This document shows positions 1 through 64,000 of a stretch of DNA of 64,000 nt, piece after piece. The stretch is from the NCBI RefSeq assembly GCF_025399835.1, contig NZ_JAODVR010000001.1:1860001-1924000 (forward strand), read 5' to 3'. The stretch comes from Haloarchaeobius sp. HME9146 (GTDB lineage Archaea > Halobacteriota > Halobacteria > Halobacteriales > Natrialbaceae). The position numbers and the translations under genes are program-made. The notes beneath the pieces were generated by a model, which saw only the letters and a list, made by a program, of their open reading frames with translations, had not been told where the DNA came from and made no database searches. The number at the start of each line of letters is the position of its first letter. The stretch's first letter is position 1.

Positions 1-1511
1 TCGAACTCGGTCGCCAGCTTCCCGCTGGTCGTGTCAGAGACCGTCCGCAGGGATTCGAGCAGGGTCTGCCCGGTGTCGTTCGCGCTCGAGAGTTTGCGGA
101 GGTTGTCCGAGATGTTCGAGATGACGCCTTTCCGGGAGCGGACGTTCCACTCGCGGAAGATGGTCAGTGGGAGGAAGACGATGTAGACGGGCAGGTAGAC
201 GTACATGAACGTCCCCCAGACCGGACTGTCGACCAGTTCGCCCCAGGAGGTCGGCACGGCACCCGAGGCCATCGCGACGACCATCAACACGAGGACCGTC
301 GGAACCGTGAGCGCCAGCGTGTACAGCGGGTTGTCCCGGAAGAACAGGTGCGGGGCCTTGAGGACCTGGATGGTCTCGTAGGTCCCCTCCCGGTTCTTGA
401 TGCGGTCGAAGACACTGTACTCGCCGGTGAACTGCTCGATGAGACCGAGGTCGAGCAGGCCAGCACCCTGCTGGACGCTCAGTCGCTCGTCCGCGTCCGA
501 CGGCAGGAGGAACCCGTCGCCCGGGTCGTCCTCTTTCACCGTCGAGACCAGCACGAGGAACCCGGCACCGGTCAACGGGATGAGGCCGTAGACGGTCCCG
601 AACAGCATATTGACGTTCGCCTCCCCCAGCATCTGCATGATGACCAGGATGATGATGAGCAACAGCGGGAACAGCGAGAGCGTCATGTACATCTCGCCGA
701 ACAGCTCCAGGGTCTCCAGGGTCAGCTCCTGTTGCTGCTTGGCGGTCCGCATGTGCTTCTCTTTCTTGTCGTAGAGGAAGCTCTCCATGTCACCCCCGGA
801 GTTCACGATAGAGAGCATGTCGGTGAGGAACTGCGACAGTTCGTCGCTCGGGGTCTCCATCGCCTGGTTTCGGATGGCGGTGCGGTAGTCGGTGTCGAAG
901 TACTCCGTCTCCTGGACGATGGACTGGAACTCCTTGGCCACCTCGCCGTAGGTGTCCTCCGCCCGCGCCATCGCCTCGAGGATCTCGAGCTGGTTCAGCC
1001 CACCGACCGAAAGCGCGTACATGAACGAGACGGCGTCGGTCAGTAGCATGTCTATCTCGCGCTTCCGGGTGGAGGCCCGCGAGTACGGCACTGCGACCAG
1101 TGCGCCAAAACCCATCGCGAACCCGATGGAACCGAGGAACAGCCCCGTTACGAGGATGAGTGCGGGGACCTTGACGGCCTGGATGATCGCGACCAGCGTC
1201 GCGTTCGGAATCGTCGCCCCGAGCAGGCTCTCGGTCTCGATGAGCCCGGTCGCGAAGATGAAGTAACCGACGAGCGTCCCGAGCACCCACAGCATCCCGC
1301 CCGTGAGGACGCCGATGGCGAGCGAGCGCGACAGGTACATCTCGACCGTGTCAGCCATCCGTGACTGGGCCAGTTTCGACTCCACGTCCGCGACGAAGTC
1401 CGAGTCCTCGCTGAACAGTCGCTCGTAGAGCGGGTAGAACATGTCGCCGAGCGAGTCAGACGACGTGCTGAACCCTGAGCCGCCGGTATCACCACGCGTC
1501 TGGAGGCTCAT
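1..1511 (-). CDS. Type IV pilus-like membrane platform protein (TadC/PilC/ArlJ type), C-terminus outside window
   Basis: This is the inner-membrane platform protein that would anchor a type IV pilus or related secretion machine and be driven by the adjacent ATPase. About 503 N-terminal residues are visible and the reading frame is still open at base 1. A first T2SSF-like helical domain lies near residues 165-300 and is followed by a hydrophobic stretch (LLLIIILVIMQML). Further membrane segments follow, and a second T2SSF domain begins near residue 460. The ATG at 1511 overlaps the TGA of the upstream ATPase gene (ATGA), so the two are translationally coupled. The family call rests on the ATPase partner, the duplicated domain and the topology. 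Whether it serves an adhesion pilus or another pilin-like system cannot be told, because no pilin gene is in view. Confidence 0.85.
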   Translation of the reverse strand, partial: MSLQTRGDTGGSGFSTSSDSLGDMFYPLYERLFSEDSDFVADVESKLAQSRMADTVEMYLSRSLAIGVLTGGMLWVLGTLVGYFIFATGLIETESLLGATIPNATLVAIIQAVKVPALILVTGLFLGSIGFAMGFGALVAVPYSRASTRKREIDMLLTDAVSFMYALSVGGLNQLEILEAMARAEDTYGEVAKEFQSIVQETEYFDTDYRTAIRNQAMETPSDELSQFLTDMLSIVNSGGDMESFLYDKKEKHMRTAKQQQELTLETLELFGEMYMTLSLFPLLLIIILVIMQMLGEANVNMLFGTVYGLIPLTGAGFLVLVSTVKEDDPGDGFLLPSDADERLSVQQGAGLLDLGLIEQFTGEYSVFDRIKNREGTYETIQVLKAPHLFFRDNPLYTLALTVPTVLVLMVVAMASGAVPTSWGELVDSPVWGTFMYVYLPVYIVFLPLTIFREWNVRSRKGVISNISDNLRKLSSANDTGQTLLESLRTVSDTTSGKLATEF

Positions 1512-4500
1512 TCGGCATCACCGTCGAACACGCCACCGGTCGAATCGTCGGAATCGTCGTCGGAATCGTCTCCGGTGGCAGCGTCGTCCTCGCCGAAGAC
1601 GGAGTCACCGTCGTTGTCGCCGAAGATGCTGTCGCCGTCGTCAGAGTCGCCGTCGTCGTCTCCGTCCCCGAAGACGGACCCGCCGTCGTCCGGCTCGTCG
1701 TCGGCCCCGAATATCGAGCCCTCCTCGTCTTCGGCGGCGGCCTCGTCGGTCGGGGTGGGCTCGTCTTCACCGTCGTCGGCTGCGCCTCCGAACATCCCAC
1801 CGTCGTCCGGGACCTCCTCGTCGTCTTCATCCTCGGTGAAGAGACCGCTGCCGCCCTCGTCACCGAAGATCGAGCCGACGTCGTCCTCCTCGGCGAAGAA
1901 CGGTTCGTCGTCGGTTCCGAAGAACGCGGTGTCGTCGTCCGGGCGGCCGCTGTCGGTGTCGAACATGGATTCGGTCCCCGTGTCCTCGACCTCGCCGAAG
2001 ATGGGACCGGGGTCCGATTCGTCGTCGCCCATGGAGAACCCACCGTCGTCGCCCGCATCCACAGTACCGCCTGCGCCGCCATCGTCGGGGACTGCGTCGT
2101 CGATGTCCGAATCGTTCGCCGTCGTCGCATCGTCGACGGCGTCGGTCGCCCCGTCTGCCGACGCGGCCGTGGTGTCGTCATCGTCGGTCGCGTCCTCGTT
2201 CTCTATCTCGGCAGCGGCGGCCTCCAGGTCGAGCGTTATCTCCTGTTCCGGTTCCGAGTCGGCCGATTCCGTCGTCTCCGGAAGCGTCTCGCCATCGCCA
2301 TCGTCACCCGTCGTATCGAGTGCCGTCTCCTCGGTGGCACCCGCGTCTGCCGATGCCTCGGCGGTCTCCCCCGATTCGAGCTGTGGGGCGTCCCCGGCCG
2401 CGGGCTCGGTGTCTGCGCTGGCGCTCGCGTCGGCCGTCTCGCCGGAATCGTCACCGAACCCTCCGAATCCGTCGTCGTCACCGAAGTCGAAGCCGCCCTC
2501 GTCGTTGAGCCAGGAGGGACCGTCTTCGACCTCGTCGCCGTCGCTGGAGAACGTGAAGTCGTCCTCGTCTTCGTCACCACCGAGCATGAACGAGCTGTCG
2601 TCGTCGTCGAAGTCGAACTCGTCGTCGGTGTCGGCCTCGATGGTCGGTTCCGCCTCGTCGTCCATCCCGGACCCTGAGAGGGCGGTGTCGACGCCGAGAC
2701 CGCTCAGTTCCTTCCCGCGGTACTCGTCGAACAGCGACTCCTCGGCGCGTTCGAGGATGTCCTGCGAGAGGTTGTACGTCTCGTCGTTCGCGTCCGGGCG
2801 GGGGACCTGCTCTTCGTCCTCCGGGTCGATGTCGATCTCGACGGACTCCATCTCGCGCAGGTCTTCGAGGCTCTCCTCGAGGCGGCCGTTCGCGATGAGC
2901 GTCAGGATGGTGTCCGGGTCGTTGATGTACGCCTGGACCGTCGCGGCCACCTGTACGTACTGGTTCAGCCCGTTCTTGATGAGGTACGCGATGATGACGC
3001 GTCGTTTGAACAGCTCGTCCTGGAGCTTCTCGTAGCTCCACCCGCGGTCGAACTGGATCTCGTCAAGCGTGTTCGAGTCCCCCATCTTGAGGTACTCGTC
3101 CGTCTCCGCCTGCCACTGGTAGACGTCCTGAACGTTGATCTCGTCGTTCTCCGCGTCGTAGTGGTTGATCTCGGTGAGGTTCTTGTTCCGGCGGACCTTG
3201 TTGCCCTGGACCCGGGTCTGGGTCTGGATGGAGACGAGGTCCAGCGCGGTGAACATCGTCTTCGAGACGTTGATGGGGTCGGTCGTGAACCGCTTCAGGA
3301 CCTCACCCACGGAGTCCGCGTGGAACGTGGTGTAGGTGGTGTGACCCGTGGACATGACCTGGAACAGCGTCCGGCCTTCCTCACCACGGATCTCACCCAT
3401 CACGATGTAGTCCGGGCGTTGACGCAGTGCGGCCTCCAGCAGGTCGAACTCGTCGACGTCACCCTGTGCGTCCTCGCTGAACGAGGGACGGGTGACGCTC
3501 GCGATCCAGTTCCGCTGGGGCAGTTCGACCTCGCGCGTGTCCTCGATGGAGACGATCTTCGTGTTCGAGGGGATGAACAGCGAGACCGCGTTCAGGCTCG
3601 TCGTCTTCCCTGACGCGGTACCGCCGGCGAAGATGAGCGATTTGTGGTTCTCGATACAGAGCCAGAGGAACGCCATCTCGTCAAGCGAGAACGTGTTCCA
3701 GTTGATGAGGTCGATGGGCGTGAACGGGACCTCCTTGAACTGACGGATGGTGTAGTTGGTCCCGTGGTCGGACACCTCACGACCGAGGGTCAACTGGGCA
3801 CGAGAGCCGTCCGGGAGGGTCGCGTCGACCTGTGGCCGGCGCTTCGAGATACCCTTGCCGGACCGCTGGGCGAGTTTGACGACGAAGTCGTCGAGCTCGC
3901 GTTCGGCGTGGAAGATGTTCGAGATGATCTGCTCGTAGCCGGAGTGGTAGACGAACACCGGGGAGTGGTACCCGTCGACCGAGATGTCCTCCACGTTGAT
4001 GTCGTGCTTGATGGGGTCGATGCGCTCGTACCCGATGAAATTGCGTTTCAGGTAGTACAGCAGCTTCTCGACCTGGTACTCGTTGAGCTGGTCCGCGTCG
4101 TCGGCGATGACCGCGGGTTCCGGCCGGGCCTTGATACCGTCGAGCTGGACCTCTTCGGGCTCGTCGCTCTCATCTGCCGGCTCGCCGTCGGTGTCGAACA
4201 GCGCTCGAATCTGCTCGACGATTCCTTTGTCGCTGCCGCTGGAGCGGTCGACCTTCTTGAACAGGTCGTATCGGCGCAACAGCCGTTTCGTCTCGCGGTC
4301 GATGACGCCGCGCCGCGCCTCCTCGTCGCCCTCGACGGTGATCTCTTCCTCGGAGTACTTGATCGCGGTCCGGAGCTTCCCGGACATGAACTCCTGCAGG
4401 TCGTCTTCGATCTGGTTGCGGTACGGCTCGATGGCGTAGTACTTCTTCTCGTTCTCCTTCTCGGAGTGGAAGATGATGACGAAGGCGTAGGGTTTGTTGA

Positions 4501-5269
4501 CCCAGTAGCGCTCGACCTCGCGGAAGTGGAGCTTCTTGTCCAGCGGGACCGCCTTCTCGAGGTCGTAGCGGTTGACGACCGTCGTGTTCCCTGCATCGGT
4601 CGAGAAGAACTCGTCTTCCTCCTCGTGCGTGATGTTGACGGTCCGGTCGTCGACGACGCTCTGGAGCTCCTGTGCGAAGTCGTCGGCCTGACTCAGCACC
4701 CCTTCTATCTCGTCGGATTCGAAGCCCAGGTACTCGGACTCGTCGAGTTCGACCTTCTTCCCGTCGCTGTCGTGGGGAATCGAGCCGTCGTCCTCGTAGT
4801 GGTACTGCCATTTGAAGTGCTCCCACGTCCACTCGTCCTTGACCACGGGGGTCGTCTCGGGGTCACAGTACGTCGCGAACTGTTCCCAGAGCCACTTCCC
4901 GTTCGCGGCAGCCTGGTCCGTGACTATGTCGGGGAGTTCGTCCGGATGGAAGCCGAGATACACTTCGGGGTCGAAGTCCACACGGTCCCACGCGTCGCCG
5001 TGGGGTGCTGTCTGGACCTCTCCCTCGCTGTTGCCGAGGCCCAGTCGCTGTGAATCGTCCGTCGTCTGTCGGTTGACACCAGAATAGAGCGTGGAGACAT
5101 CGTCGTCGTACCCGAATTCCGCCATGAATTCCCGCCAGGTATAGTCGCCCACTCTGGTGTCGGAGCCCGTCGTCGGCCCGTCGGGCGGGCTCTCTTCCGA
5201 CAGGGAGGCCGAATCGTCAGTCCCCTCGAACTGGTTCGACTCGGTTCCGTCGGCATCGTTAACAGCCAT
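1508..5269 (-). CDS. Type II/IV secretion system ATPase (PilB/TadA/VirB11 type) with long acidic FG-motif tail
   Basis: Hexameric ATPase that would power assembly of a type IV pilus-like filament. The protein has 1253 residues, far longer than the usual 500-700 for the family. Residues 1-500 hold the haloarchaeal N-terminal region. The Walker A motif GGTASGKTT is near residue 545 and the Walker B region (YIVMGEIRGEE) near 621. An HTTYTTFHAD histidine box follows. From about residue 860 to the end the protein becomes a low-complexity tail dominated by Asp, Glu, Ser and Gly. In its last 170 residues short [I/V/M/F]-F-G motifs recur, each followed by acidic residues. The ATG at 5269 gives the full N-terminus. 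The gene overlaps the downstream platform gene by four bases. The core function is secure; the role of the tail is unknown. Confidence 0.9.
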   Translation of the reverse strand: MAVNDADGTESNQFEGTDDSASLSEESPPDGPTTGSDTRVGDYTWREFMAEFGYDDDVSTLYSGVNRQTTDDSQRLGLGNSEGEVQTAPHGDAWDRVDFDPEVYLGFHPDELPDIVTDQAAANGKWLWEQFATYCDPETTPVVKDEWTWEHFKWQYHYEDDGSIPHDSDGKKVELDESEYLGFESDEIEGVLSQADDFAQELQSVVDDRTVNITHEEEDEFFSTDAGNTTVVNRYDLEKAVPLDKKLHFREVERYWVNKPYAFVIIFHSEKENEKKYYAIEPYRNQIEDDLQEFMSGKLRTAIKYSEEEITVEGDEEARRGVIDRETKRLLRRYDLFKKVDRSSGSDKGIVEQIRALFDTDGEPADESDEPEEVQLDGIKARPEPAVIADDADQLNEYQVEKLLYYLKRNFIGYERIDPIKHDINVEDISVDGYHSPVFVYHSGYEQIISNIFHAERELDDFVVKLAQRSGKGISKRRPQVDATLPDGSRAQLTLGREVSDHGTNYTIRQFKEVPFTPIDLINWNTFSLDEMAFLWLCIENHKSLIFAGGTASGKTTSLNAVSLFIPSNTKIVSIEDTREVELPQRNWIASVTRPSFSEDAQGDVDEFDLLEAALRQRPDYIVMGEIRGEEGRTLFQVMSTGHTTYTTFHADSVGEVLKRFTTDPINVSKTMFTALDLVSIQTQTRVQGNKVRRNKNLTEINHYDAENDEINVQDVYQWQAETDEYLKMGDSNTLDEIQFDRGWSYEKLQDELFKRRVIIAYLIKNGLNQYVQVAATVQAYINDPDTILTLIANGRLEESLEDLREMESVEIDIDPEDEEQVPRPDANDETYNLSQDILERAEESLFDEYRGKELSGLGVDTALSGSGMDDEAEPTIEADTDDEFDFDDDDSSFMLGGDEDEDDFTFSSDGDEVEDGPSWLNDEGGFDFGDDDGFGGFGDDSGETADASASADTEPAAGDAPQLESGETAEASADAGATEETALDTTGDDGDGETLPETTESADSEPEQEITLDLEAAAAEIENEDATDDDDTTAASADGATDAVDDATTANDSDIDDAVPDDGGAGGTVDAGDDGGFSMGDDESDPGPIFGEVEDTGTESMFDTDSGRPDDDTAFFGTDDEPFFAEEDDVGSIFGDEGGSGLFTEDEDDEEVPDDGGMFGGAADDGEDEPTPTDEAAAEDEEGSIFGADDEPDDGGSVFGDGDDDGDSDDGDSIFGDNDGDSVFGEDDAATGDDSDDDSDDSTGGVFDGDAE

Positions 5270-5920
5270 TGACTACCCCTTTTCGTCGGCAGTCAAAAAA
5301 CCTTCCACAGATTATCACCTATGAGAACTAGCTCTAATCACGTAATCATTCTGAATAATTCTCCGTTAGGGCCCGTGCCGTCCGGGGGTTTTCTGACGAT
5401 ACGCTGCGGTCACAGGCAACTTTAATACGCTAGCATATTTATAAAATTATCTCTTTTTGGATGGAAAGTCGATTTGTTTAGATAGAATTAAACAGGGGTA
5501 CAGGGGGCCGAGATTGGCCAAAAACGCTTTACTGCTCGACTTTCACCTCGCTACGCTGAAACCCGCGTCGAGGCGACCCGGATGCCATCGCCATCGGGCG
5601 ACGGACCAGCTCGTTCAGCGACCCGCGACCCCGCCGTACTGTTGGCCGTCGTGAATGTTCGGCTCGCTTCAATCCGCTCGCGTGCGGGACCGTGCGAGTG
5701 AAACATACTCTAGCGCAGACGCGGCACTGGCAGTGGATCCAGGTCGTGCGCCAGTTCCGTGGGCCGGGGCTGGCGAACTCTTGTGCGCACCAGCTTCGGT
5801 CCATCCAGCTCAAGCGTGCGCGTGACGAGATTTCGAACCCCAGTCGCAACGCTCCGGGGTGCTCCCTGCTTCGAATCCCCGTGCCCGTACCGGCGGCTCA
5901 CTGTCGTTCACCGCACGGGA
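5270..5920. other. Intergenic region with AT-rich block and tRNA-like fragments
   Basis: No convincing gene is seen in this 650-base stretch. Bases 5430-5460 are AT-rich with a TATA-like block (ATATTTATAAAATTA), but no supported gene follows on the plus strand. At 5821-5841 there is a partial imitation of the T-arm of the neighbouring tRNA gene (CGTGACG, a short divergent segment, then TTCGAACCC). A second TTCGAATCCCC T-loop-like piece lies near 5873-5883. These look like remnants of tRNA-targeted integration, but that is inference. Confidence 0.5.
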
Positions 5921-5993
5921 CGGGCGTGACGGGGTTCGAACCCGCGATCAGGGGGTTAGGAACCTCCTGCCCTATCCACTAGGCCACACGCCC
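5921..5993 (-). tRNA. tRNA-Arg (anticodon CCU)
   Basis: A complete cloverleaf can be drawn on the minus strand. The acceptor GGGCGTG pairs perfectly with CACGCCC and the discriminator is G. The D arm is GCCT/GGGC, and the T arm is GCGGG-TTCGAAC-CCCGT. The anticodon loop TTCCTAA has U33, anticodon CCU and A37. The anticodon stem GGAGG/CCCCC contains one A-C mismatch in its middle. The 3' CCA is not encoded, as is usual in archaea. Confidence 0.88.
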
Positions 5994-6031
5994 GCAGCGC
6001 CGAAAAACGAGTCGCGGAGTCGCCAGCCCGC

Positions 6032-6358
6032 TTACTTCTTGTCGGAGTCCGTCTCGGTTTCCGAGGCCGTTTCCGTTTCGGTCTCAGAGGCCGTTTCCGT
6101 CTCGGTGACGGTCTCGGTGTCGACGGAGGTGTCGAGGGACGTGTCGACTTCGCCCGTCGCGCCGTCGCGCATCTCCTGCAGTTCTTGTTCGACTTCTTCG
6201 CGCCCTTTCTGGAATTCGCCCATCGCCTCACCGGTCGAGCGTGCGATCTTCGGAATCTTGTTCGCGCCGAAGAGCAGCACGACGATGAGGAAGATGACGA
6301 TCATCTCGGGGCCGCCGAGGCCGCCGCCGATGAACAGTGGTGTGAGTTCGAGTGCCAT
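6032..6358 (-). CDS. tatA: Twin-arginine translocase pore subunit TatA-like protein
   Basis: Small single-span membrane protein of the twin-arginine translocation pathway, which exports folded proteins and is the main export route in haloarchaea. The N-terminus carries a hydrophobic segment (MIVIFLIVVLLFGANKIP) with the family's FGxxKIP hinge. An amphipathic helix (residues about 35-60) follows, and then an acidic Thr/Glu/Ser repeat tail (TETETASETE units). I place the start at the ATG at 6358, because a TTATAA element sits 28-33 bases upstream and a longer start would overlap it. Candidate clients in this window are the Tat-type subtilase and possibly the RR-containing lipoproteins. Confidence 0.9.
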   Translation of the reverse strand: MALELTPLFIGGGLGGPEMIVIFLIVVLLFGANKIPKIARSTGEAMGEFQKGREEVEQELQEMRDGATGEVDTSLDTSVDTETVTETETASETETETASETETDSDKK

Positions 6359-6385
6359 CTCTATGCGTGGCTTACCCGCTGGCAA

Positions 6386-6391
6386 TTATAA
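6386..6391 (-). promoter_or_regulatory. TATA element for tatA
   Basis: TTATAA lies 28-33 bases before the ATG at 6358, the spacing expected for a leaderless haloarchaeal transcript. Confidence 0.6.
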
Positions 6392-6508
6392 CCTTTTTGC
6401 TCCCCCGTGTCACACCACCCCGTACACCCCTCAATCCCGTGATGGATACCACCCTCGCCGTCCTGTAGCGCAACCCACTTGTCACTGGTTTCCCAACGCG
6501 AACCTGTT

Positions 6509-6985
6509 ATGGTCGACGTAGGCGACGAAGCCCCCGACTTCACTGCACCGCTTGCAAACGGCGACGTGGAATCGTTCACGCTCTCGGAGCGTCTCGACGA
6601 GGCTCCCATCGTGCTGGCGTTCTTCCCCGGCGCGTTCACCGGCGTCTGCACGACGGAGATGTGCACGTTCCAGGACCAGCTCGCCGGCTTCGATGACATC
6701 GGCGCGACGGTCTACGGCATCTCCGTGGACTCTCCGTTCTCGCTGAACGAGTTCCGCGAGAAGAACGGGCTCGAGTTCGGTCTCGTCAGCGACTTCAACA
6801 AGGAGATCATCGACGACTACGGCATCACCATGGACTTCGCCGACCTCGGTGTCTACGGTGTCGCAAAGCGCTCCGTGTTCGTCGTCGACGCCGACGGCGA
6901 GGTCACGTGGTCGTGGGTCAGCGACGACCCCGGCGTCGAACCCGACTACGATGCCGTCCGCGAAGCCGCCGAAGCCGCCGAGTAA
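6509..6985 (+). CDS. Peroxiredoxin (AhpC/TSA, BCP/AhpE-like)
   Basis: Thiol peroxidase that would reduce hydrogen peroxide and organic peroxides in the cytoplasm. The 158-residue protein has the thioredoxin-like core with the peroxidatic motif PGAFTGVCTTEMC near residues 40-55. The first Cys is the expected peroxidatic residue, and the second, five residues on, could act as a resolving Cys. An Arg is present in the KRSVFVVD region. I chose the ATG at 6509 (MVDVGDEAPDF), which gives the standard family N-terminus. A T-rich run (GGGCTTTTTTAGCC, around 7000-7013) follows the gene and may terminate transcription. Confidence 0.92.
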   Translation: MVDVGDEAPDFTAPLANGDVESFTLSERLDEAPIVLAFFPGAFTGVCTTEMCTFQDQLAGFDDIGATVYGISVDSPFSLNEFREKNGLEFGLVSDFNKEIIDDYGITMDFADLGVYGVAKRSVFVVDADGEVTWSWVSDDPGVEPDYDAVREAAEAAE

Positions 6986-7000
6986 ACCGACACACGCGAA

Positions 7001-7013
7001 GGGCTTTTTTAGC
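7001..7013 (+). terminator. T-rich terminator candidate after peroxiredoxin gene
   Basis: A run of six T residues flanked by GGGC and AGCC lies just after the peroxiredoxin stop codon and before the HD-domain gene. Archaeal termination often uses such oligo-T tracts. No strong hairpin is seen. Confidence 0.4.
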
Positions 7014-7033
7014 CAGCCGGTGACGGTGAGTGT

Positions 7034-7849
7034 ATGAGCGACACTGACGAGTCCGGCGTCGAAGGCCGTGTCTACTCCCCCGCAGACGAGCACGCCTTCG
7101 ACGACGAGAAGCTGAACAAGGTTCTCGAATTCGTCGAGAACGACCCCGAGATACAGGCGTATCTCGACGCCCAGAACGTCAATGCGGTCACGCGCAAGGG
7201 GTACAACGACCACGGCGCGAAACATATCTCCATCGTCTGCCACCGCGCGCTCTGTCTGTACGACCTGCTGAAACGCGCCGGTATCGATTTCAACGGTGCC
7301 CGCGACCACGGCCTCGACGAGGAGGACGAAGCTGTCATCATCGCCCTCGCGGCCACCCTCCACGACATCGGGCACATCGTCCACCGCGACGACCACTCGT
7401 ACTACTCGATTCCCCTCGCCTCCGACGAACTCGACCGTATCCTCCCCGAGTTCTACAACAAACCCGACTGCGTGCGCATGAAGGGTGAGGTCCTCCACGC
7501 CATCCTCTGTCACCACACGGCCGAACAGCCGCTCACCCGTGAGGCCGGCGTCGTGCGTGTCGCCGACGCGCTCGACATGGAGTCCGGGCGCTCGCGCATC
7601 CCGTACGAGAAGGGTGGTCGTGGCATCAACACGCTCTCTAGCCAGGCCATCAAGAACGTCTCGCTCCAGGAAGGTGACGAGTACCCGGTTCTCGTCGAGA
7701 TCGAGATGACCAGTGCGGCCGGCGTCTACCAGGTCGACAACCTGCTCAAAGCGAAGCTTCGGGACTCGATGCTCGAGGACCTCGTCCGCATCGTCGCCAT
7801 CAAATCCGGCAGCGAGACCGACGACCTCGTCGAGCGAATCGAACTCTAG
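7034..7849 (+). CDS. HD-domain phosphohydrolase-like protein
   Basis: A 271-residue metal-dependent HD-superfamily protein. The ordered motif is visible: a His in the DHGAKHIS segment (near 60), the HD doublet in TLHDIGHIVH (near 115), downstream His residues in CHHTA (near 158) and an Asp in VRVADALDME (near 175). These are the metal ligands of HD phosphohydrolases, which usually act on nucleotides or nucleotide second messengers. The substrate cannot be read from the sequence. The gene follows the peroxiredoxin gene by under 50 bases but is separated from it by an oligo-T tract. Confidence 0.8.
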   Translation: MSDTDESGVEGRVYSPADEHAFDDEKLNKVLEFVENDPEIQAYLDAQNVNAVTRKGYNDHGAKHISIVCHRALCLYDLLKRAGIDFNGARDHGLDEEDEAVIIALAATLHDIGHIVHRDDHSYYSIPLASDELDRILPEFYNKPDCVRMKGEVLHAILCHHTAEQPLTREAGVVRVADALDMESGRSRIPYEKGGRGINTLSSQAIKNVSLQEGDEYPVLVEIEMTSAAGVYQVDNLLKAKLRDSMLEDLVRIVAIKSGSETDDLVERIEL

Positions 7850-7924
7850 AGAGCTACCCTCCGTTCGGCCGCCCGTCCTCACTCGTGACGTGCCCTACTT
7901 GAGCCTCCGGCCCATAGCACGCCC

Positions 7925-8203
7925 ATGCCAGATACCGACCGTGAGTGGCCGGACCCGCCCACGACCCGCCAAACCGACATCCACCGCGTCGGTGTCCGTA
8001 TCGGCTGCTCGGTGGTCGTGGCGGCAATCCTCGTCGCCGTATTCTGGGACTTCCTCCTCACCACCCTCCCGCTGTTCTGGCCACCGCAGGAACCGTTCTC
8101 GCGCTGGGTGACGTTCCTGATGCTGCAGGCGCTCGGCTTCGTCTTCATTCCGCTCAGCATCGGCTCGTTCGTCGGTGACTGGCTCTACGACAGGTACTAC
8201 TGA
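7925..8203 (+). CDS. Small two-span membrane protein
   Basis: A 92-residue protein with a charged N-terminus and two hydrophobic segments, around residues 25-50 and 60-85, ending in DWLYDRYY. I do not recognise a family with an assigned function. Its stop codon overlaps the 3' end of the convergent regulator gene by seven bases, so the two transcripts run into each other. Confidence 0.65.
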   Translation: MPDTDREWPDPPTTRQTDIHRVGVRIGCSVVVAAILVAVFWDFLLTTLPLFWPPQEPFSRWVTFLMLQALGFVFIPLSIGSFVGDWLYDRYY

Positions 8204-8436
8204 CCGTCGGCGAGCGTGACCTGACCGGTGTCGTCCCGGTCGACGAGGCCGCGCTCTTCGAGCGTCGAGAGGACAGAAAAGAGCGTGAGTTTGCTGAGAC
8301 CCAGTGCATCCTGGAGCTGTGCAGTCGTCGACTCGCCAGCCGTGTTCAGGTAGAGACAGACCAGTTTCCCCGTCGGTGACCCGACCGATTGCACCGCTGT
8401 CGTCTCGAGTCGTTCCGCGCGTCGTGTCGCACTCAT
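8197..8436 (-). CDS. Small winged-helix DNA-binding protein
   Basis: A 79-residue protein that is essentially one winged helix-turn-helix of MarR/TrmB type. It has helices through STTAQLQDALGLSKLTLFSVLSTLEERGLV, then a wing (DRDDTGQVTLADGQ). It would act as a transcription regulator. The ATG at 8436 is preferred over an upstream TTG, because an A/T-rich TATA element lies 28-34 bases before it. Two identical 10-base direct repeats bracket that element and may be its own operator. Targets are unknown. Confidence 0.75.
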   Translation of the reverse strand: MSATRRAERLETTAVQSVGSPTGKLVCLYLNTAGESTTAQLQDALGLSKLTLFSVLSTLEERGLVDRDDTGQVTLADGQ

Positions 8437-8454
8437 GCTATCCAATCAACGTCA

Positions 8455-8491
8455 TTCGACGATAATAAAACTCGGGTTCGACGATAGTCGA
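8455..8491 (-). promoter_or_regulatory. TATA element flanked by direct repeats upstream of the winged-helix gene
   Basis: The 10-mer TTCGACGATA occurs at 8455-8464 and again at 8477-8486, start-to-start spacing 22 bases (about two helical turns). AATAAAA at 8464-8470 sits between them. The distal copy is also part of a palindrome (TCGAC-GATA-GTCGA, 8478-8491). This layout suggests an autoregulatory operator that overlaps the promoter. Confidence 0.5.
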
Positions 8492-8639
8492 TATTTCTCA
8501 GAGGCGGATTCGCTCGTCGCGGAGGACCGAACAGCGGACAACGAGAGACGCACTCGCAGGAGGGTGAGACTGCAGAAAACAGGGAGACGCAAGAATTGAC
8601 ATCGGTTCGACTACCGACGAGGGACCGCTTCCCCGGGTT

Positions 8640-9212
8640 TCAGCCGAGGATGTAGTCGAGTCTGGGGTACTTCTCGATGAGTTTCTCGCCACCGATCTCG
8701 TAGTTCTCGATGAGGGTGTCCAGGCCGAGGATGCGCCCTGCACCGAAGGCGGCGACGGCCAGGAACACGAGCATGTACGCGAAGTCGCCGTTGATGATGC
8801 CGTGTTCGATGCTCCAGTTCCCGAAGTAGAACATCGCCATCATGAGCGCTCCGAAGAACGCTGCGAGGCGGACCATCGCGCCGACGAGCAGTCCAAGACC
8901 GATGAACAGCTCACCCCACGGCACGGCGATGTTCGCGAACTCGACGAACCAGGCAGTCTGGCCCATCCACAGGAACATCCCCTGCAGCGGGTTCCCGTTC
9001 GCCCCAGCAGCGTGCACGAGGTAGCCGCTCGAGTTGAACCCTTCAGCGGCGAAGACTTTATCCCAGCCAGCGTGCAGGAACGCATACCCCATCATGAGGC
9101 GCAGCGAGAGCACGAACCACGCGCTCAGGCTGTGCGCCTTCCCCGTGACGGTGATGCCGCCCAGTTTGCTCTCGAAGGTGTTGCTTCCGGTCGTGTAATC
9201 GTTGGTTGCCAT
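8640..9212 (-). CDS. DoxX family membrane protein
   Basis: A 190-residue integral membrane protein with four hydrophobic segments. The first includes LSLRLMMGYAFLHAGWDKV, the typical DoxX start, and PWGELFIGLGLLVGAMVRLAA lies mid-protein. DoxX proteins are quinone-linked or redox-associated membrane proteins whose exact reaction is often unknown. I chose the ATG at 9212. A GAGG Shine-Dalgarno-like stretch lies 9-12 bases upstream and a TATATAA-like box further upstream (near 9255), so this transcript probably has a short leader. Confidence 0.85.
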   Translation of the reverse strand: MATNDYTTGSNTFESKLGGITVTGKAHSLSAWFVLSLRLMMGYAFLHAGWDKVFAAEGFNSSGYLVHAAGANGNPLQGMFLWMGQTAWFVEFANIAVPWGELFIGLGLLVGAMVRLAAFFGALMMAMFYFGNWSIEHGIINGDFAYMLVFLAVAAFGAGRILGLDTLIENYEIGGEKLIEKYPRLDYILG

Positions 9213-9551
9213 CGTAATCGTCCTCTTACATCTCAAGAGACGACCGATGACAACATATAAAGAGAGCGTAATTCTCGGTTCTACAGAACTGAGAAACGGA
9301 GCCCAAATTTGGCAATAATCGGTAGACAGCGTCGACCTACTGAGACAGAGGCCATGCTACCAACCCGCGTGATTCGATGTGTCATTCTCCGTAGCTGGGA
9401 ACCGTGCCGGACGGTTCTGGAGGCACGGTCTCGCTGCCGCTCGACCGAGAAGCGGAAGGGGCGGGACATGAACTCACTCGCTCCCGACGGTCGCTCGTTG
9501 CTCGAATCCCGCAGTCACCGCTCGTGTCCTCACTACCGTTCGGACAACGAG
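9213..9551. other. Intergenic region with 16-base direct repeat
   Basis: No gene is supported here. The stretch contains the DoxX promoter near 9255-9262. It also contains one copy of a 16-base direct repeat (AGCGGAAGGGGCGGGA, 9451-9466); the second copy, at 9550-9565, forms the 3' end of the tRNA-like element. A T-loop-like TCGAATCCCGC is also present around 9502-9512. Partial duplication of a tRNA end is the simplest reading. Confidence 0.5.
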
Positions 9552-9565
9552 CGGAAGGGGCGGGA
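9451..9565. repeat. Pair of 16-base direct repeats (9451-9466 and 9550-9565)
   Basis: The two copies of AGCGGAAGGGGCGGGA are identical and start 99 bases apart. The right copy overlaps the acceptor and T-stem 3' strand of the tRNA-like sequence. Such duplications can mark the ends of an excised or decayed element that used a tRNA gene as its target. Confidence 0.6.
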
Positions 9566-9640
9566 TTCGAACCACGCGAAGCCTTGCACTGACCGTCGTG
9601 GACGACGCCACGACGCGCTCTACCCCTGAGCTACCCTTCC
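9552..9640 (-). pseudogene. Degenerate tRNA-like element
   Basis: The minus strand shows a perfect seven-base acceptor (GGAAGGG/CCCTTCC), a good D arm (GCTC-AGGGGTA-GAGC) and a T loop TTCGAAT. The T stem, however, needs a bulged base (GCG-T-GG against CCCGC). The anticodon region forms an eight-base perfect hairpin (CGTCGTGG/CCACGACG) with a six-base loop and no U33-anticodon-purine arrangement. The variable region is about 16 bases and fits neither class of tRNA. I therefore read it as a pseudo-tRNA or a tRNA mimic; a tRNA with an unusual intron is less likely. Confidence 0.45.
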
Positions 9641-9735
9641 TCACCCGGGCATACACTCCTCGAACCAAAGTAGACACTGGTGCGGGAGTCGAATGGAACA
9701 GTTTTTACCGGAACCCCTCCGAGTGAAATGACGTT

Positions 9736-9936
9736 ATGGATGTGACACAGGTTCTCTTCGCGACTCTCACTGGCTTCGCGGTCGGTGCGCTGTTCAAGTT
9801 CGTCGAGGTCCCGATTCCAGCGCCGCCGAACCTCGCGGGCGTGATGGGTATCGTCGGCATCTTCCTCGGTTTCAAGGCGATGTCTGAAGCCGGCATCACC
9901 GTCACCGACGTGATGCAGGCGCTCGGGCTGGCCTGA
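9736..9936 (+). CDS. XapX domain protein
   Basis: A 66-residue hydrophobic protein with the features of the XapX family: LFATLTGFAVGALFKFVEVPIPAPPNLAGVMGIVGIFLGF, that is, two membrane helices joined by a PxPAPPxLxG loop. The function is unknown. The loop's conservation across bacteria and archaea suggests a small membrane accessory role. It stands alone between the tRNA-like element and the sdh operon and is transcribed towards the latter. Confidence 0.8.
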   Translation: MDVTQVLFATLTGFAVGALFKFVEVPIPAPPNLAGVMGIVGIFLGFKAMSEAGITVTDVMQALGLA

Positions 9937-9976
9937 GTTCGGAAAAACGAGAGTCAGTCGAATCGCGGGTCGGGTT

Positions 9977-11818
9977 TCAGTACGAGCGGACCTTGGGCTC
10001 GTACGTCTTGTTCTCGCCTTCGAGGATGACCGGCCGGTAGAAGATGGTCGGCTCCCCGTCGTGCCACGCGATGAGCGTGTGCTTCAGCCACTCGTCGTCC
10101 TTGCGCTCCTGGTGCTCCGCGCGCCAGTGGGCGCCGCGGAACTCCGTGCGGACGAGTGCACCGAGCGTGATGGCCTCGGCGATGTCGATGAGGTTGCGCG
10201 TCTCGATGGTGTGCTGGAGGTCCGTGTTGAACGTGCGCGACGGGTCGTCGACGTACACGTCCTGATAGGCCTCGCGAATCTCCCGGATGTCCTTGAGGGC
10301 CTGCTTGAGGCCCTCCTCCTCGCGGAAGACGTTGACGTTCTCGGTCATCGTCTTCTGGAGCTTGGCCCGGATCTGGGAGTGCTGGATGCCCTCGTCCTTC
10401 TCCAGCAGGTGGTCGACGCGGTCGCGCTCGGTCTGGACCGCGGCGTCGACGACGCTGTCGGCGTCGGCCGCGACCGCGCCACCGTCGGCAACGGCGTCGG
10501 TCTGCGGGCCGGTCATGCCGACCTCGCCGGGCTGGTACGGCAGCTCGGTCTCGTCGTACTCGATGTCGCCGCGCTCGCCCGTCTCGATCTCGGCCTCGCC
10601 GAGGTCGGCACCGGCGGCGTGGCGGCCGGCGCGTGCGCCGAAGACGATGAGTTCCGGCAGGGCGTTGCCGCCGAGGCGGTTGGCACCGTGGACGGAGACA
10701 CACGCGGTCTCACCGGCGGCGTAGAGCCCGTCGATGCAGGTGTGGCCGTTCTCGTCGGTCTCGATGCCACCCATCTCGTAGTGCTGGCCGGGCTTGACCG
10801 GCATCGGCTCCTTGAGCCCGTCGACGCCTTCGAAGTCCTCCGCGAGGTGGAGGATGTTCTCCAGGCGGTCGACGATGCGCTCTTCGCCGAGGTGGCGCAT
10901 GTCGAGCATGACGTACTCGTCCTCGAAGCCGCGCCCGTTGTTGACCTCGGTCAACTCGGCACGCGAGACCACGTCACGAGAGGCGAGTTCGCCGGCGTTG
11001 TTGGCGTAGCCGTACTCGAACATGAAGCGCTCGCCGTTGGCGTTGTAGAGGATACCGCCCTCACCACGGACACCCTCGGAGATGAGCACACCAGTGCTCG
11101 GCAGGGTCGTCGGGTGGAACTGGACGAACTCCATGTCCTCCATCGGGACGCCGGCGCGGTAGGCCATCGCGTAGCCGTCACCGGTACAGGCGACCGCGTT
11201 GGTCGTGTGGTCGAACGCCTGGCCGGGGCCACCGGTCGCGAGGATGACCCCCTTGTTCGCCTTGAAGCCGGCGATCTCGCCGGACTTGACGTCGTAGCCC
11301 ACGAGGCCGTGACAGCTCCGGTCCTCGGGCGTCTCCTCGTCCGTGACGGCGAGGTTCATCACGTACCACTCGTCGTACACCTCGATGCCTCGTTTGACGA
11401 CCTGCTCGTACATCGTGTGGAGCAGGTGGTGTCCGGTCTCGGCACCGGCGTAGGTGGTGCGCGGGAACGAGAGGCCACCGAACGGGCGCTGGGAGACGCG
11501 GCCGTCGTCTTCGCGGGAGAACGGCATCCCCCAGTGCTCGATCTGGAAGACCTCGTCGGGGGCGTCCTGCGCCAGCGTCTCGATGGCGGGCGCGTCGCCG
11601 AGGTAGTCCGAGCCCTTCATCGTGTCGTAGGCATGCAGTTCCCAGTCGTCGCCCTCGCGAAGGGCCGCGTTGATGCCACCCTCTGCTGCACCGGTGTGCG
11701 AGCGGACCGGGTGGAGTTTCGTGACGATCGCCACGTCTGCACCTTCTTCGTGGGCGGCGATGGCGGCGCGGAGACCCGCTCCACCGCCACCGACCACGAG
11801 CACGTCGTGTTCGTACAT
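9977..11818 (-). CDS. sdhA: Succinate dehydrogenase flavoprotein subunit
   Basis: Catalytic subunit of complex II: oxidises succinate to fumarate and passes electrons through FAD to SdhB. The 613-residue protein begins with the FAD dinucleotide motif VVGGGGAGLRAAIAA. It contains the SHTGAAEGGINAAL segment around the FAD-linking His, and the HPTTLPSTGVLISEGVRGEGG active-site region near residues 240-265. The C-terminal helical and capping regions are complete. It is the last gene of sdhCDBA, ten bases after sdhB. Confidence 0.96.
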   Translation of the reverse strand: MYEHDVLVVGGGGAGLRAAIAAHEEGADVAIVTKLHPVRSHTGAAEGGINAALREGDDWELHAYDTMKGSDYLGDAPAIETLAQDAPDEVFQIEHWGMPFSREDDGRVSQRPFGGLSFPRTTYAGAETGHHLLHTMYEQVVKRGIEVYDEWYVMNLAVTDEETPEDRSCHGLVGYDVKSGEIAGFKANKGVILATGGPGQAFDHTTNAVACTGDGYAMAYRAGVPMEDMEFVQFHPTTLPSTGVLISEGVRGEGGILYNANGERFMFEYGYANNAGELASRDVVSRAELTEVNNGRGFEDEYVMLDMRHLGEERIVDRLENILHLAEDFEGVDGLKEPMPVKPGQHYEMGGIETDENGHTCIDGLYAAGETACVSVHGANRLGGNALPELIVFGARAGRHAAGADLGEAEIETGERGDIEYDETELPYQPGEVGMTGPQTDAVADGGAVAADADSVVDAAVQTERDRVDHLLEKDEGIQHSQIRAKLQKTMTENVNVFREEEGLKQALKDIREIREAYQDVYVDDPSRTFNTDLQHTIETRNLIDIAEAITLGALVRTEFRGAHWRAEHQERKDDEWLKHTLIAWHDGEPTIFYRPVILEGENKTYEPKVRSY

Positions 11819-11828
11819 TGTTATCGTA

Positions 11829-12704
11829 TCACCAGAATTTCAGGTTCTGCTTGACTGCTTCGCGCTTGAGCTCCTGGATGTGCTCGGTCAGCGGGATGTC
11901 CTTGGGACACACCTCGGTACAGGAGAACTGGGTCTGGCAGCGCCAGACACCGTGTTCCTGCTCGAGGATGCGCAGTCGGTGTTCTTTCAGCTCTTCCTCG
12001 TTCTCGCGCTCGTCCATGTAGAACCGGTAGGCCTTGTTGATGGCCGCCGGCCCGAGGTACTCGTTGTCCCCTGCGGCGATGTTACACGAGGACATACAGG
12101 CACCACACCAGATACAGCGCGTGGACATCTTGACCTTCTCGCGGTTCTCACGCGTCTGATGCTGCTCCTCACCCGAGGGGACGTCCTCGGACTGGAAGTA
12201 CGGCTCGACCGCGTGCATCTGGTCGTAGAAGTGCTCCATGTCGACGACCAGGTCCTTGACGACCTCCTGGTGGGGCAGGGGCTCGATGCGGACCGGCTCG
12301 GCCATCTCCGAGAGCTGCGTCTTGCAGCACAGGCGCTGTCGCCCGTTGACGAACATCGCGTCGGAGCCACACACCGCCTGTCGGCAGGAGTGGCGGAACG
12401 TCAGCGACGAATCGTAGTGGTCTCGCGCGTACATCAGCGCGTCGAGGACGGTCATGCCCTTCTTGTACGGGACGTAGAAGTCGTCGAAGCGGGGCTCCTG
12501 TTTGTCCTCGACCTCGGGGTCGTAGCGGAAGACCTTGAGGTGGACCGCGTTCTCGGCGGCCTCGAGGTCCTCTTTCGCCTGCTTCTCGGCGTCGCGGAAC
12601 GCCTTCTTGCGCTTCTTCTCGGCCATCCGCTCGTCCTGGTGCGGCTTGCCGCTCGGTTCGACGTCGGTCTCTTCCGTCTCGGTGTCGGGTAGTTGCGTAC
12701 TCAT
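11829..12704 (-). CDS. sdhB: Succinate dehydrogenase iron-sulfur subunit
   Basis: Electron-transfer subunit of complex II. The 291 residues include an N-terminal acidic extension of about 60 residues. A plant-type [2Fe-2S] domain follows (SCRQAVCGSDAM and a later LCC, with the Asp that many SdhB proteins carry in place of a Cys). Next come a [4Fe-4S] motif CIWCGACMSSC near residue 210 and a last cluster motif CTEVCPKDIP near 270. It starts one base after the stop of the membrane-anchor gene sdhD, so the two are tightly coupled. Confidence 0.96.
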   Translation of the reverse strand: MSTQLPDTETEETDVEPSGKPHQDERMAEKKRKKAFRDAEKQAKEDLEAAENAVHLKVFRYDPEVEDKQEPRFDDFYVPYKKGMTVLDALMYARDHYDSSLTFRHSCRQAVCGSDAMFVNGRQRLCCKTQLSEMAEPVRIEPLPHQEVVKDLVVDMEHFYDQMHAVEPYFQSEDVPSGEEQHQTRENREKVKMSTRCIWCGACMSSCNIAAGDNEYLGPAAINKAYRFYMDERENEEELKEHRLRILEQEHGVWRCQTQFSCTEVCPKDIPLTEHIQELKREAVKQNLKFW

Positions 12705-12705
12705 G

Positions 12706-13071
12706 TTAGAGGAACCCGTTCATGACGAGTGCGACTCTGGTGCCCTGTGCGACGAGCAGGAGACCAGCGATGCCCAGCACGCCCTTGACGGCCGTCTTGG
12801 CGGAGCCGCTGATACCCTGATTGACGAGTGCGTTGTAGACCCCGTTGACACCGTGGAACGTCGCCGTCACGAGGAACAGCCACATCGTCGCGAAGTAGCC
12901 GATGTCCTCCATGCGGGCCGACGTGCCGGCGAAGGTGATCTCGAACGCGTGGTGGTAGAAGTGAAGCAGGAAGAAGTGGAACGCGAGCACCACCACGAGG
13001 AACGCAGCCGTGATGCGCTGGAACAGCCAGCCCCAGCCGCCACGCTCGAAGGAGGTCGGTGCGCCCGCCAT
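12706..13071 (-). CDS. sdhD: Succinate dehydrogenase membrane anchor subunit D
   Basis: A 121-residue membrane anchor with three hydrophobic helices. His-rich FHFFLLHFYHHAF and FHGVNGVYNALV segments could supply haem or quinone contacts. I prefer the ATG at 13071, two bases after the TGA of sdhC. A GTG at 13080 in the same frame would overlap sdhC by eight bases and is the alternative. The assignment rests on operon position and topology as much as on sequence. Confidence 0.88.
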   Translation of the reverse strand: MAGAPTSFERGGWGWLFQRITAAFLVVVLAFHFFLLHFYHHAFEITFAGTSARMEDIGYFATMWLFLVTATFHGVNGVYNALVNQGISGSAKTAVKGVLGIAGLLLVAQGTRVALVMNGFL

Positions 13072-13072
13072 C

Positions 13073-13504
13073 TCAGGCACCCCCCAGTCCCGCCATGAAG
13101 GTCGGGACCGACGCGATGATGATGACGCCCGTCAGCACCAGTGACGCGTAGAAGGTCTTGTCCTGCGATTCCAGCCCGATGCCGAGGTCGACCAGCAGCA
13201 GGCGGATGCCGTTGAGGATGTGGAACACGGCGACCGCCAGCAGGCCGACTTCGAGCAGGCGCACGATGAAGATGCCCTCCAGCGTGCTCAGTGTCGTCGA
13301 GTACACGTCGGTGCCCCCGCTGATTGCGCTCGCCGACGCCGTCGACGCTTCGATGGCAGTACTCAGCACGGCGATGTGGGTGAACAGGTATCCGATGAGA
13401 ACCCATCCCGTGAACTTGTGGAATATCCACGCCCACATCCCGGCCGAGAACTCCTTCCAGCGACTGAAGTCCTCGATTAGACCGCGATTGTAAGACTGAC
13501 TCAT
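13073..13504 (-). CDS. sdhC: Succinate dehydrogenase cytochrome b subunit C
   Basis: First gene of the sdhCDBA operon. The 143 residues give three membrane helices. [19 protein letters not shown] contains two His residues in the arrangement of the SdhC haem-binding region, and [15 protein letters not shown] matches the family's second conserved block. With SdhD it would bind haem b and reduce quinone in the membrane. A TATA-like element lies 29-36 bases before the ATG. Confidence 0.92.
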
Positions 13505-13532
13505 ACTCTCAGTCGGAGGGTTGGATTGTGCA

Positions 13533-13540
13533 GTTATAGT
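13533..13540 (-). promoter_or_regulatory. Promoter of the sdhCDBA operon
   Basis: On the minus strand ACTATAAC sits 29-36 bases upstream of the sdhC ATG, giving a leaderless or nearly leaderless mRNA for the whole operon. Confidence 0.55.
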
Positions 13541-13573
13541 AGTTACGTAAGCGGGGCCAGACGGCGGCCCGGT

Positions 13574-14629
13574 TCAGGCCATCTCCGCCGGGGTGTCCGG
13601 CGGCGCTGACTGCTCGCTCTCGACGGCGCGGAGCGTCGACTGGTCGAGTTCGACCAGGTGACAGAGCGGGTTGCCCGGATAGACGACTGGGTTCTCGAGG
13701 ACCCCGACCATGACGCCCGTGAACGGGGCGTATATCGGGTTGTTGTCGGTCTTGAACGGGCTCGTGATGGTACAGATGCGGTCGCCCTCGTGGACGAGCG
13801 CCCCACATTCGAAGTGCATGTCGACGATGCCGCCGGCGTCCGCGCGGAGCCAGGTCTTCTCGTTGTGCCCCTCGATGATGGTCCGCCAGCCGGGCCAGCG
13901 CACCGACTCTGCTTTCAACAGGCCGTACTCCGCGAGGACGCTGCGAACGCCGTCGAGCGCGCGGTCGATGAGGTGACGCTGGAAGCGGTGCGCTTCGCCC
14001 ATCTCGATGGTGATGGTGGGCGTGCCGACGTCCGAGGCTTCGCGGCGAAGCGTCCCGTCGGGGCCGTCGCTGGAGATGATGACGTTGGACGCGAACGCCC
14101 GGGCCAGCCGGGAGACGTCGGGGTCATTCATGTCAGCCCGGACGTGGAGCATGTTGGTCCGGCCGCGGGTCGACGTGTGGAGGTCGATACCGAGGTCGCA
14201 GGGCTCGATGAAGTTCGTGAAGATGCGGTGGGCCATCCGCTTCGCGCTGGTCGAGTCGTCCCGGCCGGGGAACGACCGGTTCAGGTCGCGGTCGTAGATG
14301 GGGAGATAGCGCTGCTGGGCGAGAAAGCCGGGGACGTTCAGCACGGGAAGACAGACCAGACAGCCGTGGAGTTCGTCGAGTGGCCACTCGTGGGCGACCT
14401 CGCGGACGACCTCGATGCCGTTGAGTTCGTCGCCGTGGGCGGCCGCCGAGAGGAACACCGTCGGACCGGGGTGTTCGCCGTTGATGATGGTGACCGGAAT
14501 CCGGACCGGGTCGCCGAGATACGTCTCGCTGATACCGTAGCGGATGTTGGCCGACTCACCAGGATCCACCTTCCCACCGATGTAGGTGAACGCCTCGTTC
14601 GAGTCGGTCGCATCCTCCTCGCTGCTCAT
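13574..14629 (-). CDS. Succinylglutamate desuccinylase/aspartoacylase family zinc hydrolase
   Basis: A 351-residue M14-like metallohydrolase that would remove an acyl group from an N-acylated amino acid or similar amide. AAAHGDELNGIEV supplies the HxxE zinc ligands near residues 65-75, and a later His (GIDLHTSTRG, near 155) completes the site. DRDLNRSFPG is the family's substrate-carboxylate Arg/Asn block. The C-terminal third forms the usual beta-barrel-like domain. The exact substrate is not readable. A TATA element at 14651-14657 precedes the ATG. It lies next to sdh but has its own promoter. Confidence 0.88.
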   Translation of the reverse strand: MSSEEDATDSNEAFTYIGGKVDPGESANIRYGISETYLGDPVRIPVTIINGEHPGPTVFLSAAAHGDELNGIEVVREVAHEWPLDELHGCLVCLPVLNVPGFLAQQRYLPIYDRDLNRSFPGRDDSTSAKRMAHRIFTNFIEPCDLGIDLHTSTRGRTNMLHVRADMNDPDVSRLARAFASNVIISSDGPDGTLRREASDVGTPTITIEMGEAHRFQRHLIDRALDGVRSVLAEYGLLKAESVRWPGWRTIIEGHNEKTWLRADAGGIVDMHFECGALVHEGDRICTITSPFKTDNNPIYAPFTGVMVGVLENPVVYPGNPLCHLVELDQSTLRAVESEQSAPPDTPAEMA

Positions 14630-14650
14630 ACTGGCTCTCGGAGGCCACGC

Positions 14651-14657
14651 TATAAAG
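14651..14657 (-). promoter_or_regulatory. TATA element for the deacylase gene
   Basis: On the minus strand TTTATA lies 22-28 bases before the ATG at 14629, consistent with leaderless transcription. Confidence 0.55.
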
Positions 14658-14741
14658 GCATGTGCGTGTTAGTGTGGGTTTCGAGACGCTGGAAGCGACC
14701 GGCGAACTCGGGCGGCAGTCCCTGCGTCTATGGGTTGGCAA

Positions 14742-14747
14742 TTATAA
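14742..14747 (+). promoter_or_regulatory. TATA element for the GNAT gene
   Basis: TTATAA lies 24-29 bases before the ATG at 14771. It argues for that start rather than the in-frame ATG at 14750, which would fall at the promoter itself. Confidence 0.55.
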
Positions 14748-14770
14748 GCATGCCAGTCGTAGGCGGTGGC

Positions 14771-15526
14771 ATGGAGGTACGTGAAGCGAAAGCGACAGAC
14801 GCCGAGACGATTCGTGACATCGCCAGTCGGTCGATGCATGCGTCGTACGAGAGCTTCCTGGACACGTCGGTCATCGACGAGGCCATCTCGGAGTGGTACG
14901 ACAAGGAAGAGCTCCGCGACCAGATCGACGACGAGGAGGTGTTGCTGCTCGTCGTGGAGGACGAGGGTGACATCGTCGGGTTCTCGCAGAGCGAACTCCT
15001 CGCGAACGACCCGCTCGAAGGCCGACTCACCTGGCTGCACGTCGAGCCGGACGCCCGCGGCCGCGGTATCGGGTCCCGGCTGCTCGTCCGGACCCAGGAG
15101 GAACTGCTCGACCTCGGGGTGGAGCGCATCAGCAGCGCAGTCCTCGAGGGCAACGAGTTCGGGAACGAGTTCTACGACGGGCACGGCTACGAGAAGGCCG
15201 GCGACCGGACGGTCGAGATCGGTGAGACGGAGTTCGTCGAGAACATCTGGCGGAAGGTCGACGGGGAGGAGGTCCCCGAGTGGGACACGCTCGACCCGTT
15301 CGAGACCGAAGACGGGACGGTCTACGTCAGCTACAGCGAAGCAGCCCGCGGCTCACAGGGCCCGTTCTACCAGGCGTACAGTGACAGCGACCGCGACCGC
15401 AAGTACGGCTGGTTCTGTGGTGCGTGTCAGTCGTTCGAGAACGCGATGAGTACGATGGGTGAGGTGGTGTGCAACGAGTGTGGGAACCGCCGGAAGCCGA
15501 CCCGGTGGGACGCTGCCTACCTCTGA
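14771..15526 (+). CDS. GNAT acetyltransferase with C-terminal zinc ribbon
   Basis: A 251-residue N-acetyltransferase. Residues 1-155 are the GNAT fold, with acetyl-CoA loop VEPDARGRGIGSRLL near residue 95 and a GYEKAGDRTVE strand near 135. From about residue 185 the chain continues into a separate domain of about 65 residues with a CxxC pair (WFCGACQSF) and a second CxxC (VVCNECGNRR), a four-Cys zinc ribbon. The ribbon may bind nucleic acid or the protein target. The acceptor substrate is unknown. Start chosen from the TATA spacing. Confidence 0.82.
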   Translation: MEVREAKATDAETIRDIASRSMHASYESFLDTSVIDEAISEWYDKEELRDQIDDEEVLLLVVEDEGDIVGFSQSELLANDPLEGRLTWLHVEPDARGRGIGSRLLVRTQEELLDLGVERISSAVLEGNEFGNEFYDGHGYEKAGDRTVEIGETEFVENIWRKVDGEEVPEWDTLDPFETEDGTVYVSYSEAARGSQGPFYQAYSDSDRDRKYGWFCGACQSFENAMSTMGEVVCNECGNRRKPTRWDAAYL

Positions 15527-15626
15527 GGCCGGGACGCCGCTGTAGGGCCGCCAGAGCCCTGTTGGCGACTCACATCCGTAACCGTGACTGACAACGTTTT
15601 TGGAGGGGGCCTGAGTTGACCGTGAT

Positions 15627-16982
15627 ATGGATACTTCTGAGAGTGTACGTGTAGGGGTTCTCAGCCTTCACAACAGCAAGGAATCGAAGGCCATCTGTAA
15701 CGCGGTCGAGGAGCTGGGCCACCAGCCGGAGTGGCTTCGCGAGCAGAACACGACAGTCCGAATCCGAGAGGAAGGGGTCACACTCGAACCGGACGTCGAC
15801 GTCATCGCGAACCGGATGCTGCTCTCGAACACCGAGCAGCCGTGTGAGGAACTCGGTCTCGCCAACTCACTGAACAGTCTGCGGCCGATGCTCAACGAGC
15901 CGCAGGCGACACTCCGTGCTACGCACAAGATCGCGACGGCCGCGGCCCTCTCGGATAACGGCATCCGCGTGCCCGAGGCGTTCCTCGCGCTCAACGGCGA
16001 CAACCTGAACGCGGTCCGTGACGAGTTCGGCGAGGAGGCAGTGTACAAGACGGCTATCGGGACCCACGGCGGTGGGACGTGGAAGGTCGGCCCCGACGAG
16101 CGCGTGAACGCGAAGGTCGGGAACCGCTACGCCTTCCTCCAGAAGCTCATCGACCGCGACGGCGAGCGCCACCGCGACATCCGCGTCTACGTCGTCGGCG
16201 ACAAGGTCGTCGGCGCGATGTACCGCTACGCGCCGGACAACGACTGGCGGACCAACGTCGCGCTGGGCGGCGAGGTCCAGGACGCGACGCAGGATCTGCC
16301 GGAGAAGGTCCGCAAGATAGCGAAGCGCTCTGCCGACATCGTTGGCCTCGACTACGCTGGCGTCGACATCGTCGAAGGCGACAACGGCTGGTACGTCCTC
16401 GAGGTCAACCCGACCGCCGGGTTCAAGGGGCTCTACCAGGCGACCAACCGCTCGCCGGCACCCTACATCGCGAAGCTGGCCATCGAGCGGGCCGGTGGAG
16501 AGGTCGACGACGAGCGCGTCCGCGAACTCTCCGCGACGCTCGACGACTCGTGGCCGTCCTGCGCCCCGCGCGAGGTCACCGACAAGCCCGAGAAGCCCGT
16601 CATCGTCGGCTACACCGAGCAGGTCGTCGTCTCGGGGACCTCCGACAACAAGACCGTCATCGCGAAGTCCGACACGGGCGCGACCCGGACCTCCATCGAC
16701 ACCGGCCTCGCGGCCGACATCGGTGCCGGTCCCATCAAGTCCGTCATGCGCGTCAAGTCCGGCAGCCTGAAGCAGGGCAAGTCCCGCCCCGTCGTCGACC
16801 TCGTCGTCGGTGTCGGTGGCCAGCAGCACACCGTCACCGCGAGCGTCGAGGACCGGAGTCACATGGACTACCCCATCCTCCTCGGCCGTGACATCCTGCA
16901 GAACTACCAGGTCGACGTCTCCAAGCGCGCCGACAAGGCCGACGACGACGAGCGCGAAGAGGAAGAAGAAGCGCTCGAATAG
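15627..16982 (+). CDS. RimK-type ATP-grasp ligase fused to a retropepsin-like (RimB/PF05618-type) domain
   Basis: A 451-residue two-domain protein. Residues about 1-290 form a RimK/LysX-type ATP-grasp ligase, a family that adds glutamate or other amino acids to protein C-termini or carrier molecules. It has the GGGTWKVG nucleotide loop, the DIRVYVVGDKVVGAMYRYA block and VLEVNPTAGFKG metal-binding Glu/Asn. Residues about 315-435 form a pepsin-like domain with catalytic-type KSDTGATRTSID and the later LLGRDIL motif. This type occurs as RimB, a partner of RimK in bacteria. The tail is acidic and charged. A paralogue lies at 43380-44699. The real target is not known; the fusion implies that attachment and removal may be carried on one chain. 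Confidence 0.85.
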   Translation: MDTSESVRVGVLSLHNSKESKAICNAVEELGHQPEWLREQNTTVRIREEGVTLEPDVDVIANRMLLSNTEQPCEELGLANSLNSLRPMLNEPQATLRATHKIATAAALSDNGIRVPEAFLALNGDNLNAVRDEFGEEAVYKTAIGTHGGGTWKVGPDERVNAKVGNRYAFLQKLIDRDGERHRDIRVYVVGDKVVGAMYRYAPDNDWRTNVALGGEVQDATQDLPEKVRKIAKRSADIVGLDYAGVDIVEGDNGWYVLEVNPTAGFKGLYQATNRSPAPYIAKLAIERAGGEVDDERVRELSATLDDSWPSCAPREVTDKPEKPVIVGYTEQVVVSGTSDNKTVIAKSDTGATRTSIDTGLAADIGAGPIKSVMRVKSGSLKQGKSRPVVDLVVGVGGQQHTVTASVEDRSHMDYPILLGRDILQNYQVDVSKRADKADDDEREEEEEALE

Positions 16983-17016
16983 TCGGTCTCACCGCACTCT
17001 CTTTCGCGTTCTCTCC

Positions 17017-17610
17017 CTACTTCTCCCCCGGCCCCGGCGGCGCGCCCGCACCGCCGAGGCGGTTCTTCTGGTCACGAAGGTAGTGCAGCGCCCCGGTCAG
17101 CGTCATGACGACCGCAAAGAGCCCTGCCAACGCGATTGCTGGCACACCGGCGAAGGGGACGATTCCCAGTCCGGCGAGCGCGGTGATGGCGAGGAAGACG
17201 CCCCCGAGACCCACGTAGAACTGGCTCCACGAGAGCTCGTTCTCCGGGACCACGTCGAAGTACACATCGAGCTCGTGGCAGGCGTCGGTGAGCGTGATGA
17301 TGCCCTGTGCGGGTTCGTAGTCGATGAGGCCCGCGTCGTCGAGTTTCGGCAGGTGCGTCTGGTGTAACGCGATGTAGACGCGTTTCCGTTCGCTCGAGGA
17401 GACCATGTCGACGGGCTCGTCGTTCTCCCAGGCCGCGAGCTGGCGAGATATCTCTCGCTTGGTCGCGGTCTCGTCCTCCTTCTGCAGGAGATAGTGCAGC
17501 GTCTGTCTGCGTCGGCGGTTCGAGAGGACCTCGAACACCTCCTCCTTGCTCGGTCCTGTCCTGTCGGTCGATTCGTCTGGCAGTGGTGCTATCGCTTGCT
17601 TCGATCCCAT
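17017..17610 (-). CDS. DUF7344-type winged-helix protein with C-terminal membrane helices
   Basis: A 197-residue protein whose N-terminal half is a haloarchaeal winged helix: SKEEVFEVLSNRRRRQTLHYLL is the recognition start, and an ERKRVYIALHQTHLPKLDDAGLIDY helix-wing segment follows. Two hydrophobic helices near residues 125-170 would place it in the membrane. It is probably a membrane-tethered transcription regulator, though no target is evident. The start is taken as the ATG at 17610; an ATG at 17619 is equally in frame. Confidence 0.75.
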   Translation of the reverse strand: MGSKQAIAPLPDESTDRTGPSKEEVFEVLSNRRRRQTLHYLLQKEDETATKREISRQLAAWENDEPVDMVSSSERKRVYIALHQTHLPKLDDAGLIDYEPAQGIITLTDACHELDVYFDVVPENELSWSQFYVGLGGVFLAITALAGLGIVPFAGVPAIALAGLFAVVMTLTGALHYLRDQKNRLGGAGAPPGPGEK

Positions 17611-17796
17611 TATCCCCATTCCCCCCTGGTAACCGTGTGGGTGTATGTGACACAACGCGGCCACAACTCTTAATCAACCGGGTTTACATTTCCGGGTGGC
17701 TGACTATTCTTCGGTGATTCCCGGTGGAAGTAAGCAAGCCGGAACCACCGGTAAGGAGCCGTTAACCGCGTGTTCCGGGGTGTCGAGAAGGCTCGT

Positions 17797-18162
17797 TCAG
17801 CCGAGGATACCGAGGGTCGCGCCGATCCAGTCGACGAGCCAGAGCGTGGCCATTCCGACCGCGATGGTCGCCAGTACGTCCTCGGTCCGCCAGGCGACGC
17901 CGGCCGCGACCGTCGCGGCGACGACCTTGGCGGGGTCGTAGGCGAGGCCGAACCCACCCGGGCCGGCTTCGAGCGAGACGATAGCAGGGACGACCAGCCC
18001 CGCGAGCACCGCAGCCGGGACGAGTCGCAGCACGGACTCGACCCGGTCGGGGACGTCCCGGATGCGCCCGAGCAACATGATGAACGAGAGCCGGATGGCG
18101 AACGTGCCGAGCCCGGCGACGAGGATGACGGCCCACACCGTCGCAGAATCGTAGCTCGTCAC
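17797..18162 (-). CDS. azlD: AzlD family branched-chain amino acid export subunit
   Basis: A 121-residue membrane protein with four hydrophobic segments that forms the small partner of the AzlC exporter, associated with export of branched-chain amino acids. The GTG start overlaps the TGA of azlC by four bases, the typical layout of azlCD pairs. FAIRLSFIMLLGRI and VPAAVLAGLVVPAIV match the family's conserved blocks. Confidence 0.88.
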   Translation of the reverse strand: MTSYDSATVWAVILVAGLGTFAIRLSFIMLLGRIRDVPDRVESVLRLVPAAVLAGLVVPAIVSLEAGPGGFGLAYDPAKVVAATVAAGVAWRTEDVLATIAVGMATLWLVDWIGATLGILG

Positions 18163-18899
18163 GGTTCGGCCCCCTCCGGCTGCGTCTCGGTGTCGGTCTC
18201 GCCGCCGGGGTCAGCGTCACGGAGATGGTCTCGAAGTGCACCGACCGTCAGCGCCAGCACGGCCGCGACGACGAGCCCAAGGTCGAACGGGAGCGCGGCG
18301 GCCGGGATGGCGATGGCCCCGGCGACGAGGGCGACGATTTCGGTGGTGCGGTCCGACAGCGCCGGGAACAGCAGCGCCATGAACGTCAGGGGGATGGCGA
18401 ACTCCAGGGACAGGCCGGCCGGGACGTTCGCCCCGAGTGCGACGCCGGCGATAGTACAGACCTGCCAGACCCCCCACAGCGTGAACGCGGCACCGAGGTA
18501 GTACCACTTGCGACTGCGCTCCTCCGGGTCGGTCTGGCGGTACTCGGTTATCGAGAGCGCGTACGCCTGGTCGGTGAGCACGTAGGCGCACAGGGCCTTC
18601 CAGCGCGTGCTGAACCGGCTGAAGTACGGCGCGATGGAGGCGCTATACATCGTCATCCGGAGGTTGATGACGAGGACGGTGACGACGATGATGGCGAGCG
18701 GCGCGTCACGACCGAACAGCTCGATGGCCGCGAGCTGGGACGCGCCGGCGAAGACGATGGTGGACAGCCCGACCGCGTGGAGCGGGTCGAGACCGTTGTT
18801 GACTGCGCTCACGCCGGCGATGAGCCCGAACGGGATGATACCCAGGAGCATCGGCGCGGCCGCCCGTGCGCCGGCCAGGAGGTCGTCGCGGCTGCTCAC
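18159..18899 (-). CDS. azlC: AzlC family branched-chain amino acid exporter
   Basis: A 246-residue integral membrane protein with several helices. The conserved start GIIPFGLIAGVSAV and the STIVFAGASQLAAIELFG block are typical of AzlC/YgaZ. Together with AzlD it would export branched-chain amino acids or analogues. The tail is hydrophilic and acidic. Confidence 0.9.
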   Translation of the reverse strand: MSSRDDLLAGARAAAPMLLGIIPFGLIAGVSAVNNGLDPLHAVGLSTIVFAGASQLAAIELFGRDAPLAIIVVTVLVINLRMTMYSASIAPYFSRFSTRWKALCAYVLTDQAYALSITEYRQTDPEERSRKWYYLGAAFTLWGVWQVCTIAGVALGANVPAGLSLEFAIPLTFMALLFPALSDRTTEIVALVAGAIAIPAAALPFDLGLVVAAVLALTVGALRDHLRDADPGGETDTETQPEGAEP

Positions 18900-19100
18900 T
18901 GGTGGGCCACCTCGCGATGGCTGGGCGTCGAACCCCGGTTCGTCCCACCCCGGGCCGGCACCCCCGGCGGTGCGTGCTGCTGCGCTGGTCGTGGCTGTGG
19001 CATCTACAACGGTGGCATTCGCCGGACCACAATAGTTCGTGCGTTACCGGCGCCCCGGGCCGGTACGGGTCGTGCTAGCCCGGGACTCCCCGTCGCCGGT

Positions 19101-19673
19101 TCAGTCGACGACTCGCCAGAGGTACCGGCTCGCATAGCTCCGGTAGGGCTGCCACCGCTCGGCGGTCTCGACCATCTCGGCCCGCGTCGCCTCGCCGTAC
19201 AGTTCCTCCATCCCGCGGCGGATGCCGAGGTCCTCGACCGGGAACACGTCCTCGCGGCCGAGACAGAAGATGAGGAACATCTTGGCCGTCCAGTCGCCGA
19301 TGCCCGTTATCTCGGTGAGTTCCGCGACGACCGCGTCGTCGTCCAGGTCGTGCAGTCGCTCGACCGAGAGCCCGTCCTCGAACCGTTCGGCGACGTTCCG
19401 GACGTAGCGAATCTTCTGGCCGGAGAGCCCCACGTCGCCCAGCGCCTCGTCGTCGGCTGCGAGCAACCCGGCCGGTGTCACCTCGAACCGGTCGAACAGC
19501 CGCTCCCGGATGGCCGCGGCGGACTGCACCGAGAGCTGCTGGTTCACGATAGAGACCACCAGCCGCTCGAACGGCTCGGGGTGTGGTTCGACCGTCAGCT
19601 CACCGTGTTCGTCCACCAGCGGGCCGAGGTCGGGGTCGGTGCGGAGGAACTCGTGTGGGTCGGTTTCGGACAC
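19101..19673 (-). CDS. DNA-3-methyladenine glycosylase (AlkA-type, HhH-GPD)
   Basis: A 190-residue base-excision repair enzyme that removes alkylated purines. The core motifs are the helix-hairpin-helix ITGIGDWTAKMFLIF near residue 130, followed by DVFPVEDLGIRRG, whose Asp is the catalytic residue. IVNQQLSVQSAAAI is the other family signature. The start is a GTG at 19673. It stands alone upstream of azlCD on the same strand. Confidence 0.9.
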   Translation of the reverse strand: MSETDPHEFLRTDPDLGPLVDEHGELTVEPHPEPFERLVVSIVNQQLSVQSAAAIRERLFDRFEVTPAGLLAADDEALGDVGLSGQKIRYVRNVAERFEDGLSVERLHDLDDDAVVAELTEITGIGDWTAKMFLIFCLGREDVFPVEDLGIRRGMEELYGEATRAEMVETAERWQPYRSYASRYLWRVVD

Positions 19674-19745
19674 GTCGGACGACAGGCTCTCCGACGGATT
19701 AAACCACCCGCTCTCGGCGATGCACTCGAAGAAGGAACCGGTCGA

Positions 19746-20018
19746 CTACAGCCCGCGCCCGTCGATGACGCCGACGAGAACCGCCTTGCCGGTGTCGGTG
19801 CTCTCGTCGAACTCCTCGACGCGGACCTGCACCCGCTCGTCGACGAGCGACGCGGGGTCGTCGACGCCGGGCAGGAGCAGTTCAGAGTCACCGACGCGGA
19901 GGACGGCCGTCCCGTCCCGCGTCCCAGTGACGAACGCGGTCACCTCATCGCCCTGTCCGAACGAGGGCGTCCGGGTGCGGAAGCCGATGCCAGCGAACAC
20001 CGAGGTGAACAGGCTCAT
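19746..20018 (-). CDS. Small OB-fold/TRAM-like protein of unknown function
   Basis: A 90-residue protein rich in beta strands: FGQGDEVTAFVTGTRDGTAVLRVGDSELLL then VQVRVEEFDESTDTGKAVLVG. This pattern resembles TRAM or S1-like OB folds, which often bind RNA. It overlaps the stop of the antiporter gene by four bases (ATGA), so the two are co-translated, yet no functional link is evident. Confidence 0.6.
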   Translation of the reverse strand: MSLFTSVFAGIGFRTRTPSFGQGDEVTAFVTGTRDGTAVLRVGDSELLLPGVDDPASLVDERVQVRVEEFDESTDTGKAVLVGVIDGRGL

Positions 20019-21556
20019 ACGCGCTCCACCTCCGCGGACTGGCGGTCGTGAACGTATTCACGGCCGTAGCCGGTCCACGCGGCGAAGACGAACACCGCCA
20101 CGAGGAACCAGCCGTGGAAGACGTACGGCCAGACGGCGACCGGGTTGACGACCATGTCCTGCGTGAACCACGGGATGGACTGGGTCAGACTCGTCATCGC
20201 CCCGTAGCCCGCGAGCAGCCCGCCGCCCCACGGGAAGATGTACCCGAGAGCGGAGGTGTTCGCGTCGAGGATGTTCGCGCGCCGGTAGCCGTTCAGGTTG
20301 AACCGGCCACCGAGCTTGGCGATGTACGGCGCGATGGCGATCTCGGCCGCGGTGTTGATGGTGATCATCCCGTTGACCAGCGCGGTGCCGAGGACCATCG
20401 TGACCTCCGCACGGCGGACCGTCGTCGCGACGGACTCGATGAGGAAGTCGAGGATGGCCTCGAAGCCACCGCCGCGGATCATGATCTCTGCGGCCGCGAC
20501 GATGAGCAGCGTCAGGACGATGAGCGGGAAGAACCCGATCGCCCCGTTGTACAGCGCGCCACCGACCGACACCGGCTCCCCGGCGTTCTCGGCCAGCTGG
20601 ACGAACGGGAGCCAGGTGAACGAGGTCGCGAGGCTGGTCTCCGACGGCGTGTAGAACACGATGATGTCCGAGACCGACGAGAGGCCGAGGAGCAGGTTCG
20701 CTCCGATGGCGGTGAACAGACCCCACGAGACCGCCTCGACGATGTGGCGGCCCTTGATGGCCGTCACGATGACGACGCCCATCGAGACGAGGTGGACGAG
20801 GCCGACGGCGTTAGCCTGTTCGGACAGGTTCACGCCCGCACCGGAGACGTCGATACCGGCCATCGACATCCCGGCGAAGATGTACGCGATGAACGCGAAC
20901 AGCGCCGCGACGAGCGCGTACTTCAGCCGCGAGGAGACGACGCCACCGATATCGGCGTCCTGGGTCACTGCACTCACGATGGTCGTGTCGGAGACCGGCG
21001 CGAGGTTGTCGCCGAACACCGCCCCCGAGAGGATGGCGGCGAACAGCAGCGTCGGGTTCGCGCCGAGCAGGATGCCCGCCGGGAACACGACGGTCGTGAA
21101 CGTGATGGCCGTCCCGTACCCGGTCCCGATACCGGTCGCGAGCAGGGCGGCGAGCACGAACGTCACCGCGGGAAACAGGTCACCCGCGACGCCGGCCACG
21201 TCGGCGGCCCAGACCAGGCCGTTCACGAACTGTCCTGCCTGCAGGACGTTCGCGAACATCCCCGCCCAGAGCCACGCGACGACGGCGGTCGCGGCGACCC
21301 GCTGTGTCATCCCGTCGAAGATGGTGTCCGCATAGTCTTTCCACGAGCCCTTGACGAGGAGCATCCCGGCGATGAGTCCGACGAGCATCCCGAGGACGAG
21401 TCCCTGCGTGTCACCGACGCCGAGGACGCCGCTCTGGAAGATCGCCCAGGCGACGAACACGGCGAGTGGCACGGCACTCGCGGCACGCCCACCGTAGAAC
21501 TGGAGAGCCGGTGGGCTCGATTCGTCACTGTCGTCTAACGATTCCATCTCTGCCAT
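20015..21556 (-). CDS. NhaC family Na+/H+ antiporter-like protein
   Basis: A 513-residue integral membrane protein with about 12 helices. The VFGDNLAPVSDTTIVSA motif and the IFPWGGG segment are typical of NhaC/YfkN-type antiporters. In a halophile it would exchange Na+ for H+ or an organic ion. A TATA element at 21581-21587 lies 25-31 bases before the ATG. Confidence 0.88.
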   Translation of the reverse strand: MAEMESLDDSDESSPPALQFYGGRAASAVPLAVFVAWAIFQSGVLGVGDTQGLVLGMLVGLIAGMLLVKGSWKDYADTIFDGMTQRVAATAVVAWLWAGMFANVLQAGQFVNGLVWAADVAGVAGDLFPAVTFVLAALLATGIGTGYGTAITFTTVVFPAGILLGANPTLLFAAILSGAVFGDNLAPVSDTTIVSAVTQDADIGGVVSSRLKYALVAALFAFIAYIFAGMSMAGIDVSGAGVNLSEQANAVGLVHLVSMGVVIVTAIKGRHIVEAVSWGLFTAIGANLLLGLSSVSDIIVFYTPSETSLATSFTWLPFVQLAENAGEPVSVGGALYNGAIGFFPLIVLTLLIVAAAEIMIRGGGFEAILDFLIESVATTVRRAEVTMVLGTALVNGMITINTAAEIAIAPYIAKLGGRFNLNGYRRANILDANTSALGYIFPWGGGLLAGYGAMTSLTQSIPWFTQDMVVNPVAVWPYVFHGWFLVAVFVFAAWTGYGREYVHDRQSAEVERV

Positions 21557-21877
21557 CGCACGTGGGAAGATTATGGTCGATTATAAAACTCCACGAATTA
21601 AATCAAAACTTTCCGAATGGTTTTGTTATTGCGCCGATAGATGCGGTAATCGGGCTGAAGGATACGTTTCTGGACGAATCCAGCGAAAATCGATTGCTAG
21701 AGTCATCCGAGTAGAATCGAACCCCTAGTTCCTCTTTTCAGGTTCGTGTGCTAATTTTACGTCGCGGGTGCGAACGCGCTTTTCGATTCGAAACGCCGCA
21801 AAACGGCAGGTAGCGCCAGAAGAATCCTGTCGGAGAATACCGAGAGAGATCGGGGAGGCTGGTCGGTCGGGAAGTGG
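21557..21877. other. AT-rich intergenic region between antiporter and acyl-CoA dehydrogenase genes
   Basis: A 320-base stretch with the antiporter promoter at its left edge. The rest is AT-richer than the neighbourhood and I see no gene or obvious repeat in it. It follows the 3' end of the acyl-CoA dehydrogenase gene, so a terminator could lie here, but none stands out. Confidence 0.5.
21581..21587 (-). promoter_or_regulatory. TATA element for the antiporter gene
   Basis: TTTATAA on the minus strand, 25-31 bases before the ATG at 21556. Confidence 0.55.
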
Positions 21878-23035
21878 TCAGAAGCCCTTGCCCATCAGCT
21901 CGCGGGCGATGATGTTCTTCTGGATCTCGGTGGTGCCCTCGTAGATCTGCGTGATCTTCGCGTCGCGGTAGAAGCGCTCGACCGGGAAGTCGTTCACGTA
22001 GCCCGCGCCACCGTGGATCTGGACGGCCTCGTCGGCCACGGAGACGGCGACGTTGGAGGCGAACTCCTTCGCCATGGAGGCGAGCATCGTGATGTCCTCG
22101 CCCTGGTCGACGTTCCAGGCGGCCTTGTAGGTGAGGTTGCGTGCGGCCTCGGTCTTCGTGTGCATCTCGGCGAGCTTGTGCTGGATGGCCTGGAAGTCGC
22201 CGATGGGACGGCCGAACTGCTCGCGCTCCTTGGCGTACGAGAGGGCGGCCTCGGAGGCACCCTTCGCGATACCGACGCCCTGTGCGGCGACGGCGGTCCG
22301 GGTCTCGTCGAAGAACTGCATCTGCTGGAGGAAGCCCATGCCGCGGGTCCCGATGAGGTTCTCCTCGGGGACGCGCACGTCGTCGAGGATGAGTTCGGCG
22401 GTGTCGGAGGCGCGGATGCCGAGTTTGCCGGTGATCTTCTCGGACTTGAAGCCGTCGCGGTCGGACTCGACGACGATCTGGCTGAAGCCGTTGTAGCGGC
22501 CCTCGGCGTCGGGGTCGGTCTGGCAGAGGACGACGTAGTAGTCCCCGATGGACCCGTTCGTGATCCACATCTTGTTGCCGTTGATGACCCACTCGTCACC
22601 GTCCTTCTCGGCCTGCGTGCTCACGGAGGAGACGTCGGAGCCGGTGTCGGGCTCGGAGATGGCCGCGCCCATGATGGCCTCGCCGGTCGGGATGGGCTCG
22701 AGGAAGCGCTCTTTCTGCTCTTCGGTCCCGAACTCCATGATGGCGTCCGCGCCGAAGGAGGCGGAGGTCAGACACAGGCCGATACCCGCGTCGACCGCGA
22801 ACAGCTCCTCGGTGATGAGGGCCGACTCGAGGTTGCCGTAGTCGGCGCCGCCGTACTCGAACGGGATGTGCGCGCCGAGCAGGCCGGCGTCGGCGGCCTT
22901 CTCCATGACCTCCCACGGGAACTTCTCTTCGACGTCGTACTCCTGCGCGACGGGCTCGATCTCGTTCTCCGCGAACCGTCGAACCTCCTCTTTGATCTGT
23001 TTCTGCTCGTCTGTAAGGGCGAAGTCCATAGGCAA
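21878..23035 (-). CDS. Acyl-CoA dehydrogenase
   Basis: A 385-residue FAD enzyme for the first step of beta-oxidation: acyl-CoA to trans-2-enoyl-CoA, with electrons going to electron-transfer flavoprotein. It has the helical N-domain ([19 protein letters not shown]), the [12 protein letters not shown] and [14 protein letters not shown] flavin-contact blocks, and [15 protein letters not shown] with the catalytic Glu near residue 365. It is divergent from the fused dehydrogenase/hydratase gene at 23146, with about 110 bases between the starts, which suggests co-regulation. Confidence 0.95.
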
Positions 23036-23145
23036 CTATTAACGAATTCAGGGTTAAAAATCTATGTAACCCGAAATAAACTGGAAAAGAGTTTCTCGTT
23101 TCAGCAGGGGAAACCTTGAAACGGTTGCCAGTTGTCGGTCCGAAC

Positions 23146-25122
23146 ATGGAGTTGGACCAAATCAACACTATCACAGTTCTTGGTGCAGGGAACATGGGCC
23201 ACGGCATCGCCGAGGTCGCAGCCCTCGCAGGATACGACGTCAACCTGCGCGACATCAACGACGAGCTCGTCCAGGACGGCTACGACCAGATCGAGTGGAG
23301 CCTGAACAAGCTCGCGGAGAAGGAAGCCATCACGCAGGACGACGCGGACGCCGCAATCGACCGCGTGACACCCATCGTCGACCTCGAGGAAGCGGTTCAG
23401 GACACGGACTTCGTCATCGAGGCCATCGTCGAGCGGATGGACATCAAGAAGGACGTCTGGGGCGAGGTCGACGAGTACGCGCCCGACCACGCCGTCTTCG
23501 CGACAAACACGTCCAGCCTCTCCATCTCGGAGATCGCGACCGCGACCGACCGCGCCGACCAGTTCTGCGGGATGCACTTCTTCAACCCGCCGGTGCGCAT
23601 GGACCTCGTCGAGGTCATCTCCGGCGCGGAGACGAGCGACGAGACGATGGACGTCACCGAGGACCTCGCGGAAGCGATGGGCAAGACGCCCGTTCGCGTG
23701 CGCAAGGACGTCCCCGGGTTCATCGTCAACCGCATCCTCGTCCCCCTGATGAACGAGGCCGCGTGGCTCGTCCACGACGGCGAAGCGACCATCGAGGAGG
23801 TCGACTCCACGACGAAGTTCGACATCGGCCTCCCGATGGGCAGCTTCGAACTCGCGGACTACGTCGGCATCGACGTCGGCCATCACGTGCTCGACTACAT
23901 GCACGACGAGCTCGGCGGCAAGTACGAGCCGTGCCCGCTCCTCGTCGAGAAGGTCGAAGAGGAGAACCTCGGCCAGAAGACCGGCAAGGGCTTCTACGAC
24001 TACGAGGACGGCGACGGTGCCGACATCCCGATGGACGAGCACAGCGCGCTCGTCAAGGAGCGCCTGCTCGCCTCGATGGCGAACGAGGTCTCCTACCTCA
24101 TCGGTGACGACGTGGCCTCCGCGGACGAGATCGACCAGGCCGTCAAACTCGGCGGGCGCTTCCCGAAGGGCCCGGCCAAGATGGCCGACGAGTACGGCCT
24201 CAACAAGCTCCTCTCGGCGCTGAAGTCCGCCTACGAGGAGACCGAGCACACCCGCTACGAGCCCGACGAGCACTTCGAGAGCTTCGTCGGCGAGGGCTTC
24301 CACGGTGGCGCGGGTGCCGAAGAGGACGACAGCGTCGACTTCGACACGCTGGAACTCCACTACCCCGGCGACATGGTCGGCCACATCGAGCTCAACCGGC
24401 CCCAGCAGATGAACTCCATCTCCCTGGAGCTCATCGAGGAACTCGACGCTGCCATCGACATCATGGAGGAGGACGACGAGGTTCGCGCCATCCTCATGAC
24501 CGGTGCGGGCGGCAAGGCGTTCTCCGCCGGTGCCGACTTCATGAGCATCGCGGGCGGCGGTGCGGACCCGCTCGGTGCCGTCGAGCTCTCGAAGTTCGGC
24601 CAGGAGACGTTCGGTCGCCTCGAGGAGATCGAGATGCCGGTCGTGGCCGCCATCGACGGCTACTGTCTCGGCGGCGGCATGGAGCTGGCGACCTGCGCCG
24701 ACATGCGCCTCGCGACGACGCGCTCGAACTTCGGCCAGCCCGAGTTCGATCTCGGCCTGCTCCCCGGCTGGGGCGGCACGCAGCGTCTCCAGCGCATCGT
24801 CGGCATGGGCCGCGCGAAGGAGATCATCTTCACGACGGACCACTTCGACGCCGAGACGATGCACGACTTCGGCTTCGTGAACGAGGTCGTCGAGCCCGGT
24901 GAGTTCGAGGAGAAGGCCCACGAACTCGCCGCCAAGCTCGCCGGTGGCCCGCCGATCGCCATGCGCTACACGAAGCGCGCCATGGCGAAGGGCTGGGACG
25001 ACACCGACGCCGGCCTCGAGATCGAGAGCATGGGCTTCGGCCACGTCGTCGGCACCGAGGACGTGCACGCGGGCATCAACGCGTTCTTCGGCGACGACGA
25101 CCCCGAGTTCGAAGGCAAGTAA
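23146..25122 (+). CDS. 3-hydroxyacyl-CoA dehydrogenase / enoyl-CoA hydratase fusion
   Basis: A 658-residue enzyme that catalyses two beta-oxidation steps. Residues 1-290 are the dehydrogenase: NAD motif VLGAGNMGHGIAEVA and the CGMHFFNPPVRMDLVEVI active-site His. Residues 300-385 form its C-terminal repeat. Residues 410-658 are the hydratase: oxyanion segment KAFSAGADF, GGGMELATCADMRLA with one catalytic Glu, and GQPEFDLGLLPGWGGTQRL with the second. This order (dehydrogenase first) is the reverse of bacterial FadB. The ATG at 23146 gives the standard NAD-motif position. An oligo-T tract follows the gene. Confidence 0.95.
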   Translation: MELDQINTITVLGAGNMGHGIAEVAALAGYDVNLRDINDELVQDGYDQIEWSLNKLAEKEAITQDDADAAIDRVTPIVDLEEAVQDTDFVIEAIVERMDIKKDVWGEVDEYAPDHAVFATNTSSLSISEIATATDRADQFCGMHFFNPPVRMDLVEVISGAETSDETMDVTEDLAEAMGKTPVRVRKDVPGFIVNRILVPLMNEAAWLVHDGEATIEEVDSTTKFDIGLPMGSFELADYVGIDVGHHVLDYMHDELGGKYEPCPLLVEKVEEENLGQKTGKGFYDYEDGDGADIPMDEHSALVKERLLASMANEVSYLIGDDVASADEIDQAVKLGGRFPKGPAKMADEYGLNKLLSALKSAYEETEHTRYEPDEHFESFVGEGFHGGAGAEEDDSVDFDTLELHYPGDMVGHIELNRPQQMNSISLELIEELDAAIDIMEEDDEVRAILMTGAGGKAFSAGADFMSIAGGGADPLGAVELSKFGQETFGRLEEIEMPVVAAIDGYCLGGGMELATCADMRLATTRSNFGQPEFDLGLLPGWGGTQRLQRIVGMGRAKEIIFTTDHFDAETMHDFGFVNEVVEPGEFEEKAHELAAKLAGGPPIAMRYTKRAMAKGWDDTDAGLEIESMGFGHVVGTEDVHAGINAFFGDDDPEFEGK

Positions 25123-25140
25123 CCCGGTTCGACCACCACC

Positions 25141-25150
25141 GTTTTTTCGC
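25141..25150 (+). terminator. Oligo-T terminator after the fused beta-oxidation gene
   Basis: GTTTTTTCG lies about 20 bases after the stop, consistent with an archaeal oligo-T termination site. Confidence 0.45.
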
Positions 25151-25203
25151 GCCCGAGTGCCGCCAGAGACAGGACTTTACCATCGTGGTCCCCAGCCACC
25201 GGT

Positions 25204-25629
25204 ATGTTCACCGGGAAGACGGAGCAGCCGTGTTGTCTCTGCGACGACCCGGAGACGGCCACCCGCATCGACCTCCCACCGCGGGCGGTCCCGGAGATGA
25301 AACACGCCGACGCCATCGCGTGGCAGGACATCGTCGGCGAGGTCTCCATCCACTTCTGTGCGAACGACTGGGAGCTCGTCAGGGACCTCGTGCTCGACAT
25401 GGGCATGAACCCACTCGGGCGCTGTAACGTCGCTCGCGCGTCGTTCGACCTCCGCGAGGACTTCGAGGCGCTGTTGAGCCAGACGCGGGACGAGCCGGAC
25501 CACGGCCCGGTCGAGCAGCGGATGCTGGAGAAGAGCGAGGCCGTCCTCGACGACGAGGAAGCGACAGACCGGGCGCGGGTCGAGGCGCTCCTCGTCCGGT
25601 GGACCCTGTCGGAACGCCTACCCAGTTAG
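25204..25629 (+). CDS. Small cysteine-containing protein of unknown function
   Basis: A 141-residue protein. The N-terminus carries EQPCCLCDDPETATRIDLPP, a Cys cluster that could bind metal together with the later Cys residues (HFCANDW, RCNVARA). The remainder is acidic and helical. I do not recognise a family. The gene reads towards the DICT-domain gene, whose start lies about 40 bases past its stop, so the two may be co-transcribed. Confidence 0.6.
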   Translation: MFTGKTEQPCCLCDDPETATRIDLPPRAVPEMKHADAIAWQDIVGEVSIHFCANDWELVRDLVLDMGMNPLGRCNVARASFDLREDFEALLSQTRDEPDHGPVEQRMLEKSEAVLDDEEATDRARVEALLVRWTLSERLPS

Positions 25630-25667
25630 GGAGAACCGGCATCCTGTCTGGGGTGGTCCGGGAGGAT

Positions 25668-26396
25668 ATGACACTCCTCGATATCGTCGACCGCGTCCGC
25701 CGGCGTGAGAAGACGTTGACGTTGTTCAACCTGCCCCCCGGCTCGTCGCTCGACACCCGACTCGCCTCGTTCTTCCGGGACCAGAACCTCCGTGTCGAGG
25801 TCGACGATACCTCCGCGGCGGCACCGTGTTTCGCCACACTGACCGACGGCGAGACACTGTATACGGCGGTCGACGCGAGCGACCTGTTCGACCTGCTCGA
25901 CGGGCCCGACGCCGGCCCCGACGACCTCGGTGTGGACGACTCCGCGCACGCGGCCCTGCTCGCCCCGCTGAAGGAGACCACGTTCACCAGCTACGACCGG
26001 GACGACATGATGGCCGTCACGCGCGAGATCGAAGACCGGGCCTTCCGTACGGGCAGTGGAACGCTCTCGGCCGGCTTCCAGCGACTCTCGAACTTCGACG
26101 ACCAGACCGACGTGTACCGACGCCTCGCGACGACCGACCTCGACCTGCACGTGTTCGGCCAACCCGACGGCCACACCGCCGTCGATGGGGTGACCGTCCA
26201 CGGGCTCGACACAGAGGAGATACGACGGACCTGGTTCGTCGTGTTCGACGGCGGTGGCCGTCCCGAGCTGAAGAGCGCCCTGCTGGCGGTCGAACGCGGT
26301 GCGGGCGCGTTCTACGGCACGTGGTCCTACGACCCGACGGTCGTGGACGAGGTGACGGAGCACCTGTTGACCCACACCGACCACGTGGCCCCCTAA
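25668..26396 (+). CDS. DICT sensory domain protein
   Basis: A 242-residue haloarchaeal protein of the DICT type, a sensory domain named for its frequent association with diguanylate cyclases and two-component systems. Key segments are a LLDIVDRVRRREKTLTLFN start, FTSYDRDDMMAVTREIEDRA mid-protein and a late block (WFVVFDGGGRPELKSALLAVE, near residues 185-205). The ATG at 25668 lies directly after a GGAGGAT stretch and is preferred over an earlier in-frame start that would run into the preceding gene. It is followed by a HalX response regulator and may belong to the same signalling neighbourhood. Confidence 0.75.
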   Translation: MTLLDIVDRVRRREKTLTLFNLPPGSSLDTRLASFFRDQNLRVEVDDTSAAAPCFATLTDGETLYTAVDASDLFDLLDGPDAGPDDLGVDDSAHAALLAPLKETTFTSYDRDDMMAVTREIEDRAFRTGSGTLSAGFQRLSNFDDQTDVYRRLATTDLDLHVFGQPDGHTAVDGVTVHGLDTEEIRRTWFVVFDGGGRPELKSALLAVERGAGAFYGTWSYDPTVVDEVTEHLLTHTDHVAP

Positions 26397-26495
26397 CGTC
26401 TCGGTTCGACAGGACGACAGGACCCGGCCAGAACCGGGAGACGGGAGGGAATACCATCGCCAGACGTACCAGAAATTAAATATGTGGGCGCGGCA

Positions 26496-26501
26496 TTTAT
26501 C
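26496..26501 (+). promoter_or_regulatory. TATA-like element for the HalX regulator
   Basis: TTTAT lies 26-30 bases before the GTG at 26526 and supports that start over the in-frame GTG at 26484. Confidence 0.45.
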
Positions 26502-26525
26502 AACCATAGCCTCCATGGGTCGTGT

Positions 26526-27131
26526 GTGGCAGAAAACGACGGTCAAGGGGCTGGTAGCTCATCGGACGGCCTCGAGGTGCTCGTCGTCGACGACGAGTCA
26601 CGACTGGCAGACCTCTTCGCGGCGTGGCTCACGACGGAGTACAACGTCGAAGCGGCCTACGACGGGGAATCGGCGCTCGAGCTGATGGAAGAGTCGGTGG
26701 AGATCGTCCTGCTGGACCGACGGATGCCTGGACTCTCGGGTGACGAGGTGCTCGAACGTATCCGGGCGGACGGCTACGACTGTCGAGTGGTGATGGTCAC
26801 GGCTGTCGACCCGGACTTCGACATCATCGAGATGGGCTTCGACGACTACCTCGTCAAGCCGGTCTCGAAGGACGAACTTCTCGATGTCGTCAAGAACGTC
26901 ACCTCACGGTCGGACTACGAGAGCGACATCCAGGAGTACTACTCGCTGGTCTCGAAGAAGTCGCTCCTCGAGTCCGAGAAATCCGAGCGCGAACTCGACG
27001 ACAACGAAGAGTACGCCGAACTGTGTGCGCGTGTCGACGAACTTCGCAACAAGGTCGACGACGCCGTCTCCGGAATGAAAGACCACGACGATTTCGTCGG
27101 GGCGTTCCAGGACCTTCCCGGCGGCAGCTAG
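26526..27131 (+). CDS. HalX-domain response regulator
   Basis: A 201-residue two-component regulator. The receiver domain has VLVVDDES acidic residues, phosphoacceptor Asp in VLLDRRMPGLSG, Thr in VTAVDP and Lys in YLVKPVSKDEL. The C-terminal 75 residues match the HalX domain, a haloarchaeal helical output segment with a Lys/Glu-rich coiled stretch (VSKKSLLESEKSERE). The GTG at 26526 is chosen by TATA spacing. Its 3' end overlaps that of the convergent histidine kinase by four bases, so it may be that kinase's partner. A close paralogue is at 61590-62165. Confidence 0.88.
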   Translation: MAENDGQGAGSSSDGLEVLVVDDESRLADLFAAWLTTEYNVEAAYDGESALELMEESVEIVLLDRRMPGLSGDEVLERIRADGYDCRVVMVTAVDPDFDIIEMGFDDYLVKPVSKDELLDVVKNVTSRSDYESDIQEYYSLVSKKSLLESEKSERELDDNEEYAELCARVDELRNKVDDAVSGMKDHDDFVGAFQDLPGGS

Positions 27132-29167
27132 GCCGGTTTCACGTCCGAGAACTCGAACCGAGCACCACCTTCAGCGCTTTCGACGACGCGGGTCGTCCAG
27201 CCGTGAGCACTTGCTACTTCTCGCACGACCCAGAGCCCGATGCCCAGGCCGTCCTCCGACGTCGTGAACTCCGAATCGAACGCGTTCTCCCGAACCGTTT
27301 TCGGCATCCCCTCGCCGTCGTCGGCGACGTAGAAGCCCGCGGGTCGGGTCAGTTCGGGTTCCTCGGGTGCAGCGTTGTCCTCGCCGGGGAACTCGAAGCC
27401 GCCCGTCGAGACCTCGGTCTCCCCGTCGTCGACTGTGGGGGGTTCGAGCAATCCGACGTCGATGGCGACGTCCTCGCCACCGTGTTCGACCGCGTTCCGG
27501 AACAGGTTCTCCAGCGCCCGCAGGAGCCGGGAGCGGTCGGCCGCGAGACGCATCGACTCACCCACCGTCAGGGTCGCCGACTTGGTATCGACGTTGGACC
27601 ACGCCTCGCGGACGATGTCCTCGAGGTCGGTCGGCTCCGTCTCCGTGACGGTCTGGCCCTGCCGGGCGATGGCGAGCACGTCCGCGACGATGTCCTCCAT
27701 GCGGTCGAGGCCGTCCTCGACGTGCTGGATGTACGTCGCGACCGAATCGTCGGTCTGCTCTTTGACCAGGTCGAGGTAGCCCTGTGAGACCCCGAGCGGG
27801 TTGCGAAGGTCGTGGCTCACGATGCTGGCGAACGCGTCGAGACGTTCGTTCTGTCGCTGGAGCTCCTGTTCGCGCTTCTTCCGTTCGGTGACGTCACGGA
27901 CGACGCCGACGGTCCCGCGGAACTGCTCGTCCTCGAACGGGAGGAGCGCGATCTGGACCTCGCCCGGGAACGTCCTGCCGTCCTTGGTCTCGACGACGAC
28001 CTCCTGGGTCTCGCCTTCCATGCGTCGGTCACGGACCATCCGTCGGATGATGTCACGGCCCGCCGAGATCGACTCGTCGTCGAGGATGATGGAGATGTGT
28101 TCCCCGAGCAGGCCCTCGCGGGAGTAGCCCGTCATCGACATCATCGCGTTGTTGACGGTCATGAAGTGGCCGTCGGAGTCGAGGACGTACATGCCGTCGC
28201 CGACCGTCTCGACGAGGCGCTCGTAGCGACGCAGGACGCGCTCTTGCTGGTCGATGCGCCCGCGGATGGCGATGGTGTCGAGGACGTGCGAGACGCTGCT
28301 GGCGATCTCCCTGACCGCGCTCGTCTCCATCTCGTCGAACCCCTCGTCGTCGTTCGAGTAGACCCCGAGGATGCCGTACAGCTCGTCCTCGTATGCGAGG
28401 GGGGCGATGGCGACCGCGTTGCAGTCGCGCTCGGTCGCGGTCGCCCGCCACGGGACGGCCGCCTCGTGGGCCTCGATGTCGTTGATTATCTGGACCTCGC
28501 GACTGCGCAGCGCCCGGTCGATGACCGACTGGCGACCCGACCGCCCGACCGGGAAGGTCATGCTGATGGGCCAGTCGCCGGTCTCGCTCGCGGCGACCCA
28601 CGGCACGACCTGGCGCTCGCCCCGGTCGTACTCGCCGACCCAGGCGAACTTGTAGCGCCCGCCCAGGGTGAGCTGGTCGCAGACGGCCTCCTCGATGTCC
28701 ATCGGGGAGGACGCGTCGACGAGCGAGCGTTTCACGTCGCGGACGACGTCTTCGGGGCGGTTGCCACCCGGTGGAGCGGCGGTGCCGTGGTTCCTGACGA
28801 CGGAGTTCGCGACCCAGCCGGCGAACGCGTCGTCCGAGCCCGGCGTCCCGATGGAGTCGAGGAAGTCGACGACCTCCATGACGGCGACACCGTCGCCCCG
28901 CTCGGCGTTGTACTCCGAGAGGACGAGCAGCGGGAGGTCGGGATGGCGCTCGCGGGTCGCCTGGAAGATGGCCGGGGAGTCGAGGGCGGTCGCATCGTCG
29001 GCGACGATGCAGTCGAGGGAGCCGTCGTCGAGATGGTCGATGATACCGTCGAACCCCGCCGCGGTCAGCACGTCGACGTTCGGGTAGGACCACTCCAGGG
29101 GTGCCGCCAGCCGTTCGCGTAGCTCGGCGTCGTTGCTGATGACGAGTACGGTGCTGGTGGCGCTCAT
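27128..29167 (-). CDS. Sensor histidine kinase (receiver-like, GAF, PAS, HisKA, HATPase)
   Basis: A 679-residue cytosolic sensor kinase. Residues 1-125 resemble a receiver domain, 170-310 a GAF domain and 320-440 a PAS domain with a PAC stretch (GTVGVVRDVTERKKREQELQ). HisKA follows with phosphoacceptor FASIVSHDLRNPL near residue 450. The ATPase domain has LFRNAVEHGG (N box), ADDGEGMP (G1) and LGIGLWVVREVASAHGW (G2). All catalytic motifs are intact. It is convergent with the HalX regulator and probably phosphorylates it. No membrane helix is seen, so the signal is likely intracellular. Confidence 0.9.
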   Translation of the reverse strand: MSATSTVLVISNDAELRERLAAPLEWSYPNVDVLTAAGFDGIIDHLDDGSLDCIVADDATALDSPAIFQATRERHPDLPLLVLSEYNAERGDGVAVMEVVDFLDSIGTPGSDDAFAGWVANSVVRNHGTAAPPGGNRPEDVVRDVKRSLVDASSPMDIEEAVCDQLTLGGRYKFAWVGEYDRGERQVVPWVAASETGDWPISMTFPVGRSGRQSVIDRALRSREVQIINDIEAHEAAVPWRATATERDCNAVAIAPLAYEDELYGILGVYSNDDEGFDEMETSAVREIASSVSHVLDTIAIRGRIDQQERVLRRYERLVETVGDGMYVLDSDGHFMTVNNAMMSMTGYSREGLLGEHISIILDDESISAGRDIIRRMVRDRRMEGETQEVVVETKDGRTFPGEVQIALLPFEDEQFRGTVGVVRDVTERKKREQELQRQNERLDAFASIVSHDLRNPLGVSQGYLDLVKEQTDDSVATYIQHVEDGLDRMEDIVADVLAIARQGQTVTETEPTDLEDIVREAWSNVDTKSATLTVGESMRLAADRSRLLRALENLFRNAVEHGGEDVAIDVGLLEPPTVDDGETEVSTGGFEFPGEDNAAPEEPELTRPAGFYVADDGEGMPKTVRENAFDSEFTTSEDGLGIGLWVVREVASAHGWTTRVVESAEGGARFEFSDVKPA

Positions 29168-29283
29168 TCGGAGAGGTACACCTCGGTGTCGACCAACGAC
29201 AGTTCAGCCCGGCCCCACGCGAACATCGAGTCTGTTATCGATGCTGTTCGCCGGTTCCGATAAAGACGCTTGTGGTTACCTAG

Positions 29284-29302
29284 CCACACACCGTGGGTGT
29301 GG
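29284..29302. repeat. Short inverted repeat between acyl-CoA dehydrogenase and kinase genes
   Basis: CCACAC and GTGTGG form perfect six-base arms with a seven-base loop. It lies about 40 bases past the acyl-CoA dehydrogenase stop on the same strand and could be a weak terminator or a protein-binding site. The evidence is thin. Confidence 0.3.
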
Positions 29303-29339
29303 GTCGGTCTGTCGCCAGCGACATTTGAACGTTCGCGGC

Positions 29340-30488
29340 TCAGGCTTGCCGGTAGACGAGGTTGCGCTGGATGGCGTTCGCGCCCTCGTAGATGACCGGG
29401 ATGCGCACGTCGCGGTAGACCCGGGCGATGCGGCGCTCGTCGAGCACGGACCGACCGCCGTGGAGTTGCATGCCCTTCTCGGCGTTGTGGGTGGCAGTCT
29501 CGGTGGCCTTCGTCTTGGCCATGGCCGCCCAGTAGCCGGCGTTCTGTCCCGACGCGACCTTCTCGCAGGCCCGCCAGGTGAGCGACCGGGCAGACTCGAA
29601 CTCGATGAGCATGTCGGCGAGGTCGTGCTGGACCGACTGGAAGTCGCTGACCTTGCGGCCGAACTCCTCGCGGTCGTGGACGAAGTCCCAGGCCTCCTCG
29701 ATGGCGGCGGCAGCCAGACCGAGGCCGTGGCCGGCGACCACGACGCGACCGTGGTTGAAGAACTCCGCGAGCATCATGAAGCCGTTGCCCTCGTAGCCGA
29801 TGATGTTCTCCTCGGGGATGCGGCAGTCGTCGAAGGTGATGTGGGCCTGCTTCGACGCCCGGAAGCCCATCTTCTCGGGGATGTGCTCGGCCTCGTACCC
29901 CTCGGTGTCGGTCGGAACGATGAACATCGAGTGGTTCCCGTACCGGTTGTCCGGGTTGTCGCCCGTTCTCGCGTAGACGGTCACCCAGTCGGCCTCGACG
30001 CCGTTGCCGATCCAGTACTTCTCGCCGTTGAGGACGTACTCGTCGCCGTCCTTCTCGGCGGTTGTTTGCATGCCGGCGAGGTCGCTCCCCGTCTCGGGTT
30101 CCGAGACCGCCAGCCCGGAGAGCTGCTCGCCCTCCGCGACCGGTCGGAGGTACTTCTCCTTCTGCTCCTCGTTTCCGTACTCGTACGTTATCTCGCAGCC
30201 GAAGCTGGCGAGCTGGAGGGTGAGCGCGATGCCGGCGTCGGCGCGGTAGAACTCCTCCGTGATGGCCAGTATCTCCGGGAGCGAGAGGCCGCGACCGCCG
30301 TACTCCTCGGGAATGTCCTGTGCGACGAGGCCCACCTCCTGCCCGGCTTCCAGGATGTCGGTCGGGTAGTCGCCGGAGCTGTAGTACTCCTGGGCGTTGG
30401 GTTCGATGTGCTCTGCCGCGAACTCGCGGGCTTCTGCTTTGATATCCAGGGCTTCCTCCGGGACGATGGAGTCCTCGAGAAGTTCCAT
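29340..30488 (-). CDS. Acyl-CoA dehydrogenase, second copy
   Basis: A 382-residue acyl-CoA dehydrogenase paralogous to that at 21878-23035. It has VSEPETGSDLAG and WIGNGVEADWVTVYAR flavin blocks, HGLGLAAAAIEEAWDFV in the C-domain and the catalytic-Glu motif IYEGANAIQRNLVYRQA. The ATG at 30488 starts MELLEDSIVPEEALD; longer frames upstream read through the neighbouring lipoprotein gene on the same strand and are spurious. The differing C-terminus suggests a different acyl chain preference. Confidence 0.93.
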   Translation of the reverse strand: MELLEDSIVPEEALDIKAEAREFAAEHIEPNAQEYYSSGDYPTDILEAGQEVGLVAQDIPEEYGGRGLSLPEILAITEEFYRADAGIALTLQLASFGCEITYEYGNEEQKEKYLRPVAEGEQLSGLAVSEPETGSDLAGMQTTAEKDGDEYVLNGEKYWIGNGVEADWVTVYARTGDNPDNRYGNHSMFIVPTDTEGYEAEHIPEKMGFRASKQAHITFDDCRIPEENIIGYEGNGFMMLAEFFNHGRVVVAGHGLGLAAAAIEEAWDFVHDREEFGRKVSDFQSVQHDLADMLIEFESARSLTWRACEKVASGQNAGYWAAMAKTKATETATHNAEKGMQLHGGRSVLDERRIARVYRDVRIPVIYEGANAIQRNLVYRQA

Positions 30489-30592
30489 AGGCCGGGGTTC
30501 GGACCGTGGGCCTATATAGCGTTTGGCACGGTGAATGTGTCGCCGCTTCCTCGCGCTTCCCGCGTCCGATTCTGCTGCCCCATCTCCGGGCC

Positions 30593-32125
30593 TCAGAGGC
30601 CACGTCGGGTTCGGCGCACCTGGTACGCCTGCCCCTCGAAGACGAACCGTCGAGTGCGGACCTGTTCGAGGCCGACCGCCCCGAGTGCGCGCCCGATGAC
30701 CCGGGGTGACGTGTGGAGGTAGACTGCAGCCACCGAGTCGTCTCCGCGCAGGTACGAGAGCGTGTTCCGGAGCCCGTCGAGCTGCATCACCTGTTCGAAC
30801 AGGAGCGTCTCGGCCGCGTCGTCGACCCGGATACATTCGAGGAACGGGTCGCCGCGCTGGCGGCGCGTGGACCTGACGACGACCGTCTCGTCGTGCTGTT
30901 CGGTCGCTTCGACGTGGCTCGTCGGTGCGAGCGAGACCGTCTCGCCCGACAGTTCCAGCAGGGCCGCGACACACGACGACCGAACCTCGTGGTCGACCGA
31001 GCCGAACCGAACCGCGTAGCGCCCCGTCCTGAGCCCCGGAATCGCGACCGTTCGGGCCGCCTCGTCGATATCCTCCGCCTCCTGCCCGAGTGCGAGCGAG
31101 CGCGTCACGGTCTGGCCGGGACCGAGTGCGGGGTAGCTTCGCTGAATCCGGGCGGGTGGCCGGAGTGGAACCCAGCGGCCGACGTGCCAGCGGTAGAGCT
31201 GGACCCGCGTCGGCGCGACCGGGTACGAGCCGTAGTTCGAGAGCGTCACCGATATCGACCCGGGCAGCCGCACCCGTTCCTGGGACGGCGTCAGGTACGC
31301 GGTCATCCCGGTGTCTCGGGCATTGTGGAACCACTCGGGCGAACAGTCCGGTAGGCTCGGGACGGGCCCGCCCGCGAACGGGTCCTCGTCGCCTGCGAAG
31401 ACGGACTCCGCCGCCCGGACCGCCGTCGGGTCCCACACGGACAGCCCGAAAGTGAGGTTCGGGACCGCCGACTCGAAGCGATAGACACCGCGCTGAAGGC
31501 AGGTGTCGCTGCCCGGGTCTGTCAGGACCAGATACTCCCTGCCGACGGTCTCGTCGCTCTCGATGGTCACGGTGGTTCCCTCGACGTCGACCGGAATCGA
31601 GTTTGCGGCGCTCCAGCACCCCTCCGACGGCTCCGTCGGGCGAACCGACGAGAACCGTTCGTCCATCACGGGGACCAGCACCAGTTGCGGTCGCTCGACC
31701 ATGGTGTCTGCATCGGAGAGGTCGTCACCCGCGGTCCGCCCGACCAGCCCCCCGAACGGGACGACCCCGGGGAAGGAGAACTCGCCCGCGCTCGGGAACG
31801 TGTTGGTCGCGCCGATCCACAGCCGTGGCGGCGTGTTCGTCGAGCCGTCGGCCGTGAACCCGACGCGCACGTCGAGGCTGTCCGGCCCGCCGTCCACATC
31901 GACGACCGCCAGCCGACGGTGGTGCTCCCCCAGATGCGAGACCGCAGTCCTCGTCGGGTCGGTCGGCGGGGCTGACGCGAACGTCGGCGCGGGGCGCTGG
32001 GTCGCCGTCCCGTCGACCTGGAACGGCTCACGGGTCTGTCGCCCGGCCACGTCGCCGAGCCCGTTGCAGCCAGCGAGCGCCGAGAGACCGCCGGTGAGCC
32101 CGGCGAGGAGGGAGCGTCGCTTCAC
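30593..32125 (-). CDS. Putative lipoprotein, member 1 of a tandem family of three
   Basis: A 510-residue secreted protein. The N-terminus MKRRSLLAGLTGGLSALAGC has paired Arg residues, a hydrophobic core and an LAGC lipobox, so it is likely lipid-anchored outside the cell, perhaps through the Tat route. Conserved with the next two genes are an LWIGATNT strand, an EGCW motif, a DTCLQRGVYRF motif, a PDCSPEWFHN motif, an SCVAALLELSG motif and a near-terminal LRNTLSYLRGDDSV helix. Two probable disulfides can be proposed (see findings). No family with known function is recognised; the beta-rich pattern suggests extracellular sandwich domains. Confidence 0.75.
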   Translation of the reverse strand: MKRRSLLAGLTGGLSALAGCNGLGDVAGRQTREPFQVDGTATQRPAPTFASAPPTDPTRTAVSHLGEHHRRLAVVDVDGGPDSLDVRVGFTADGSTNTPPRLWIGATNTFPSAGEFSFPGVVPFGGLVGRTAGDDLSDADTMVERPQLVLVPVMDERFSSVRPTEPSEGCWSAANSIPVDVEGTTVTIESDETVGREYLVLTDPGSDTCLQRGVYRFESAVPNLTFGLSVWDPTAVRAAESVFAGDEDPFAGGPVPSLPDCSPEWFHNARDTGMTAYLTPSQERVRLPGSISVTLSNYGSYPVAPTRVQLYRWHVGRWVPLRPPARIQRSYPALGPGQTVTRSLALGQEAEDIDEAARTVAIPGLRTGRYAVRFGSVDHEVRSSCVAALLELSGETVSLAPTSHVEATEQHDETVVVRSTRRQRGDPFLECIRVDDAAETLLFEQVMQLDGLRNTLSYLRGDDSVAAVYLHTSPRVIGRALGAVGLEQVRTRRFVFEGQAYQVRRTRRGL

Positions 32126-32215
32126 GGTTCGTCCATCCTTCGCTGCGCGTAGACTACTGTCTTCGGGAGGCGGGTGTCGACTACGCCTCGGCGGCCGCCG
32201 GTTGAGGGCCCGTTC

Positions 32216-33814
32216 TCACTCCGGTACCGGGGCGGTCGCCCGGTAGACCGTGCCGTCGAACTGGAAGGTGAACGTCCGTTCCGTGTTCGGCACGGTCTCG
32301 TCGTCGGTGGCATCGTCCCCACTGTCACCGTCTCCACTGGCATCGTCGTCGGTGGCATCGTCGGTGGCCGCATCGTCGGTCGGGCCCAGGGCGGGCCCGA
32401 GGACCTGCGCCACCGCGTCGGCCGTCGTGGTGAGCCTGACGCTGTCGACGGTCTCGTCCCCGTGGAGGAACGCCAGCGTGTCCCGGAGTGCCTGGCGCTG
32501 GAACACCTGTTCGAGGACGAACGTCACCTGCGGGTCGCGCCCGGGTGCCCGGGACAGTTCGACCGTGGCGCGGTCGTTTTCGGGGAGTGACTCACTGCCC
32601 GCCGGTGTCGCCGCAACCACGAGCGTCCCGGTCTCCGGGTCCCGGGACGGCGTGCCGACGAACGGGGAGGGCGAAAGCCGCACGCGAGACCCCGCGGTCA
32701 CGTCGAACAGGGCCGCGACGCAGTTCACCGTCTCCAGGTCGCGGAACGCCCCGAAGAAGACCGCGTACCGACCGGACCGGAGCCCGGGCAGGGCCGACCG
32801 GTCGACGATGGACCGGGGTTCGCTGCCGACCCGGAGCGTCCGCGTTTCGGTCTCTCCCGGGAACAGCGCGGCCGGGAGCTCGCCGGCTGGCGTCGGCAGC
32901 AGTGAGCGCCACTCGCCGTCGCGCAGTTTGAACACCCGGACCGCCGTCGGGACGACGCGCTGGTCGCTCAGGTCGTGCAGCGTGAACCGGACCGGGACGG
33001 GGGTCGTGACCGACTCGCTGGTCGGTTCGAGGAATATCTCGCCGTCGGTCTCGTGGAACCACCGGGTCGCACAGGCCGGGAGGTCCGGGACGGTCTCGCC
33101 GCTGAACCGTGACGCTGGCTTCCGGGTCGACTCCCAGACAGAGACGGTGAACGTGGTGCCACGGTCGTCGCGAAAGCGGTACACACCTGGGAGCAGGCAG
33201 TCGCCATCGTCCGGGGTGACGATGTCGTACTCCCGTTCCACCTCCTCACCCGGGTCCAGGTCGACCGACTCGGTTATGTCCGGGGGTCGGAAGGCCTTCG
33301 GGAACCGCCAGCAGCCTTCGGTCTCCCACGACCACGCCACGTCGAATCGCTCGTCGTTCGTCGGCACGAGCAGCAGTCGCGGCGGCTCGCTCGCGTTCCG
33401 AGCCGCGTCTGGACCGGTCGTCCGCGCCTCGTACGTGCCGACGTAGGACCCGAAGGGCTCGACGCCGTCGAACTGGAACGTGGCGGGGGTCTCGCCCGTG
33501 TTCGTCGCCGCTATCGACAGTCTAGGCGGGTGCTTCGGTGTCCCGTCCTCGGTGAAGCCGACGCGGTACCCGAGCCGGTCCGCCGCCGTTCCGACGTCTG
33601 CAACCGCGAGTTCGACGGGCGTGTCACCGAGGGTGGAGACCGCCCGCGAACGGAGCCCCGAGGCGTCCGATTCGGTGGTGCCACTCCGGGTCGTCGGCAC
33701 CGAGAACGGTTCACGCGTCCCTGTCCCGGCGCTCGAACCATCCCCGAGTCCGTTACACCCGGCGAGGGCCGTCAGGCAGCCAGTGACGCTCGCGAGCAGG
33801 CTCCGTCGTCGCAC
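32216..33814 (-). CDS. Putative lipoprotein, member 2 of a tandem family of three
   Basis: A 532-residue paralogue of the neighbours. I place the start at the GTG at 33814, giving MRRRSLLASVTGCLTALAGC, which exactly restores the Arg-rich signal and lipobox; upstream residues in the same frame do not look like protein. It keeps EGCW, a DGDCLLPGVYRF block, PACATRWFHET and NCVAALFDVTAG. Unlike its sisters it has a low-complexity acidic insertion of about 30 residues near the C-terminus (Asp/Thr/Ser/Gly repeats, bases about 32290-32385). The C-terminal beta strand (RTFTFQFDGTVYR) is kept. Function unknown. Confidence 0.72.
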   Translation of the reverse strand: MRRRSLLASVTGCLTALAGCNGLGDGSSAGTGTREPFSVPTTRSGTTESDASGLRSRAVSTLGDTPVELAVADVGTAADRLGYRVGFTEDGTPKHPPRLSIAATNTGETPATFQFDGVEPFGSYVGTYEARTTGPDAARNASEPPRLLLVPTNDERFDVAWSWETEGCWRFPKAFRPPDITESVDLDPGEEVEREYDIVTPDDGDCLLPGVYRFRDDRGTTFTVSVWESTRKPASRFSGETVPDLPACATRWFHETDGEIFLEPTSESVTTPVPVRFTLHDLSDQRVVPTAVRVFKLRDGEWRSLLPTPAGELPAALFPGETETRTLRVGSEPRSIVDRSALPGLRSGRYAVFFGAFRDLETVNCVAALFDVTAGSRVRLSPSPFVGTPSRDPETGTLVVAATPAGSESLPENDRATVELSRAPGRDPQVTFVLEQVFQRQALRDTLAFLHGDETVDSVRLTTTADAVAQVLGPALGPTDDAATDDATDDDASGDGDSGDDATDDETVPNTERTFTFQFDGTVYRATAPVPE

Positions 33815-33860
33815 GATAGACGTGCATTGGGCGCAGAGGAAATCGTTCTTCGGGTCGCGG

Positions 33861-35369
33861 TCACAGGTCGCGCTCGAACTCGTACGGCTGTCCCTCGTAG
33901 GTGAACCGCGCACTGGGTTCCTGCCCGAGCAGGCCGAACAGTGCGAGCCACCGCCCTGTCCACTCGACTTGCGTCGAGGATGTCGTGAGCACGACCCTGG
34001 AAACCGTCTCGTCGTCGTGGATGAACGAAAGTGTGTCACGGAGGGTCGGCACCTGCATCGCCTGCTCGCGGAGGAGGACCGCTTCGGTCTCTGTGCCGTC
34101 GAGCCGTGTCAGCACGAGCCGTTCATCCGGCGCACCCTCCTGCCGGACGGTCAGTTCGTCGCCCTCGCCGCCAGTCGCGGTGGCAGCCGCGGTCGGCACG
34201 AGTGGTGCAGGCTCACCGACGAGTTCCACGAGTGCGGCCATCGACGTGAGTCTCCCCGATTCCTCCCCGTCGACACCGTCGACGCGACCGTGTTCGACCG
34301 CGTAGACCCCCGGGCCGAGCCCCCCAGCAGCGAACGTCTCGGCCCCCTCGGTGCTGGTCTCGTCGACTGCGGCGGGGCTGGCTGTCAGTCGCCCCTGAAT
34401 CACGTGTGACTCGCCAGGTCGGACGGAGCGGACGGCCTCCGGGAGCTCCCGCGGCGCGACGAATCGCCAGGTCCCATCGTGGAGTTTGTACAGACGCCAG
34501 CCGTCGGTGTGGATGGTGAACGCCCTGGCCGCGTAGTTGACGAACTCGAGGGAGAGCGTCCCGTCGGCAAGCTGGACCAGTTCGGCGCTCGGTCGTGTGT
34601 ACACCCCGTCGCCTGCCCGTGTCTCGTGGTACCAGCTCGTGGCGGGGATCAGTGGCAGGTCCGGGACCACCCGCCCAGCGAACCGTGACTCGATGACCTC
34701 GAACGCCTCTACCGTGTCGAACACCGAGACGGTGAACGCTCCGAAGTCGTCGACCACGAACCGGTACTGGCCCGGAACGAGACAGCCGGGCTGCTCGGCC
34801 GGGGTGACGAGTGCGTACTCCTGCCCGAGCGTGTCGCCGGGTCCGAGGTCCCGTGTGGCTCCTTGCTGGGCGGTCGGTCGGTCGAAGTCGTCGGTCGTCC
34901 GCCAGCAGGTACCGTCGAGTACGGCGTACTCCGTCGGGTCCCCGTGCGGAACCGGACGAAGGGCGAGTCGCGCGCCGGTGTCCGGGTCGACACCCTCGAG
35001 CGAACTGATGGGTGGCTGGTCGCCGACTCGCAACCCGCGAGAGGACGACCCCTCGTTCGTGAGACCGACCCACAGCCGAACCGGCGATGCGGCCGACGAC
35101 TGCCCCGTGAACCCGACGGTCAGCGAGAGTCGGTCGTCGCTCTCCGGTTCGAGCGCGACCAGACTCCGGAGGGCACCGAAATCCTTGCGTGTCGTCGGCT
35201 GTTCGCGCGCCAGTGCTGCTGGGCTCTGCGGACCCTGGTCGCTCGTCTCGGTCCGACTCCGGGGCGCGACGTCGAACGGTTCCCGGGTCTGGCTGCTATC
35301 GGTACCGAACCCGTTACAGCCGGCCAGCACGCTCGTGGCGAGGGCTCCCAGAATGGCGCGCCGGCGCAT
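33861..35369 (-). CDS. Putative lipoprotein, member 3 of a tandem family of three
   Basis: A 502-residue paralogue. The ATG at 35369 gives MRRRAILGALATSVLAGC, with the same Arg-rich, hydrophobic, Cys-terminated signal. It shares LWVGLTNEG, GTCW, GCLVPGQYRFVV, VVPDLP, ATSWYHET and the LRDTLSFIHDDETVSRVVL terminal helix. It lacks the two Cys residues that members 1 and 2 have in the middle (PDC and NC/SCVAAL). This is the first gene of the array in transcription order. Likely anchored outside the cell. No known function. Confidence 0.72.
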   Translation of the reverse strand: MRRRAILGALATSVLAGCNGFGTDSSQTREPFDVAPRSRTETSDQGPQSPAALAREQPTTRKDFGALRSLVALEPESDDRLSLTVGFTGQSSAASPVRLWVGLTNEGSSSRGLRVGDQPPISSLEGVDPDTGARLALRPVPHGDPTEYAVLDGTCWRTTDDFDRPTAQQGATRDLGPGDTLGQEYALVTPAEQPGCLVPGQYRFVVDDFGAFTVSVFDTVEAFEVIESRFAGRVVPDLPLIPATSWYHETRAGDGVYTRPSAELVQLADGTLSLEFVNYAARAFTIHTDGWRLYKLHDGTWRFVAPRELPEAVRSVRPGESHVIQGRLTASPAAVDETSTEGAETFAAGGLGPGVYAVEHGRVDGVDGEESGRLTSMAALVELVGEPAPLVPTAAATATGGEGDELTVRQEGAPDERLVLTRLDGTETEAVLLREQAMQVPTLRDTLSFIHDDETVSRVVLTTSSTQVEWTGRWLALFGLLGQEPSARFTYEGQPYEFERDL

Positions 35370-35449
35370 ACGTCGGCCAGGGCCGGACACGACAAGTAGC
35401 TTTCAGTTGCTGCAATCCCACCAGCCGCAAAAAATTCGAGTTCCCGGAG

Positions 35450-37129
35450 TCAGTCGTCGTCGCCTTCGGGCGCGGCCTCCTCGGGAGCCTTCCCCTCCAC
35501 GAGGTCGGTGTCCTCGCCGTACTGGTCGCGCAGGACCTTCTTGTTGAACTTCCCGGTCGCGGTCTTCGGCACCTCCTCGATGTAGACCACGTCGTCGGGC
35601 ACCCACCACTTGGGGTACTCGGACTTGATGGCGTCGAGCAGGTCTTCCCGGAGCGTCTCCGTGTCGGCTCCACCGGCGGGGACGACGAAGGCGACGGGCC
35701 GCTCCTGCCAGCGCTCGTGCGGGATGCCGATGACGGTCGCCTCGGCCACGTCGTCGTTGGCCATCAGCGCGTTCTCGAGCTCGACGCTGGAGATCCACTC
35801 GCCACCGGACTTGATGACGTCCTTGGCGCGGTCGACGATCTGGACGTAGCCGTCCTCGTCGACGTTCACCACGTCTCCGGTCTTCAGCCACGTGCCGTCG
35901 TCGTCCTCGACGAAGTCCTCCTCGTTGGCCTCGGGGCGCTCGAAGTACTCGGTCGTCACCCACGGCCCACGGACCCAGAGTTCACCGAAGTCCTCGCCGT
36001 TGTGTGGGACCTCCTCGCCGTTCTCGTCGATGACCTTCATCTCGAGGCCAGGGACCAGCAGCCCCTGCTTGGCCTGCTTCTCGTAGCGCTTCTCCGCGGG
36101 CCAGTCCTGCATCTCGGGTTTGAGGTGGGCGACGGTGCCGATGGGTGCCATCTCGGTCATCCCCCAGGCGTGGACGACCTCGACGTCGTACTGCTGGTCG
36201 AACGTCTTGATGAGCGACTTCGGTGCCGCGGAGCCGCCGATGATGATGCGTTCGAGCGAGGAGAGGTCGACCTCGTTCTCCTTGGCGTACTCCAGGAGAC
36301 CCAGCCAGACCGTCGGGACGCCTGCGGTGAGGGTCACGCCCTCTTCGGCGATGAGGTTCGCGAGGTCGGCGGGCTCCGGGGACGGGCCCGGATAGACGTG
36401 TTTCGCACCTGCCGCGGTGGTCGAGAACGGCATGCCCCAGGCGTTGACGTGGAACATCGGAACGACCGGCATGACGACCTCGTCCGAGCCGATACCGATG
36501 CCGGACTCGGGAAGCGTCGCCATCGTGTGCGCCCACAGCATCTGCTGGGTGTACTCGACGCCCTTCGGGTCACCCGTCGTCCCGGAGGTGTAGCACATCC
36601 CGGCGGGAGCCTCCTCGTCCACGTCGGGCCAGTCGTACTCCGTGGAATGGTCCTCGATGAACGATTCGTAGTCTACGACGGGATCCAGCGAGGTCTCCGG
36701 TACCTCACTGCCCATGACCACGAACTGTTTCACGCCGTCGAAGGCGTCGGACTGTGCCGGTCCCTCGAGTTTGGGGAGGAGCGACTGGTCGACGAAGAGG
36801 ACCCGGTCGTCGGCGTTCTCGACGATGTACTCGATGTGATGGTCGGGGAGGAGCGGGTTGATGGTGTGCAGTTGCGCACCCATGTTCGGAATCCCGAAGT
36901 ACGTCTCGAAGTGCCGGTGATGGTTCCAGCAGAAGGTGCCGACGCGGTCGCCCTCCTCGACCCCGACCTCGTCGAGAGCGCTGGCAAGCTGTGCGACACG
37001 GTCGGCGTACTCCTCGTAGTCGTACCGGACGATTCCCTCGTGGGTTCTGGAGACGATCTCCCGGTCCGAGAACAGTTGTTCTGCACGCCACAGGAACGGT
37101 CGAAGCGTCTGGGCTGTTGCGCCAGGCAT
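35450..37129 (-). CDS. Acyl-CoA synthetase (AMP-forming, fatty-acid type)
   Basis: A 559-residue adenylate-forming ligase that activates a carboxylic acid to acyl-CoA using ATP. Visible motifs are the P-loop-like YTSGTTGDPKGVEYT (near residue 185), AWGMTEMAPIGTV, the hinge TGDVVNVDEDGYVQIVDRAKDVIKSGGEWIS, and the catalytic-Lys segment PKTATGKFNKKVLRDQYG near the C-terminus. The ATG at 37129 (MPGATAQTLRPF) is preferred to a GTG nine bases upstream. It is probably a medium or long chain enzyme that feeds the beta-oxidation genes of this window. Confidence 0.92.
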   Translation of the reverse strand: MPGATAQTLRPFLWRAEQLFSDREIVSRTHEGIVRYDYEEYADRVAQLASALDEVGVEEGDRVGTFCWNHHRHFETYFGIPNMGAQLHTINPLLPDHHIEYIVENADDRVLFVDQSLLPKLEGPAQSDAFDGVKQFVVMGSEVPETSLDPVVDYESFIEDHSTEYDWPDVDEEAPAGMCYTSGTTGDPKGVEYTQQMLWAHTMATLPESGIGIGSDEVVMPVVPMFHVNAWGMPFSTTAAGAKHVYPGPSPEPADLANLIAEEGVTLTAGVPTVWLGLLEYAKENEVDLSSLERIIIGGSAAPKSLIKTFDQQYDVEVVHAWGMTEMAPIGTVAHLKPEMQDWPAEKRYEKQAKQGLLVPGLEMKVIDENGEEVPHNGEDFGELWVRGPWVTTEYFERPEANEEDFVEDDDGTWLKTGDVVNVDEDGYVQIVDRAKDVIKSGGEWISSVELENALMANDDVAEATVIGIPHERWQERPVAFVVPAGGADTETLREDLLDAIKSEYPKWWVPDDVVYIEEVPKTATGKFNKKVLRDQYGEDTDLVEGKAPEEAAPEGDDD

Positions 37130-37208
37130 ACCCCACACTTTGGAGGGAATGATAATGATATTTGCTCACAGGCAACATCACCCGGTTGGCAGCCTGCCGG
37201 ACGAAGGT

Positions 37209-37215
37209 ATTTTAT
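37209..37215 (+). promoter_or_regulatory. TATA element for the zinc-ribbon membrane protein gene
   Basis: ATTTTAT lies 28-34 bases before the ATG at 37243, as expected for leaderless expression. Confidence 0.5.
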
Positions 37216-37242
37216 CCCGGCGTGCTTACGTGTCGAAAATAG

Positions 37243-38358
37243 ATGGTACCGGAGGGTGGGCACAATTCGGCCGGTTCACCGACCTGTGACGACTGTGGAG
37301 CGACGGTCGGTCGTGACGACAACTTCTGTACGACCTGTGGAGCCGCACTCGGGGGTGCGGATAGCGACGAGGCCGCCAGCGAGTGGCAATGGGGGCTGGG
37401 CTCCGAGTCCGACCAGTCTGTACGACAAGGAGACACCGACGCCGCCAACCCCACCGCGCCCGCGGCCCCCGCCGACCCGGCACCGCCCAGCGACGACGAT
37501 CTCCCGGACTGGCAGAAACGCTGTCCGGCCTGCGAGGCGGTGCTGGTCGCGCAGGCCGTCCGGTGTACGAACTGTGGTGCCACCCAGCCCGACGCGTCCG
37601 GACCGGCGGGGACGACAGGTGACCCGGATATCAGCGTCCCCGGAGCCGGCGTTCGAGACGGTTCTCGACCGGATGCGGAGGCATCGACCGAGAGCTGGCC
37701 TCACGCCGACTCGCGTGCCGACCCGACCCGAACCACGACCGACGCGGGCAAGGGCGAGGTCCAGTACGAGCGCGAACGAGCACGAGACAGGACCGTCGAA
37801 CACCGGCGTCCCGGGCGACCCGGGGACGACCCACCACGTGCTCCCGGGGCCGACCACGAGGTCTCGGCCGCTCCCGAAGCCACGCGTCGGCGTCGGCGAA
37901 CCCAGCGTTCCGCCCACTGGATTGAGGACATCGGCCGGGAGCCCCCCGAAGGAGGCTGGGGCGGCAAGTTCGCGGAACCGAAGACGCGTGGGAAGACGGT
38001 CGAGCCGGGGGCACGACCCTTCGACCCGGAGCCACCCAACGAGAACTGGTGGCTCGGCGTCCTGCTCCCCGCGGGGCTCACCCTGCTGGGGGCGTTCGTG
38101 GGTGTCTCGCAGCAGCCGGACCTGCTCGCACAGGGATTCCTGCCCTGGACCGGGGACGCCTACGGCGTGTTCGAGGTCGCGGCTGCGCTCACGCCGACGC
38201 TCGCGCCCCTCGCGCTCTACCTGGACCGCAAGTTCGTCCACCAGACGTCGGGGTGGCTGCCCTCGAAGGCGTTCTTCCTCGTCGTGGTGCCGTACCTCAA
38301 CATCCTCGTGACGGCGCTCTACCTCTGGAAACGGGACCAGTACGTCGACACGCTCTGA
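37243..38358 (+). CDS. Double zinc-ribbon protein with C-terminal membrane segments
   Basis: A 371-residue modular protein. Two four-Cys zinc ribbons are visible: CDDCGAT with CTTCGAA (residues about 15-35) and CPACEAV with CTNCGAT (about 93-115). They are separated by a Pro/Ala/Asp-rich linker. A long disordered Arg/Pro/Asp-rich region follows up to about residue 255. The C-terminal 100 residues contain three hydrophobic segments (WWLGVLLPAGLTLLGAFV, YGVFEVAAALTPTLAPLALYL and AFFLVVVPYLNILVTALYLW). It would be a membrane-anchored protein with a zinc-ribbon head. Partners and role are unknown. Confidence 0.7.
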   Translation: MVPEGGHNSAGSPTCDDCGATVGRDDNFCTTCGAALGGADSDEAASEWQWGLGSESDQSVRQGDTDAANPTAPAAPADPAPPSDDDLPDWQKRCPACEAVLVAQAVRCTNCGATQPDASGPAGTTGDPDISVPGAGVRDGSRPDAEASTESWPHADSRADPTRTTTDAGKGEVQYERERARDRTVEHRRPGRPGDDPPRAPGADHEVSAAPEATRRRRRTQRSAHWIEDIGREPPEGGWGGKFAEPKTRGKTVEPGARPFDPEPPNENWWLGVLLPAGLTLLGAFVGVSQQPDLLAQGFLPWTGDAYGVFEVAAALTPTLAPLALYLDRKFVHQTSGWLPSKAFFLVVVPYLNILVTALYLWKRDQYVDTL

Positions 38359-38422
38359 GTGCGCTCCCGTCCAGTCGACCGGTGTCCGAACCGTTACGTC
38401 GCCGGGTCCCGCAGGTCCGCGC

Positions 38423-39220
38423 ATGTACCTCGCAGACCAGACGTGGCCGGACCTCGGTGACTACGTCGCGGAGGAGTCGGTGGCCATCGTCCCGCTCGGT
38501 TCGACCGAACAGCACGGCCCACACCTCCCGTTGAGTACCGACCACAAGATTGCAGAAGCGCTCGCCCGCGAGGCCGCCGATAGGACGGGCTTCCTCTGTA
38601 CGCCCACCGTCGATATCGGCGTGAGCACCCACCACATGCAGTTCCACGGGACGATGTCGGTCGACCCGCCCGCGTTCCGTGACTACGTCGAGAGCTTCTC
38701 GCGGAACCTCACCCGCCACGGTATCGACCGCATCGTCTACGTCAACGCCCACGGCGGGAACATGCAACACCTGCGCGAGGTCGGTCGTCGGCTCCGCGAG
38801 GACCGCGCCGCCTACGCCGTCGAGTGGATGTGGGACGAGTCCATCCCGGACCTCATCGACGAGTTCTTCCCGAACAAGGGCCCCCACGGCGGGCCGAAGG
38901 AGACCTCGATGCTGCTCCACATCGACCCCGAGAACGTGAAGACGGACAAACTCGAAGCGGCCAGGGATGGCGGCCGCGTGAACCTCGAAGACGGGAACCC
39001 GACGATCCACGGCGCGCGGAACTACTACGACGCCATCGACAACTCGCCCAACGGGGTCTTCGGCGACCAGACCGAAGCCAGCGCCGAGAAGGGGGCGAAA
39101 CTGCTCGACGCCGCGAGCGAGCAACTCGCCTTCCTGCTGGAGTGGCTCGACGACAAACCGTTCGACGACCTCATGGCCAAACCACACGTCGACCCACAGC
39201 CCGGCAGTCGGCGCGAGTGA
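38423..39220 (+). CDS. Creatininase family amidohydrolase
   Basis: A 265-residue metal-dependent amidohydrolase of the creatininase/ArfB family. Metal-ligand motifs are LGSTEQHGPHLPLSTD near residue 30, YVNAHGGNMQHL near 110 and PHGGPKETSMLL near 155. In archaea, members include the FAPy formamide hydrolase of riboflavin and F420 synthesis, but others have different cyclic amide substrates; I do not assign one. It stands in a loose plus-strand run with the M29 peptidase downstream. Confidence 0.85.
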   Translation: MYLADQTWPDLGDYVAEESVAIVPLGSTEQHGPHLPLSTDHKIAEALAREAADRTGFLCTPTVDIGVSTHHMQFHGTMSVDPPAFRDYVESFSRNLTRHGIDRIVYVNAHGGNMQHLREVGRRLREDRAAYAVEWMWDESIPDLIDEFFPNKGPHGGPKETSMLLHIDPENVKTDKLEAARDGGRVNLEDGNPTIHGARNYYDAIDNSPNGVFGDQTEASAEKGAKLLDAASEQLAFLLEWLDDKPFDDLMAKPHVDPQPGSRRE

Positions 39221-39274
39221 GTCCGGTAAATTTCGCCACTGTTTCGAAACGAATATTGGGCTGTTGTCGTATCC

Positions 39275-40372
39275 ATGGCTATGGACGAACGAGTGCGCGA
39301 GCACGCACGAATCCTGGTCGAACAGTGTACCGACATCCAGAAGGGGGACTGCGTCGCCATCAGCGCGCCGGCAGAAGCAGAGGACCTCGCCGTTGCCATC
39401 GCTGAGCAGCTCGGTGAGAAGGGGGCCCACCCGACGACGAACGTGGGGCTCCCCCGCGTGAACCGGGCGTACATGCTCGCCATGGACCCCGAGGACTTCG
39501 AGACGCCCGCCCACATCAAGGCGATGGCGGAGAACACGGACGCGTTCATCTCGGTGAAGGGCTCGGAGAACATGTTCGAGACGAGTGACGTGCCGCCGGA
39601 GAAGAACCAGGCTCGCGCCAAGCACTTCAAGCCCATCCAGGAGGCCTACATGGACTCGAAGTGGTGTGTCACGCAGTACCCCTGCGCCGGTGACGCCCAG
39701 AAGGCCGAGATGAGTACGCCCGCCTACGAGGAGTTCGTCTGGGGAGCCATCAACAAGGACTGGGACGAACAGCGCGAATTCCAGGAGAACATGGTCGAGA
39801 TCCTCGACCCCGCTGACGAGGTCCGCATCGTCTCCGGCGAGACGACCGACATCACCATGTCCATCTCCGGGAACATCGCCATCAACGACACCGCCGAGCA
39901 CAACCTGCCCGGTGGCGAGGTGTTCACCGCACCGGTCCCCGATTCGGTCGAGGGCGAGGTGCTGTTCGACAAGCCACTGATGGCCCAGGGCCGCGAGGTC
40001 ACTGGTGTCTGGCTGAAGTTCGAAGAGGGCGAAGTCGTCGACCACTCCGCAGAGAAGAACGAGGAGGTCCTGACGGCACAGCTCAACACCGACGAGGGCT
40101 CGAAGCGCCTCGGCGAGCTCGGCATCGGGATGAACCGCGACATCGACCGGTTCACGTACAACATGCTGTTCGACGAGAAGATGGGCGACACCGTCCACAT
40201 GGCCATCGGGCGCGCCTACGAGGAGAACGTCGGCGAGGACAACGAGCAGAACCAGTCCGTCGTCCACACCGACATGATCGTCGATATGAGCGAGGACTCG
40301 TTCATCGAGGTCGACGGCGAGGTCGTCCAGCGCAACGGGACCTTCAGGTTCGAAGACGGGTTCGAACAGTAA
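39275..40372 (+). CDS. M29 family aminopeptidase
   Basis: A 365-residue cocatalytic-metal aminopeptidase that would release N-terminal residues from peptides in the cytoplasm. NLPGGEVFTAPVPDSVEGEVLFD holds the metal Glu, and VVHTDMIVDMS near the C-terminus supplies His and Asp ligands. The N-terminal half is the family's mixed alpha/beta domain. The ATG at 39275 lies about 25 bases past an AATATT element; ATG 39281 is also in frame. Confidence 0.87.
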   Translation: MAMDERVREHARILVEQCTDIQKGDCVAISAPAEAEDLAVAIAEQLGEKGAHPTTNVGLPRVNRAYMLAMDPEDFETPAHIKAMAENTDAFISVKGSENMFETSDVPPEKNQARAKHFKPIQEAYMDSKWCVTQYPCAGDAQKAEMSTPAYEEFVWGAINKDWDEQREFQENMVEILDPADEVRIVSGETTDITMSISGNIAINDTAEHNLPGGEVFTAPVPDSVEGEVLFDKPLMAQGREVTGVWLKFEEGEVVDHSAEKNEEVLTAQLNTDEGSKRLGELGIGMNRDIDRFTYNMLFDEKMGDTVHMAIGRAYEENVGEDNEQNQSVVHTDMIVDMSEDSFIEVDGEVVQRNGTFRFEDGFEQ

Positions 40373-40395
40373 GCCCCGCGTCTACAGGTCGTTTC

Positions 40396-41061
40396 TTACT
40401 CCCGCCGGTAGCTCACCGCGATGCCCTCCCCGACCGGCAACACGACCGTCTCGAACGCCGCATCGTTTCTGACCGCCTCCAGGTAGTCGTAGATGCCCTG
40501 CGTGTGCTCGTTGACCTCGCCGGGGTCGTCGCCCTCGACCAGTTCGAGCAGCTTGTCGAACTCGATGGGGCCGGCGGTCATCGCGTTGTCCGCGACGACG
40601 ACGGCCCCGGGCGCGAGCTTGGGTTTCACGGCCTCGAACGCCTCTTTGTACCGGTGTTTCTGGTGGTCGATGAGGACGCAGTCGAAGGGGCCGTCGTACT
40701 CCTCGATGGCGTCGAGGGCGTCGCCGTGTTCGTAGCTGGCGAGGTGGTCGACGCCCCCGCGCGAGAGAAACTCGCGCGCCTGGTCGAGTTCGTCCGCGTC
40801 GAACTCCGTGAGGACGACCTGCCCGTCCCCGGGGAGCGCCTGTGCCCACCAGTACGCCGAGTAGCCGAAGCCGGAGCCGAACTCGAAGACGCGCTCGGCG
40901 TCGACCATCCGGGCGAGCATCCGCAGGAGGCCGCCGACCTCGGGGCCGACGTGCGGGAAGTCGTGGGATCGGGCGTACTCGTCCATCTCGCGGGCGAGGT
41001 CGTCCGGTTCCGGCGCGGTGGCGGCGACGAATCGGGCGATATCGTCGGCAGGGATGTCCAT
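40396..41061 (-). CDS. SAM-dependent O-methyltransferase (COMT-like)
   Basis: A 221-residue class I methyltransferase of the O-methyltransferase family 3 type. The SAM motif VFEFGSGFGYSAYWWA lies near residue 55, FDCVLIDHQKH (motif II with catalytic Asp) near 130, and VVVADNAMTAGP (metal Asp/Asn) near 155. The natural substrate is probably a catechol-like or other hydroxyl compound, but that is unknown. Confidence 0.87.
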   Translation of the reverse strand: MDIPADDIARFVAATAPEPDDLAREMDEYARSHDFPHVGPEVGGLLRMLARMVDAERVFEFGSGFGYSAYWWAQALPGDGQVVLTEFDADELDQAREFLSRGGVDHLASYEHGDALDAIEEYDGPFDCVLIDHQKHRYKEAFEAVKPKLAPGAVVVADNAMTAGPIEFDKLLELVEGDDPGEVNEHTQGIYDYLEAVRNDAAFETVVLPVGEGIAVSYRRE

Positions 41062-41104
41062 ACCGGACGTGCGGTCGAGAGCCTGTTAAAACTGCGCGGC
41101 GACC

Positions 41105-42079
41105 CTACCGGAACCGGCCGACCGGGTAGCCGACCTTCTCGGGCTCGGCGTGGAACCGGGTGACGATCTCGTCGTAGAGCTCGTTCCGGGTCGCCTGCAT
41201 CCGCTTGGGGTGGACGAGGTACCGGAGCCGGAGGACGACCCACGTCTGCTCCATCCGGACGTTCACCGTCGGGCGGTCGCTGACGTCCAGTTCGACCGGG
41301 GTCTCGTCGAGCTTGCGCCGGTAGCGTTCGGTCCGGGCGGCCATCTCGTCGCCGAGGTACTCGTCGGCGACCTCGCGCATGGTCTCCTTCGCGAAGTCGA
41401 GGTCGGTCTCGTAGGACACCTGGACCTCCAGTTCGTTCCAGACGAACGGGAAGTCGTCGATGGCGTAGTTGAACACCTGCGCGGAGAGCACCATGCTGTT
41501 CGGGACGGTGACGGCCCGCCCGGAGGGCTGGTGCGAGGAGACGAGGTCGCCGTCGACCTCCCAGAGCGTCGTGACGAGGAAGTCCACATCGATGACGTCC
41601 CCGCGAGCGTCCTCGATACGGATGCGGTCGCCGACCTGGTACGGCCGTTTGGCCATGATATACACCCAGCCCAGGAGCGAGGAGAGCGGTTGCTGGAGGG
41701 CGAAGGTGATGGCGAAGCCGACGATACCCAGCGAGAACAGCACTCCCACCCACTGGCCGGTGAACACGCCCGCGACGGCGATGGCGGCCGCGACGATGAA
41801 CGCGAGCCGGAGCACGTTCCGAACGTCGTGGCGGCGGCGTTTGTCGCGGACGATGCGGGCGAGGCCGATGCTCGCGAGCAGGTAGATACCGTACGCTGCA
41901 CCGGCGATGGTGACCGAGAGCAGCCCCTTCCGGACCCACGGCTTCAGGGCCGCTGGTTCGACACCCAGAACGCTTCCCTGCCCGCCCACGACCAGATTCC
42001 AGAGCGGGTCGAAGAACGTCACGCTGACGAACGAAAGCGCGGCGATGGCGAGCACCGTGTAACCGAGACGACGTTTCAC
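41105..42079 (-). CDS. MscS family mechanosensitive channel
   Basis: A 324-residue small-conductance mechanosensitive channel, which would release osmolytes on hypo-osmotic shock. Four hydrophobic segments lie in the first 165 residues. The pore-lining helix is VGVLFSLGIVGFAITFALQQPLSSLLGWVYIMAKRPYQVGDRI. A beta domain follows with VDFLVTTLWEVDGDLVSSHQPSGRAVTVPNSMV. The GTG at 42079 is chosen, because longer in-frame starts have no hydrophobic or protein-like sequence. The gene is divergent from the dUTPase-like gene. Confidence 0.88.
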   Translation of the reverse strand: MKRRLGYTVLAIAALSFVSVTFFDPLWNLVVGGQGSVLGVEPAALKPWVRKGLLSVTIAGAAYGIYLLASIGLARIVRDKRRRHDVRNVLRLAFIVAAAIAVAGVFTGQWVGVLFSLGIVGFAITFALQQPLSSLLGWVYIMAKRPYQVGDRIRIEDARGDVIDVDFLVTTLWEVDGDLVSSHQPSGRAVTVPNSMVLSAQVFNYAIDDFPFVWNELEVQVSYETDLDFAKETMREVADEYLGDEMAARTERYRRKLDETPVELDVSDRPTVNVRMEQTWVVLRLRYLVHPKRMQATRNELYDEIVTRFHAEPEKVGYPVGRFR

Positions 42080-42156
42080 GCCGAAGCAATCGGAACCCCG
42101 TGGGAAAACCGTTGTGCCACGTCGCCTTTTTTTGAGTGGGCCTCCAAGTCGGCGGT

Positions 42157-42648
42157 ATGCCACAGGACATCGTCGAGCGTGTGGACGGACTCGTCCACCC
42201 CGAGACGCAGGTTCGTGACCACGGTATCGACCTGACGGTGAGTGCCATCCACGAGGTCGTCGGTCCCGGTCGCATCGACTTCGGCGAGGACGAACTGCAG
42301 GAGGCCGAGTTCGAGCCACACGAGCTGACGACCCGGAACCCGGGCGACGAGTACCAGTGGTGGGAACTCGACGCGGGCCAGTACGTCGTCCAGTACAACG
42401 AGTTCATGGTCGGCGAGGGTGCGGCACGCCTGCTCCTCCAGCCCCGCAACAAGCTCATGGCGCGGGGGGCGTCTCACCCCACCGTCACGGTCGGCGATCA
42501 CCTTCCCCTGATGCCGCTCTCGGTCGGCGGCGCTGGCCTGAACGTCAAGGAGAACGCCCGCATCTCGACGCTGGTTCCGGTTCACGCCGGTCCCGACGCT
42601 GTCGACGACGGCCCGCTCGACAGCGAGACGACCGTCGTCGAGGACTGA
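42157..42648 (+). CDS. dUTPase/dCTP deaminase-like nucleotidohydrolase
   Basis: A 163-residue trimeric-type dUTPase fold protein, similar to haloarchaeal proteins called deoxyuridine 5'-triphosphate nucleotidohydrolase. It would hydrolyse dUTP and keep uracil out of DNA. Beta-rich segments are DHGIDLTVSAIHEV, WWELDAGQYVVQYNEFM and MPLSVGGAGLNVKENARISTL. The usual motif 3 Tyr/Asp pattern is not obvious, so the family is clear but full catalytic detail is not. The ATG at 42157 is preceded by an eight-T tract (about 42126-42133). Confidence 0.75.
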   Translation: MPQDIVERVDGLVHPETQVRDHGIDLTVSAIHEVVGPGRIDFGEDELQEAEFEPHELTTRNPGDEYQWWELDAGQYVVQYNEFMVGEGAARLLLQPRNKLMARGASHPTVTVGDHLPLMPLSVGGAGLNVKENARISTLVPVHAGPDAVDDGPLDSETTVVED

Positions 42649-42745
42649 GAGCCGACCGACCGCGTTCTTTTTTCGACCCCCATTGGGAAGTGGTACCAAC
42701 CATTAAGCCCTCCTCGGCCGAACTATCACGTGGGTGTTACTCCCA

Positions 42746-43339
42746 ATGAGCGAAAAGAAAATCCTGCTGCTGGCCGGTGACTTCGTCGAAGACTACGAGA
42801 TAATGGTGCCGTTCCAGGCGCTCCAGGCGGTGGGCCACGAGGTCCACGCGGTCTGTCCGGAGAAGGAGACAGGCGAGACGGTCAAGACCGCCGTCCACGA
42901 CTTCCGGGGGGACCAGACGTACCTGGAGACACGCGGACACGACTTCGCCCTGAACGCGACGTTCGCCGACATCGACCCCGCGGACTACGATGCGCTGGTC
43001 GTCCCCGGCGGCCGCGCCCCCGAGTACCTCCGCAACTACGACGAGGTCATCTCGGCGGTGCAACACTTCTTCGAGGCCGACAAGCCGGTCGCGTGTATCT
43101 GCCACGGCGCGCAGATTCTGGCGGCCGCGGGGGTCATCGACGGGTACGGCTGCACCGCCTATCCCGCACTGAAGTACGACGTGGAGGCGGCTGGTGGTGA
43201 ATGGCACGACAGCGTCACGACCGACGGGAACCTCGTGACCGCACAGGCGTGGCCCGACCACCCCGAATGGCTCGCACAGTTCCTCGACGTACTGGGAACC
43301 GAGATCGCCCACGAAGAACCTGTCACTGCAGACGACTGA
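42746..43339 (+). CDS. DJ-1/PfpI family protein
   Basis: A 197-residue protein of the DJ-1/PfpI superfamily (proteases, deglycases, chaperones). The nucleophile elbow CICHGAQIL near residue 115 gives the reactive Cys and following His, and the Glu in VEDYEIMVP would be the third residue. The ATG at 42746 (MSEKKILLL) is chosen over a start 12 bases upstream. It probably protects against reactive carbonyls, but the activity cannot be set by sequence alone. Confidence 0.87.
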
Positions 43340-43379
43340 GACGCGGCGTACTGATATATTCGCCCGGCGTACTTGTCTC

Positions 43380-44699
43380 ATGAAGACGGGTCCCCGGGCT
43401 CCTGCTGTCGGCGTCCTCAGTCTGCACAGCAGCAAGGAGACGAAAGCCATCTGCAACGCCCTCGTGGCGCTCGGCGCGCACGCCGAGTGGCTGCGCGAGG
43501 AGAACACGACCATCCGGATACGCGACGGCGAGGTCGAACTCGACCCGCCGGTCGACGTCGTGGTGAACCGATTGTTGCTCTCGAAGGCGGACGCACCACT
43601 CGAAGAGCTGTGTCTCGCGAACCGGTTCGCGGCCCTCCGACCGACGCTGAACCACCCCGAACACGTGCTGACCGCGCTCGACAAGTACGCGACCGCCATC
43701 GCCCTCGTCGAGAACGATATCCCGGTGCCCGACGCCGTACTGGCGCTCGATTATCACCAGTTCAACGAGGAACTCCAGACGTTCGGCGAGAAAGCCGTGT
43801 ACAAGACGGCCATCGGCACGAACGGGGCCGGAACCTGGCTGGTCGAGACGGACGAACAGAAGACGCCGAGCGTCGGGATGAAACAGGCGTTCCTCCAGGA
43901 GTACGTCGAGACCGAGGGGGACCGCCACCGTGACATGCGGGTGTACGTGGTCGGCAACGAGGTCATCGGCTCGATGTTCCGGTACGCGCCGCCGGGGGAC
44001 TGGCGGACCAACGTCGCACTGGGCGGCGAAGTCGAAGACGCGGGCGACGCACTGACCGACGAGGTAGCCGACCTCGCGCTGCGGGCGACCGAGGTGCTCC
44101 AGCTGGACTACGCGGGCGTCGACGTGGTCGAGGGACCCGACGGGTGGTGCGTCCTCGAAGTCAACCCCACGGCCGGATTCAAGGGGCTGTACGAGGCGAC
44201 CGGGGTCTCTCCCGCGCCGTACATCGCGAAACTCGCCATCGAGCGCGCCGGTGGGGCTGTCGACATGGCGCGCGTCACCGAACTCGCCGCAAGGCTCGAC
44301 GACTCCATCCCGGCGTGTGCGCCGCTGGCGGTCACCGACGGTGCTGACCCGGCGACCGTCGGCTACATCGAGGAGGTGACGGTCATCGGGACCAGCGGGG
44401 CCAAGACGGTGTTCGCGAAGTCCGACACCGGTGCGGGTCGGACCAGCATCGACACGCGGCTGGCGGCCGCCATCGGTGCCGGGCCCGTCACGAACAGCAT
44501 CAGGATCAAGTCCGGCAGCCTGAAAGGTGGCCGGGTGCGGCCGATGGTCGACGTGGTCGTCGACCTCGGCGGCGAGCGCCACACCGTCCAGGCGAGCGTC
44601 GAGGACCGCAGCCACATGGAACACCCCGTGTTGCTCGGGCGCGACGTGCTCCAGTACTATCACGTGAACATCAACACCCGGGCCGACGGGAGCGCGTGA
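43380..44699 (+). CDS. RimK-type ATP-grasp ligase fused to retropepsin-like domain, second copy
   Basis: A 439-residue paralogue of the protein at 15627-16982 with the same domain order. ATP-grasp: AIGTNGAGTWLVET loop, DMRVYVVGNEVIGSMFRYA and VLEVNPTAGFKG. Retropepsin-like part: KSDTGAGRTSID and VLLGRDVLQYYHV. The first residue of the loop after DTGA differs from the other copy (Gly for Thr), and the C-terminal acidic tail is missing. It starts 40 bases after the DJ-1 gene stop, on the same strand. The substrate may differ from that of the other copy. Confidence 0.85.
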   Translation: MKTGPRAPAVGVLSLHSSKETKAICNALVALGAHAEWLREENTTIRIRDGEVELDPPVDVVVNRLLLSKADAPLEELCLANRFAALRPTLNHPEHVLTALDKYATAIALVENDIPVPDAVLALDYHQFNEELQTFGEKAVYKTAIGTNGAGTWLVETDEQKTPSVGMKQAFLQEYVETEGDRHRDMRVYVVGNEVIGSMFRYAPPGDWRTNVALGGEVEDAGDALTDEVADLALRATEVLQLDYAGVDVVEGPDGWCVLEVNPTAGFKGLYEATGVSPAPYIAKLAIERAGGAVDMARVTELAARLDDSIPACAPLAVTDGADPATVGYIEEVTVIGTSGAKTVFAKSDTGAGRTSIDTRLAAAIGAGPVTNSIRIKSGSLKGGRVRPMVDVVVDLGGERHTVQASVEDRSHMEHPVLLGRDVLQYYHVNINTRADGSA

Positions 44700-44814
44700 G
44701 TGGCGGTTTCTGCCAGGTTCCCCCCTGCGGGCAGGTGATTACGGTACCAACATATCGTTACCTGGTGGTGACGACGTGACAGAGTGTTGTTTTCGTCACC
44801 CCGGACCGCGCAAG

Positions 44815-44820
44815 CTATAC
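44815..44820 (+). promoter_or_regulatory. TATA-like element for the Hsp20-like gene
   Basis: CTATAC lies 24-29 bases before the ATG at 44844. Confidence 0.5.
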
Positions 44821-44843
44821 CATGTCACGGCCTATCTAGGAGC

Positions 44844-45206
44844 ATGGATACCGGCGGGAGGGACGACATGGATCCCTTCTTCGAAGAGTTCGAGAGGTTG
44901 TTCAGCGACGCACTGGGGGGTCGCTTCGATAGCAGCGGTTGGCTATCAGACAGGATTCTCTGGAGCGTATACCAGGAGCAGGACGAGGTGTTCGTCGTCG
45001 CGGACGTCCCAGGCGGGGTCGACCGAGAGGACATCGCGATCCGCTGTACGGGTCGAACCGCGTCGTTGCGGGTGAGCCACCCGTACGCAGGGGAGTGGTC
45101 GGTGTCGCTCCCGACGACCGTCGAGACGAGCCCGGCCAGTACCCGGTACACCAACGGCGTGCTGGAGCTCGTCTTCGAGAGGGCACCGACCGTCACGGTC
45201 GAGTAG
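44844..45206 (+). CDS. Hsp20/alpha-crystallin-like small protein
   Basis: A 120-residue protein with the alpha-crystallin fold. An N-terminal helix rich in Asp/Glu/Phe (DPFFEEFERLFSDALGG) is followed by the beta-sandwich (FVVADVPGGVDREDIAIRC, LRVSHPYAGEWSVSLPTTV and YTNGVLELVFER). The C-terminal IxI anchor is not evident. It could act as a small chaperone or a gas-vesicle-type partner. The ATG at 44844 is chosen from the TATA spacing. Confidence 0.75.
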   Translation: MDTGGRDDMDPFFEEFERLFSDALGGRFDSSGWLSDRILWSVYQEQDEVFVVADVPGGVDREDIAIRCTGRTASLRVSHPYAGEWSVSLPTTVETSPASTRYTNGVLELVFERAPTVTVE

Positions 45207-45321
45207 CCGCTGTTCCCCCGTTCTGCAGGGTCACACGCCTAGCCGGCGCTGTGCCCGTTTTTCGACAGACGGTATCGATTCCACCGAGATATCGACTCCA
45301 CCGAGAGACCGTCTCGCGCAG

Positions 45322-46134
45322 TTAGCGCCGCCGGTCGGCCGCAGCCACGAGGTCGCCGACGCGCCCGGCGTCGACCGGGTTCGTGGTCTCTCCCTCGGTC
45401 TTGAGCGCGGTCCCGACGATGACACCGTCGGCCAGTTCGAGCGTCTGTGCGACGCTGGTCTGGGTGACGCCACTCCCCACGAACAGCGGGGTCTGGGGGA
45501 ATCGCTCGTCGAGCAGGACCCGCGCGTCTTCGAGCACGTCGTGCGAGGTCGGGTCCCCGGTCCCGCTCCCGGAGACGATGATGCCGTCGGCGAGGCCGCG
45601 CTCGCAGGCGTCGGCGAGTTCGGCCTTCAGCGACCGGTCACCGAGCGGTGCGGCGTGTTTGACGCCAACGTCGACGAGGACGGCTACGTCGGCGTCGAGG
45701 CGGTCACGCAGGCGCATCGTCTCGTGGGCCTGGCCCTGGAGGAGCCCCTGGTCGGTGACGGTCGCGCCGACGTGGACGTTGACCCGGACGTAGTCCGCAT
45801 CGACCGCGGCCGCGATGGAGAGGGCGGCCTCGGCGTCGTTCCGCAGGACGTTCACGCCGACGGGGACCTCGACGCTGTCGACGAGGTCCTGGCAGAACGC
45901 GGTCATGGATGCGACCACGTGTTTGGGCACGTCGTCGGGGTAGAACGGGGCGTCACCGAAGTTCTCGACCATGATGCCGTCGACGCCGCCGGCTTCGAGT
46001 GCCCGGGCGTCGGCCAGCATGCGCTCGCGGATGGCCTCGCGGTCGCCCTCGAACCGGGGTGCACCCGGCAGGGGCGGAAGGTGGACCATCCCGATGACCG
46101 GCTTCGCGGTGCCGAAGAGGGTCTCGCAGTTCAT
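45322..46134 (-). CDS. BtpA family TIM-barrel protein
   Basis: A 270-residue (beta/alpha)8 protein of the BtpA family: GMVHLPPLPGAPRF at the start, VDGIMVENFGDAPF, NVHVGATVTDQGLLQGQA and IVSGSGTGDPT near the phosphate end. In cyanobacteria BtpA supports photosystem I; in archaea its role is unknown and may be sugar-related metabolism. The ATG at 46134 (MNCETLFG) is preferred, because further upstream in-frame sequence is antisense to the neighbouring OYE gene. Confidence 0.87.
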   Translation of the reverse strand: MNCETLFGTAKPVIGMVHLPPLPGAPRFEGDREAIRERMLADARALEAGGVDGIMVENFGDAPFYPDDVPKHVVASMTAFCQDLVDSVEVPVGVNVLRNDAEAALSIAAAVDADYVRVNVHVGATVTDQGLLQGQAHETMRLRDRLDADVAVLVDVGVKHAAPLGDRSLKAELADACERGLADGIIVSGSGTGDPTSHDVLEDARVLLDERFPQTPLFVGSGVTQTSVAQTLELADGVIVGTALKTEGETTNPVDAGRVGDLVAAADRRR

Positions 46135-46255
46135 ACTGCCGCGTTGCTCGGCCAGCGCGATAAACGACCCCTTCTGGGCTGGCGGGCGGTGACGGCTACC
46201 GGCAAAGCCGACAGCCTCCGGCACGGGTTTCAAACCCGGTAGCCAACCCCGACCC

Positions 46256-47338
46256 ATGAGCGACCTCTTCAGTTCTCTCACCATACGCGAGACCACGCTC
46301 TCGAACCGGGTGATGGTCTCCCCGATGTGCCAGTACTCCTGCGAGTTCGACGGGCTGGCGACGGCCTGGCACCAGCAACACCTCGGTAGCCGCGCCGTCG
46401 GCGGAGCCGGCCTCGTCATGTCCGAGGCCACCGCGGTCACCCCCGAGGGCCGTATCTCGCCGCGAGACCTCGGTATCTGGAGCCAGGAGCACGCCGACGC
46501 CCTCGCGCCGGTCACCCAGTTCATCCGGACGCAGGGGTCGGTCCCGGCCATCCAGCTCGCCCACGCGGGCCACAAGGGGACGAAGTCGCCCCCGTGGGAC
46601 GGCTCCGAACCTGTCTCGCCCGACGAGGGCGGCTGGGTCGCCCCCTCGCCGTCGGCCGAGGCGTACCCCTACGACGACGACAAGCAGGTCGAGACGATGT
46701 CGACCGAGGATGTCGAACAACTCGTCGACGACTTCGCACAGGCCGCCAGCTACGCGCTGGACGCCGGCTTCGAGGTCGCCGAGGTCCACGCGGCTCACGG
46801 CTACCTGCTCCACGAGTTCCTGTCGCCGGTGACCAACAGGCGCGAGGACCGCTACGGCGGCGACTTCGAGGCGAGAACGAGGATCGTCCGCGAGGTCACC
46901 GAGGCGGTCCGACAGGTGTGGCCCGACGAGAAGCCGGTGTTCGTGCGCGTGTCGGCCACGGACTGGCTCCCGGACCGCGAGTCGTGGGACCTCGACCAGA
47001 CGGCCCGGCTCGCGGGCGACCTCACCGACCTCGGCGTCGACCTCGTCGACGTGTCTGCGGGTGGGCTACACCCGGACCAGCAGCTGCCCGACACCGGCCC
47101 GAACTACCAGGTCCCGTTCGCCGAGCGCGTCGCCGCGGAGACCGAGGCACTCGTCGGGGCTGTCGGTGGCATCACGACCGGCCAGCAGGCCGACGCCCTC
47201 ATCCGGAACGGGCGCGCGGACCTCGCCATCGTCGGCCGGGAACACCTCCGGGACCCCTACTTCACGCTCCACGCCGCCGAGGAACTCGGCCGTGAAGACG
47301 CGGTGGAGTGGCCGGTCCAGTACCGGCGCGCGGTGTAG
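46256..47338 (+). CDS. Old yellow enzyme family oxidoreductase (YqjM-like)
   Basis: A 360-residue FMN enzyme that reduces activated C=C bonds with NAD(P)H. Typical OYE signatures are MVSPMCQYSCEFDG (Cys near the flavin), QLAHAGHKGTKSPP, the active-site His pair in VHAAHGYLLHEFLSP, and VDVSAGGLHPDQ near residue 260. The short N-terminus and Cys in the first block place it in the YqjM class. It is divergent from btpA. Confidence 0.92.
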   Translation: MSDLFSSLTIRETTLSNRVMVSPMCQYSCEFDGLATAWHQQHLGSRAVGGAGLVMSEATAVTPEGRISPRDLGIWSQEHADALAPVTQFIRTQGSVPAIQLAHAGHKGTKSPPWDGSEPVSPDEGGWVAPSPSAEAYPYDDDKQVETMSTEDVEQLVDDFAQAASYALDAGFEVAEVHAAHGYLLHEFLSPVTNRREDRYGGDFEARTRIVREVTEAVRQVWPDEKPVFVRVSATDWLPDRESWDLDQTARLAGDLTDLGVDLVDVSAGGLHPDQQLPDTGPNYQVPFAERVAAETEALVGAVGGITTGQQADALIRNGRADLAIVGREHLRDPYFTLHAAEELGREDAVEWPVQYRRAV

Positions 47339-47439
47339 GGCGGGCTGGCAGTGTCGGCACATAGTTCGCGGGGGACGTTCCGGACCCGTGATAATCCGGG
47401 TCAACTATCATTACCTTCTCGGGAGAAGTTCGAGAACGC

Positions 47440-49104
47440 ATGCCTGCACACGGTCACAACCTCACGGACTACGAGGCACTGCGCGAGAACTTCTCCTGGG
47501 ACGATATCTACGCCGAGGCCGACTGGGACGCCCCGGACCGGCTGAACATCGGCCACGAGGTGTGCGACCGCCACGCCGAGGACCGCTCCCGGGTCGCACT
47601 CTACTACGTGGGGACCGACGGCGAGACGGAGACGGTCCCGTTCTGGGAGCTGCGGGACCGCTCGAACCGGTTCGCGAACGTCCTCGACGACCTCGTCGAC
47701 GAGGGTGACCGCGTCTTCTCGTACATGCCGCGAGTGCCCGAACACTACGTCGCGCTCGTCGGGACACTCAAGACCGGCGCAGTGTGGGGCTCGGTGAACG
47801 AGCGCTTCGGTCCCGACGGCATCTCTTACCGGCTCGACGACTGCGACGCGAAGGTGGTCGTCACGACCGCGAAGAACCGCGACACCATCGACCGGGCGCT
47901 CGAAGACGCTCCTTCCGTCGAGCACGTCATCGTCCTCTCGCGGGACGGCCGTGGCATCCGCCAGGGCGACATCAGCTTCCGGGCGGCCGTGGAAGACGCG
48001 AGCCGCGAGTACGAGCCTGCCGAGACCGGCGGCGAAGACGACGCGCTGCTCTACTACACCAGCGGGACGACCGGGTTGGCCAAAGGTGTCCAGCACAAGC
48101 ATCGCTGGGTCGCGGGCGTCGCGGCCACCCAGCGATTCGCGGTCGACCTCCAGCCGGAGGACTGCTACTGGTCGACGGGCGACCTCGGCTGGCTCACCGG
48201 CCCCATCAACACCCTCGGGGCGTGGTTCTGGGGGGCGACCCTGTTCACCTACGAGGGCGAGTTCGACCCCGAGACCTGGGCCGACCTGCTCGACGAGTAC
48301 CCCATCTCCGTCCTCTTCTCGGTCCCGACCGCCTATCGCATGCTCCGCGCGAACGAGGAGGTCCTCGACGGGAAATCGCTTGACCTGCGCCACGCGCTCT
48401 CCATCGGTGAACCGCTCTCGGGCGGCGTCGTGGAGTGGGCAGAGGACCGCCTCGGCGTGACCGTCCACGACACCTACGGCCAGACCGAGACGGGCAACAT
48501 GATAATCAACAACTACCCGACGATGGATGTCAAGCCCGGCAGCATGGGCCGGCCCCTCCCCGGTATCGAGGCGGCAGTCGTGGACCCCGAGACCGGCGAG
48601 GAGCTGGAGCCGGGCGAGACCGGAGAGATCGCCCAGCGCGGGGACTACCCCTGCTTCTTCGCGGGCTACTGGCAGAAGCCAGAGAAGACCGAGGACTGCT
48701 TTGTCAATGATTGGTACCTCTCGGGCGACCTCGCACACGTGGACGAGGACGGCTACTTCTGGTTCGAGGGCCGGGCCGACGACGTCATCCTCTCCTCGGG
48801 CTACCGCATCGGTCCGTTCGAGGTCGAGTCCTCGCTGGGTGAACACCCCGCCGTCGCCGAGGCCGCCGTGGTTCCTAAGCCCCACGAAGAACGCGGCAAC
48901 ATCGTGAAGGCGTACGTCGTCTGCACCGACGAGTACGAGGGGTCGGATGCCCTCGTGACCGAACTGCAGAACCACGTCAAGGACGAGCTCTCGGCCCACG
49001 AGTACCCGCGCGAGATAGAGTTCGTCGAGGAGCTCCCGAAGACCGTCACCGGGAAGATCCGGCGCACCGAGTTGCGGGACCGGACCGACGACCCGACAGC
49101 CTGA
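47440..49104 (+). CDS. Acetate/medium-chain acyl-CoA synthetase (AMP-forming)
   Basis: A 554-residue adenylate-forming CoA ligase. YYTSGTTGLAKGVQHKHRW (P-loop, near residue 205), YGQTETGNMIINNYP, GDLAHVDEDGYFWFEGRADDVILSSGYRIGPFEVES and PKTVTGKIRRTELR with the catalytic Lys are all visible. WSTGDLGWLTGP is typical of the acetyl/propionyl and medium-chain group. It would supply acyl-CoA for central metabolism or beta-oxidation. Confidence 0.92.
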   Translation: MPAHGHNLTDYEALRENFSWDDIYAEADWDAPDRLNIGHEVCDRHAEDRSRVALYYVGTDGETETVPFWELRDRSNRFANVLDDLVDEGDRVFSYMPRVPEHYVALVGTLKTGAVWGSVNERFGPDGISYRLDDCDAKVVVTTAKNRDTIDRALEDAPSVEHVIVLSRDGRGIRQGDISFRAAVEDASREYEPAETGGEDDALLYYTSGTTGLAKGVQHKHRWVAGVAATQRFAVDLQPEDCYWSTGDLGWLTGPINTLGAWFWGATLFTYEGEFDPETWADLLDEYPISVLFSVPTAYRMLRANEEVLDGKSLDLRHALSIGEPLSGGVVEWAEDRLGVTVHDTYGQTETGNMIINNYPTMDVKPGSMGRPLPGIEAAVVDPETGEELEPGETGEIAQRGDYPCFFAGYWQKPEKTEDCFVNDWYLSGDLAHVDEDGYFWFEGRADDVILSSGYRIGPFEVESSLGEHPAVAEAAVVPKPHEERGNIVKAYVVCTDEYEGSDALVTELQNHVKDELSAHEYPREIEFVEELPKTVTGKIRRTELRDRTDDPTA

Positions 49105-49154
49105 GGGCTAGGCCACGAAATCCGGAAAACAGCGACTCGACGTTCTCTCCGATT

Positions 49155-49454
49155 CTATTCTTCCGTGCGTTCGATGTGGTCGACCTGTTTCTTCTGGACC
49201 GTCATCGCGCCGACCGTCCCGCCGAGGACGAACAGCAACAGGGCTGCCAGGAGCGCGAGTGGCGGGAACAGCACCATCACGAGAATCACCGACCCGAAGC
49301 CGACGAGAATCACTGCCTGGACGAGCCTCGATGTCCTCGCGCGGGCGAGATACAGCGGGAACAGCAGGATCCCTACGATAACCGAACCGAACTCGGCGAG
49401 CCCCCCAAGAACTCGTCGTACGCCTATGGTGCGCGACCCCCCAAATTGTCGCAT
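49155..49454 (-). CDS. Small membrane protein of unknown function
   Basis: A 99-residue protein with two hydrophobic segments (VIVGILLFPLYLARA and VILVGFGSVILVMVLFPPLALLAALLLFVLGGTVGAM) and a charged C-terminus. Nothing identifies a family. It is convergent with the acyl-CoA synthetase gene. Confidence 0.6.
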   Translation of the reverse strand: MRQFGGSRTIGVRRVLGGLAEFGSVIVGILLFPLYLARARTSRLVQAVILVGFGSVILVMVLFPPLALLAALLLFVLGGTVGAMTVQKKQVDHIERTEE

Positions 49455-49599
49455 ACATTAAGCTAAGCCAGCCCAGTTTATCTCGTTTTCCCGGGGATGT
49501 GCGGGTAGTTTCCCGGTAAGTGAGTGATGGGGAGGAGAGTACCGCTCGGTAACCTGGAAATTCAACCAGGGCGGTATAAATCGGGTCCCGTACGACGGT

Positions 49600-50163
49600 T
49601 TAGTCGTCCTTCCACTTGATGGAACAGCCCTGCGACGGCTGCCACTCCAGGTCGACTTCCTCACCGGCCAGCAATGCGTCGATGGCCTCGCGGATGTGGA
49701 ACCGCGTCGGCTCGGCGTCGGGGTTCATCGCGTCGTCGAGGCGGCCCTGGTAGACGAGTTCGAACTCGCCGGCATCCCGCTCGAACAGGAACGGGTCCGG
49801 GGTGCAGACCGCACCGTAGGCACGGGCGACCTCCTGGCTCTCGTCGCGGAGATAGGCGTCGTACTGGATGCGCCCGTCCTCGGCCCACTCCTGCATGGCC
49901 TCGAAGGAGTCGTCGGGGTACTCCTCGGCGTCGTTCGGGTTGATGCCGACGACGGCCACGTCGTCGTACTCGTCGGCGAGCTCGTTCAGGAGGTCGAACT
50001 TGGCCTGCGCGTACGGGCAGTGGTTGCAGGTGAACACGACCAGCAGCCCCTCGTAGTCGCTGAAATCGTCGAGGGAGTAGGTGTTCCCGTCGACGCCGGG
50101 GAGTTCGAAGTCCGGTGCGGCGTCGCCTTTCTGCATGTCGGTGTCGGAGTCGAGCAGAACCAT
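49600..50163 (-). CDS. Thioredoxin-fold redoxin (AhpC/TSA-like)
   Basis: A 187-residue protein of the thioredoxin-fold family that carries a CNHCPYA active site near residue 48. This CxxC placement resembles redoxin-type oxidoreductases rather than classical peroxiredoxins. GDAAPDFELPGVDGNTYSL is the usual N-terminal strand. A Cys near residue 120 (GAVCTPDPF) and a Cys near the end (GCSIKWK) may form a secondary pair. It probably reduces disulfides or hydroperoxides in the cytoplasm. Confidence 0.82.
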   Translation of the reverse strand: MVLLDSDTDMQKGDAAPDFELPGVDGNTYSLDDFSDYEGLLVVFTCNHCPYAQAKFDLLNELADEYDDVAVVGINPNDAEEYPDDSFEAMQEWAEDGRIQYDAYLRDESQEVARAYGAVCTPDPFLFERDAGEFELVYQGRLDDAMNPDAEPTRFHIREAIDALLAGEEVDLEWQPSQGCSIKWKDD

Positions 50164-50265
50164 GTGCGGGAGTAGTCGCGCGCGGTGTTAGTGGTTTTCG
50201 CTCGGGGACACCGGGGAAAGGGTTTTGCCCGGTCGCTCTGCACGAGGTCACAGAGGGTAGAACAC

Positions 50266-50469
50266 ATGGCACTCTCACCCACCGCACTCGGCGCGGGTCT
50301 GGTCTGCTTCCTCGTCGCGGCCATCGCGGTCAGGAACCCCAGGGTCAATGGTCTCCGGGGCGACCTCCCAGACGAGGCGACGACCGTCGAACGGCTCGCC
50401 GCCTACTTCGTCGCAGGCATCCTGTTCCTGTTCGGACTCGTGCTGTTCTATCTCGGCCTCGGGCTCTGA
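50266..50469 (+). CDS. Small two-span membrane protein
   Basis: A 67-residue hydrophobic protein (helices LGAGLVCFLVAAIAV and LAAYFVAGILFLFGLVLFYLGLG). The ATG at 50266 is preferred. No known function; it is divergent from the thioredoxin-like gene. Confidence 0.55.
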   Translation: MALSPTALGAGLVCFLVAAIAVRNPRVNGLRGDLPDEATTVERLAAYFVAGILFLFGLVLFYLGLGL

Positions 50470-50608
50470 GGGCTGGGGTCGGGCGCGGGTGACTCACCGC
50501 ACGGTCCCGCACAGCCTCGCACCTGCCCGCACCTCCGGTTGCTGAAACGACGGGTCCACCACCATATCAGGAGAAAGATACTTCGTGCCGAGGGACACGT
50601 GTTAGTGT

Positions 50609-51016
50609 ATGACAGTGCGCGCGTCGTGGTTCTCGCCGAAGCGGTTCGCCGTCGCCCTGGTCACGGTCGGCATCGGGGCGGTGGCCGGGATGGAGTACGT
50701 CCCGCTGGTCGGCACGTACGTCGGCACCCTTCTCGGCGCGTTCGTCGTCGGCCTCGCGTTCGACGAGAAGCCGACGCTGGAGGCCGGGGTCGCCGCGGTC
50801 ATCGCGGTCTTCGGCGTCAGTCTGGTGGCGAAGGTCATCGGCGACGGCCTCATCGCGGCCATCATCGGCCTCATCACGCTGAACCCACAGGCGCTCGCCA
50901 TCTCGGCCGGGCTGAGCTTCGCGACTGGCACCTTCGGGGCCCACTTCGGCAACGACCTTCGCGACGGGCTCACCAGACCCGTCGACGAGTCTGGCCGGCT
51001 GCCCGACGACCGGTAG
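50609..51016 (+). CDS. Small membrane protein (DUF456-like)
   Basis: A 135-residue protein with three or four hydrophobic segments rich in Gly and Ala (VGIGAVAGMEYVPLVGTYVG, LLGAFVVGLAF and AVIAVFGVSLVAKV) and a hydrophilic C-terminus. The Gly-rich helices resemble the small DUF456-like family, but the match is weak. The subtilase gene follows about 60 bases later on the same strand. Confidence 0.55.
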   Translation: MTVRASWFSPKRFAVALVTVGIGAVAGMEYVPLVGTYVGTLLGAFVVGLAFDEKPTLEAGVAAVIAVFGVSLVAKVIGDGLIAAIIGLITLNPQALAISAGLSFATGTFGAHFGNDLRDGLTRPVDESGRLPDDR

Positions 51017-51076
51017 GTGCTTACCCGACATGACACACCACTCCGAAACAGCACGCGACCGGAACACTTCACGACC

Positions 51077-52330
51077 ATGAACGAGAGAGACACCGAGGGA
51101 TGGTCACGCCGCGACCTGCTCAAGAGCGCCGCGACGGGTGGCGTCCTCGTCGGACTGGGTGCCGTCGTCCTCGACCGGATGGACCGCTACATCGTCGGGG
51201 CGCGGGAGGCCGACGCTGCCACTGCCGCCGCGTCTGTCTCGGACGTGCACCACGAGCGCATCGAACTCGGTGGGGACTCCCCGCTGACGCTCATCGTGGG
51301 AGCCTACTCGGAGACCAGCAGCCAGTCACTGCGCACCCGCGAGGACGTGGCGTTCGTCCAGCGCGACCGCAGGCTGACGCTCTACTCGACACCCGGCGAC
51401 GCCACCAGCGACCGCGCCACGGCTGGCGACCAGATTCTCCCGTGGGGCATCGACCGCGTCGACGCCGACGTGGCCCACGACGAGGGCGCGAAGGGTGAGG
51501 GGGTCCACGTGGGTATCATCGACAGCGGCATCGACGCGAGCCATCCCGACATCGAGGCGAACCTCGCGGACCCCTCGGACGATGGGAACCACCGTGCGTG
51601 GGCGGAGTGCCGGGGTGAGGACTGCACCCACCCGTGGTCGGACGATGGTGGCCACGGAACCCACGTCGCGGGCACCGTCGCTGCCCGGGCCGGTGACGGC
51701 GGTATCGTCGGCGTCGCCCCGGACGCGACCCTGCACGCGCTGAAGGTGTGCGGGGCCGGTGGTGGCTGCCGAACCTCCGACATCGTCGCGGCTATCCGAT
51801 ACGCGGCCGACCAGGGCTGGGACGTGGTGAACCTGAGTCTCGGGTCGGCACAGCCGTCGCCGGCGCTGCAGGCCGCCGGGCAGTACGCCCGTGGCGCAGG
51901 GACTCTCCTCGTCGCGGCCGCCGGCAACCGGGGCCAGCCGGACTCGGTGGGCTACCCCGCGGCCTACGACGAGTTCGTCGCCGTCTCCGCGACCGACATC
52001 GACGACGAGATCGCCTCGTTCTCCTCGACCGGTCCGGAGGTGGACATCGCGGCTCCCGGCAAGGGCGTCTGCTCGGCCCTCGTGGACGGGTACGGCGTCC
52101 GCGACGGCACGTCGATGGCGTCGCCCCATGTGACCGGGGCTGTCGCACAGCTCCTTGCCGCCGGGTACTCCCCGGAAGCGGCCCTCGAGGAGCTCGCCGC
52201 GACAGCCGAGGACCTCGGACTGACGAGCGACGAACAGGGAGCCGGCCTCCTCGACGTGGCGGCGTCGCTGGGCTACGACTCCGGCGACGACGGCACCGGC
52301 GACGGGACGAGCTGTCCACCCGGGGCGTGA
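51077..52330 (+). CDS. Subtilisin-like serine protease (halolysin-type), Tat-exported
   Basis: A 417-residue secreted S8 protease. SRRDLLKSAATGG near residue 10 is a twin-arginine signal, so it is exported folded. A propeptide-like region runs to about residue 110. The catalytic triad is visible: Asp in GIIDSGIDASH, His in GGHGTHVAGT and Ser in DGTSMASPHVTG, with the oxyanion Asn in AAAGNRG. The mature part has six Cys residues, two inside an insertion before the catalytic His. There is no long C-terminal domain, only a short Gly/Asp/Pro tail. The ATG at 51077 is preferred to longer in-frame starts. Confidence 0.92.
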   Translation: MNERDTEGWSRRDLLKSAATGGVLVGLGAVVLDRMDRYIVGAREADAATAAASVSDVHHERIELGGDSPLTLIVGAYSETSSQSLRTREDVAFVQRDRRLTLYSTPGDATSDRATAGDQILPWGIDRVDADVAHDEGAKGEGVHVGIIDSGIDASHPDIEANLADPSDDGNHRAWAECRGEDCTHPWSDDGGHGTHVAGTVAARAGDGGIVGVAPDATLHALKVCGAGGGCRTSDIVAAIRYAADQGWDVVNLSLGSAQPSPALQAAGQYARGAGTLLVAAAGNRGQPDSVGYPAAYDEFVAVSATDIDDEIASFSSTGPEVDIAAPGKGVCSALVDGYGVRDGTSMASPHVTGAVAQLLAAGYSPEAALEELAATAEDLGLTSDEQGAGLLDVAASLGYDSGDDGTGDGTSCPPGA

Positions 52331-52389
52331 GCCCGGCCTGCCGTCGCTGGAGGTCCACGCTTATTACCCACCATCCCGAGGGTTCGCCT

Positions 52390-52884
52390 ATGCCCGAACT
52401 CACCATCTCTCCGGAACAGCAGGAGTTCCTCGAATCGGTCCGAAGCGAGATACAGGCCGAGGTTCGGTACGGCCACGTCAGACCCCAGGACGCGCTCCAG
52501 TACCTCATCGACCACTACGACGGCGACGACATCGACCTCGAGGTCGACGGTGCCGCGGCGTCGCCCGCCCAGACCGAGGCGGTCGACTGGTCGAGTGACG
52601 AAGTAGACGCCGACGAGGAGCAGGAGGCCGCCGAAGCGGTCTCGGCCGCGGACTCTGACGAGGACGCGACCGCCGAAGCCGACGGCGGCGCGACCACCGA
52701 CTCGACCCCTGACAGTGGCGAGGACCGCCTCAACGCCATGATGAACCTCATGGACACCCACGAGGACAAGTGGCGCGAGGCGAGCAAGGAGGACGCCCGG
52801 TACGAGGTGGACATGCCCGACGGGACGACCGAGTACGTCCAGACGAAAGACGACGTGCGAGCACACCTGTTCAAGAACTACTGA
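52390..52884 (+). CDS. Acidic protein of unknown function
   Basis: A 164-residue protein. The N-terminal 45 residues are helical (LTISPEQQEFLESVRSEIQAEV then HVRPQDALQYLIDHY). A long Asp/Glu/Ala-rich linker follows, and then a more conserved-looking tail (DGTTEYVQTKDDVRAHLFKNY). It resembles a two-part helical protein with a flexible acidic bridge. No family is recognised. Confidence 0.6.
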   Translation: MPELTISPEQQEFLESVRSEIQAEVRYGHVRPQDALQYLIDHYDGDDIDLEVDGAAASPAQTEAVDWSSDEVDADEEQEAAEAVSAADSDEDATAEADGGATTDSTPDSGEDRLNAMMNLMDTHEDKWREASKEDARYEVDMPDGTTEYVQTKDDVRAHLFKNY

Positions 52885-52975
52885 GGCCGTCTTGGCCTGA
52901 CCGACAGGGTCGACACACCGGCGAAGCGCGACGGTGAAGAAACGCTTTTGAGGCACCCACGTGGTGTTGGGTAGT

Positions 52976-53464
52976 ATGAGCGCACGGGACGACCTGCTCG
53001 AACTGCTGCTGGAGAACGCTCGTCACACGACGGCGGACCTCGCCCGGATGACCGACATGACCGAGGAGGAGGTAGCAGCAGCGGTCGCGGCGCTCGAAGA
53101 CGAGGGCGTCGTCCGTGGCTACCAGGCCATCGTCGACTGGGACGAGACCGACCGCGAACTCGTTCGCGCGACGGTCGAACTCAACGTCACGCTCGACCGC
53201 GAGACGAGCTACCAGGACATCGCAGAGCGCATCGCGCGCTTCCCGCAGGTGAAGACCCTGCGGCTCGTCAGCGGCGACTACGACTTCCTGATGGAGGTCG
53301 AAGACGAGTCGATGCACGACGTCTCCATCTTCATCTCGGAGAAGGTCGCACCCGTGCCAGAGGTCACCCAGACGGTCACCCACTACGTCATGACGACGTA
53401 CAAGGACCGGGGTGTCACCTTCGGTGACGGCGACGACGACGACCGCCTCTCCGTCTCACCGTGA
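52976..53464 (+). CDS. Lrp/AsnC family transcription regulator
   Basis: A 162-residue regulator. The N-terminal helix-turn-helix is DDLLELLLENARHTTADLARMTDMTEEEVAAAVAALEDEGVVRGY, and the C-terminal RAM ligand domain follows. It likely senses an amino acid. Its TGA overlaps a GTG at 53461 and lies just before the aminotransferase ATG at 53467, so the two genes form an operon and the regulator may control it. Confidence 0.9.
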   Translation: MSARDDLLELLLENARHTTADLARMTDMTEEEVAAAVAALEDEGVVRGYQAIVDWDETDRELVRATVELNVTLDRETSYQDIAERIARFPQVKTLRLVSGDYDFLMEVEDESMHDVSIFISEKVAPVPEVTQTVTHYVMTTYKDRGVTFGDGDDDDRLSVSP

Positions 53465-53466
53465 CA

Positions 53467-54612
53467 ATGAAGGTCTCAGACAGGGTGTCCTCGGTCCCGC
53501 CGTCGGGCATCCGCAAGTTCTTCGAACTCGCCGAGGAGCGCGACGACGTCATCTCGCTGGGTGTCGGTGAACCCGACTTCTCCGCGCCGTGGGCGGCCCG
53601 CGACGCGGCCATCGACGCCCTCGAACGCGGGAAGACGAGCTACACCGCCAACCGGGGCAAGCGCGAGCTCCGCGAGGAGATCTCCCGACACGTCGACGAC
53701 CTGTACGACCAGCAGTACGACCCGGACGAGGAGATTCTCGTCACCACGGGCGTCAGCGAGGGCGTCGACGTGGCCCTGCGGGCGCTGGTCGACCCCGGTG
53801 ACACGGTCGCGGTCGTCGAACCGGCGTACATCTCGTACGTCCCCGGTGTCATCTTCGCCGGCGGGGAACCACTCCGCATCCAGACCAAAGAGGAGGACGA
53901 GTTCAAGCTGACCCGCGAGGCGCTGGAGTCGGCAGGAGCCGCCGACGCGGACCTGCTGATGCTGTGCTACCCGAACAACCCGACCGGGGCCGTGATGACC
54001 GAGTCCGACCTCGAACCAATCGCCGACTTCGCCCGGGAGCACGATTTGACGGTCATCTCCGACGAGATATACGCCGACCTCCAGTACGAGAACGACCACA
54101 CCTCCATCGCGACCCTGGAGGGCATGCGCGAGCGCACCGTCGTCTTCAACGGCTTCTCGAAGGCCTACGCGATGACCGGGCTCCGGCTCGGCTACGCGAT
54201 GGCCCCGCCCGAGGCCATCGCGGCGATGAACCGGATTCACCAGTACATCATGCTGTCCGCACCGACGACCGCCCAGCACGCCGCGCTGGAAGCACTCCGG
54301 AGCTGTGACGACGAGGTGGAGTACATGGTGAGCCAGTACGACCGCCGCCGGCGGTTCGTCCTCTCCCGCTTCGAGGAGATGGGCATCGACTGCTTCCGGG
54401 CTCGCGGGGCGTTCTACGTCTTCCCGGAGGTGCCCGGCGGCTACACGTCCGAGGAGTTCGCCGAGGCCCTGCTGAAGGAGCAGGGCGTCGCTGCGGTCCC
54501 GGGTAGCGCCTTCGGCGAGAGCGGTGAGGGCCACCTGCGCGTCTCCTACGCGACCGGCCTCGACGAGTTGCGCGAGGCGATGGACCGCATCGAGACGTTC
54601 GTCTCGGAGTGA
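53467..54612 (+). CDS. Class I/II aminotransferase (PLP-dependent)
   Basis: A 381-residue PLP aminotransferase. The Lys that binds PLP lies in NGFSKAYAMTGLRLGYA, the CYPNNPTGA block binds the cofactor, SDEIYADLQY supplies the Asp, and the C-terminal RVSYATGLDELREAM contains the substrate Arg. This matches the aspartate/aromatic aminotransferase group of archaea. The preceding Lrp regulator suggests amino acid responsive control. Confidence 0.92.
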   Translation: MKVSDRVSSVPPSGIRKFFELAEERDDVISLGVGEPDFSAPWAARDAAIDALERGKTSYTANRGKRELREEISRHVDDLYDQQYDPDEEILVTTGVSEGVDVALRALVDPGDTVAVVEPAYISYVPGVIFAGGEPLRIQTKEEDEFKLTREALESAGAADADLLMLCYPNNPTGAVMTESDLEPIADFAREHDLTVISDEIYADLQYENDHTSIATLEGMRERTVVFNGFSKAYAMTGLRLGYAMAPPEAIAAMNRIHQYIMLSAPTTAQHAALEALRSCDDEVEYMVSQYDRRRRFVLSRFEEMGIDCFRARGAFYVFPEVPGGYTSEEFAEALLKEQGVAAVPGSAFGESGEGHLRVSYATGLDELREAMDRIETFVSE

Positions 54613-54704
54613 GGCCGCGGCGGGGGTCCGGGTTCTCCGGCCCCCATGACACCTCCTGTCACACTCCGGGAACGTTCTTCACGCTGGGGAGCGACTTCTC
54701 TCTC

Positions 54705-55895
54705 ATGTCCGACTACCGCCCACTCCCCGACGAGGACCGGGAGACGTTCCACGCGTACACGAGCTACGCGTTCAGTCCCCACCAGGAGCCGGACGAGTTC
54801 GACCCCGAGGCGGACCACTGGAAGCTCGGGGCGGACCGCGGCCTCTACGACGGCGACGACGTACTCTGTGTCTGCCGACACTACTGGTTCGAGACGACCT
54901 GGCGCGGCGTCCCCATCGAGATGCCGGGCCTCTCGGCGGTCGCCTCCCCGCCGGAACACCGCCACGGTGGGAACGTCCGCGAGATGCTGCTGGCGTCCCT
55001 GAAGGAGTACCGCGAGCGGGGCGCACCGCTCTCCGCGCTGTGGCCGTTCAAGTACAGCTTCTACCGAAAGTACGGCTGGGACACGACCAACCACCGGGGC
55101 GAGCTGGAGTTCGACCCAGAGGTGCTCGCGGACGTCGTCGCCGACGTCGGTGACGAGGGTCGGTTCCGCAAACTCGACGGCGACGACTGGGAAGCCGTCG
55201 ACGCGGTCTACCGCGAGCAGACCGCAGGTGAGGACCTCTCCATCGACCGCACCGAGGACTGGTGGCGTCACCACTGGTTCGAGGGCTGGGACTCGGACCC
55301 CTACGTCTACGGCTGGGAGCGCGACGGCGAGGTCGCGGGCTACGTCAACTACAAGATCGAATCCGACGACGGCGACAAGACGTTCGCCGGCTGGGAACTC
55401 GGCGCGGTCGACCACCAGGCCTTCCTGCACTGTCTTCGCTTCATCTACTCCCACGACTCGCAGGTCTCCACGGTGACCCTGCACACCGGCCCCGACCCGG
55501 TCTTCCTCGACCTGGTCGACGACCCGCAGAACGTCACTTTGAGACGCAAGACTGGCCCGATGGTTCGCGTCGTGGACGTGGTCGACGCACTGGAGACCAT
55601 CCCGTACCCGTCGGGCATCGAGACGAGCCTCGTCTTCGACGTCGACGACCCGCTCGCGGACTGGAACGACGGCCGGTTCGAACTCGTCGTCGAGGATGGC
55701 ACGGGAACCTGCACCTCGACGGATGCAGCCCCCGACGTGACCCTCGACATCGCGGCACTCTCACAGCTCGTCATCGGGTACAGGCCCGTCTCTCGACTGG
55801 TGAAGACGGCCGATATCGAGGCTGCCCGCCCTGCCCGCGAAGACCTCGGCGCACTGTTCCCGCCACGGAACGTCTTCTGCCGGGACTCCTTCTGA
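54705..55895 (+). CDS. Eis-like GNAT acetyltransferase with SCP2-type C-terminal domain
   Basis: A 396-residue protein with the three-part layout of Eis-type acetyltransferases: an N-terminal GNAT part (HRHGGNVREMLLASLKEYRERG with the acetyl-CoA loop), a second GNAT-like part (around residues 180-290), and a C-terminal SCP2-like domain (residues about 300-396). In bacteria Eis acetylates aminoglycosides and other amines; in archaea the target is unknown. The ATG at 54705 is chosen; a longer frame beginning at the aminotransferase stop is less protein-like. Confidence 0.85.
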   Translation: MSDYRPLPDEDRETFHAYTSYAFSPHQEPDEFDPEADHWKLGADRGLYDGDDVLCVCRHYWFETTWRGVPIEMPGLSAVASPPEHRHGGNVREMLLASLKEYRERGAPLSALWPFKYSFYRKYGWDTTNHRGELEFDPEVLADVVADVGDEGRFRKLDGDDWEAVDAVYREQTAGEDLSIDRTEDWWRHHWFEGWDSDPYVYGWERDGEVAGYVNYKIESDDGDKTFAGWELGAVDHQAFLHCLRFIYSHDSQVSTVTLHTGPDPVFLDLVDDPQNVTLRRKTGPMVRVVDVVDALETIPYPSGIETSLVFDVDDPLADWNDGRFELVVEDGTGTCTSTDAAPDVTLDIAALSQLVIGYRPVSRLVKTADIEAARPAREDLGALFPPRNVFCRDSF

Positions 55896-55937
55896 GGCGG
55901 CCGCGTCAAAGACGCACTTTGCCGCGTCACTGACGCG

Positions 55938-57086
55938 CTATGCCACGTTCTGCTCGTCGTGCAACTCGCCAGCGTCGAACCGGTCGCTCGACAGGGGTTC
56001 GATGTCGACCAGCGAGGCGTCCCCATCGAGAACGAGTTCGGTGACTATCTGGCCGACTGCGGGGGCGTGCTGGAAGCCGTGGCCCGAGAAGCCGATGGCG
56101 TTGACGAACCCCGGTATCGTCTCCTCGACGATGGGATGGTGGTCGGGCGTGACGGCGTACAGGCCCGCCCAGCCGCGCTTGATTCTGGTCTCCGGGCCGA
56201 AGTAGCCGGCGTAGTCCGCGGCGTGTTCGACCGCGTCGATCATCCAGTCGAGGTCGGCATTCCCGTCGAAGCCATCGGGGTCCACGTCGGGGTCCTCCGC
56301 CGCGAAGTGCCCGCCGACGATGGCACTCCCCTCGCGTTCGGGCCGGAAGTACGAGCCCGTGTCGAGGTCGATGGTGAGCGGCACGTCGTCCGGGACCGGC
56401 GTCTCCGGGTCGACGACCGCGACCTGCCGCCGCCGTGGGGCAACGGGGAGGTCGAGGCCGGCCATCTCGGCCACGCGCCCCGCCCACGGCCCGGCCGCGT
56501 TCACGACGAAGTCCGCATCGAGACTATCTTCTTCCGTCTCCACGCCGACCACCTCGCCGTCTTCCGTGTTGATGGCCGTGACCGCCGTCTTGGTGCGTAT
56601 CTCCGCGCCTGCCTCGGTCGCGGCCTGTGAGAACCCCTGGAGGGCGAGGTGCGGGTCCGCGAAGCCGTCCGTGGGGCAGTACGTCGCGGCGCAGAACTTC
56701 TCGGCGTCGAGCTCCGGGCAGACCGCCGCGGCGTCCTCTGGCGAGAGGAGTCGGCTGTCGACGCCCTCCTCGTTCTGCATCTCGACGTTCGTCTCGAATG
56801 CATCGGCCGTCGCCTCCTCGCGTGCGAGCAGGAGGTACCCCGCGCGCCGGTAGGCGATGTCGATGCCGAACTCCTCCTCGAACGACTCCCAGACGCGGAC
56901 GCTCTCGCGGGAGAGCTGGACGTTGACCCGCGTCGAGAACTGGTGTCTGATACCGCCTGCCGAGCGTTCGGTGCTGCCCGAGCCGATACTGCCCTTCTCG
57001 CAGACGACCACGTCGGTGCCACGGTCGGCGAGCGAGTAGGCGGTGGCGAGGCCCACGATTCCGCCGCCGATGACGACTACGTTCAT
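55938..57086 (-). CDS. FAD-dependent oxidoreductase (DAO family, glycine/sarcosine oxidase-like)
   Basis: A 382-residue flavoenzyme. The Rossmann motif VVIGGGIVGLATAYSLADRG is at the very start, GSGSTERSAGGIRHQF contacts the flavin, and GFVNAIGFSGHGFQHAPAVGQIV near the C-terminus is the second FAD/active-site block. It would oxidise an amino acid or amine such as glycine, sarcosine or glycerol 3-phosphate-like substrates; the actual one is not clear. It is divergent from the sensor-kinase-like gene. Confidence 0.88.
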   Translation of the reverse strand: MNVVVIGGGIVGLATAYSLADRGTDVVVCEKGSIGSGSTERSAGGIRHQFSTRVNVQLSRESVRVWESFEEEFGIDIAYRRAGYLLLAREEATADAFETNVEMQNEEGVDSRLLSPEDAAAVCPELDAEKFCAATYCPTDGFADPHLALQGFSQAATEAGAEIRTKTAVTAINTEDGEVVGVETEEDSLDADFVVNAAGPWAGRVAEMAGLDLPVAPRRRQVAVVDPETPVPDDVPLTIDLDTGSYFRPEREGSAIVGGHFAAEDPDVDPDGFDGNADLDWMIDAVEHAADYAGYFGPETRIKRGWAGLYAVTPDHHPIVEETIPGFVNAIGFSGHGFQHAPAVGQIVTELVLDGDASLVDIEPLSSDRFDAGELHDEQNVA

Positions 57087-57375
57087 AACCCACCCACGAG
57101 GTGTCGGGTGTTAACCGTTCCCGCCTGCCCGTCGTCCGCGCGACTGCCCAGTCGGGGGCGACGAGGGTGCAACGGACGCCTCGCTCTGCATCGGGGGCAT
57201 GTGACATCGGCCACGAAAGGTAAATAGGGTTATTGCGTAGTACGGCACAGTCGCTCAGCCATGCATTCGCCACCATCGACAGGTTGCTCTCTATTTTCGG
57301 CACCGTGGGTGATTGCATGAGCGAGCAAAGCGAGTTCCTGCGAGGCCGCCGGACGGCGGGTCCGGAGGTCGGTAC

Positions 57376-59235
57376 ATGAACGACCGGACACGGACCACGG
57401 AGCGCTCGCTTCCCATCCTCGACCGCGTCGGTGACGCGTTCTTCGCACTCGACACCGGGTGGCGGTTCACCTACATCAACGACCGCGCCGAGTCGATGCT
57501 GAAGCGCTCTCGCAACGACCTCATCGGCCGGGTCATGTGGGACGAGTTCCCCGAGACGGTCGAGACGCAGTTCCCCGAGGGGTTCCACCAGGCCATGGAG
57601 ACGCAAGAGCCGGTCTCCTTCGAGGTGTACCACCACCCGCTCGACACCTGGTTCGAGGCGCGGGCGTATCCCGCGCCGTCCGGACTCTCCGTCTACCTCC
57701 GGGACATCACCGACCGCAAGGACCGCGAGAACGAACTCGCCCAGCACGCCCGGGTCGTCGAGGCGGTCCACGACGGCGTCATCACGGTCGACGACGAGAA
57801 CCGCATCGCCAGCGTGAACGAGGCCATCGAGACCACGATGGGCGCGACCCGGGACGAGCTGGTGGGCGAACCCATCCGCCGCCTCCCCGAACTCGCCTCC
57901 ATCAACGCGGAGGGCGCGATGGCCATGGGCGAAGCTATCGGGAAGATACAGTCCGGCAACGCCCGGCACTCACGGTTCGAACTCGAGTTCACCAACGCCG
58001 ACGGCGAGCAACGCGTCGGTGAGATGCGGATGGTCGCCCTCGGTGAGGGGCAAGCCAGCGTCGCCGGCGTCATCCGGGACGTGACCGAGCAGCGCGAGTA
58101 CGAGCGCATGGTCGGGTCGCTCCACGAGGTCACGCGCTGGCTGTTCCAGGCCGAGGACGCCGCCGAGATCTGTTCCGTGGCGGTCCACGCCGCCGGCGAG
58201 ATGCTCGACCTGCCAATCAGCGGGGTCTGGCTCATCAACGACGAACAGGGCGTCCTCGACCCCATGGCGGCCACGATGGACGCCCACACCGAACTCGGCG
58301 GTCTCCCGCAGTTCTACGAGGGCGAAGGGCTGGTGTGGGACGTCTACCGCGAGGGCGAGGCCCGGGTGTTCGACGACCTCTCCACGGTCGACGGGGTCTA
58401 CAATCCCAATACGCCACTCAACAGCGAGATAATCGTCCCTATCGGGCCACACGGGGTCATGATGACCGGGTCGACCCAGGTCGACGGCTTCGACGAGACC
58501 GACCTCGAACTCATGTCGCTGCTGGCCTCGAACACCGAGGCTGCCCTCGACCGCTCCGAACGCGAGAAACTGCTCCAGGACAGGAAGCAGAGCCTCGCCC
58601 GGCAGTCCGAACGTCTGCGGGCGGTCGCGAACATCCTCTCCGACGACCTGCAATCGCACCTCGACACGGTGGCGAGCGAGTTCCAGGGCGAGGAAGAGGC
58701 CGACGCGGCCGAGACGCTGACCCGCGCCGAGGAGCTGGTCGACGACATCCTCGAGTTCGCCCGCGACCAGACCTCCATCGGCTCGCGCTCCTCGGTCGAC
58801 TTCGAGAGCGCCCTCGCCGACGCCCTCGACGCCTCCATCGCAGAGGACATGACGGTCTACCTCGAGTTCGAGGGTCGCCTGCGGGCCGAGCGCGACCGGT
58901 TCGTCCACATGCTCGAGACCGTCTTCAACGACATCTGCGCCCGGGCCGGCGACGAGACGGCGACGGTCCGCATCGGCCCCATCGAGGACGACGCGACGGG
59001 CCGACCGACCGGGTTCTACATCCTCGACGACGCCGAGAAGATCCCCGAGACGGAGTTCGACAGGGTGTTCGAACCCGCGACGACAGCGGAGTCCGACGAC
59101 GTGGGGCTCGGGCTGGCCGTCGCCCGCGAGATCGCCGAGGCCCACGGCTGGGAGGTCGACGTCTCGACCGGTCAGGCCGGCGGCACGCAGTTCTCTCTGA
59201 CTGGGCTGGTGACGTTCGAAGTCACGCGGCAGTGA
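57376..59235 (+). CDS. PAS-PAS-GAF sensor protein resembling a histidine kinase with degenerate catalytic motifs
   Basis: A 619-residue protein. Residues about 15-120 and 135-235 are PAS domains, 260-400 a GAF domain, and 405-460 a HisKA-like helical hairpin. A HATPase-like region follows. The HisKA acceptor segment reads NILSDDLQSHLD where kinases carry an SHDLRNPL-type motif, so the phosphoacceptor His is gone. The N box is VFNDICARAG, and the G1 box DxGxG is replaced by LDDAEKIPE. A late G2-like GLGLAVAREIAEAHGW remains. This suggests a pseudokinase or signalling scaffold, not a working kinase. The ATG at 57376 is chosen as the first plausible start. Confidence 0.82.
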   Translation: MNDRTRTTERSLPILDRVGDAFFALDTGWRFTYINDRAESMLKRSRNDLIGRVMWDEFPETVETQFPEGFHQAMETQEPVSFEVYHHPLDTWFEARAYPAPSGLSVYLRDITDRKDRENELAQHARVVEAVHDGVITVDDENRIASVNEAIETTMGATRDELVGEPIRRLPELASINAEGAMAMGEAIGKIQSGNARHSRFELEFTNADGEQRVGEMRMVALGEGQASVAGVIRDVTEQREYERMVGSLHEVTRWLFQAEDAAEICSVAVHAAGEMLDLPISGVWLINDEQGVLDPMAATMDAHTELGGLPQFYEGEGLVWDVYREGEARVFDDLSTVDGVYNPNTPLNSEIIVPIGPHGVMMTGSTQVDGFDETDLELMSLLASNTEAALDRSEREKLLQDRKQSLARQSERLRAVANILSDDLQSHLDTVASEFQGEEEADAAETLTRAEELVDDILEFARDQTSIGSRSSVDFESALADALDASIAEDMTVYLEFEGRLRAERDRFVHMLETVFNDICARAGDETATVRIGPIEDDATGRPTGFYILDDAEKIPETEFDRVFEPATTAESDDVGLGLAVAREIAEAHGWEVDVSTGQAGGTQFSLTGLVTFEVTRQ

Positions 59236-59382
59236 TTGTGTGTTCACATATTCTTGGATCTAAATCACTCTGAGTCTGTACATCTTAAATGAAAAACTAC
59301 AGTAGAAGGGGATTGAAATACCAATGGAGCAGCCGAACATTGGAACAGGTATGATGTTGGCCTTCGATTACGTATATCAATA

Positions 59383-60435
59383 TTAGACTTCGTTCCCGTC
59401 GTCATCAATCCATACAATCTCATGCGTCCTTTCAACTGCGTCCTTCGGGTCTAGTCTATCAGGTAAATTGAACTCATCTATACCTTTGAGATCGCCAAAA
59501 TCAAAATTTTGAGGGACATGAATCTCTGAAATATCATACCTCTCGTACACAACAGCGTAATGTTCAAAATTTGATTTAATACTTTTTACAGCATCCCACT
59601 CATTGGCTCCTTTGATTAATTGTTCGATTTTGATGCATTCTTCTGGTCCTTCCATCGAAACGATTCTTTCAGGAGTGTTCTTTGAACGGAAGACAACGTC
59701 GAATTTTATTGGTTGTTTTGAAATTTCCCACCGACGAATCCGTTCGTAATCTCCTGGTGGATACTGAGATTCGTCGTTGTCCTCGGAGATGTCTGGGGTT
59801 GGTAATTCAATGTCTTCATTTTCTAAATCAATCCACATTAGATGAACAGTCTGACGTTCTCCTGGGGCAATATCTCGATAAACTTCATTTTCATCAGCCC
59901 ATCGAGTATAGTATTGAGAATTTTCAAGACTTCCCATTCTGGTTCGAATTGTTGCTTCTTCTGCTGTCTCACGGCCTTGATTGCATATTACTGCATGGAT
60001 ACAGACCGCATTCTCTGCTTCAACCATGTCTATCGGGTCTAGAATATGAAACCTATCTGGATATTTTACAATGTGGTTGCTTGTAATCGTGAGGTACGGG
60101 CGCTGGAAGTGCCTGTTGGCCTCAAATATAACGATTGGAAACGCGCCGATGAGAGAACCGATAAGAATGGGTTGCAATTCGAAAGATTCAATAATTAAAG
60201 CAATTATAAGCATATATAAAACACCAGTCAGTAATACAATAATTTGCTGATATCGGGCATGGGTTCCACCTAGGAATTCAACGGTACGCCAGAGAAATTT
60301 CGCAGGGCTTGTCACATCCGATTCGGAGTAGGGAGACCGTTTGGCCAATCGATTAGTTTGGGTTGGAATTGTGAGCATTAATCCATTAAGGACTAAAGCT
60401 GTAGAAAAAATAACTGAATCAAATCCTTTGACCAC
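59383..60435 (-). CDS. Unknown membrane protein in an AT-rich cassette
   Basis: A 350-residue protein encoded in AT-rich DNA. The first 130 residues contain three hydrophobic segments (VIFSTALVLNGLMLTI, IIVLLTGVLYMLIIALIIES and ILIGSLIGAFPIVIFEA). The rest is a soluble, beta-rich region with an Ig-like pattern (AVCIHAVICNQGRETAEEATIRTRM ... IAPGERQTVHLMW). It is likely anchored in the membrane with its C-terminal part in the cytoplasm or outside. The start is a GTG, because a stop codon lies just upstream in frame. It is divergent from the 60532 gene. No function is recognised. Confidence 0.65.
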   Translation of the reverse strand: MVKGFDSVIFSTALVLNGLMLTIPTQTNRLAKRSPYSESDVTSPAKFLWRTVEFLGGTHARYQQIIVLLTGVLYMLIIALIIESFELQPILIGSLIGAFPIVIFEANRHFQRPYLTITSNHIVKYPDRFHILDPIDMVEAENAVCIHAVICNQGRETAEEATIRTRMGSLENSQYYTRWADENEVYRDIAPGERQTVHLMWIDLENEDIELPTPDISEDNDESQYPPGDYERIRRWEISKQPIKFDVVFRSKNTPERIVSMEGPEECIKIEQLIKGANEWDAVKSIKSNFEHYAVVYERYDISEIHVPQNFDFGDLKGIDEFNLPDRLDPKDAVERTHEIVWIDDDGNEV

Positions 60436-60500
60436 AATATGTCACCATAGAATCCCCCTCCAATTGAAACTTTGTGAGACTGGGCTCTTACGACGCAACG

Positions 60501-60506
60501 TTTATT
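60501..60506 (+). promoter_or_regulatory. TATA-like element for the AT-rich cassette gene
   Basis: TTTATT lies 26-31 bases before the GTG at 60532, supporting a leaderless transcript and that start codon. Confidence 0.45.
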
Positions 60507-60531
60507 CTAATGTTAGCCGTACCCCCAAGCA

Positions 60532-61521
60532 GTGTCAAACGCTGATCCCTTGTACAAGCAGGTTGGCGAATTTATTGAGGATTACCTAAGGGAGGAGCTG
60601 AGCGTTTCTGGAATGCAGCGACTGCATGAAGAGTACTTTTCTGAGACTGTGGACTTTTTAAAGTGGAAGGACGTGATTCAAGAGTACACTCTCAAAAAAG
60701 AGTGGTCAAATAAGGAATTCCAGAGGTTTGTCCAGTACGCAAAACAATTTGTAGCGCAAGATCAACGGACGGTTTCAGAAGTATATTTAACATCTCCTGA
60801 GGTTGGCGGAGTGTTACACGCAAATCCGGATAGATTGGCTGACCAGCATCCATATTCTCCGGATGATGATGATGATGATGGAAGCGGTTTCGTACCTCTG
60901 CATAACTCCAATAGGCAGAATCGGGGCTTATACATTCATGTCCAAAATCAGATTTCAGTTCGATACTCAGGAGATATCGAGCGATATACTCAAGAATCGG
61001 TAATCCCATTCAAATATGATTCAAAACTTGACATTTTAATTGCTGAAAGTACATATCCCCCTGACGTTCAACGATTGAAGTCCGCTTTCGACAGAAATAC
61101 TCAGTATGGTGTTGAAACGTTCTGTGCGAATCTAAGAAAGCCTCAATTCGGCCCAGTAGAGGTTTGTCAACGTATGAATGACATCTCAATAGTATCTGAT
61201 GTCGAATTGACTCATATTGACGTTGAATTTATTGGTCAGACAGTTATTCAGGAGTTCTCTTCAGACTATAATCCACCAAATTCGCCCGAACTCCTACGTG
61301 AGAGCGATTTCTCAACAGAAAATTTCGGCGGCAAAACAAAAATCCGGTCAGCCGAAGCCAAAGTTATCATTGAGGACGAAGTATACGATTTTAAAATTTC
61401 TTCAGGTGACCGTATGTTTTACACTCAATTCATGAACCCTCCAAAGCGGAAAACTGCAAAACAACTACTAAATCAGATTCGATATGAAGTTATACAAATA
61501 TTTGAAGAGGGCAGAAAATAA
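60532..61521 (+). CDS. Unknown soluble protein in an AT-rich cassette
   Basis: A 329-residue protein, mixed alpha/beta, with no hydrophobic segment. It carries a hexa-Asp stretch encoded by six GAT repeats. The C-terminal half reads IRSAEAKVIIEDEVYDFKISSGDRMFYTQF, then NPPKRKTAKQLLNQIRYEVIQI. No family is recognised. Base composition and the A/T-rich third codon positions are unlike the flanking genes, which suggests recent acquisition. It is divergent from the membrane protein at 59383-60435, so the two may act together. Confidence 0.65.
   Translation: MSNADPLYKQVGEFIEDYLREELSVSGMQRLHEEYFSETVDFLKWKDVIQEYTLKKEWSNKEFQRFVQYAKQFVAQDQRTVSEVYLTSPEVGGVLHANPDRLADQHPYSPDDDDDDGSGFVPLHNSNRQNRGLYIHVQNQISVRYSGDIERYTQESVIPFKYDSKLDILIAESTYPPDVQRLKSAFDRNTQYGVETFCANLRKPQFGPVEVCQRMNDISIVSDVELTHIDVEFIGQTVIQEFSSDYNPPNSPELLRESDFSTENFGGKTKIRSAEAKVIIEDEVYDFKISSGDRMFYTQFMNPPKRKTAKQLLNQIRYEVIQIFEEGRK
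60862..60879 (+). repeat. (GAT)6 trinucleotide repeat
   Basis: Six perfect GAT units inside the unknown cassette gene encode six Asp residues. Length variation of such a run would stay in frame in units of three, so it is a candidate variable site but not a phase switch. Confidence 0.7.
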
Positions 61522-61589
61522 AATTGTCTTTGCTGCGTCTACATCCCCTAGTGTGAAACAGATTCGATTTGGTAGAGTGATGCGTGCTT

Positions 61590-62165
61590 TCAATTATCAG
61601 TCCGCGCCAGATCCTGACACACGCGCCGGTAGGCGTCGTGGTCCGACAGTTCGGTGATAGTCTCGTCTATCTGGGCGCGCATCACGTGCAATCGGTCCTC
61701 CAGTCGCGAGTACTTCTCCGACGCCCGGAGCTCGGCTTCGGTCTTCTGGGAGTCGAGCAGCGCCTTCTTCGAGGCGAGCGCGAAGAACTCCTGAATCTGC
61801 TCGTCGTAGGTCGAGCGCAACAACAGTTGGTCGATGATCTCGAGCAAGTCGTCCTTCGAGACGGGTTTGACGAGGTAGTCGTCGAAGCCCATCTGGATGA
61901 TGTCGAAGTCGGGTTCGACCGCCGTGACCATCGCGATGCGGGTGTCGAGTTCGCGGTCGCGGATGGTCGAGAGGACCTCGTCGCCGGAGAGGCCGGGCAT
62001 CCGCCGGTCGAGCAGGACGATGTCGACCTCTTCCGAGATGGCTTCGAGCGCCTGCTGGCCGTTGTACGCCGTCTTGACGGTACACGCGTCTCTCAGCCAC
62101 GCCGCGTACAGGTTGGCGAGGTCGGGTTCGTCCTCGACGATGAGTGCGACTGGACCCTCAGCCAT
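61590..62165 (-). CDS. HalX-domain response regulator, second copy
   Basis: A 191-residue paralogue of the regulator at 26526-27131. Receiver: LIVEDEPDL, Asp in VLLDRRMPGLSG, Thr in VTAVEPDF and Lys in YLVKPVSKDDL. HalX output: an LASKKALLDSQKTEAELR helix. It is convergent with the sensor-like gene at 57376-59235, with an AT-rich cassette in between. The ATG at 62165 is chosen; an in-frame GTG at 62177 and an ATG at 62204 are possible but poorly placed relative to the upstream TATA-like element at 62216-62222. Confidence 0.85.
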   Translation of the reverse strand: MAEGPVALIVEDEPDLANLYAAWLRDACTVKTAYNGQQALEAISEEVDIVLLDRRMPGLSGDEVLSTIRDRELDTRIAMVTAVEPDFDIIQMGFDDYLVKPVSKDDLLEIIDQLLLRSTYDEQIQEFFALASKKALLDSQKTEAELRASEKYSRLEDRLHVMRAQIDETITELSDHDAYRRVCQDLARTDN

Positions 62166-62215
62166 CGCCCAGACCACCCACGTAGGTCTGCATGATAGGG
62201 TCATTGATACTTGGT

Positions 62216-62222
62216 GTATAAG
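62216..62222 (-). promoter_or_regulatory. TATA-like element for second HalX regulator
   Basis: CTTATAC on the minus strand lies about 51-57 bases upstream of the ATG at 62165, implying a short 5' leader rather than a leaderless mRNA. Confidence 0.4.
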
Positions 62223-62314
62223 TAGATGACGGGGGTGCAATCGGTGATAACCACACGAATCTGACCTGACAGGCAACGTGCCCGTCGTGGCGAGAAACAG
62301 CCGCGGGGGCGGAC

Positions 62315-64000
62315 CTACGCGAGTTCGTTCTCGATGACAGCGCGGAGGGTCGCGATCTCGTCTGCGTCGTACCTGAGGTCGGTCCACGAGACGGAGAGTT
62401 CGAGGGCTCCGTCGCGAATGCCCGACCCGATGTGTTCGACCGGGGCGACGCCGTCGAAGGTCTCGCGGACCGCGTCGGGTTCGGTCGTCTGGACGAGGGC
62501 GCGGCCGGGCTGTTCGTGGAACAGCAGGCCGGTCTGCTCGTCACGCGGCGTGAGCCCACCGTTCTCCGGAAGCTCGACCGAGAGCCCGGCGTCGGCGTGG
62601 ACCATCTCCGCCAGCGCGACGGCGAGGCCGCCGTGGCTCACGTCGTGGACCGCCTCGACGTGCTCGGCGTCGGCCACGTCCGCGAGTGCGGCGACGAAGT
62701 CCGCGGGGTTCTCCGGGAGTTCCGGGAACTGGTCGCTGCCGCCAGCCTGTGCGAGGTACTCGGAGCCGCCGAGACGGAACTCGTCGCCCTCCGAGAGCGT
62801 CCGGTCGCCGACGAGCAGCAGTTCACCCTCGGGGGCAGCGTGCATCGGCGGCGCGTCGTAGCCCTCCTTGGTGCCGACCATCATGAGCGTCGGCGTCGGC
62901 GGGATGGGCCCGGACGGCGAGTCGTTGTAGAGGGAGACGTTCCCGCCGACCACGGGCACGGAGAGGTCGGCACACATCTCCGCGAGTCCGTCGACGATTC
63001 CCTTGAAGCCGCCGTACACGTCGGGCTTCTCCGGGTTGCCGCCGTTGAGACAGTCGACCGCGGCGAGCGGGGTCGCGCCCTTCGCCGCGATATTGGTTGC
63101 GTTCTCCAGGGCGACCGCGCGAGCCCCGTCGAAGGGTGCACACTCGGTCCACAGCGGGTCCGAGCCAGCCGACAGGGCGAGACCCTGACCGGCCTCGCGG
63201 ACCGCGACCAGCGCCGAATCGTCGCCCGGCAGCACGCTGGTCCGGTTACCGACCTCGTGGTCGTACTGGCGGTACACCCAGCGCTTGGACGCCGTGGTCG
63301 GGCTGCCGACGACTGCCTCGAACGCCTCGGGCAGGTCGACGTCGGGCAGGTCGGTCTCGGGGACCGGCGGCTCCTCGTGGGGCAGGTCGTTCATCGGCGC
63401 ACCGTCGCCGAGGTACTCGGCATCGACCGAGACGACCTCCTCGCCGTCGAAGGTGCAGACGTAGTCGCCGTCGGTCACCTCGCCGATGACCGAGCAGCCG
63501 AGGTCGAACCGTTCTGCGACCTCGCGCACGCGCTCGACGTTCTCTTCCGTGACCTCGTACACCATCCGCTCCTGGGACTCCGCCAGGAGGATCTCCAGCG
63601 CGTTCATGTTCGGCTCGCGCTGGTGGACGCGTTCGAGCTCGATTCGTGCCCCGAGCCCGCCCTTGGCGACGAGTTCGCTGGAGGCACCGCCGAGGCCGGC
63701 CGCGCCGAGGTCGCGAGCCGATTCGACGAGATGCTCCTCGACGAGGACCTCGTTGGCCTCGATGAGCAGTTTCTCGGTGTAGGGGTCACCGACCTGGACC
63801 GCAGGGCGGTCCTCGGTCTCGGCGTCCTCGCTCAGGTCCTCGCTCGCGAAGGAGGCACCTCCGAGGCCGTCGCGACCCGTCCCGTTCCCGACGAGGACGA
63901 GTTTGTTGCCCGGCTCCTGTGCCTCGGCCGTGATGAGGCGGTCCGCGTCGAGCAGGCCGACGCAGGCCACGTTCACCAGCGGGTTGCCCTCGTAGTCGGG
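62315..64000 (-). CDS. purL: Phosphoribosylformylglycinamidine synthase, PurL subunit, N-terminus outside window
   Basis: Catalytic synthetase subunit for the fourth step of purine synthesis: converts FGAR to FGAM with ATP, using ammonia from glutamine. About 561 C-terminal residues are visible, and the frame continues past the right edge of the window. The VACVGLLDADRLITAEAQ segment, ATNIAAKGATPLAAVDCLNGGNPEKP, VVGGNVSLYND and HDVSHGGLAVALAEM are PurL signatures of the two ATP/AIR-synthase-like halves. The protein should be about 715-740 residues, so some 160-180 N-terminal residues are missing. Confidence 0.93.
   Translation of the reverse strand, partial: PDYEGNPLVNVACVGLLDADRLITAEAQEPGNKLVLVGNGTGRDGLGGASFASEDLSEDAETEDRPAVQVGDPYTEKLLIEANEVLVEEHLVESARDLGAAGLGGASSELVAKGGLGARIELERVHQREPNMNALEILLAESQERMVYEVTEENVERVREVAERFDLGCSVIGEVTDGDYVCTFDGEEVVSVDAEYLGDGAPMNDLPHEEPPVPETDLPDVDLPEAFEAVVGSPTTASKRWVYRQYDHEVGNRTSVLPGDDSALVAVREAGQGLALSAGSDPLWTECAPFDGARAVALENATNIAAKGATPLAAVDCLNGGNPEKPDVYGGFKGIVDGLAEMCADLSVPVVGGNVSLYNDSPSGPIPPTPTLMMVGTKEGYDAPPMHAAPEGELLLVGDRTLSEGDEFRLGGSEYLAQAGGSDQFPELPENPADFVAALADVADAEHVEAVHDVSHGGLAVALAEMVHADAGLSVELPENGGLTPRDEQTGLLFHEQPGRALVQTTEPDAVRETFDGVAPVEHIGSGIRDGALELSVSWTDLRYDADEIATLRAVIENELA

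Follow-up and report, generated by a model that had tools for sequence, protein, structure and literature searches.

A tandem array of Tat-type lipoprotein genes from a widespread, modular haloarchaeal family with a predicted Ig-like domain

The analysed stretch of 64,000 nucleotides from Haloarchaeobius sp. HME9146 (hereafter the window) has a haloarchaeal source and a G+C content of 57–69%. It carries an array of three adjacent lipoprotein genes, LP1, LP2 and LP3, which are best read as tandemly duplicated members of a Tat-exported lipoprotein family that is widespread among haloarchaea. On balance, the encoded proteins are probably lipid-anchored, modular Ig-like binders that act outside the membrane in a non-enzymatic role and carry an extra, uncharacterised domain.

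Array genes and their signals

The three genes lie on the same strand, exactly at the positions where the original prediction had placed reading frames of about 500 residues (Table 1), and the intergenic gaps are 46 and 90 bases. All three N-termini follow the pattern [VM][RK]RR...LAGCNG, so that the RR-type signal and LAGC lipobox proposed for each protein are present. Haloarchaeal Tat lipoproteins are characterized by a twin-arginine close to the N-terminus and, after it, a lipobox cysteine, and LP1, LP2 and LP3 all show this arrangement. Pairwise BLASTP comparisons gave identities of 40% over 500 columns (E 2e-80), 33% (E 6e-46) and 32% (E 2e-43). These E-values exclude a chance likeness and substantiate the proposed paralogy.

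The same signature extends across the family. The twin-arginine was found in 54 of 56 family rows and a GC-type lipobox in all 56; the two rows lacking the arginine pair (L065 and L082) both start at truncated profile hits. Among 43 aligned rows, G19 and C20 are invariant, and R3, R4 and L7 are retained in at least 90%. AliA and AliB are reported to be crucial to the lipidation of archaeal lipoproteins (PMC12186497). Together with the conserved twin-arginine and lipobox, this report makes it the natural reading that the array proteins are exported already folded and anchored by a lipid at the N-terminus. Each protein would fold, leave the cell via Tat and be cut at the lipobox, and its N-terminal cysteine would then tether it to the outer face of the membrane, beneath the S-layer. 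The same type of N-terminus is described for haloarchaeal Tat lipoproteins generally (PMC2945643), from which the array family is set apart by its defined modular make-up, its domain 3 and its tandem expansion.

A common ‘TREPF’ sorting motif past the lipobox was considered and rejected, as a pattern search of the same genome returned five sites, three of them in the array, which is too few. Of the sites off the array, one is internal to a longer frame (L100) and the other falls in an 8-residue frame (L104). A different lipoprotein of this genome with a 393-residue frame (L008, region C1:2679331–2679495) also carries TREPF after its lipobox and was missed by the pattern. LP2 alone among the three array proteins contains a low-complexity acidic insert rich in Asp, Thr and Ala (32291–32380, minus strand), which sits within domain 3, after the last helix and ahead of the final hairpin.

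A TATATA element begins 30 bases before the ATG of the flanking acyl-CoA dehydrogenase gene, which likely has its own promoter, and a T6 run directly follows the stop codon of the acyl-CoA ligase gene on the other side. From these two elements, the array probably forms a unit of its own.

Table 1. Positions in the window of the array genes, the parts of LP1 and the adjoining genes
Feature	Position	Strand	Description
Acyl-CoA dehydrogenase	29340..30488	-	Pfam PF00441, PF02770, PF02771
LP1	30593..32125	-	510 aa (P0001), GTG start; Tat lipoprotein; AlphaFold2 mean pLDDT 79, pTM 0.75
LP1 twin-arginine signal and lipobox	32066..32125	-	residues 1–20, ending ...LAGC; from sequence
LP1 domain 1	31430..31942	-	residues 62–232, beta-rich; C170/C209 pair; strands in model
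LP1 domain 2	30941..31354	-	residues 258–395; predicted Ig-like sandwich; VIA-align matches
LP1 domain 3	30596..30940	-	residues 396–510; small alpha/beta in model; invariant E444, R453
LP2	32216..33814	-	532 aa (P0002), GTG start; Tat lipoprotein paralogue
LP3	33861..35369	-	502 aa (P0003), ATG at 35369; Tat lipoprotein paralogue
AMP-binding (acyl-CoA ligase type) enzyme	35450..37132	-	Pfam PF00501

Predicted domains and related families

The AlphaFold2 model, computed from a 43-sequence alignment, shows a low-confidence linker followed by three domains. Domain 1 is beta-rich in the model, and any assignment of its fold, from these strands and a weak BsuPI similarity, is a guess; its profile returned nothing useful from PDB sequences (best E 5.2). 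It contains the cysteine pair C170/C209 (LP1 numbering), a likely candidate disulphide. All 14 array-clade proteins and all four N-module-only proteins have the pair, and none of the 18 non-array full-length rows of the alignment does. The GCW/TCW and CL..G.YRF motifs picked out by the original prediction are real and contain these two cysteines.

A profile of domain 2 likewise found nothing useful among PDB sequences (best E 0.55). Structural comparison with VIA-align gave Z-scores of 6.2–7.4 for the 50 entries listed, most of them over about 95 residues. The best match among those listed is 9fx3_A (Z 7.4, rmsd 3.2, 95 aligned); residues 39–152 of RbmA (4kkr_A) align with Z 6.7, rmsd 3.0 and 94 aligned residues, and factor XIII is also among the matches. 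About 95 residues of the modelled stretch 261–395 thus superpose on Ig-like folds at an rmsd of about 3, with Z-scores below 8, which the tool warns may reflect only a common arrangement. We regard domain 2, as modelled, as an Ig-like sandwich, a generic fold that implies no function. Domain 3 was modelled alone with a mean pLDDT of 92.7. Foldseek gave no clear match for it in PDB (best E 0.11) or BFVD (best E 0.75), and the best Z-score from VIA was 3.1. We do not claim a new fold, as the tool warns that a missing structural match does not amount to one. The idea that domains 1 and 2 are duplicates of each other was discarded, with an hhalign probability of at most 2% for every domain pair.

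Parts of the array proteins also exist separately. Some proteins of about 240 residues consist of domain 1 behind a Tat lipobox, two of them in the same genome (L006 and L007), while domains 2 and 3 alone form lipoproteins of about 300–340 residues in Halorubrum and others. Domains 1 and 2 without domain 3 are found in L113 and in 386-residue frames of two genomes (G118 and G247). The long proteins thus combine modules that also occur apart.

Searches of PDB sequences, Pfam and NCBIfam gave no match to the array family at useful significance, and PADLOC gave no hit for the three array proteins. The original statement that no known domain is recognised is accurate at curated cut-offs, since neither Pfam nor NCBIfam places a family above its threshold. 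Two known families come close. The first is IPI/BsuPI (PF12690), represented by the intracellular proteinase inhibitor of Bacillus (3ISY), which like the modelled domain 2 is an Ig-like sandwich. Its nearest structural neighbours are named as RbmA 38–152 and factor XIII, described as protein–protein interaction proteins (PMC3901451), and both recur among our matches at Z 6.2–6.7; 3ISY itself is absent from the 50 matches listed. Haloarchaeal homologues of IPI have been published, and many members are described as secreted. The array proteins differ in having three domains including domain 3, a Tat lipobox and no BsuPI profile match, at E up to 5, in any window protein. Domain 1 of two N-module relatives matches BsuPI weakly (E 0.0075 and 0.015; 16.7 and 15.7 bits, below the 22.9-bit cut-off). 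The second family is the bacterial Ig-like Big_14 (PF20251), to which 14 of 32 full-length members show weak, repeated similarity (best E 0.008), in domain 2 where inspected. The best relative is the C-module protein L105 (E 1.1e-5, 25.8 bits); the cut-off of 27 bits was reached in none of the proteins scanned, and the window proteins gave no Big_14 match. Unlike Big_14, domain 2 of the array family is usually followed by domain 3, the exceptions being the three domain 1–2 proteins above. As neither profile reaches its threshold, we do not file the array proteins under BsuPI or Big_14.

The likeness to IPI underlies the most concrete alternative, by analogy with that inhibitor: the array would encode surface-tethered IPI/BsuPI-like proteins whose Ig-like domains bind halolysins of the subtilisin type and protect the envelope against secreted proteases. 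Domain 2 matches the same stretch of RbmA as the nearest neighbour of IPI, the BsuPI-like signal appears in the N-module relatives, and Halobacteriaceae accounted for every one of the 30 archaeal IPI homologues known at the time (PMC3901451). The window also encodes a halolysin-like subtilase with a twin-arginine N-terminus (51077–52330, plus strand; PF00082, E 1.5e-54). However, this gene lies about 16 kb from the array, and the lack of a BsuPI match in the window proteins weighs against the proposal as well. We consider a protease-directed role possible, but unlikely.

Distribution and evolution of the array

We searched the order with an ectodomain-only profile, chosen to avoid signal-peptide matches. 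At E 1e-6 it matched 189 of 392 genomes, representing 68 of 95 genera; as the search scores only a handful of leading candidates in each genome, per-genome copy counts are lower bounds. A first count of 236 of 392 genomes was dropped because many of its matches were to the signal peptide alone. The family appears dispensable, as 203 of the 392 genomes have no ectodomain match at this threshold. A phylum-wide search (392 genomes) added two marginal matches beyond the order (E about 5e-5). The named relatives, at 42 loci, are all haloarchaeal and include Haloarcula, Halobacterium, Halolamina, Halorubrum, Natrialba, Halorhabdus and Halorutilus. One carrier, Halorutilus salinus, is classified in a family of its own, Halorutilaceae. 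The lipoprotein family is therefore widespread but patchy and has no name, and the original view of it as lineage-specific is not supported, although the three-gene array was otherwise correctly recognised as paralogous Tat lipoproteins without a curated domain. What is local is the tandem expansion, with one to four copies at one syntenic locus among the relatives compared.

Of four plasmid records with a match to a Haloarcula member, three call the protein ‘hypothetical protein’ and one has no feature there. Our literature searches yielded no paper recognisable as dealing with this family, a statement that holds for those searches only. Two near-identical family proteins (L060 and L061, branches 0.002 and 0.004) come from Halorussus marinus and Halovenus rubra, which belong to different families; recent transfer, contamination or misnaming would each account for this.

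To place the array in its genomic setting, the window was compared with eleven stretches from other genomes. In eight of the twelve stretches the family genes occupy the same locus, bordered by an acyl-CoA dehydrogenase gene and, at the opposite end, by either an acyl-CoA ligase or a zinc-ribbon gene; the remaining four (G102, G380, G307 and a second G285 site) lack this locus. The locus holds three copies in the window, four in G282, two in G261 and one each in G270, G273, G356, G285 and G312, the last two belonging to another genus. All 14 locus copies fall into a single clade (support 100/100) of a maximum-likelihood tree built from 56 rows. LP1, LP2 and the second G261 copy group together (100/98), and LP3 joins the single copies with weak support (88/49). 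Since the locus copies form one clade and vary in number, the array arose in place through tandem duplication, followed by gain and loss. In the congener G282, the four-copy array (L085, 7914–14224) includes two LP2-type genes, and a dispersed full-length copy lies at G282:C1:788034–789302.

Between the window and G282, dN/dS was 0.40–0.49 in four copy pairs and 0.09–0.17 in six neighbour genes (Nei–Gojobori method with Jukes–Cantor correction; one genome pair, copies paired by tree and similarity). All ratios are below 1, yet those of the array exceed those of its neighbours, so the array genes are constrained but evolve fast. Two other lipoproteins of the same genome, taken as controls (L006 and L008), had no good full-length counterpart in G282, and rapid turnover may therefore be general for the lipoproteins of this genome.

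The raised dN/dS and the varying copy number at a fixed locus would also fit proteins engaged in recognition or conflict, in which pressure from viruses or kin recognition acts on lipoproteins that serve as receptors, decoys or self-markers. This appears doubtful: every pair remains below 1, in one genome pair, the controls indicate that turnover is not special to the array, and PADLOC recognised none of the three proteins.

Proposed function and significance

Six residues (W265, H267, E283, W318, E444 and R453) do not vary among the 43 aligned relatives. They validate two further motifs of the original prediction, the W(F/Y)H motif with W265 and H267 and the LR(D/N)TL motif with R453; the distant C-module proteins L105, L107, L110 and L112 lack W(F/Y)H. 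The invariant Trp, His and Glu of domain 2 and the Glu and Arg of domain 3 could form a catalytic or metal site, and W265, H267, E283, E444 and R453 would suit a solute-binding protein or an unrecognised enzyme. We find such a role decidedly improbable, because the curated family and PDB-sequence searches above gave nothing that could name the proteins, the structural matches were generic Ig-like sandwiches and not a solute-binding or enzyme family, and the eight nearby genes scanned include no transport genes.

The genes around the array say little on function. They encode a GAF/PAS histidine kinase, the acyl-CoA dehydrogenase, the AMP-binding enzyme, a zinc-ribbon protein, a creatininase and an M29 peptidase; these metabolic flanks are syntenic only in close relatives, and neighbours differ in other genera. 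Guilt by association was tried and abandoned, as an all-against-all comparison around the 42 named loci found no neighbour family at more than 8, mostly in close relatives, with crude scripted gene calls that may miss small neighbours. An accessory role for the adjoining fatty-acid enzymes, such as lipid capture for the ligase and dehydrogenase, has in its favour that the array adjoins the dehydrogenase in 8 of 8 locus genomes (the window plus seven) and the ligase in 4 of 8 (the window, G282, G285 and G312), but it is very hard to credit given the end of synteny at close relatives, the four stretches lacking the locus, the absence of a broadly shared neighbour family and the dehydrogenase’s own TATA box. 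A HalX response regulator gene (26484–27131, plus strand) and the GAF/PAS kinase gene (27128–29167, minus strand), whose 3′ ends overlap by four bases, are kept beside the array in close relatives.

Non-enzymatic binding is the likeliest function, given the predicted Ig-like folds, the lack of a recognised enzyme family, the fast but constrained change and the varying copy number at a fixed locus. This agrees with the original suggestion of binding or adhesion. By analogy, the best reading is that the array proteins act as other surface binders of the Ig-like type do. Domain 1, the Ig-like domain 2 and the compact alpha/beta domain 3 would extend from the membrane anchor on a flexible linker about 40 residues long. 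There they would bind another macromolecule, either a protein or a glycan, that is secreted or displayed on the surface, and each paralogue would be adapted to a partner of its own.

More speculatively, and with a small chance of being right, domain 3 would be an undescribed compact fold with an invariant Glu...Arg core that forms a surface recognition module with its Ig-like partner. Such a module would be duplicated and re-tuned at one locus, much like a small repertoire, for fast-changing partners such as proteases, viruses or kin.

Much of the haloarchaeal surface relies on Tat lipoproteins, few of which, to our knowledge, have known roles. The family is present in most of the sampled genera of the order, yet Pfam, NCBIfam and PADLOC models give it no name. 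It is now defined and modular, has named relatives in the culturable Haloarcula, Halobacterium and Natrialba, and offers a natural copy-number series together with a confident model of domain 3, a domain that has no clear structural match.

Follow-up and report, generated by a model that had tools for sequence, protein, structure and literature searches.

A foreign two-gene cassette in a Haloarchaeobius chromosome, probably cargo of temperate haloarchaeal viruses and possibly a RexAB-like exclusion module

In the present work, we describe a 2,354-bp AT-rich cassette of two divergent genes, A and B, that lies between a histidine kinase gene and the HalX response regulator gene facing it in Haloarchaeobius sp. 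HME9146. We interpret the cassette, at a probability that we put at roughly 45%, as a RexAB-like viral exclusion module of temperate haloarchaeal viruses, with an exclusion mechanism proposed by analogy with known systems. This interpretation draws together the predicted RdgC fold of B, the multi-helix membrane protein encoded beside it, the carriage of related pairs as virus cargo near regulator and integrase genes, and the tolerance of single or broken partners. An earlier sequence-only reading of this DNA had suggested a small two-gene unit, possibly of a defence or conflict type, and that suggestion fits the provirus setting of the relatives and the RdgC-like and membrane make-up of the two products.

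An inserted cassette between two convergent host genes

The window analysed here is a stretch of 64,000 nucleotides (positions 1,860,001 to 1,924,000 of contig NZ_JAODVR010000001.1) from a genome (G000; assembly GCF_025399835.1) of 3 contigs. The features under study, in window coordinates, are as follows.

57313..59235, + strand: left flank, PAS-PAS-GAF-HATPase histidine kinase (Pfam); host gene outside the module
59236..61589, no strand: inserted AT-rich cassette, between the stop codons of the kinase and regulator genes; absent from four congeners
59383..60435, - strand: gene A, 350 aa, with an Ig/FnIII-like beta-sandwich (about residues 112-266) after three transmembrane (TM) helices; RexB-like role proposed
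60436..60531, no strand: divergent intergenic region of 96 bp, presumably holding both promoters
60532..61521, + strand: gene B, 329 aa, soluble; four-helix domain (residues 6-76) and RdgC-like two-domain part (residues 88-299); RexA-like role proposed
61590..62387 (longest ORF), - strand: right flank, HalX response regulator (Pfam); host gene, with a likely true start at 62163

The sequence-only reading had described the flanks as a kinase-like gene and a facing HalX regulator, with which Pfam agrees, and had correctly recognised a three-helix membrane protein with a beta-rich part (A) and a soluble protein (B) in divergent arrangement. The two gene starts are 96 bp apart. The cassette begins immediately 3' of the kinase stop codon, and the inserted DNA contributes the stop codon of the regulator, which ends in ARTDN here versus ARTD in the nearest congener. 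A search of the two cassette ends for a target-site duplication or terminal inverted repeats turned up nothing longer than an 8-bp chance match, and no integrase or repressor gene adjoins this copy. We set aside the idea that an entire provirus has decayed at this position, because the cassette holds genes A and B, both full length, plus about 150 and 68 bp of flanks and nothing more.

Each of the five further species of the genus that were compared has the kinase (82-91% DNA identity), and in four of them it is separated from the regulator by a gap of 38-42 bp. These empty sites, for which the sequence-only reading had proposed to look, place the cassette exactly at the junction of the two convergent genes, and it is present in one of the six species compared. 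In the nearest congener (G003; 91%), the gap is 379 bp and is occupied by a different insert (L012, positions 2737-3115), an unrelated GC-rich stretch with a hydrophobic ORF of 100 aa. That a sister species carries another insert at the same junction suggests that the junction is a permissive insertion spot. It also bears on the order of events: direct gain of the cassette in this lineage is likely, and it is possible that the cassette instead replaced another insert.

The GC content of the cassette is 0.409, whereas 567 stretches of the same length from the rest of the window average 0.658 (SD 0.024, minimum 0.597), and nowhere else in the window is the GC content low. The base counts on which the sequence-only reading had relied in calling the cassette AT-rich and its surroundings GC-rich (22 G or C of 60 at bases 61021-61080 and 40 of 60 at 58801-58860) are exact. 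That reading proposed a recent insertion; the empty sites support the insertion, but the composition does not date it. Related modules have a GC content of 0.39-0.47 in all relatives, whatever the host. Given that the family is AT-rich wherever it is found, the low GC content shows foreign origin and not recency.

The window also contains a second response regulator/histidine kinase pair at 26615-28276, which the sequence-only reading had pointed out. Its regulator-like and kinase-like matches lie on opposite strands, and its members are 31% and 48% identical to the flanking pair.

Relatives of the pair and their viral surroundings

Relatives of gene B occur in G081 (two copies), G021, G085, G077, G390 and G423 (Natronococcus pandeyae; two copies), and two further copies lie on one IMG/VR viral contig. 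The distribution is patchy, at 6 of 391 genomes of the class and 6 of 125 of the family. The relatives are 19-26% identical to the B protein of the window and mostly 29-40%, at most 84%, identical among themselves. A divergent partner lies 49-154 bp from B in 11 of 11 copies, the window copy included (gene calls in the relatives were made with an ORF heuristic), and the pair thus recurs as a unit in different genomes and insertion sites, as the sequence-only reading had proposed to look for. Among the 10 copies outside the window, the partner is a TM protein with a beta part in seven (one of them cut by an insertion sequence [IS]) and a beta-only protein in three. The partners take three forms: one of the window-A type (G423 and the viral contig; truncated in G081), one with TM helices and a small beta domain (G021, G390, G423 and the viral contig), and a beta-only form of 117-120 aa (G081, G085 and G077). 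In G085 and G077, a separate TM gene lies on the other side of B.

The two genes do not always survive together. G002, which belongs to the same genus as the window, has an A relative without B, adjoining an integrase (L026, 7968-10087); in G081, an A gene is broken by an IS and B is intact; and in G085, B is frameshifted or broken and the partner is intact. At L021 (11226-13590), the A-type gene is split by an IS with a transposase at 11844-13442, and A-type sequence resumes at about 13528. At L028 (9077-10097), B is in two overlapping frames (a frameshift or a real split), with the break between its two RdgC-like domains. Separately, phrog_22396 and phrog_22721 both match members of the B family and are possibly the two halves of B.

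The module lies near small winged-helix genes in L021, L024, L025, L046 and L047, and at these same loci tyrosine integrases are close by where the flank is long enough to see. A head-protein gene is found nearby in L025, and the winged-helix gene pair in L047 matches phrog_2440 (transcription regulation). The last of these loci is the viral contig, IMGVR_UViG_3300026992_000007, which carries two A/B-type pairs, an integrase and the two phrog_2440 regulators; its packaging ATPase shares 95% identity with the ATPase of Natrinema versiforme icosahedral virus 1 (NVIV-1; Simuloviridae), which marks the contig as an SNJ1-like virus or provirus. B, the small beta partner and a companion gene (C, see below) each match PHROG families of unknown function. 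A tblastn search with A and B of phage and plasmid records, the phage collection of which includes NVIV-1 and SNJ1, returned no match. On the strength of the proviral and viral surroundings of its relatives, the pair is very probably mobile cargo of temperate haloarchaeal viruses, which in the window stands alone.

As a side observation, the two pairs in L047 are of different subtypes and lie side by side with a short second integrase gene between them, making this a candidate cargo hotspot.

Architecture of the two proteins

Gene B encodes a protein without TM helices. Its AlphaFold model is weak (mean pLDDT of 54), with a fairly confident helical bundle at residues 1-76; the models of both A and B were built on 3-5 sequences. 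In a Foldseek search of the PDB, the best match of the B model was RdgC (E of 0.04, probability of 0.82), and among viral structures it was a phage "recombination-associated protein" (probability of 0.99). With VIA-align, the N-terminal domain superimposed on the pyrin-like domain of CENP-N (Z of 6.0; rmsd of 2.7 over 68 aa) and the rest of B on RdgC and CENP-N (Z of 4.7 to 5.8; CENP-N beta domain, 4.7 to 4.9). Matches of B to the CENP-N architecture, at Z of 4.7 to 6.4 on a low-confidence model, fall short of the Z value that the tool itself treats as reliable. The query sequences of E. coli RdgC and human CENP-N were checked against PDB entries.

Profile comparison points the same way. An hhalign comparison of 10 B sequences with 16 RdgC sequences (E. 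coli, P. aeruginosa and 14 from phages) gave a score of 37.8 over 191 colinear columns, aligning RdgC 12-249 with B 88-299. The associated P value of 2.2e-4 is that of one planned comparison, RdgC having been picked for this test after the fold search, and the fold model and the profile test share some sequences. The hhalign probability, 45%, is that of a remote match, and the likeness extends over both the center and the base domains of RdgC. Column shuffles (150-200) reached at most 21.9 and reversed profiles 21.3; A profiles scored no more than 15.4 against B, and the C profile 18.9. With a colinear score this far above the shuffles, B is, as judged from its profile, a remote relative of RdgC that has gained an N-terminal helical domain and has no counterpart of the RdgC tip helices. 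A ring-shaped dimer with nonspecific DNA binding would be expected of an RdgC-fold protein.

The relationship lies beneath the reach of Pfam. The Pfam RdgC model (PF04381) matched none of nine B members at E values up to 5 (E. coli RdgC scores 420 bits), and the RexA model (PF15969) matched none of the B members. When A, B and their relatives were compared with Pfam, NCBIfam and PADLOC, no usable match emerged, PADLOC giving nothing at E values up to 1, and PDB sequence searches with A, B and C profiles returned E values above 0.1 throughout. A match of B to phrog_21912 ("DNA binding protein"; E of 0.009) was dropped because it was confined to the window protein and absent in its eight aligned relatives. 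By hhalign, B gave no signal against CENP-N, nor against lambda RexA or the actinophage RexA-like proteins (P of 0.5 to 0.8), and RexA is not among the listed fold matches of the weak B model. However, RdgC and the actinophage RexA-like proteins likewise fail against lambda RexA by profile, so the RexA test is low powered and says little about mechanism.

Judged by hydropathy, the product of gene A has three TM helices (at about residues 5-23, 64-82 and 85-103), beyond which it is rich in beta structure. Its model is also weak (mean pLDDT of 46). The beta-sandwich is of the Ig/FnIII type and is best matched by WxLIP (Z of 9.0), then, near a Z of 7, by an archaeal surface-protein domain and transglutaminase domains; as the search matches Ig/FnIII-like domains of many unrelated proteins, it assigns a fold class only. 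One A relative has a weak CARDB match. Across the A relatives, K and R are abundant in the loops before TM2 and after TM3, and the loop joining TM2 to TM3 is acidic or neutral, from which the positive-inside rule would place the beta domain probably in the cytoplasm. The beta-only partners, which have no TM helices, fit a cytoplasmic role. Between A and RexB, there is no sequence or fold link.

Candidate functions of the pair and of a companion gene

The RexA/RexB system of phage lambda excludes rival viruses, an activity familiar in lambda for a long time and recognised more recently in actinophages. In its crystal structure, lambda RexA is an RdgC-like DNA-binding dimer related to Iml3/Chl4; its partner is the four-helix membrane protein RexB, and the genes are encoded beside that of the cI repressor (PMC11077077). 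Like the lambda system, the archaeal pair combines a soluble protein with a (predicted) RdgC fold and a small multi-helix membrane protein, and it is carried by temperate viruses. Outside the window, where a multi-TM gene also adjoins it, the gene for the putative RdgC-fold protein has such a neighbour in 7 of 10 copies, one of these membrane genes being truncated by an IS, and a beta-only partner in the other three. Carriage in a lysogeny region near repressor and integrase genes is seen in L021, L024, L025, L046 and L047 but not for the window copy. The differences are also clear. RexA and B do not match in sequence; the extra N-terminal helical domain belongs to B; A has an Ig-like domain that RexB lacks; and the archaeal genes, in an archaeal host, are divergent and not in an operon with a repressor. 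These differences, the weakness of the models, and the lack of an integrase or repressor beside the window copy count against the RexAB-like reading.

A further parallel is gp44/gp43 of Gordonia phage CarolAnn, a proven defence pair in which both genes are required and neither is toxic alone, with a repressor gene adjoining and an integrase nearby (PMC6426606). This pair and gp30/gp31 of Sbash, both RexAB-like defence systems of actinophages, resemble A/B in having a soluble protein of similar length (370-372 aa, versus 318-359 here) and a membrane partner, in being provirus cargo and in tolerating single partners. Unlike A/B, they form operons, their four-helix partner lacks a beta domain, and they have no profile match to B. 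RdgC itself (PF04381) is the top fold match and is colinear with B over the range given above, but B differs in its helical N-terminus, a gap at the tip helices, its membrane-protein partner and a score below Pfam detection. CENP-N and CENP-L (Chl4/Iml3) have the RdgC fold in common (PMC4080450). B may resemble them, through the matches of its low-confidence model to the pyrin-like and beta domains of CENP-N; unlike RdgC, CENP-N gives no sequence signal.

Under the RexAB-like reading, the cassette would be a mobile cargo unit of temperate haloviruses, found here by itself at the chromosomal junction of two convergent host genes. As a dimer with the RdgC fold, located in the cytoplasm, B would bind DNA or detect infection and would act as a sensor or switch, presumably through direct contact, on A, a three-helix membrane effector with its Ig-like domain toward the cytoplasm. 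Arrival of a competing virus would then lead, through A, to an effect on the membrane or on energy, and infection would abort. If this is correct, RexA/RexB-style exclusion of rival viruses extends to archaeal viruses, in sequences that are no longer recognisable; phrog_22396 and phrog_27536, both of "unknown function," join the virus-virus conflict repertoire; and the RdgC/RexA/CENP-N fold is extended to the Archaea. The system is small, and Natrinema, used with SNJ1-type viruses, is among the tractable hosts in which it could be tested.

Among the alternatives, the best placed, albeit unlikely, is that B is a DNA clamp and A its membrane anchor, together aiding the partition or replication of an extrachromosomal provirus, with the chromosomal copy as a leftover. 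The RdgC and CENP-N/L folds do bind DNA, B would have a membrane anchor beside it, and the ICTV abstract describes SNJ1-like proviruses as extrachromosomal. However, three loci have a beta-only partner without TM helices beside B, the pair is solitary in a chromosome here, and neither NVIV-1 nor SNJ1 has a B gene detectable by tblastn. Next in order, and likewise doubtful, is that the cassette is a leftover of a decayed provirus without present function in its host. The loss of integrase and repressor and the occurrence in one of six species would accord with this, but neither ORF is truncated, each aligns colinearly with relatives of only 20-30% identity, and the spacing of the divergent promoters has been retained. 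Somewhat less probable again is that B alone modulates lysis-lysogeny or recombination as a nonspecific DNA-binding or anti-RecA-type protein, which A only tunes. RexA does not need RexB to stabilise the lytic state, and RdgC curbs RecA (PMC11077077); repressor-like regulators also lie near the B genes in five loci. Against this, the divergent partner is never lost from beside B in the 11 copies, and the solo chromosomal copy has no switch on which to act. A toxin-antitoxin system, in which the product of one gene is harmful to the cell and that of the other protective, would suit a small, mobile and tightly spaced two-gene unit but is very improbable, given that A stands alone in G002, is IS-broken in G081 and has a broken B beside its counterpart in G085, and that neither gene matches toxin or antitoxin families.

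In addition to A and B, some loci include gene C (phrog_18169; about 230-260 aa), which lies alongside the pair at five genomic loci and on the viral contig and is absent from the window. Against the RdgC profile, C scored 27.4 (its shuffles, at most 20.2), with a weak RdgC likeness in its C-terminal half. C may thus be a further RdgC relative, but since shuffles of other small profiles reached 26, we regard this as a lead only. A more speculative proposal, which we consider improbable, is that temperate haloviruses encode a new RdgC/CENP-N-like family (B, with a death-fold-like N terminus) that forms with C a heterodimeric DNA clamp, as CENP-N does with CENP-L, and signals to the membrane effector. 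Such a clamp would make the unit an immune module of archaeal viruses and a relative, among prokaryotes, of an inner-kinetochore pair. The copies of gene C are located at the following positions.

L022, 8193-8939: gene C
L023, 11054-11833: gene C
L024, 7328-8062: gene C
L025, 10883-11578: gene C
L046, 9491-10243: gene C
L047, 2606-3283: gene C
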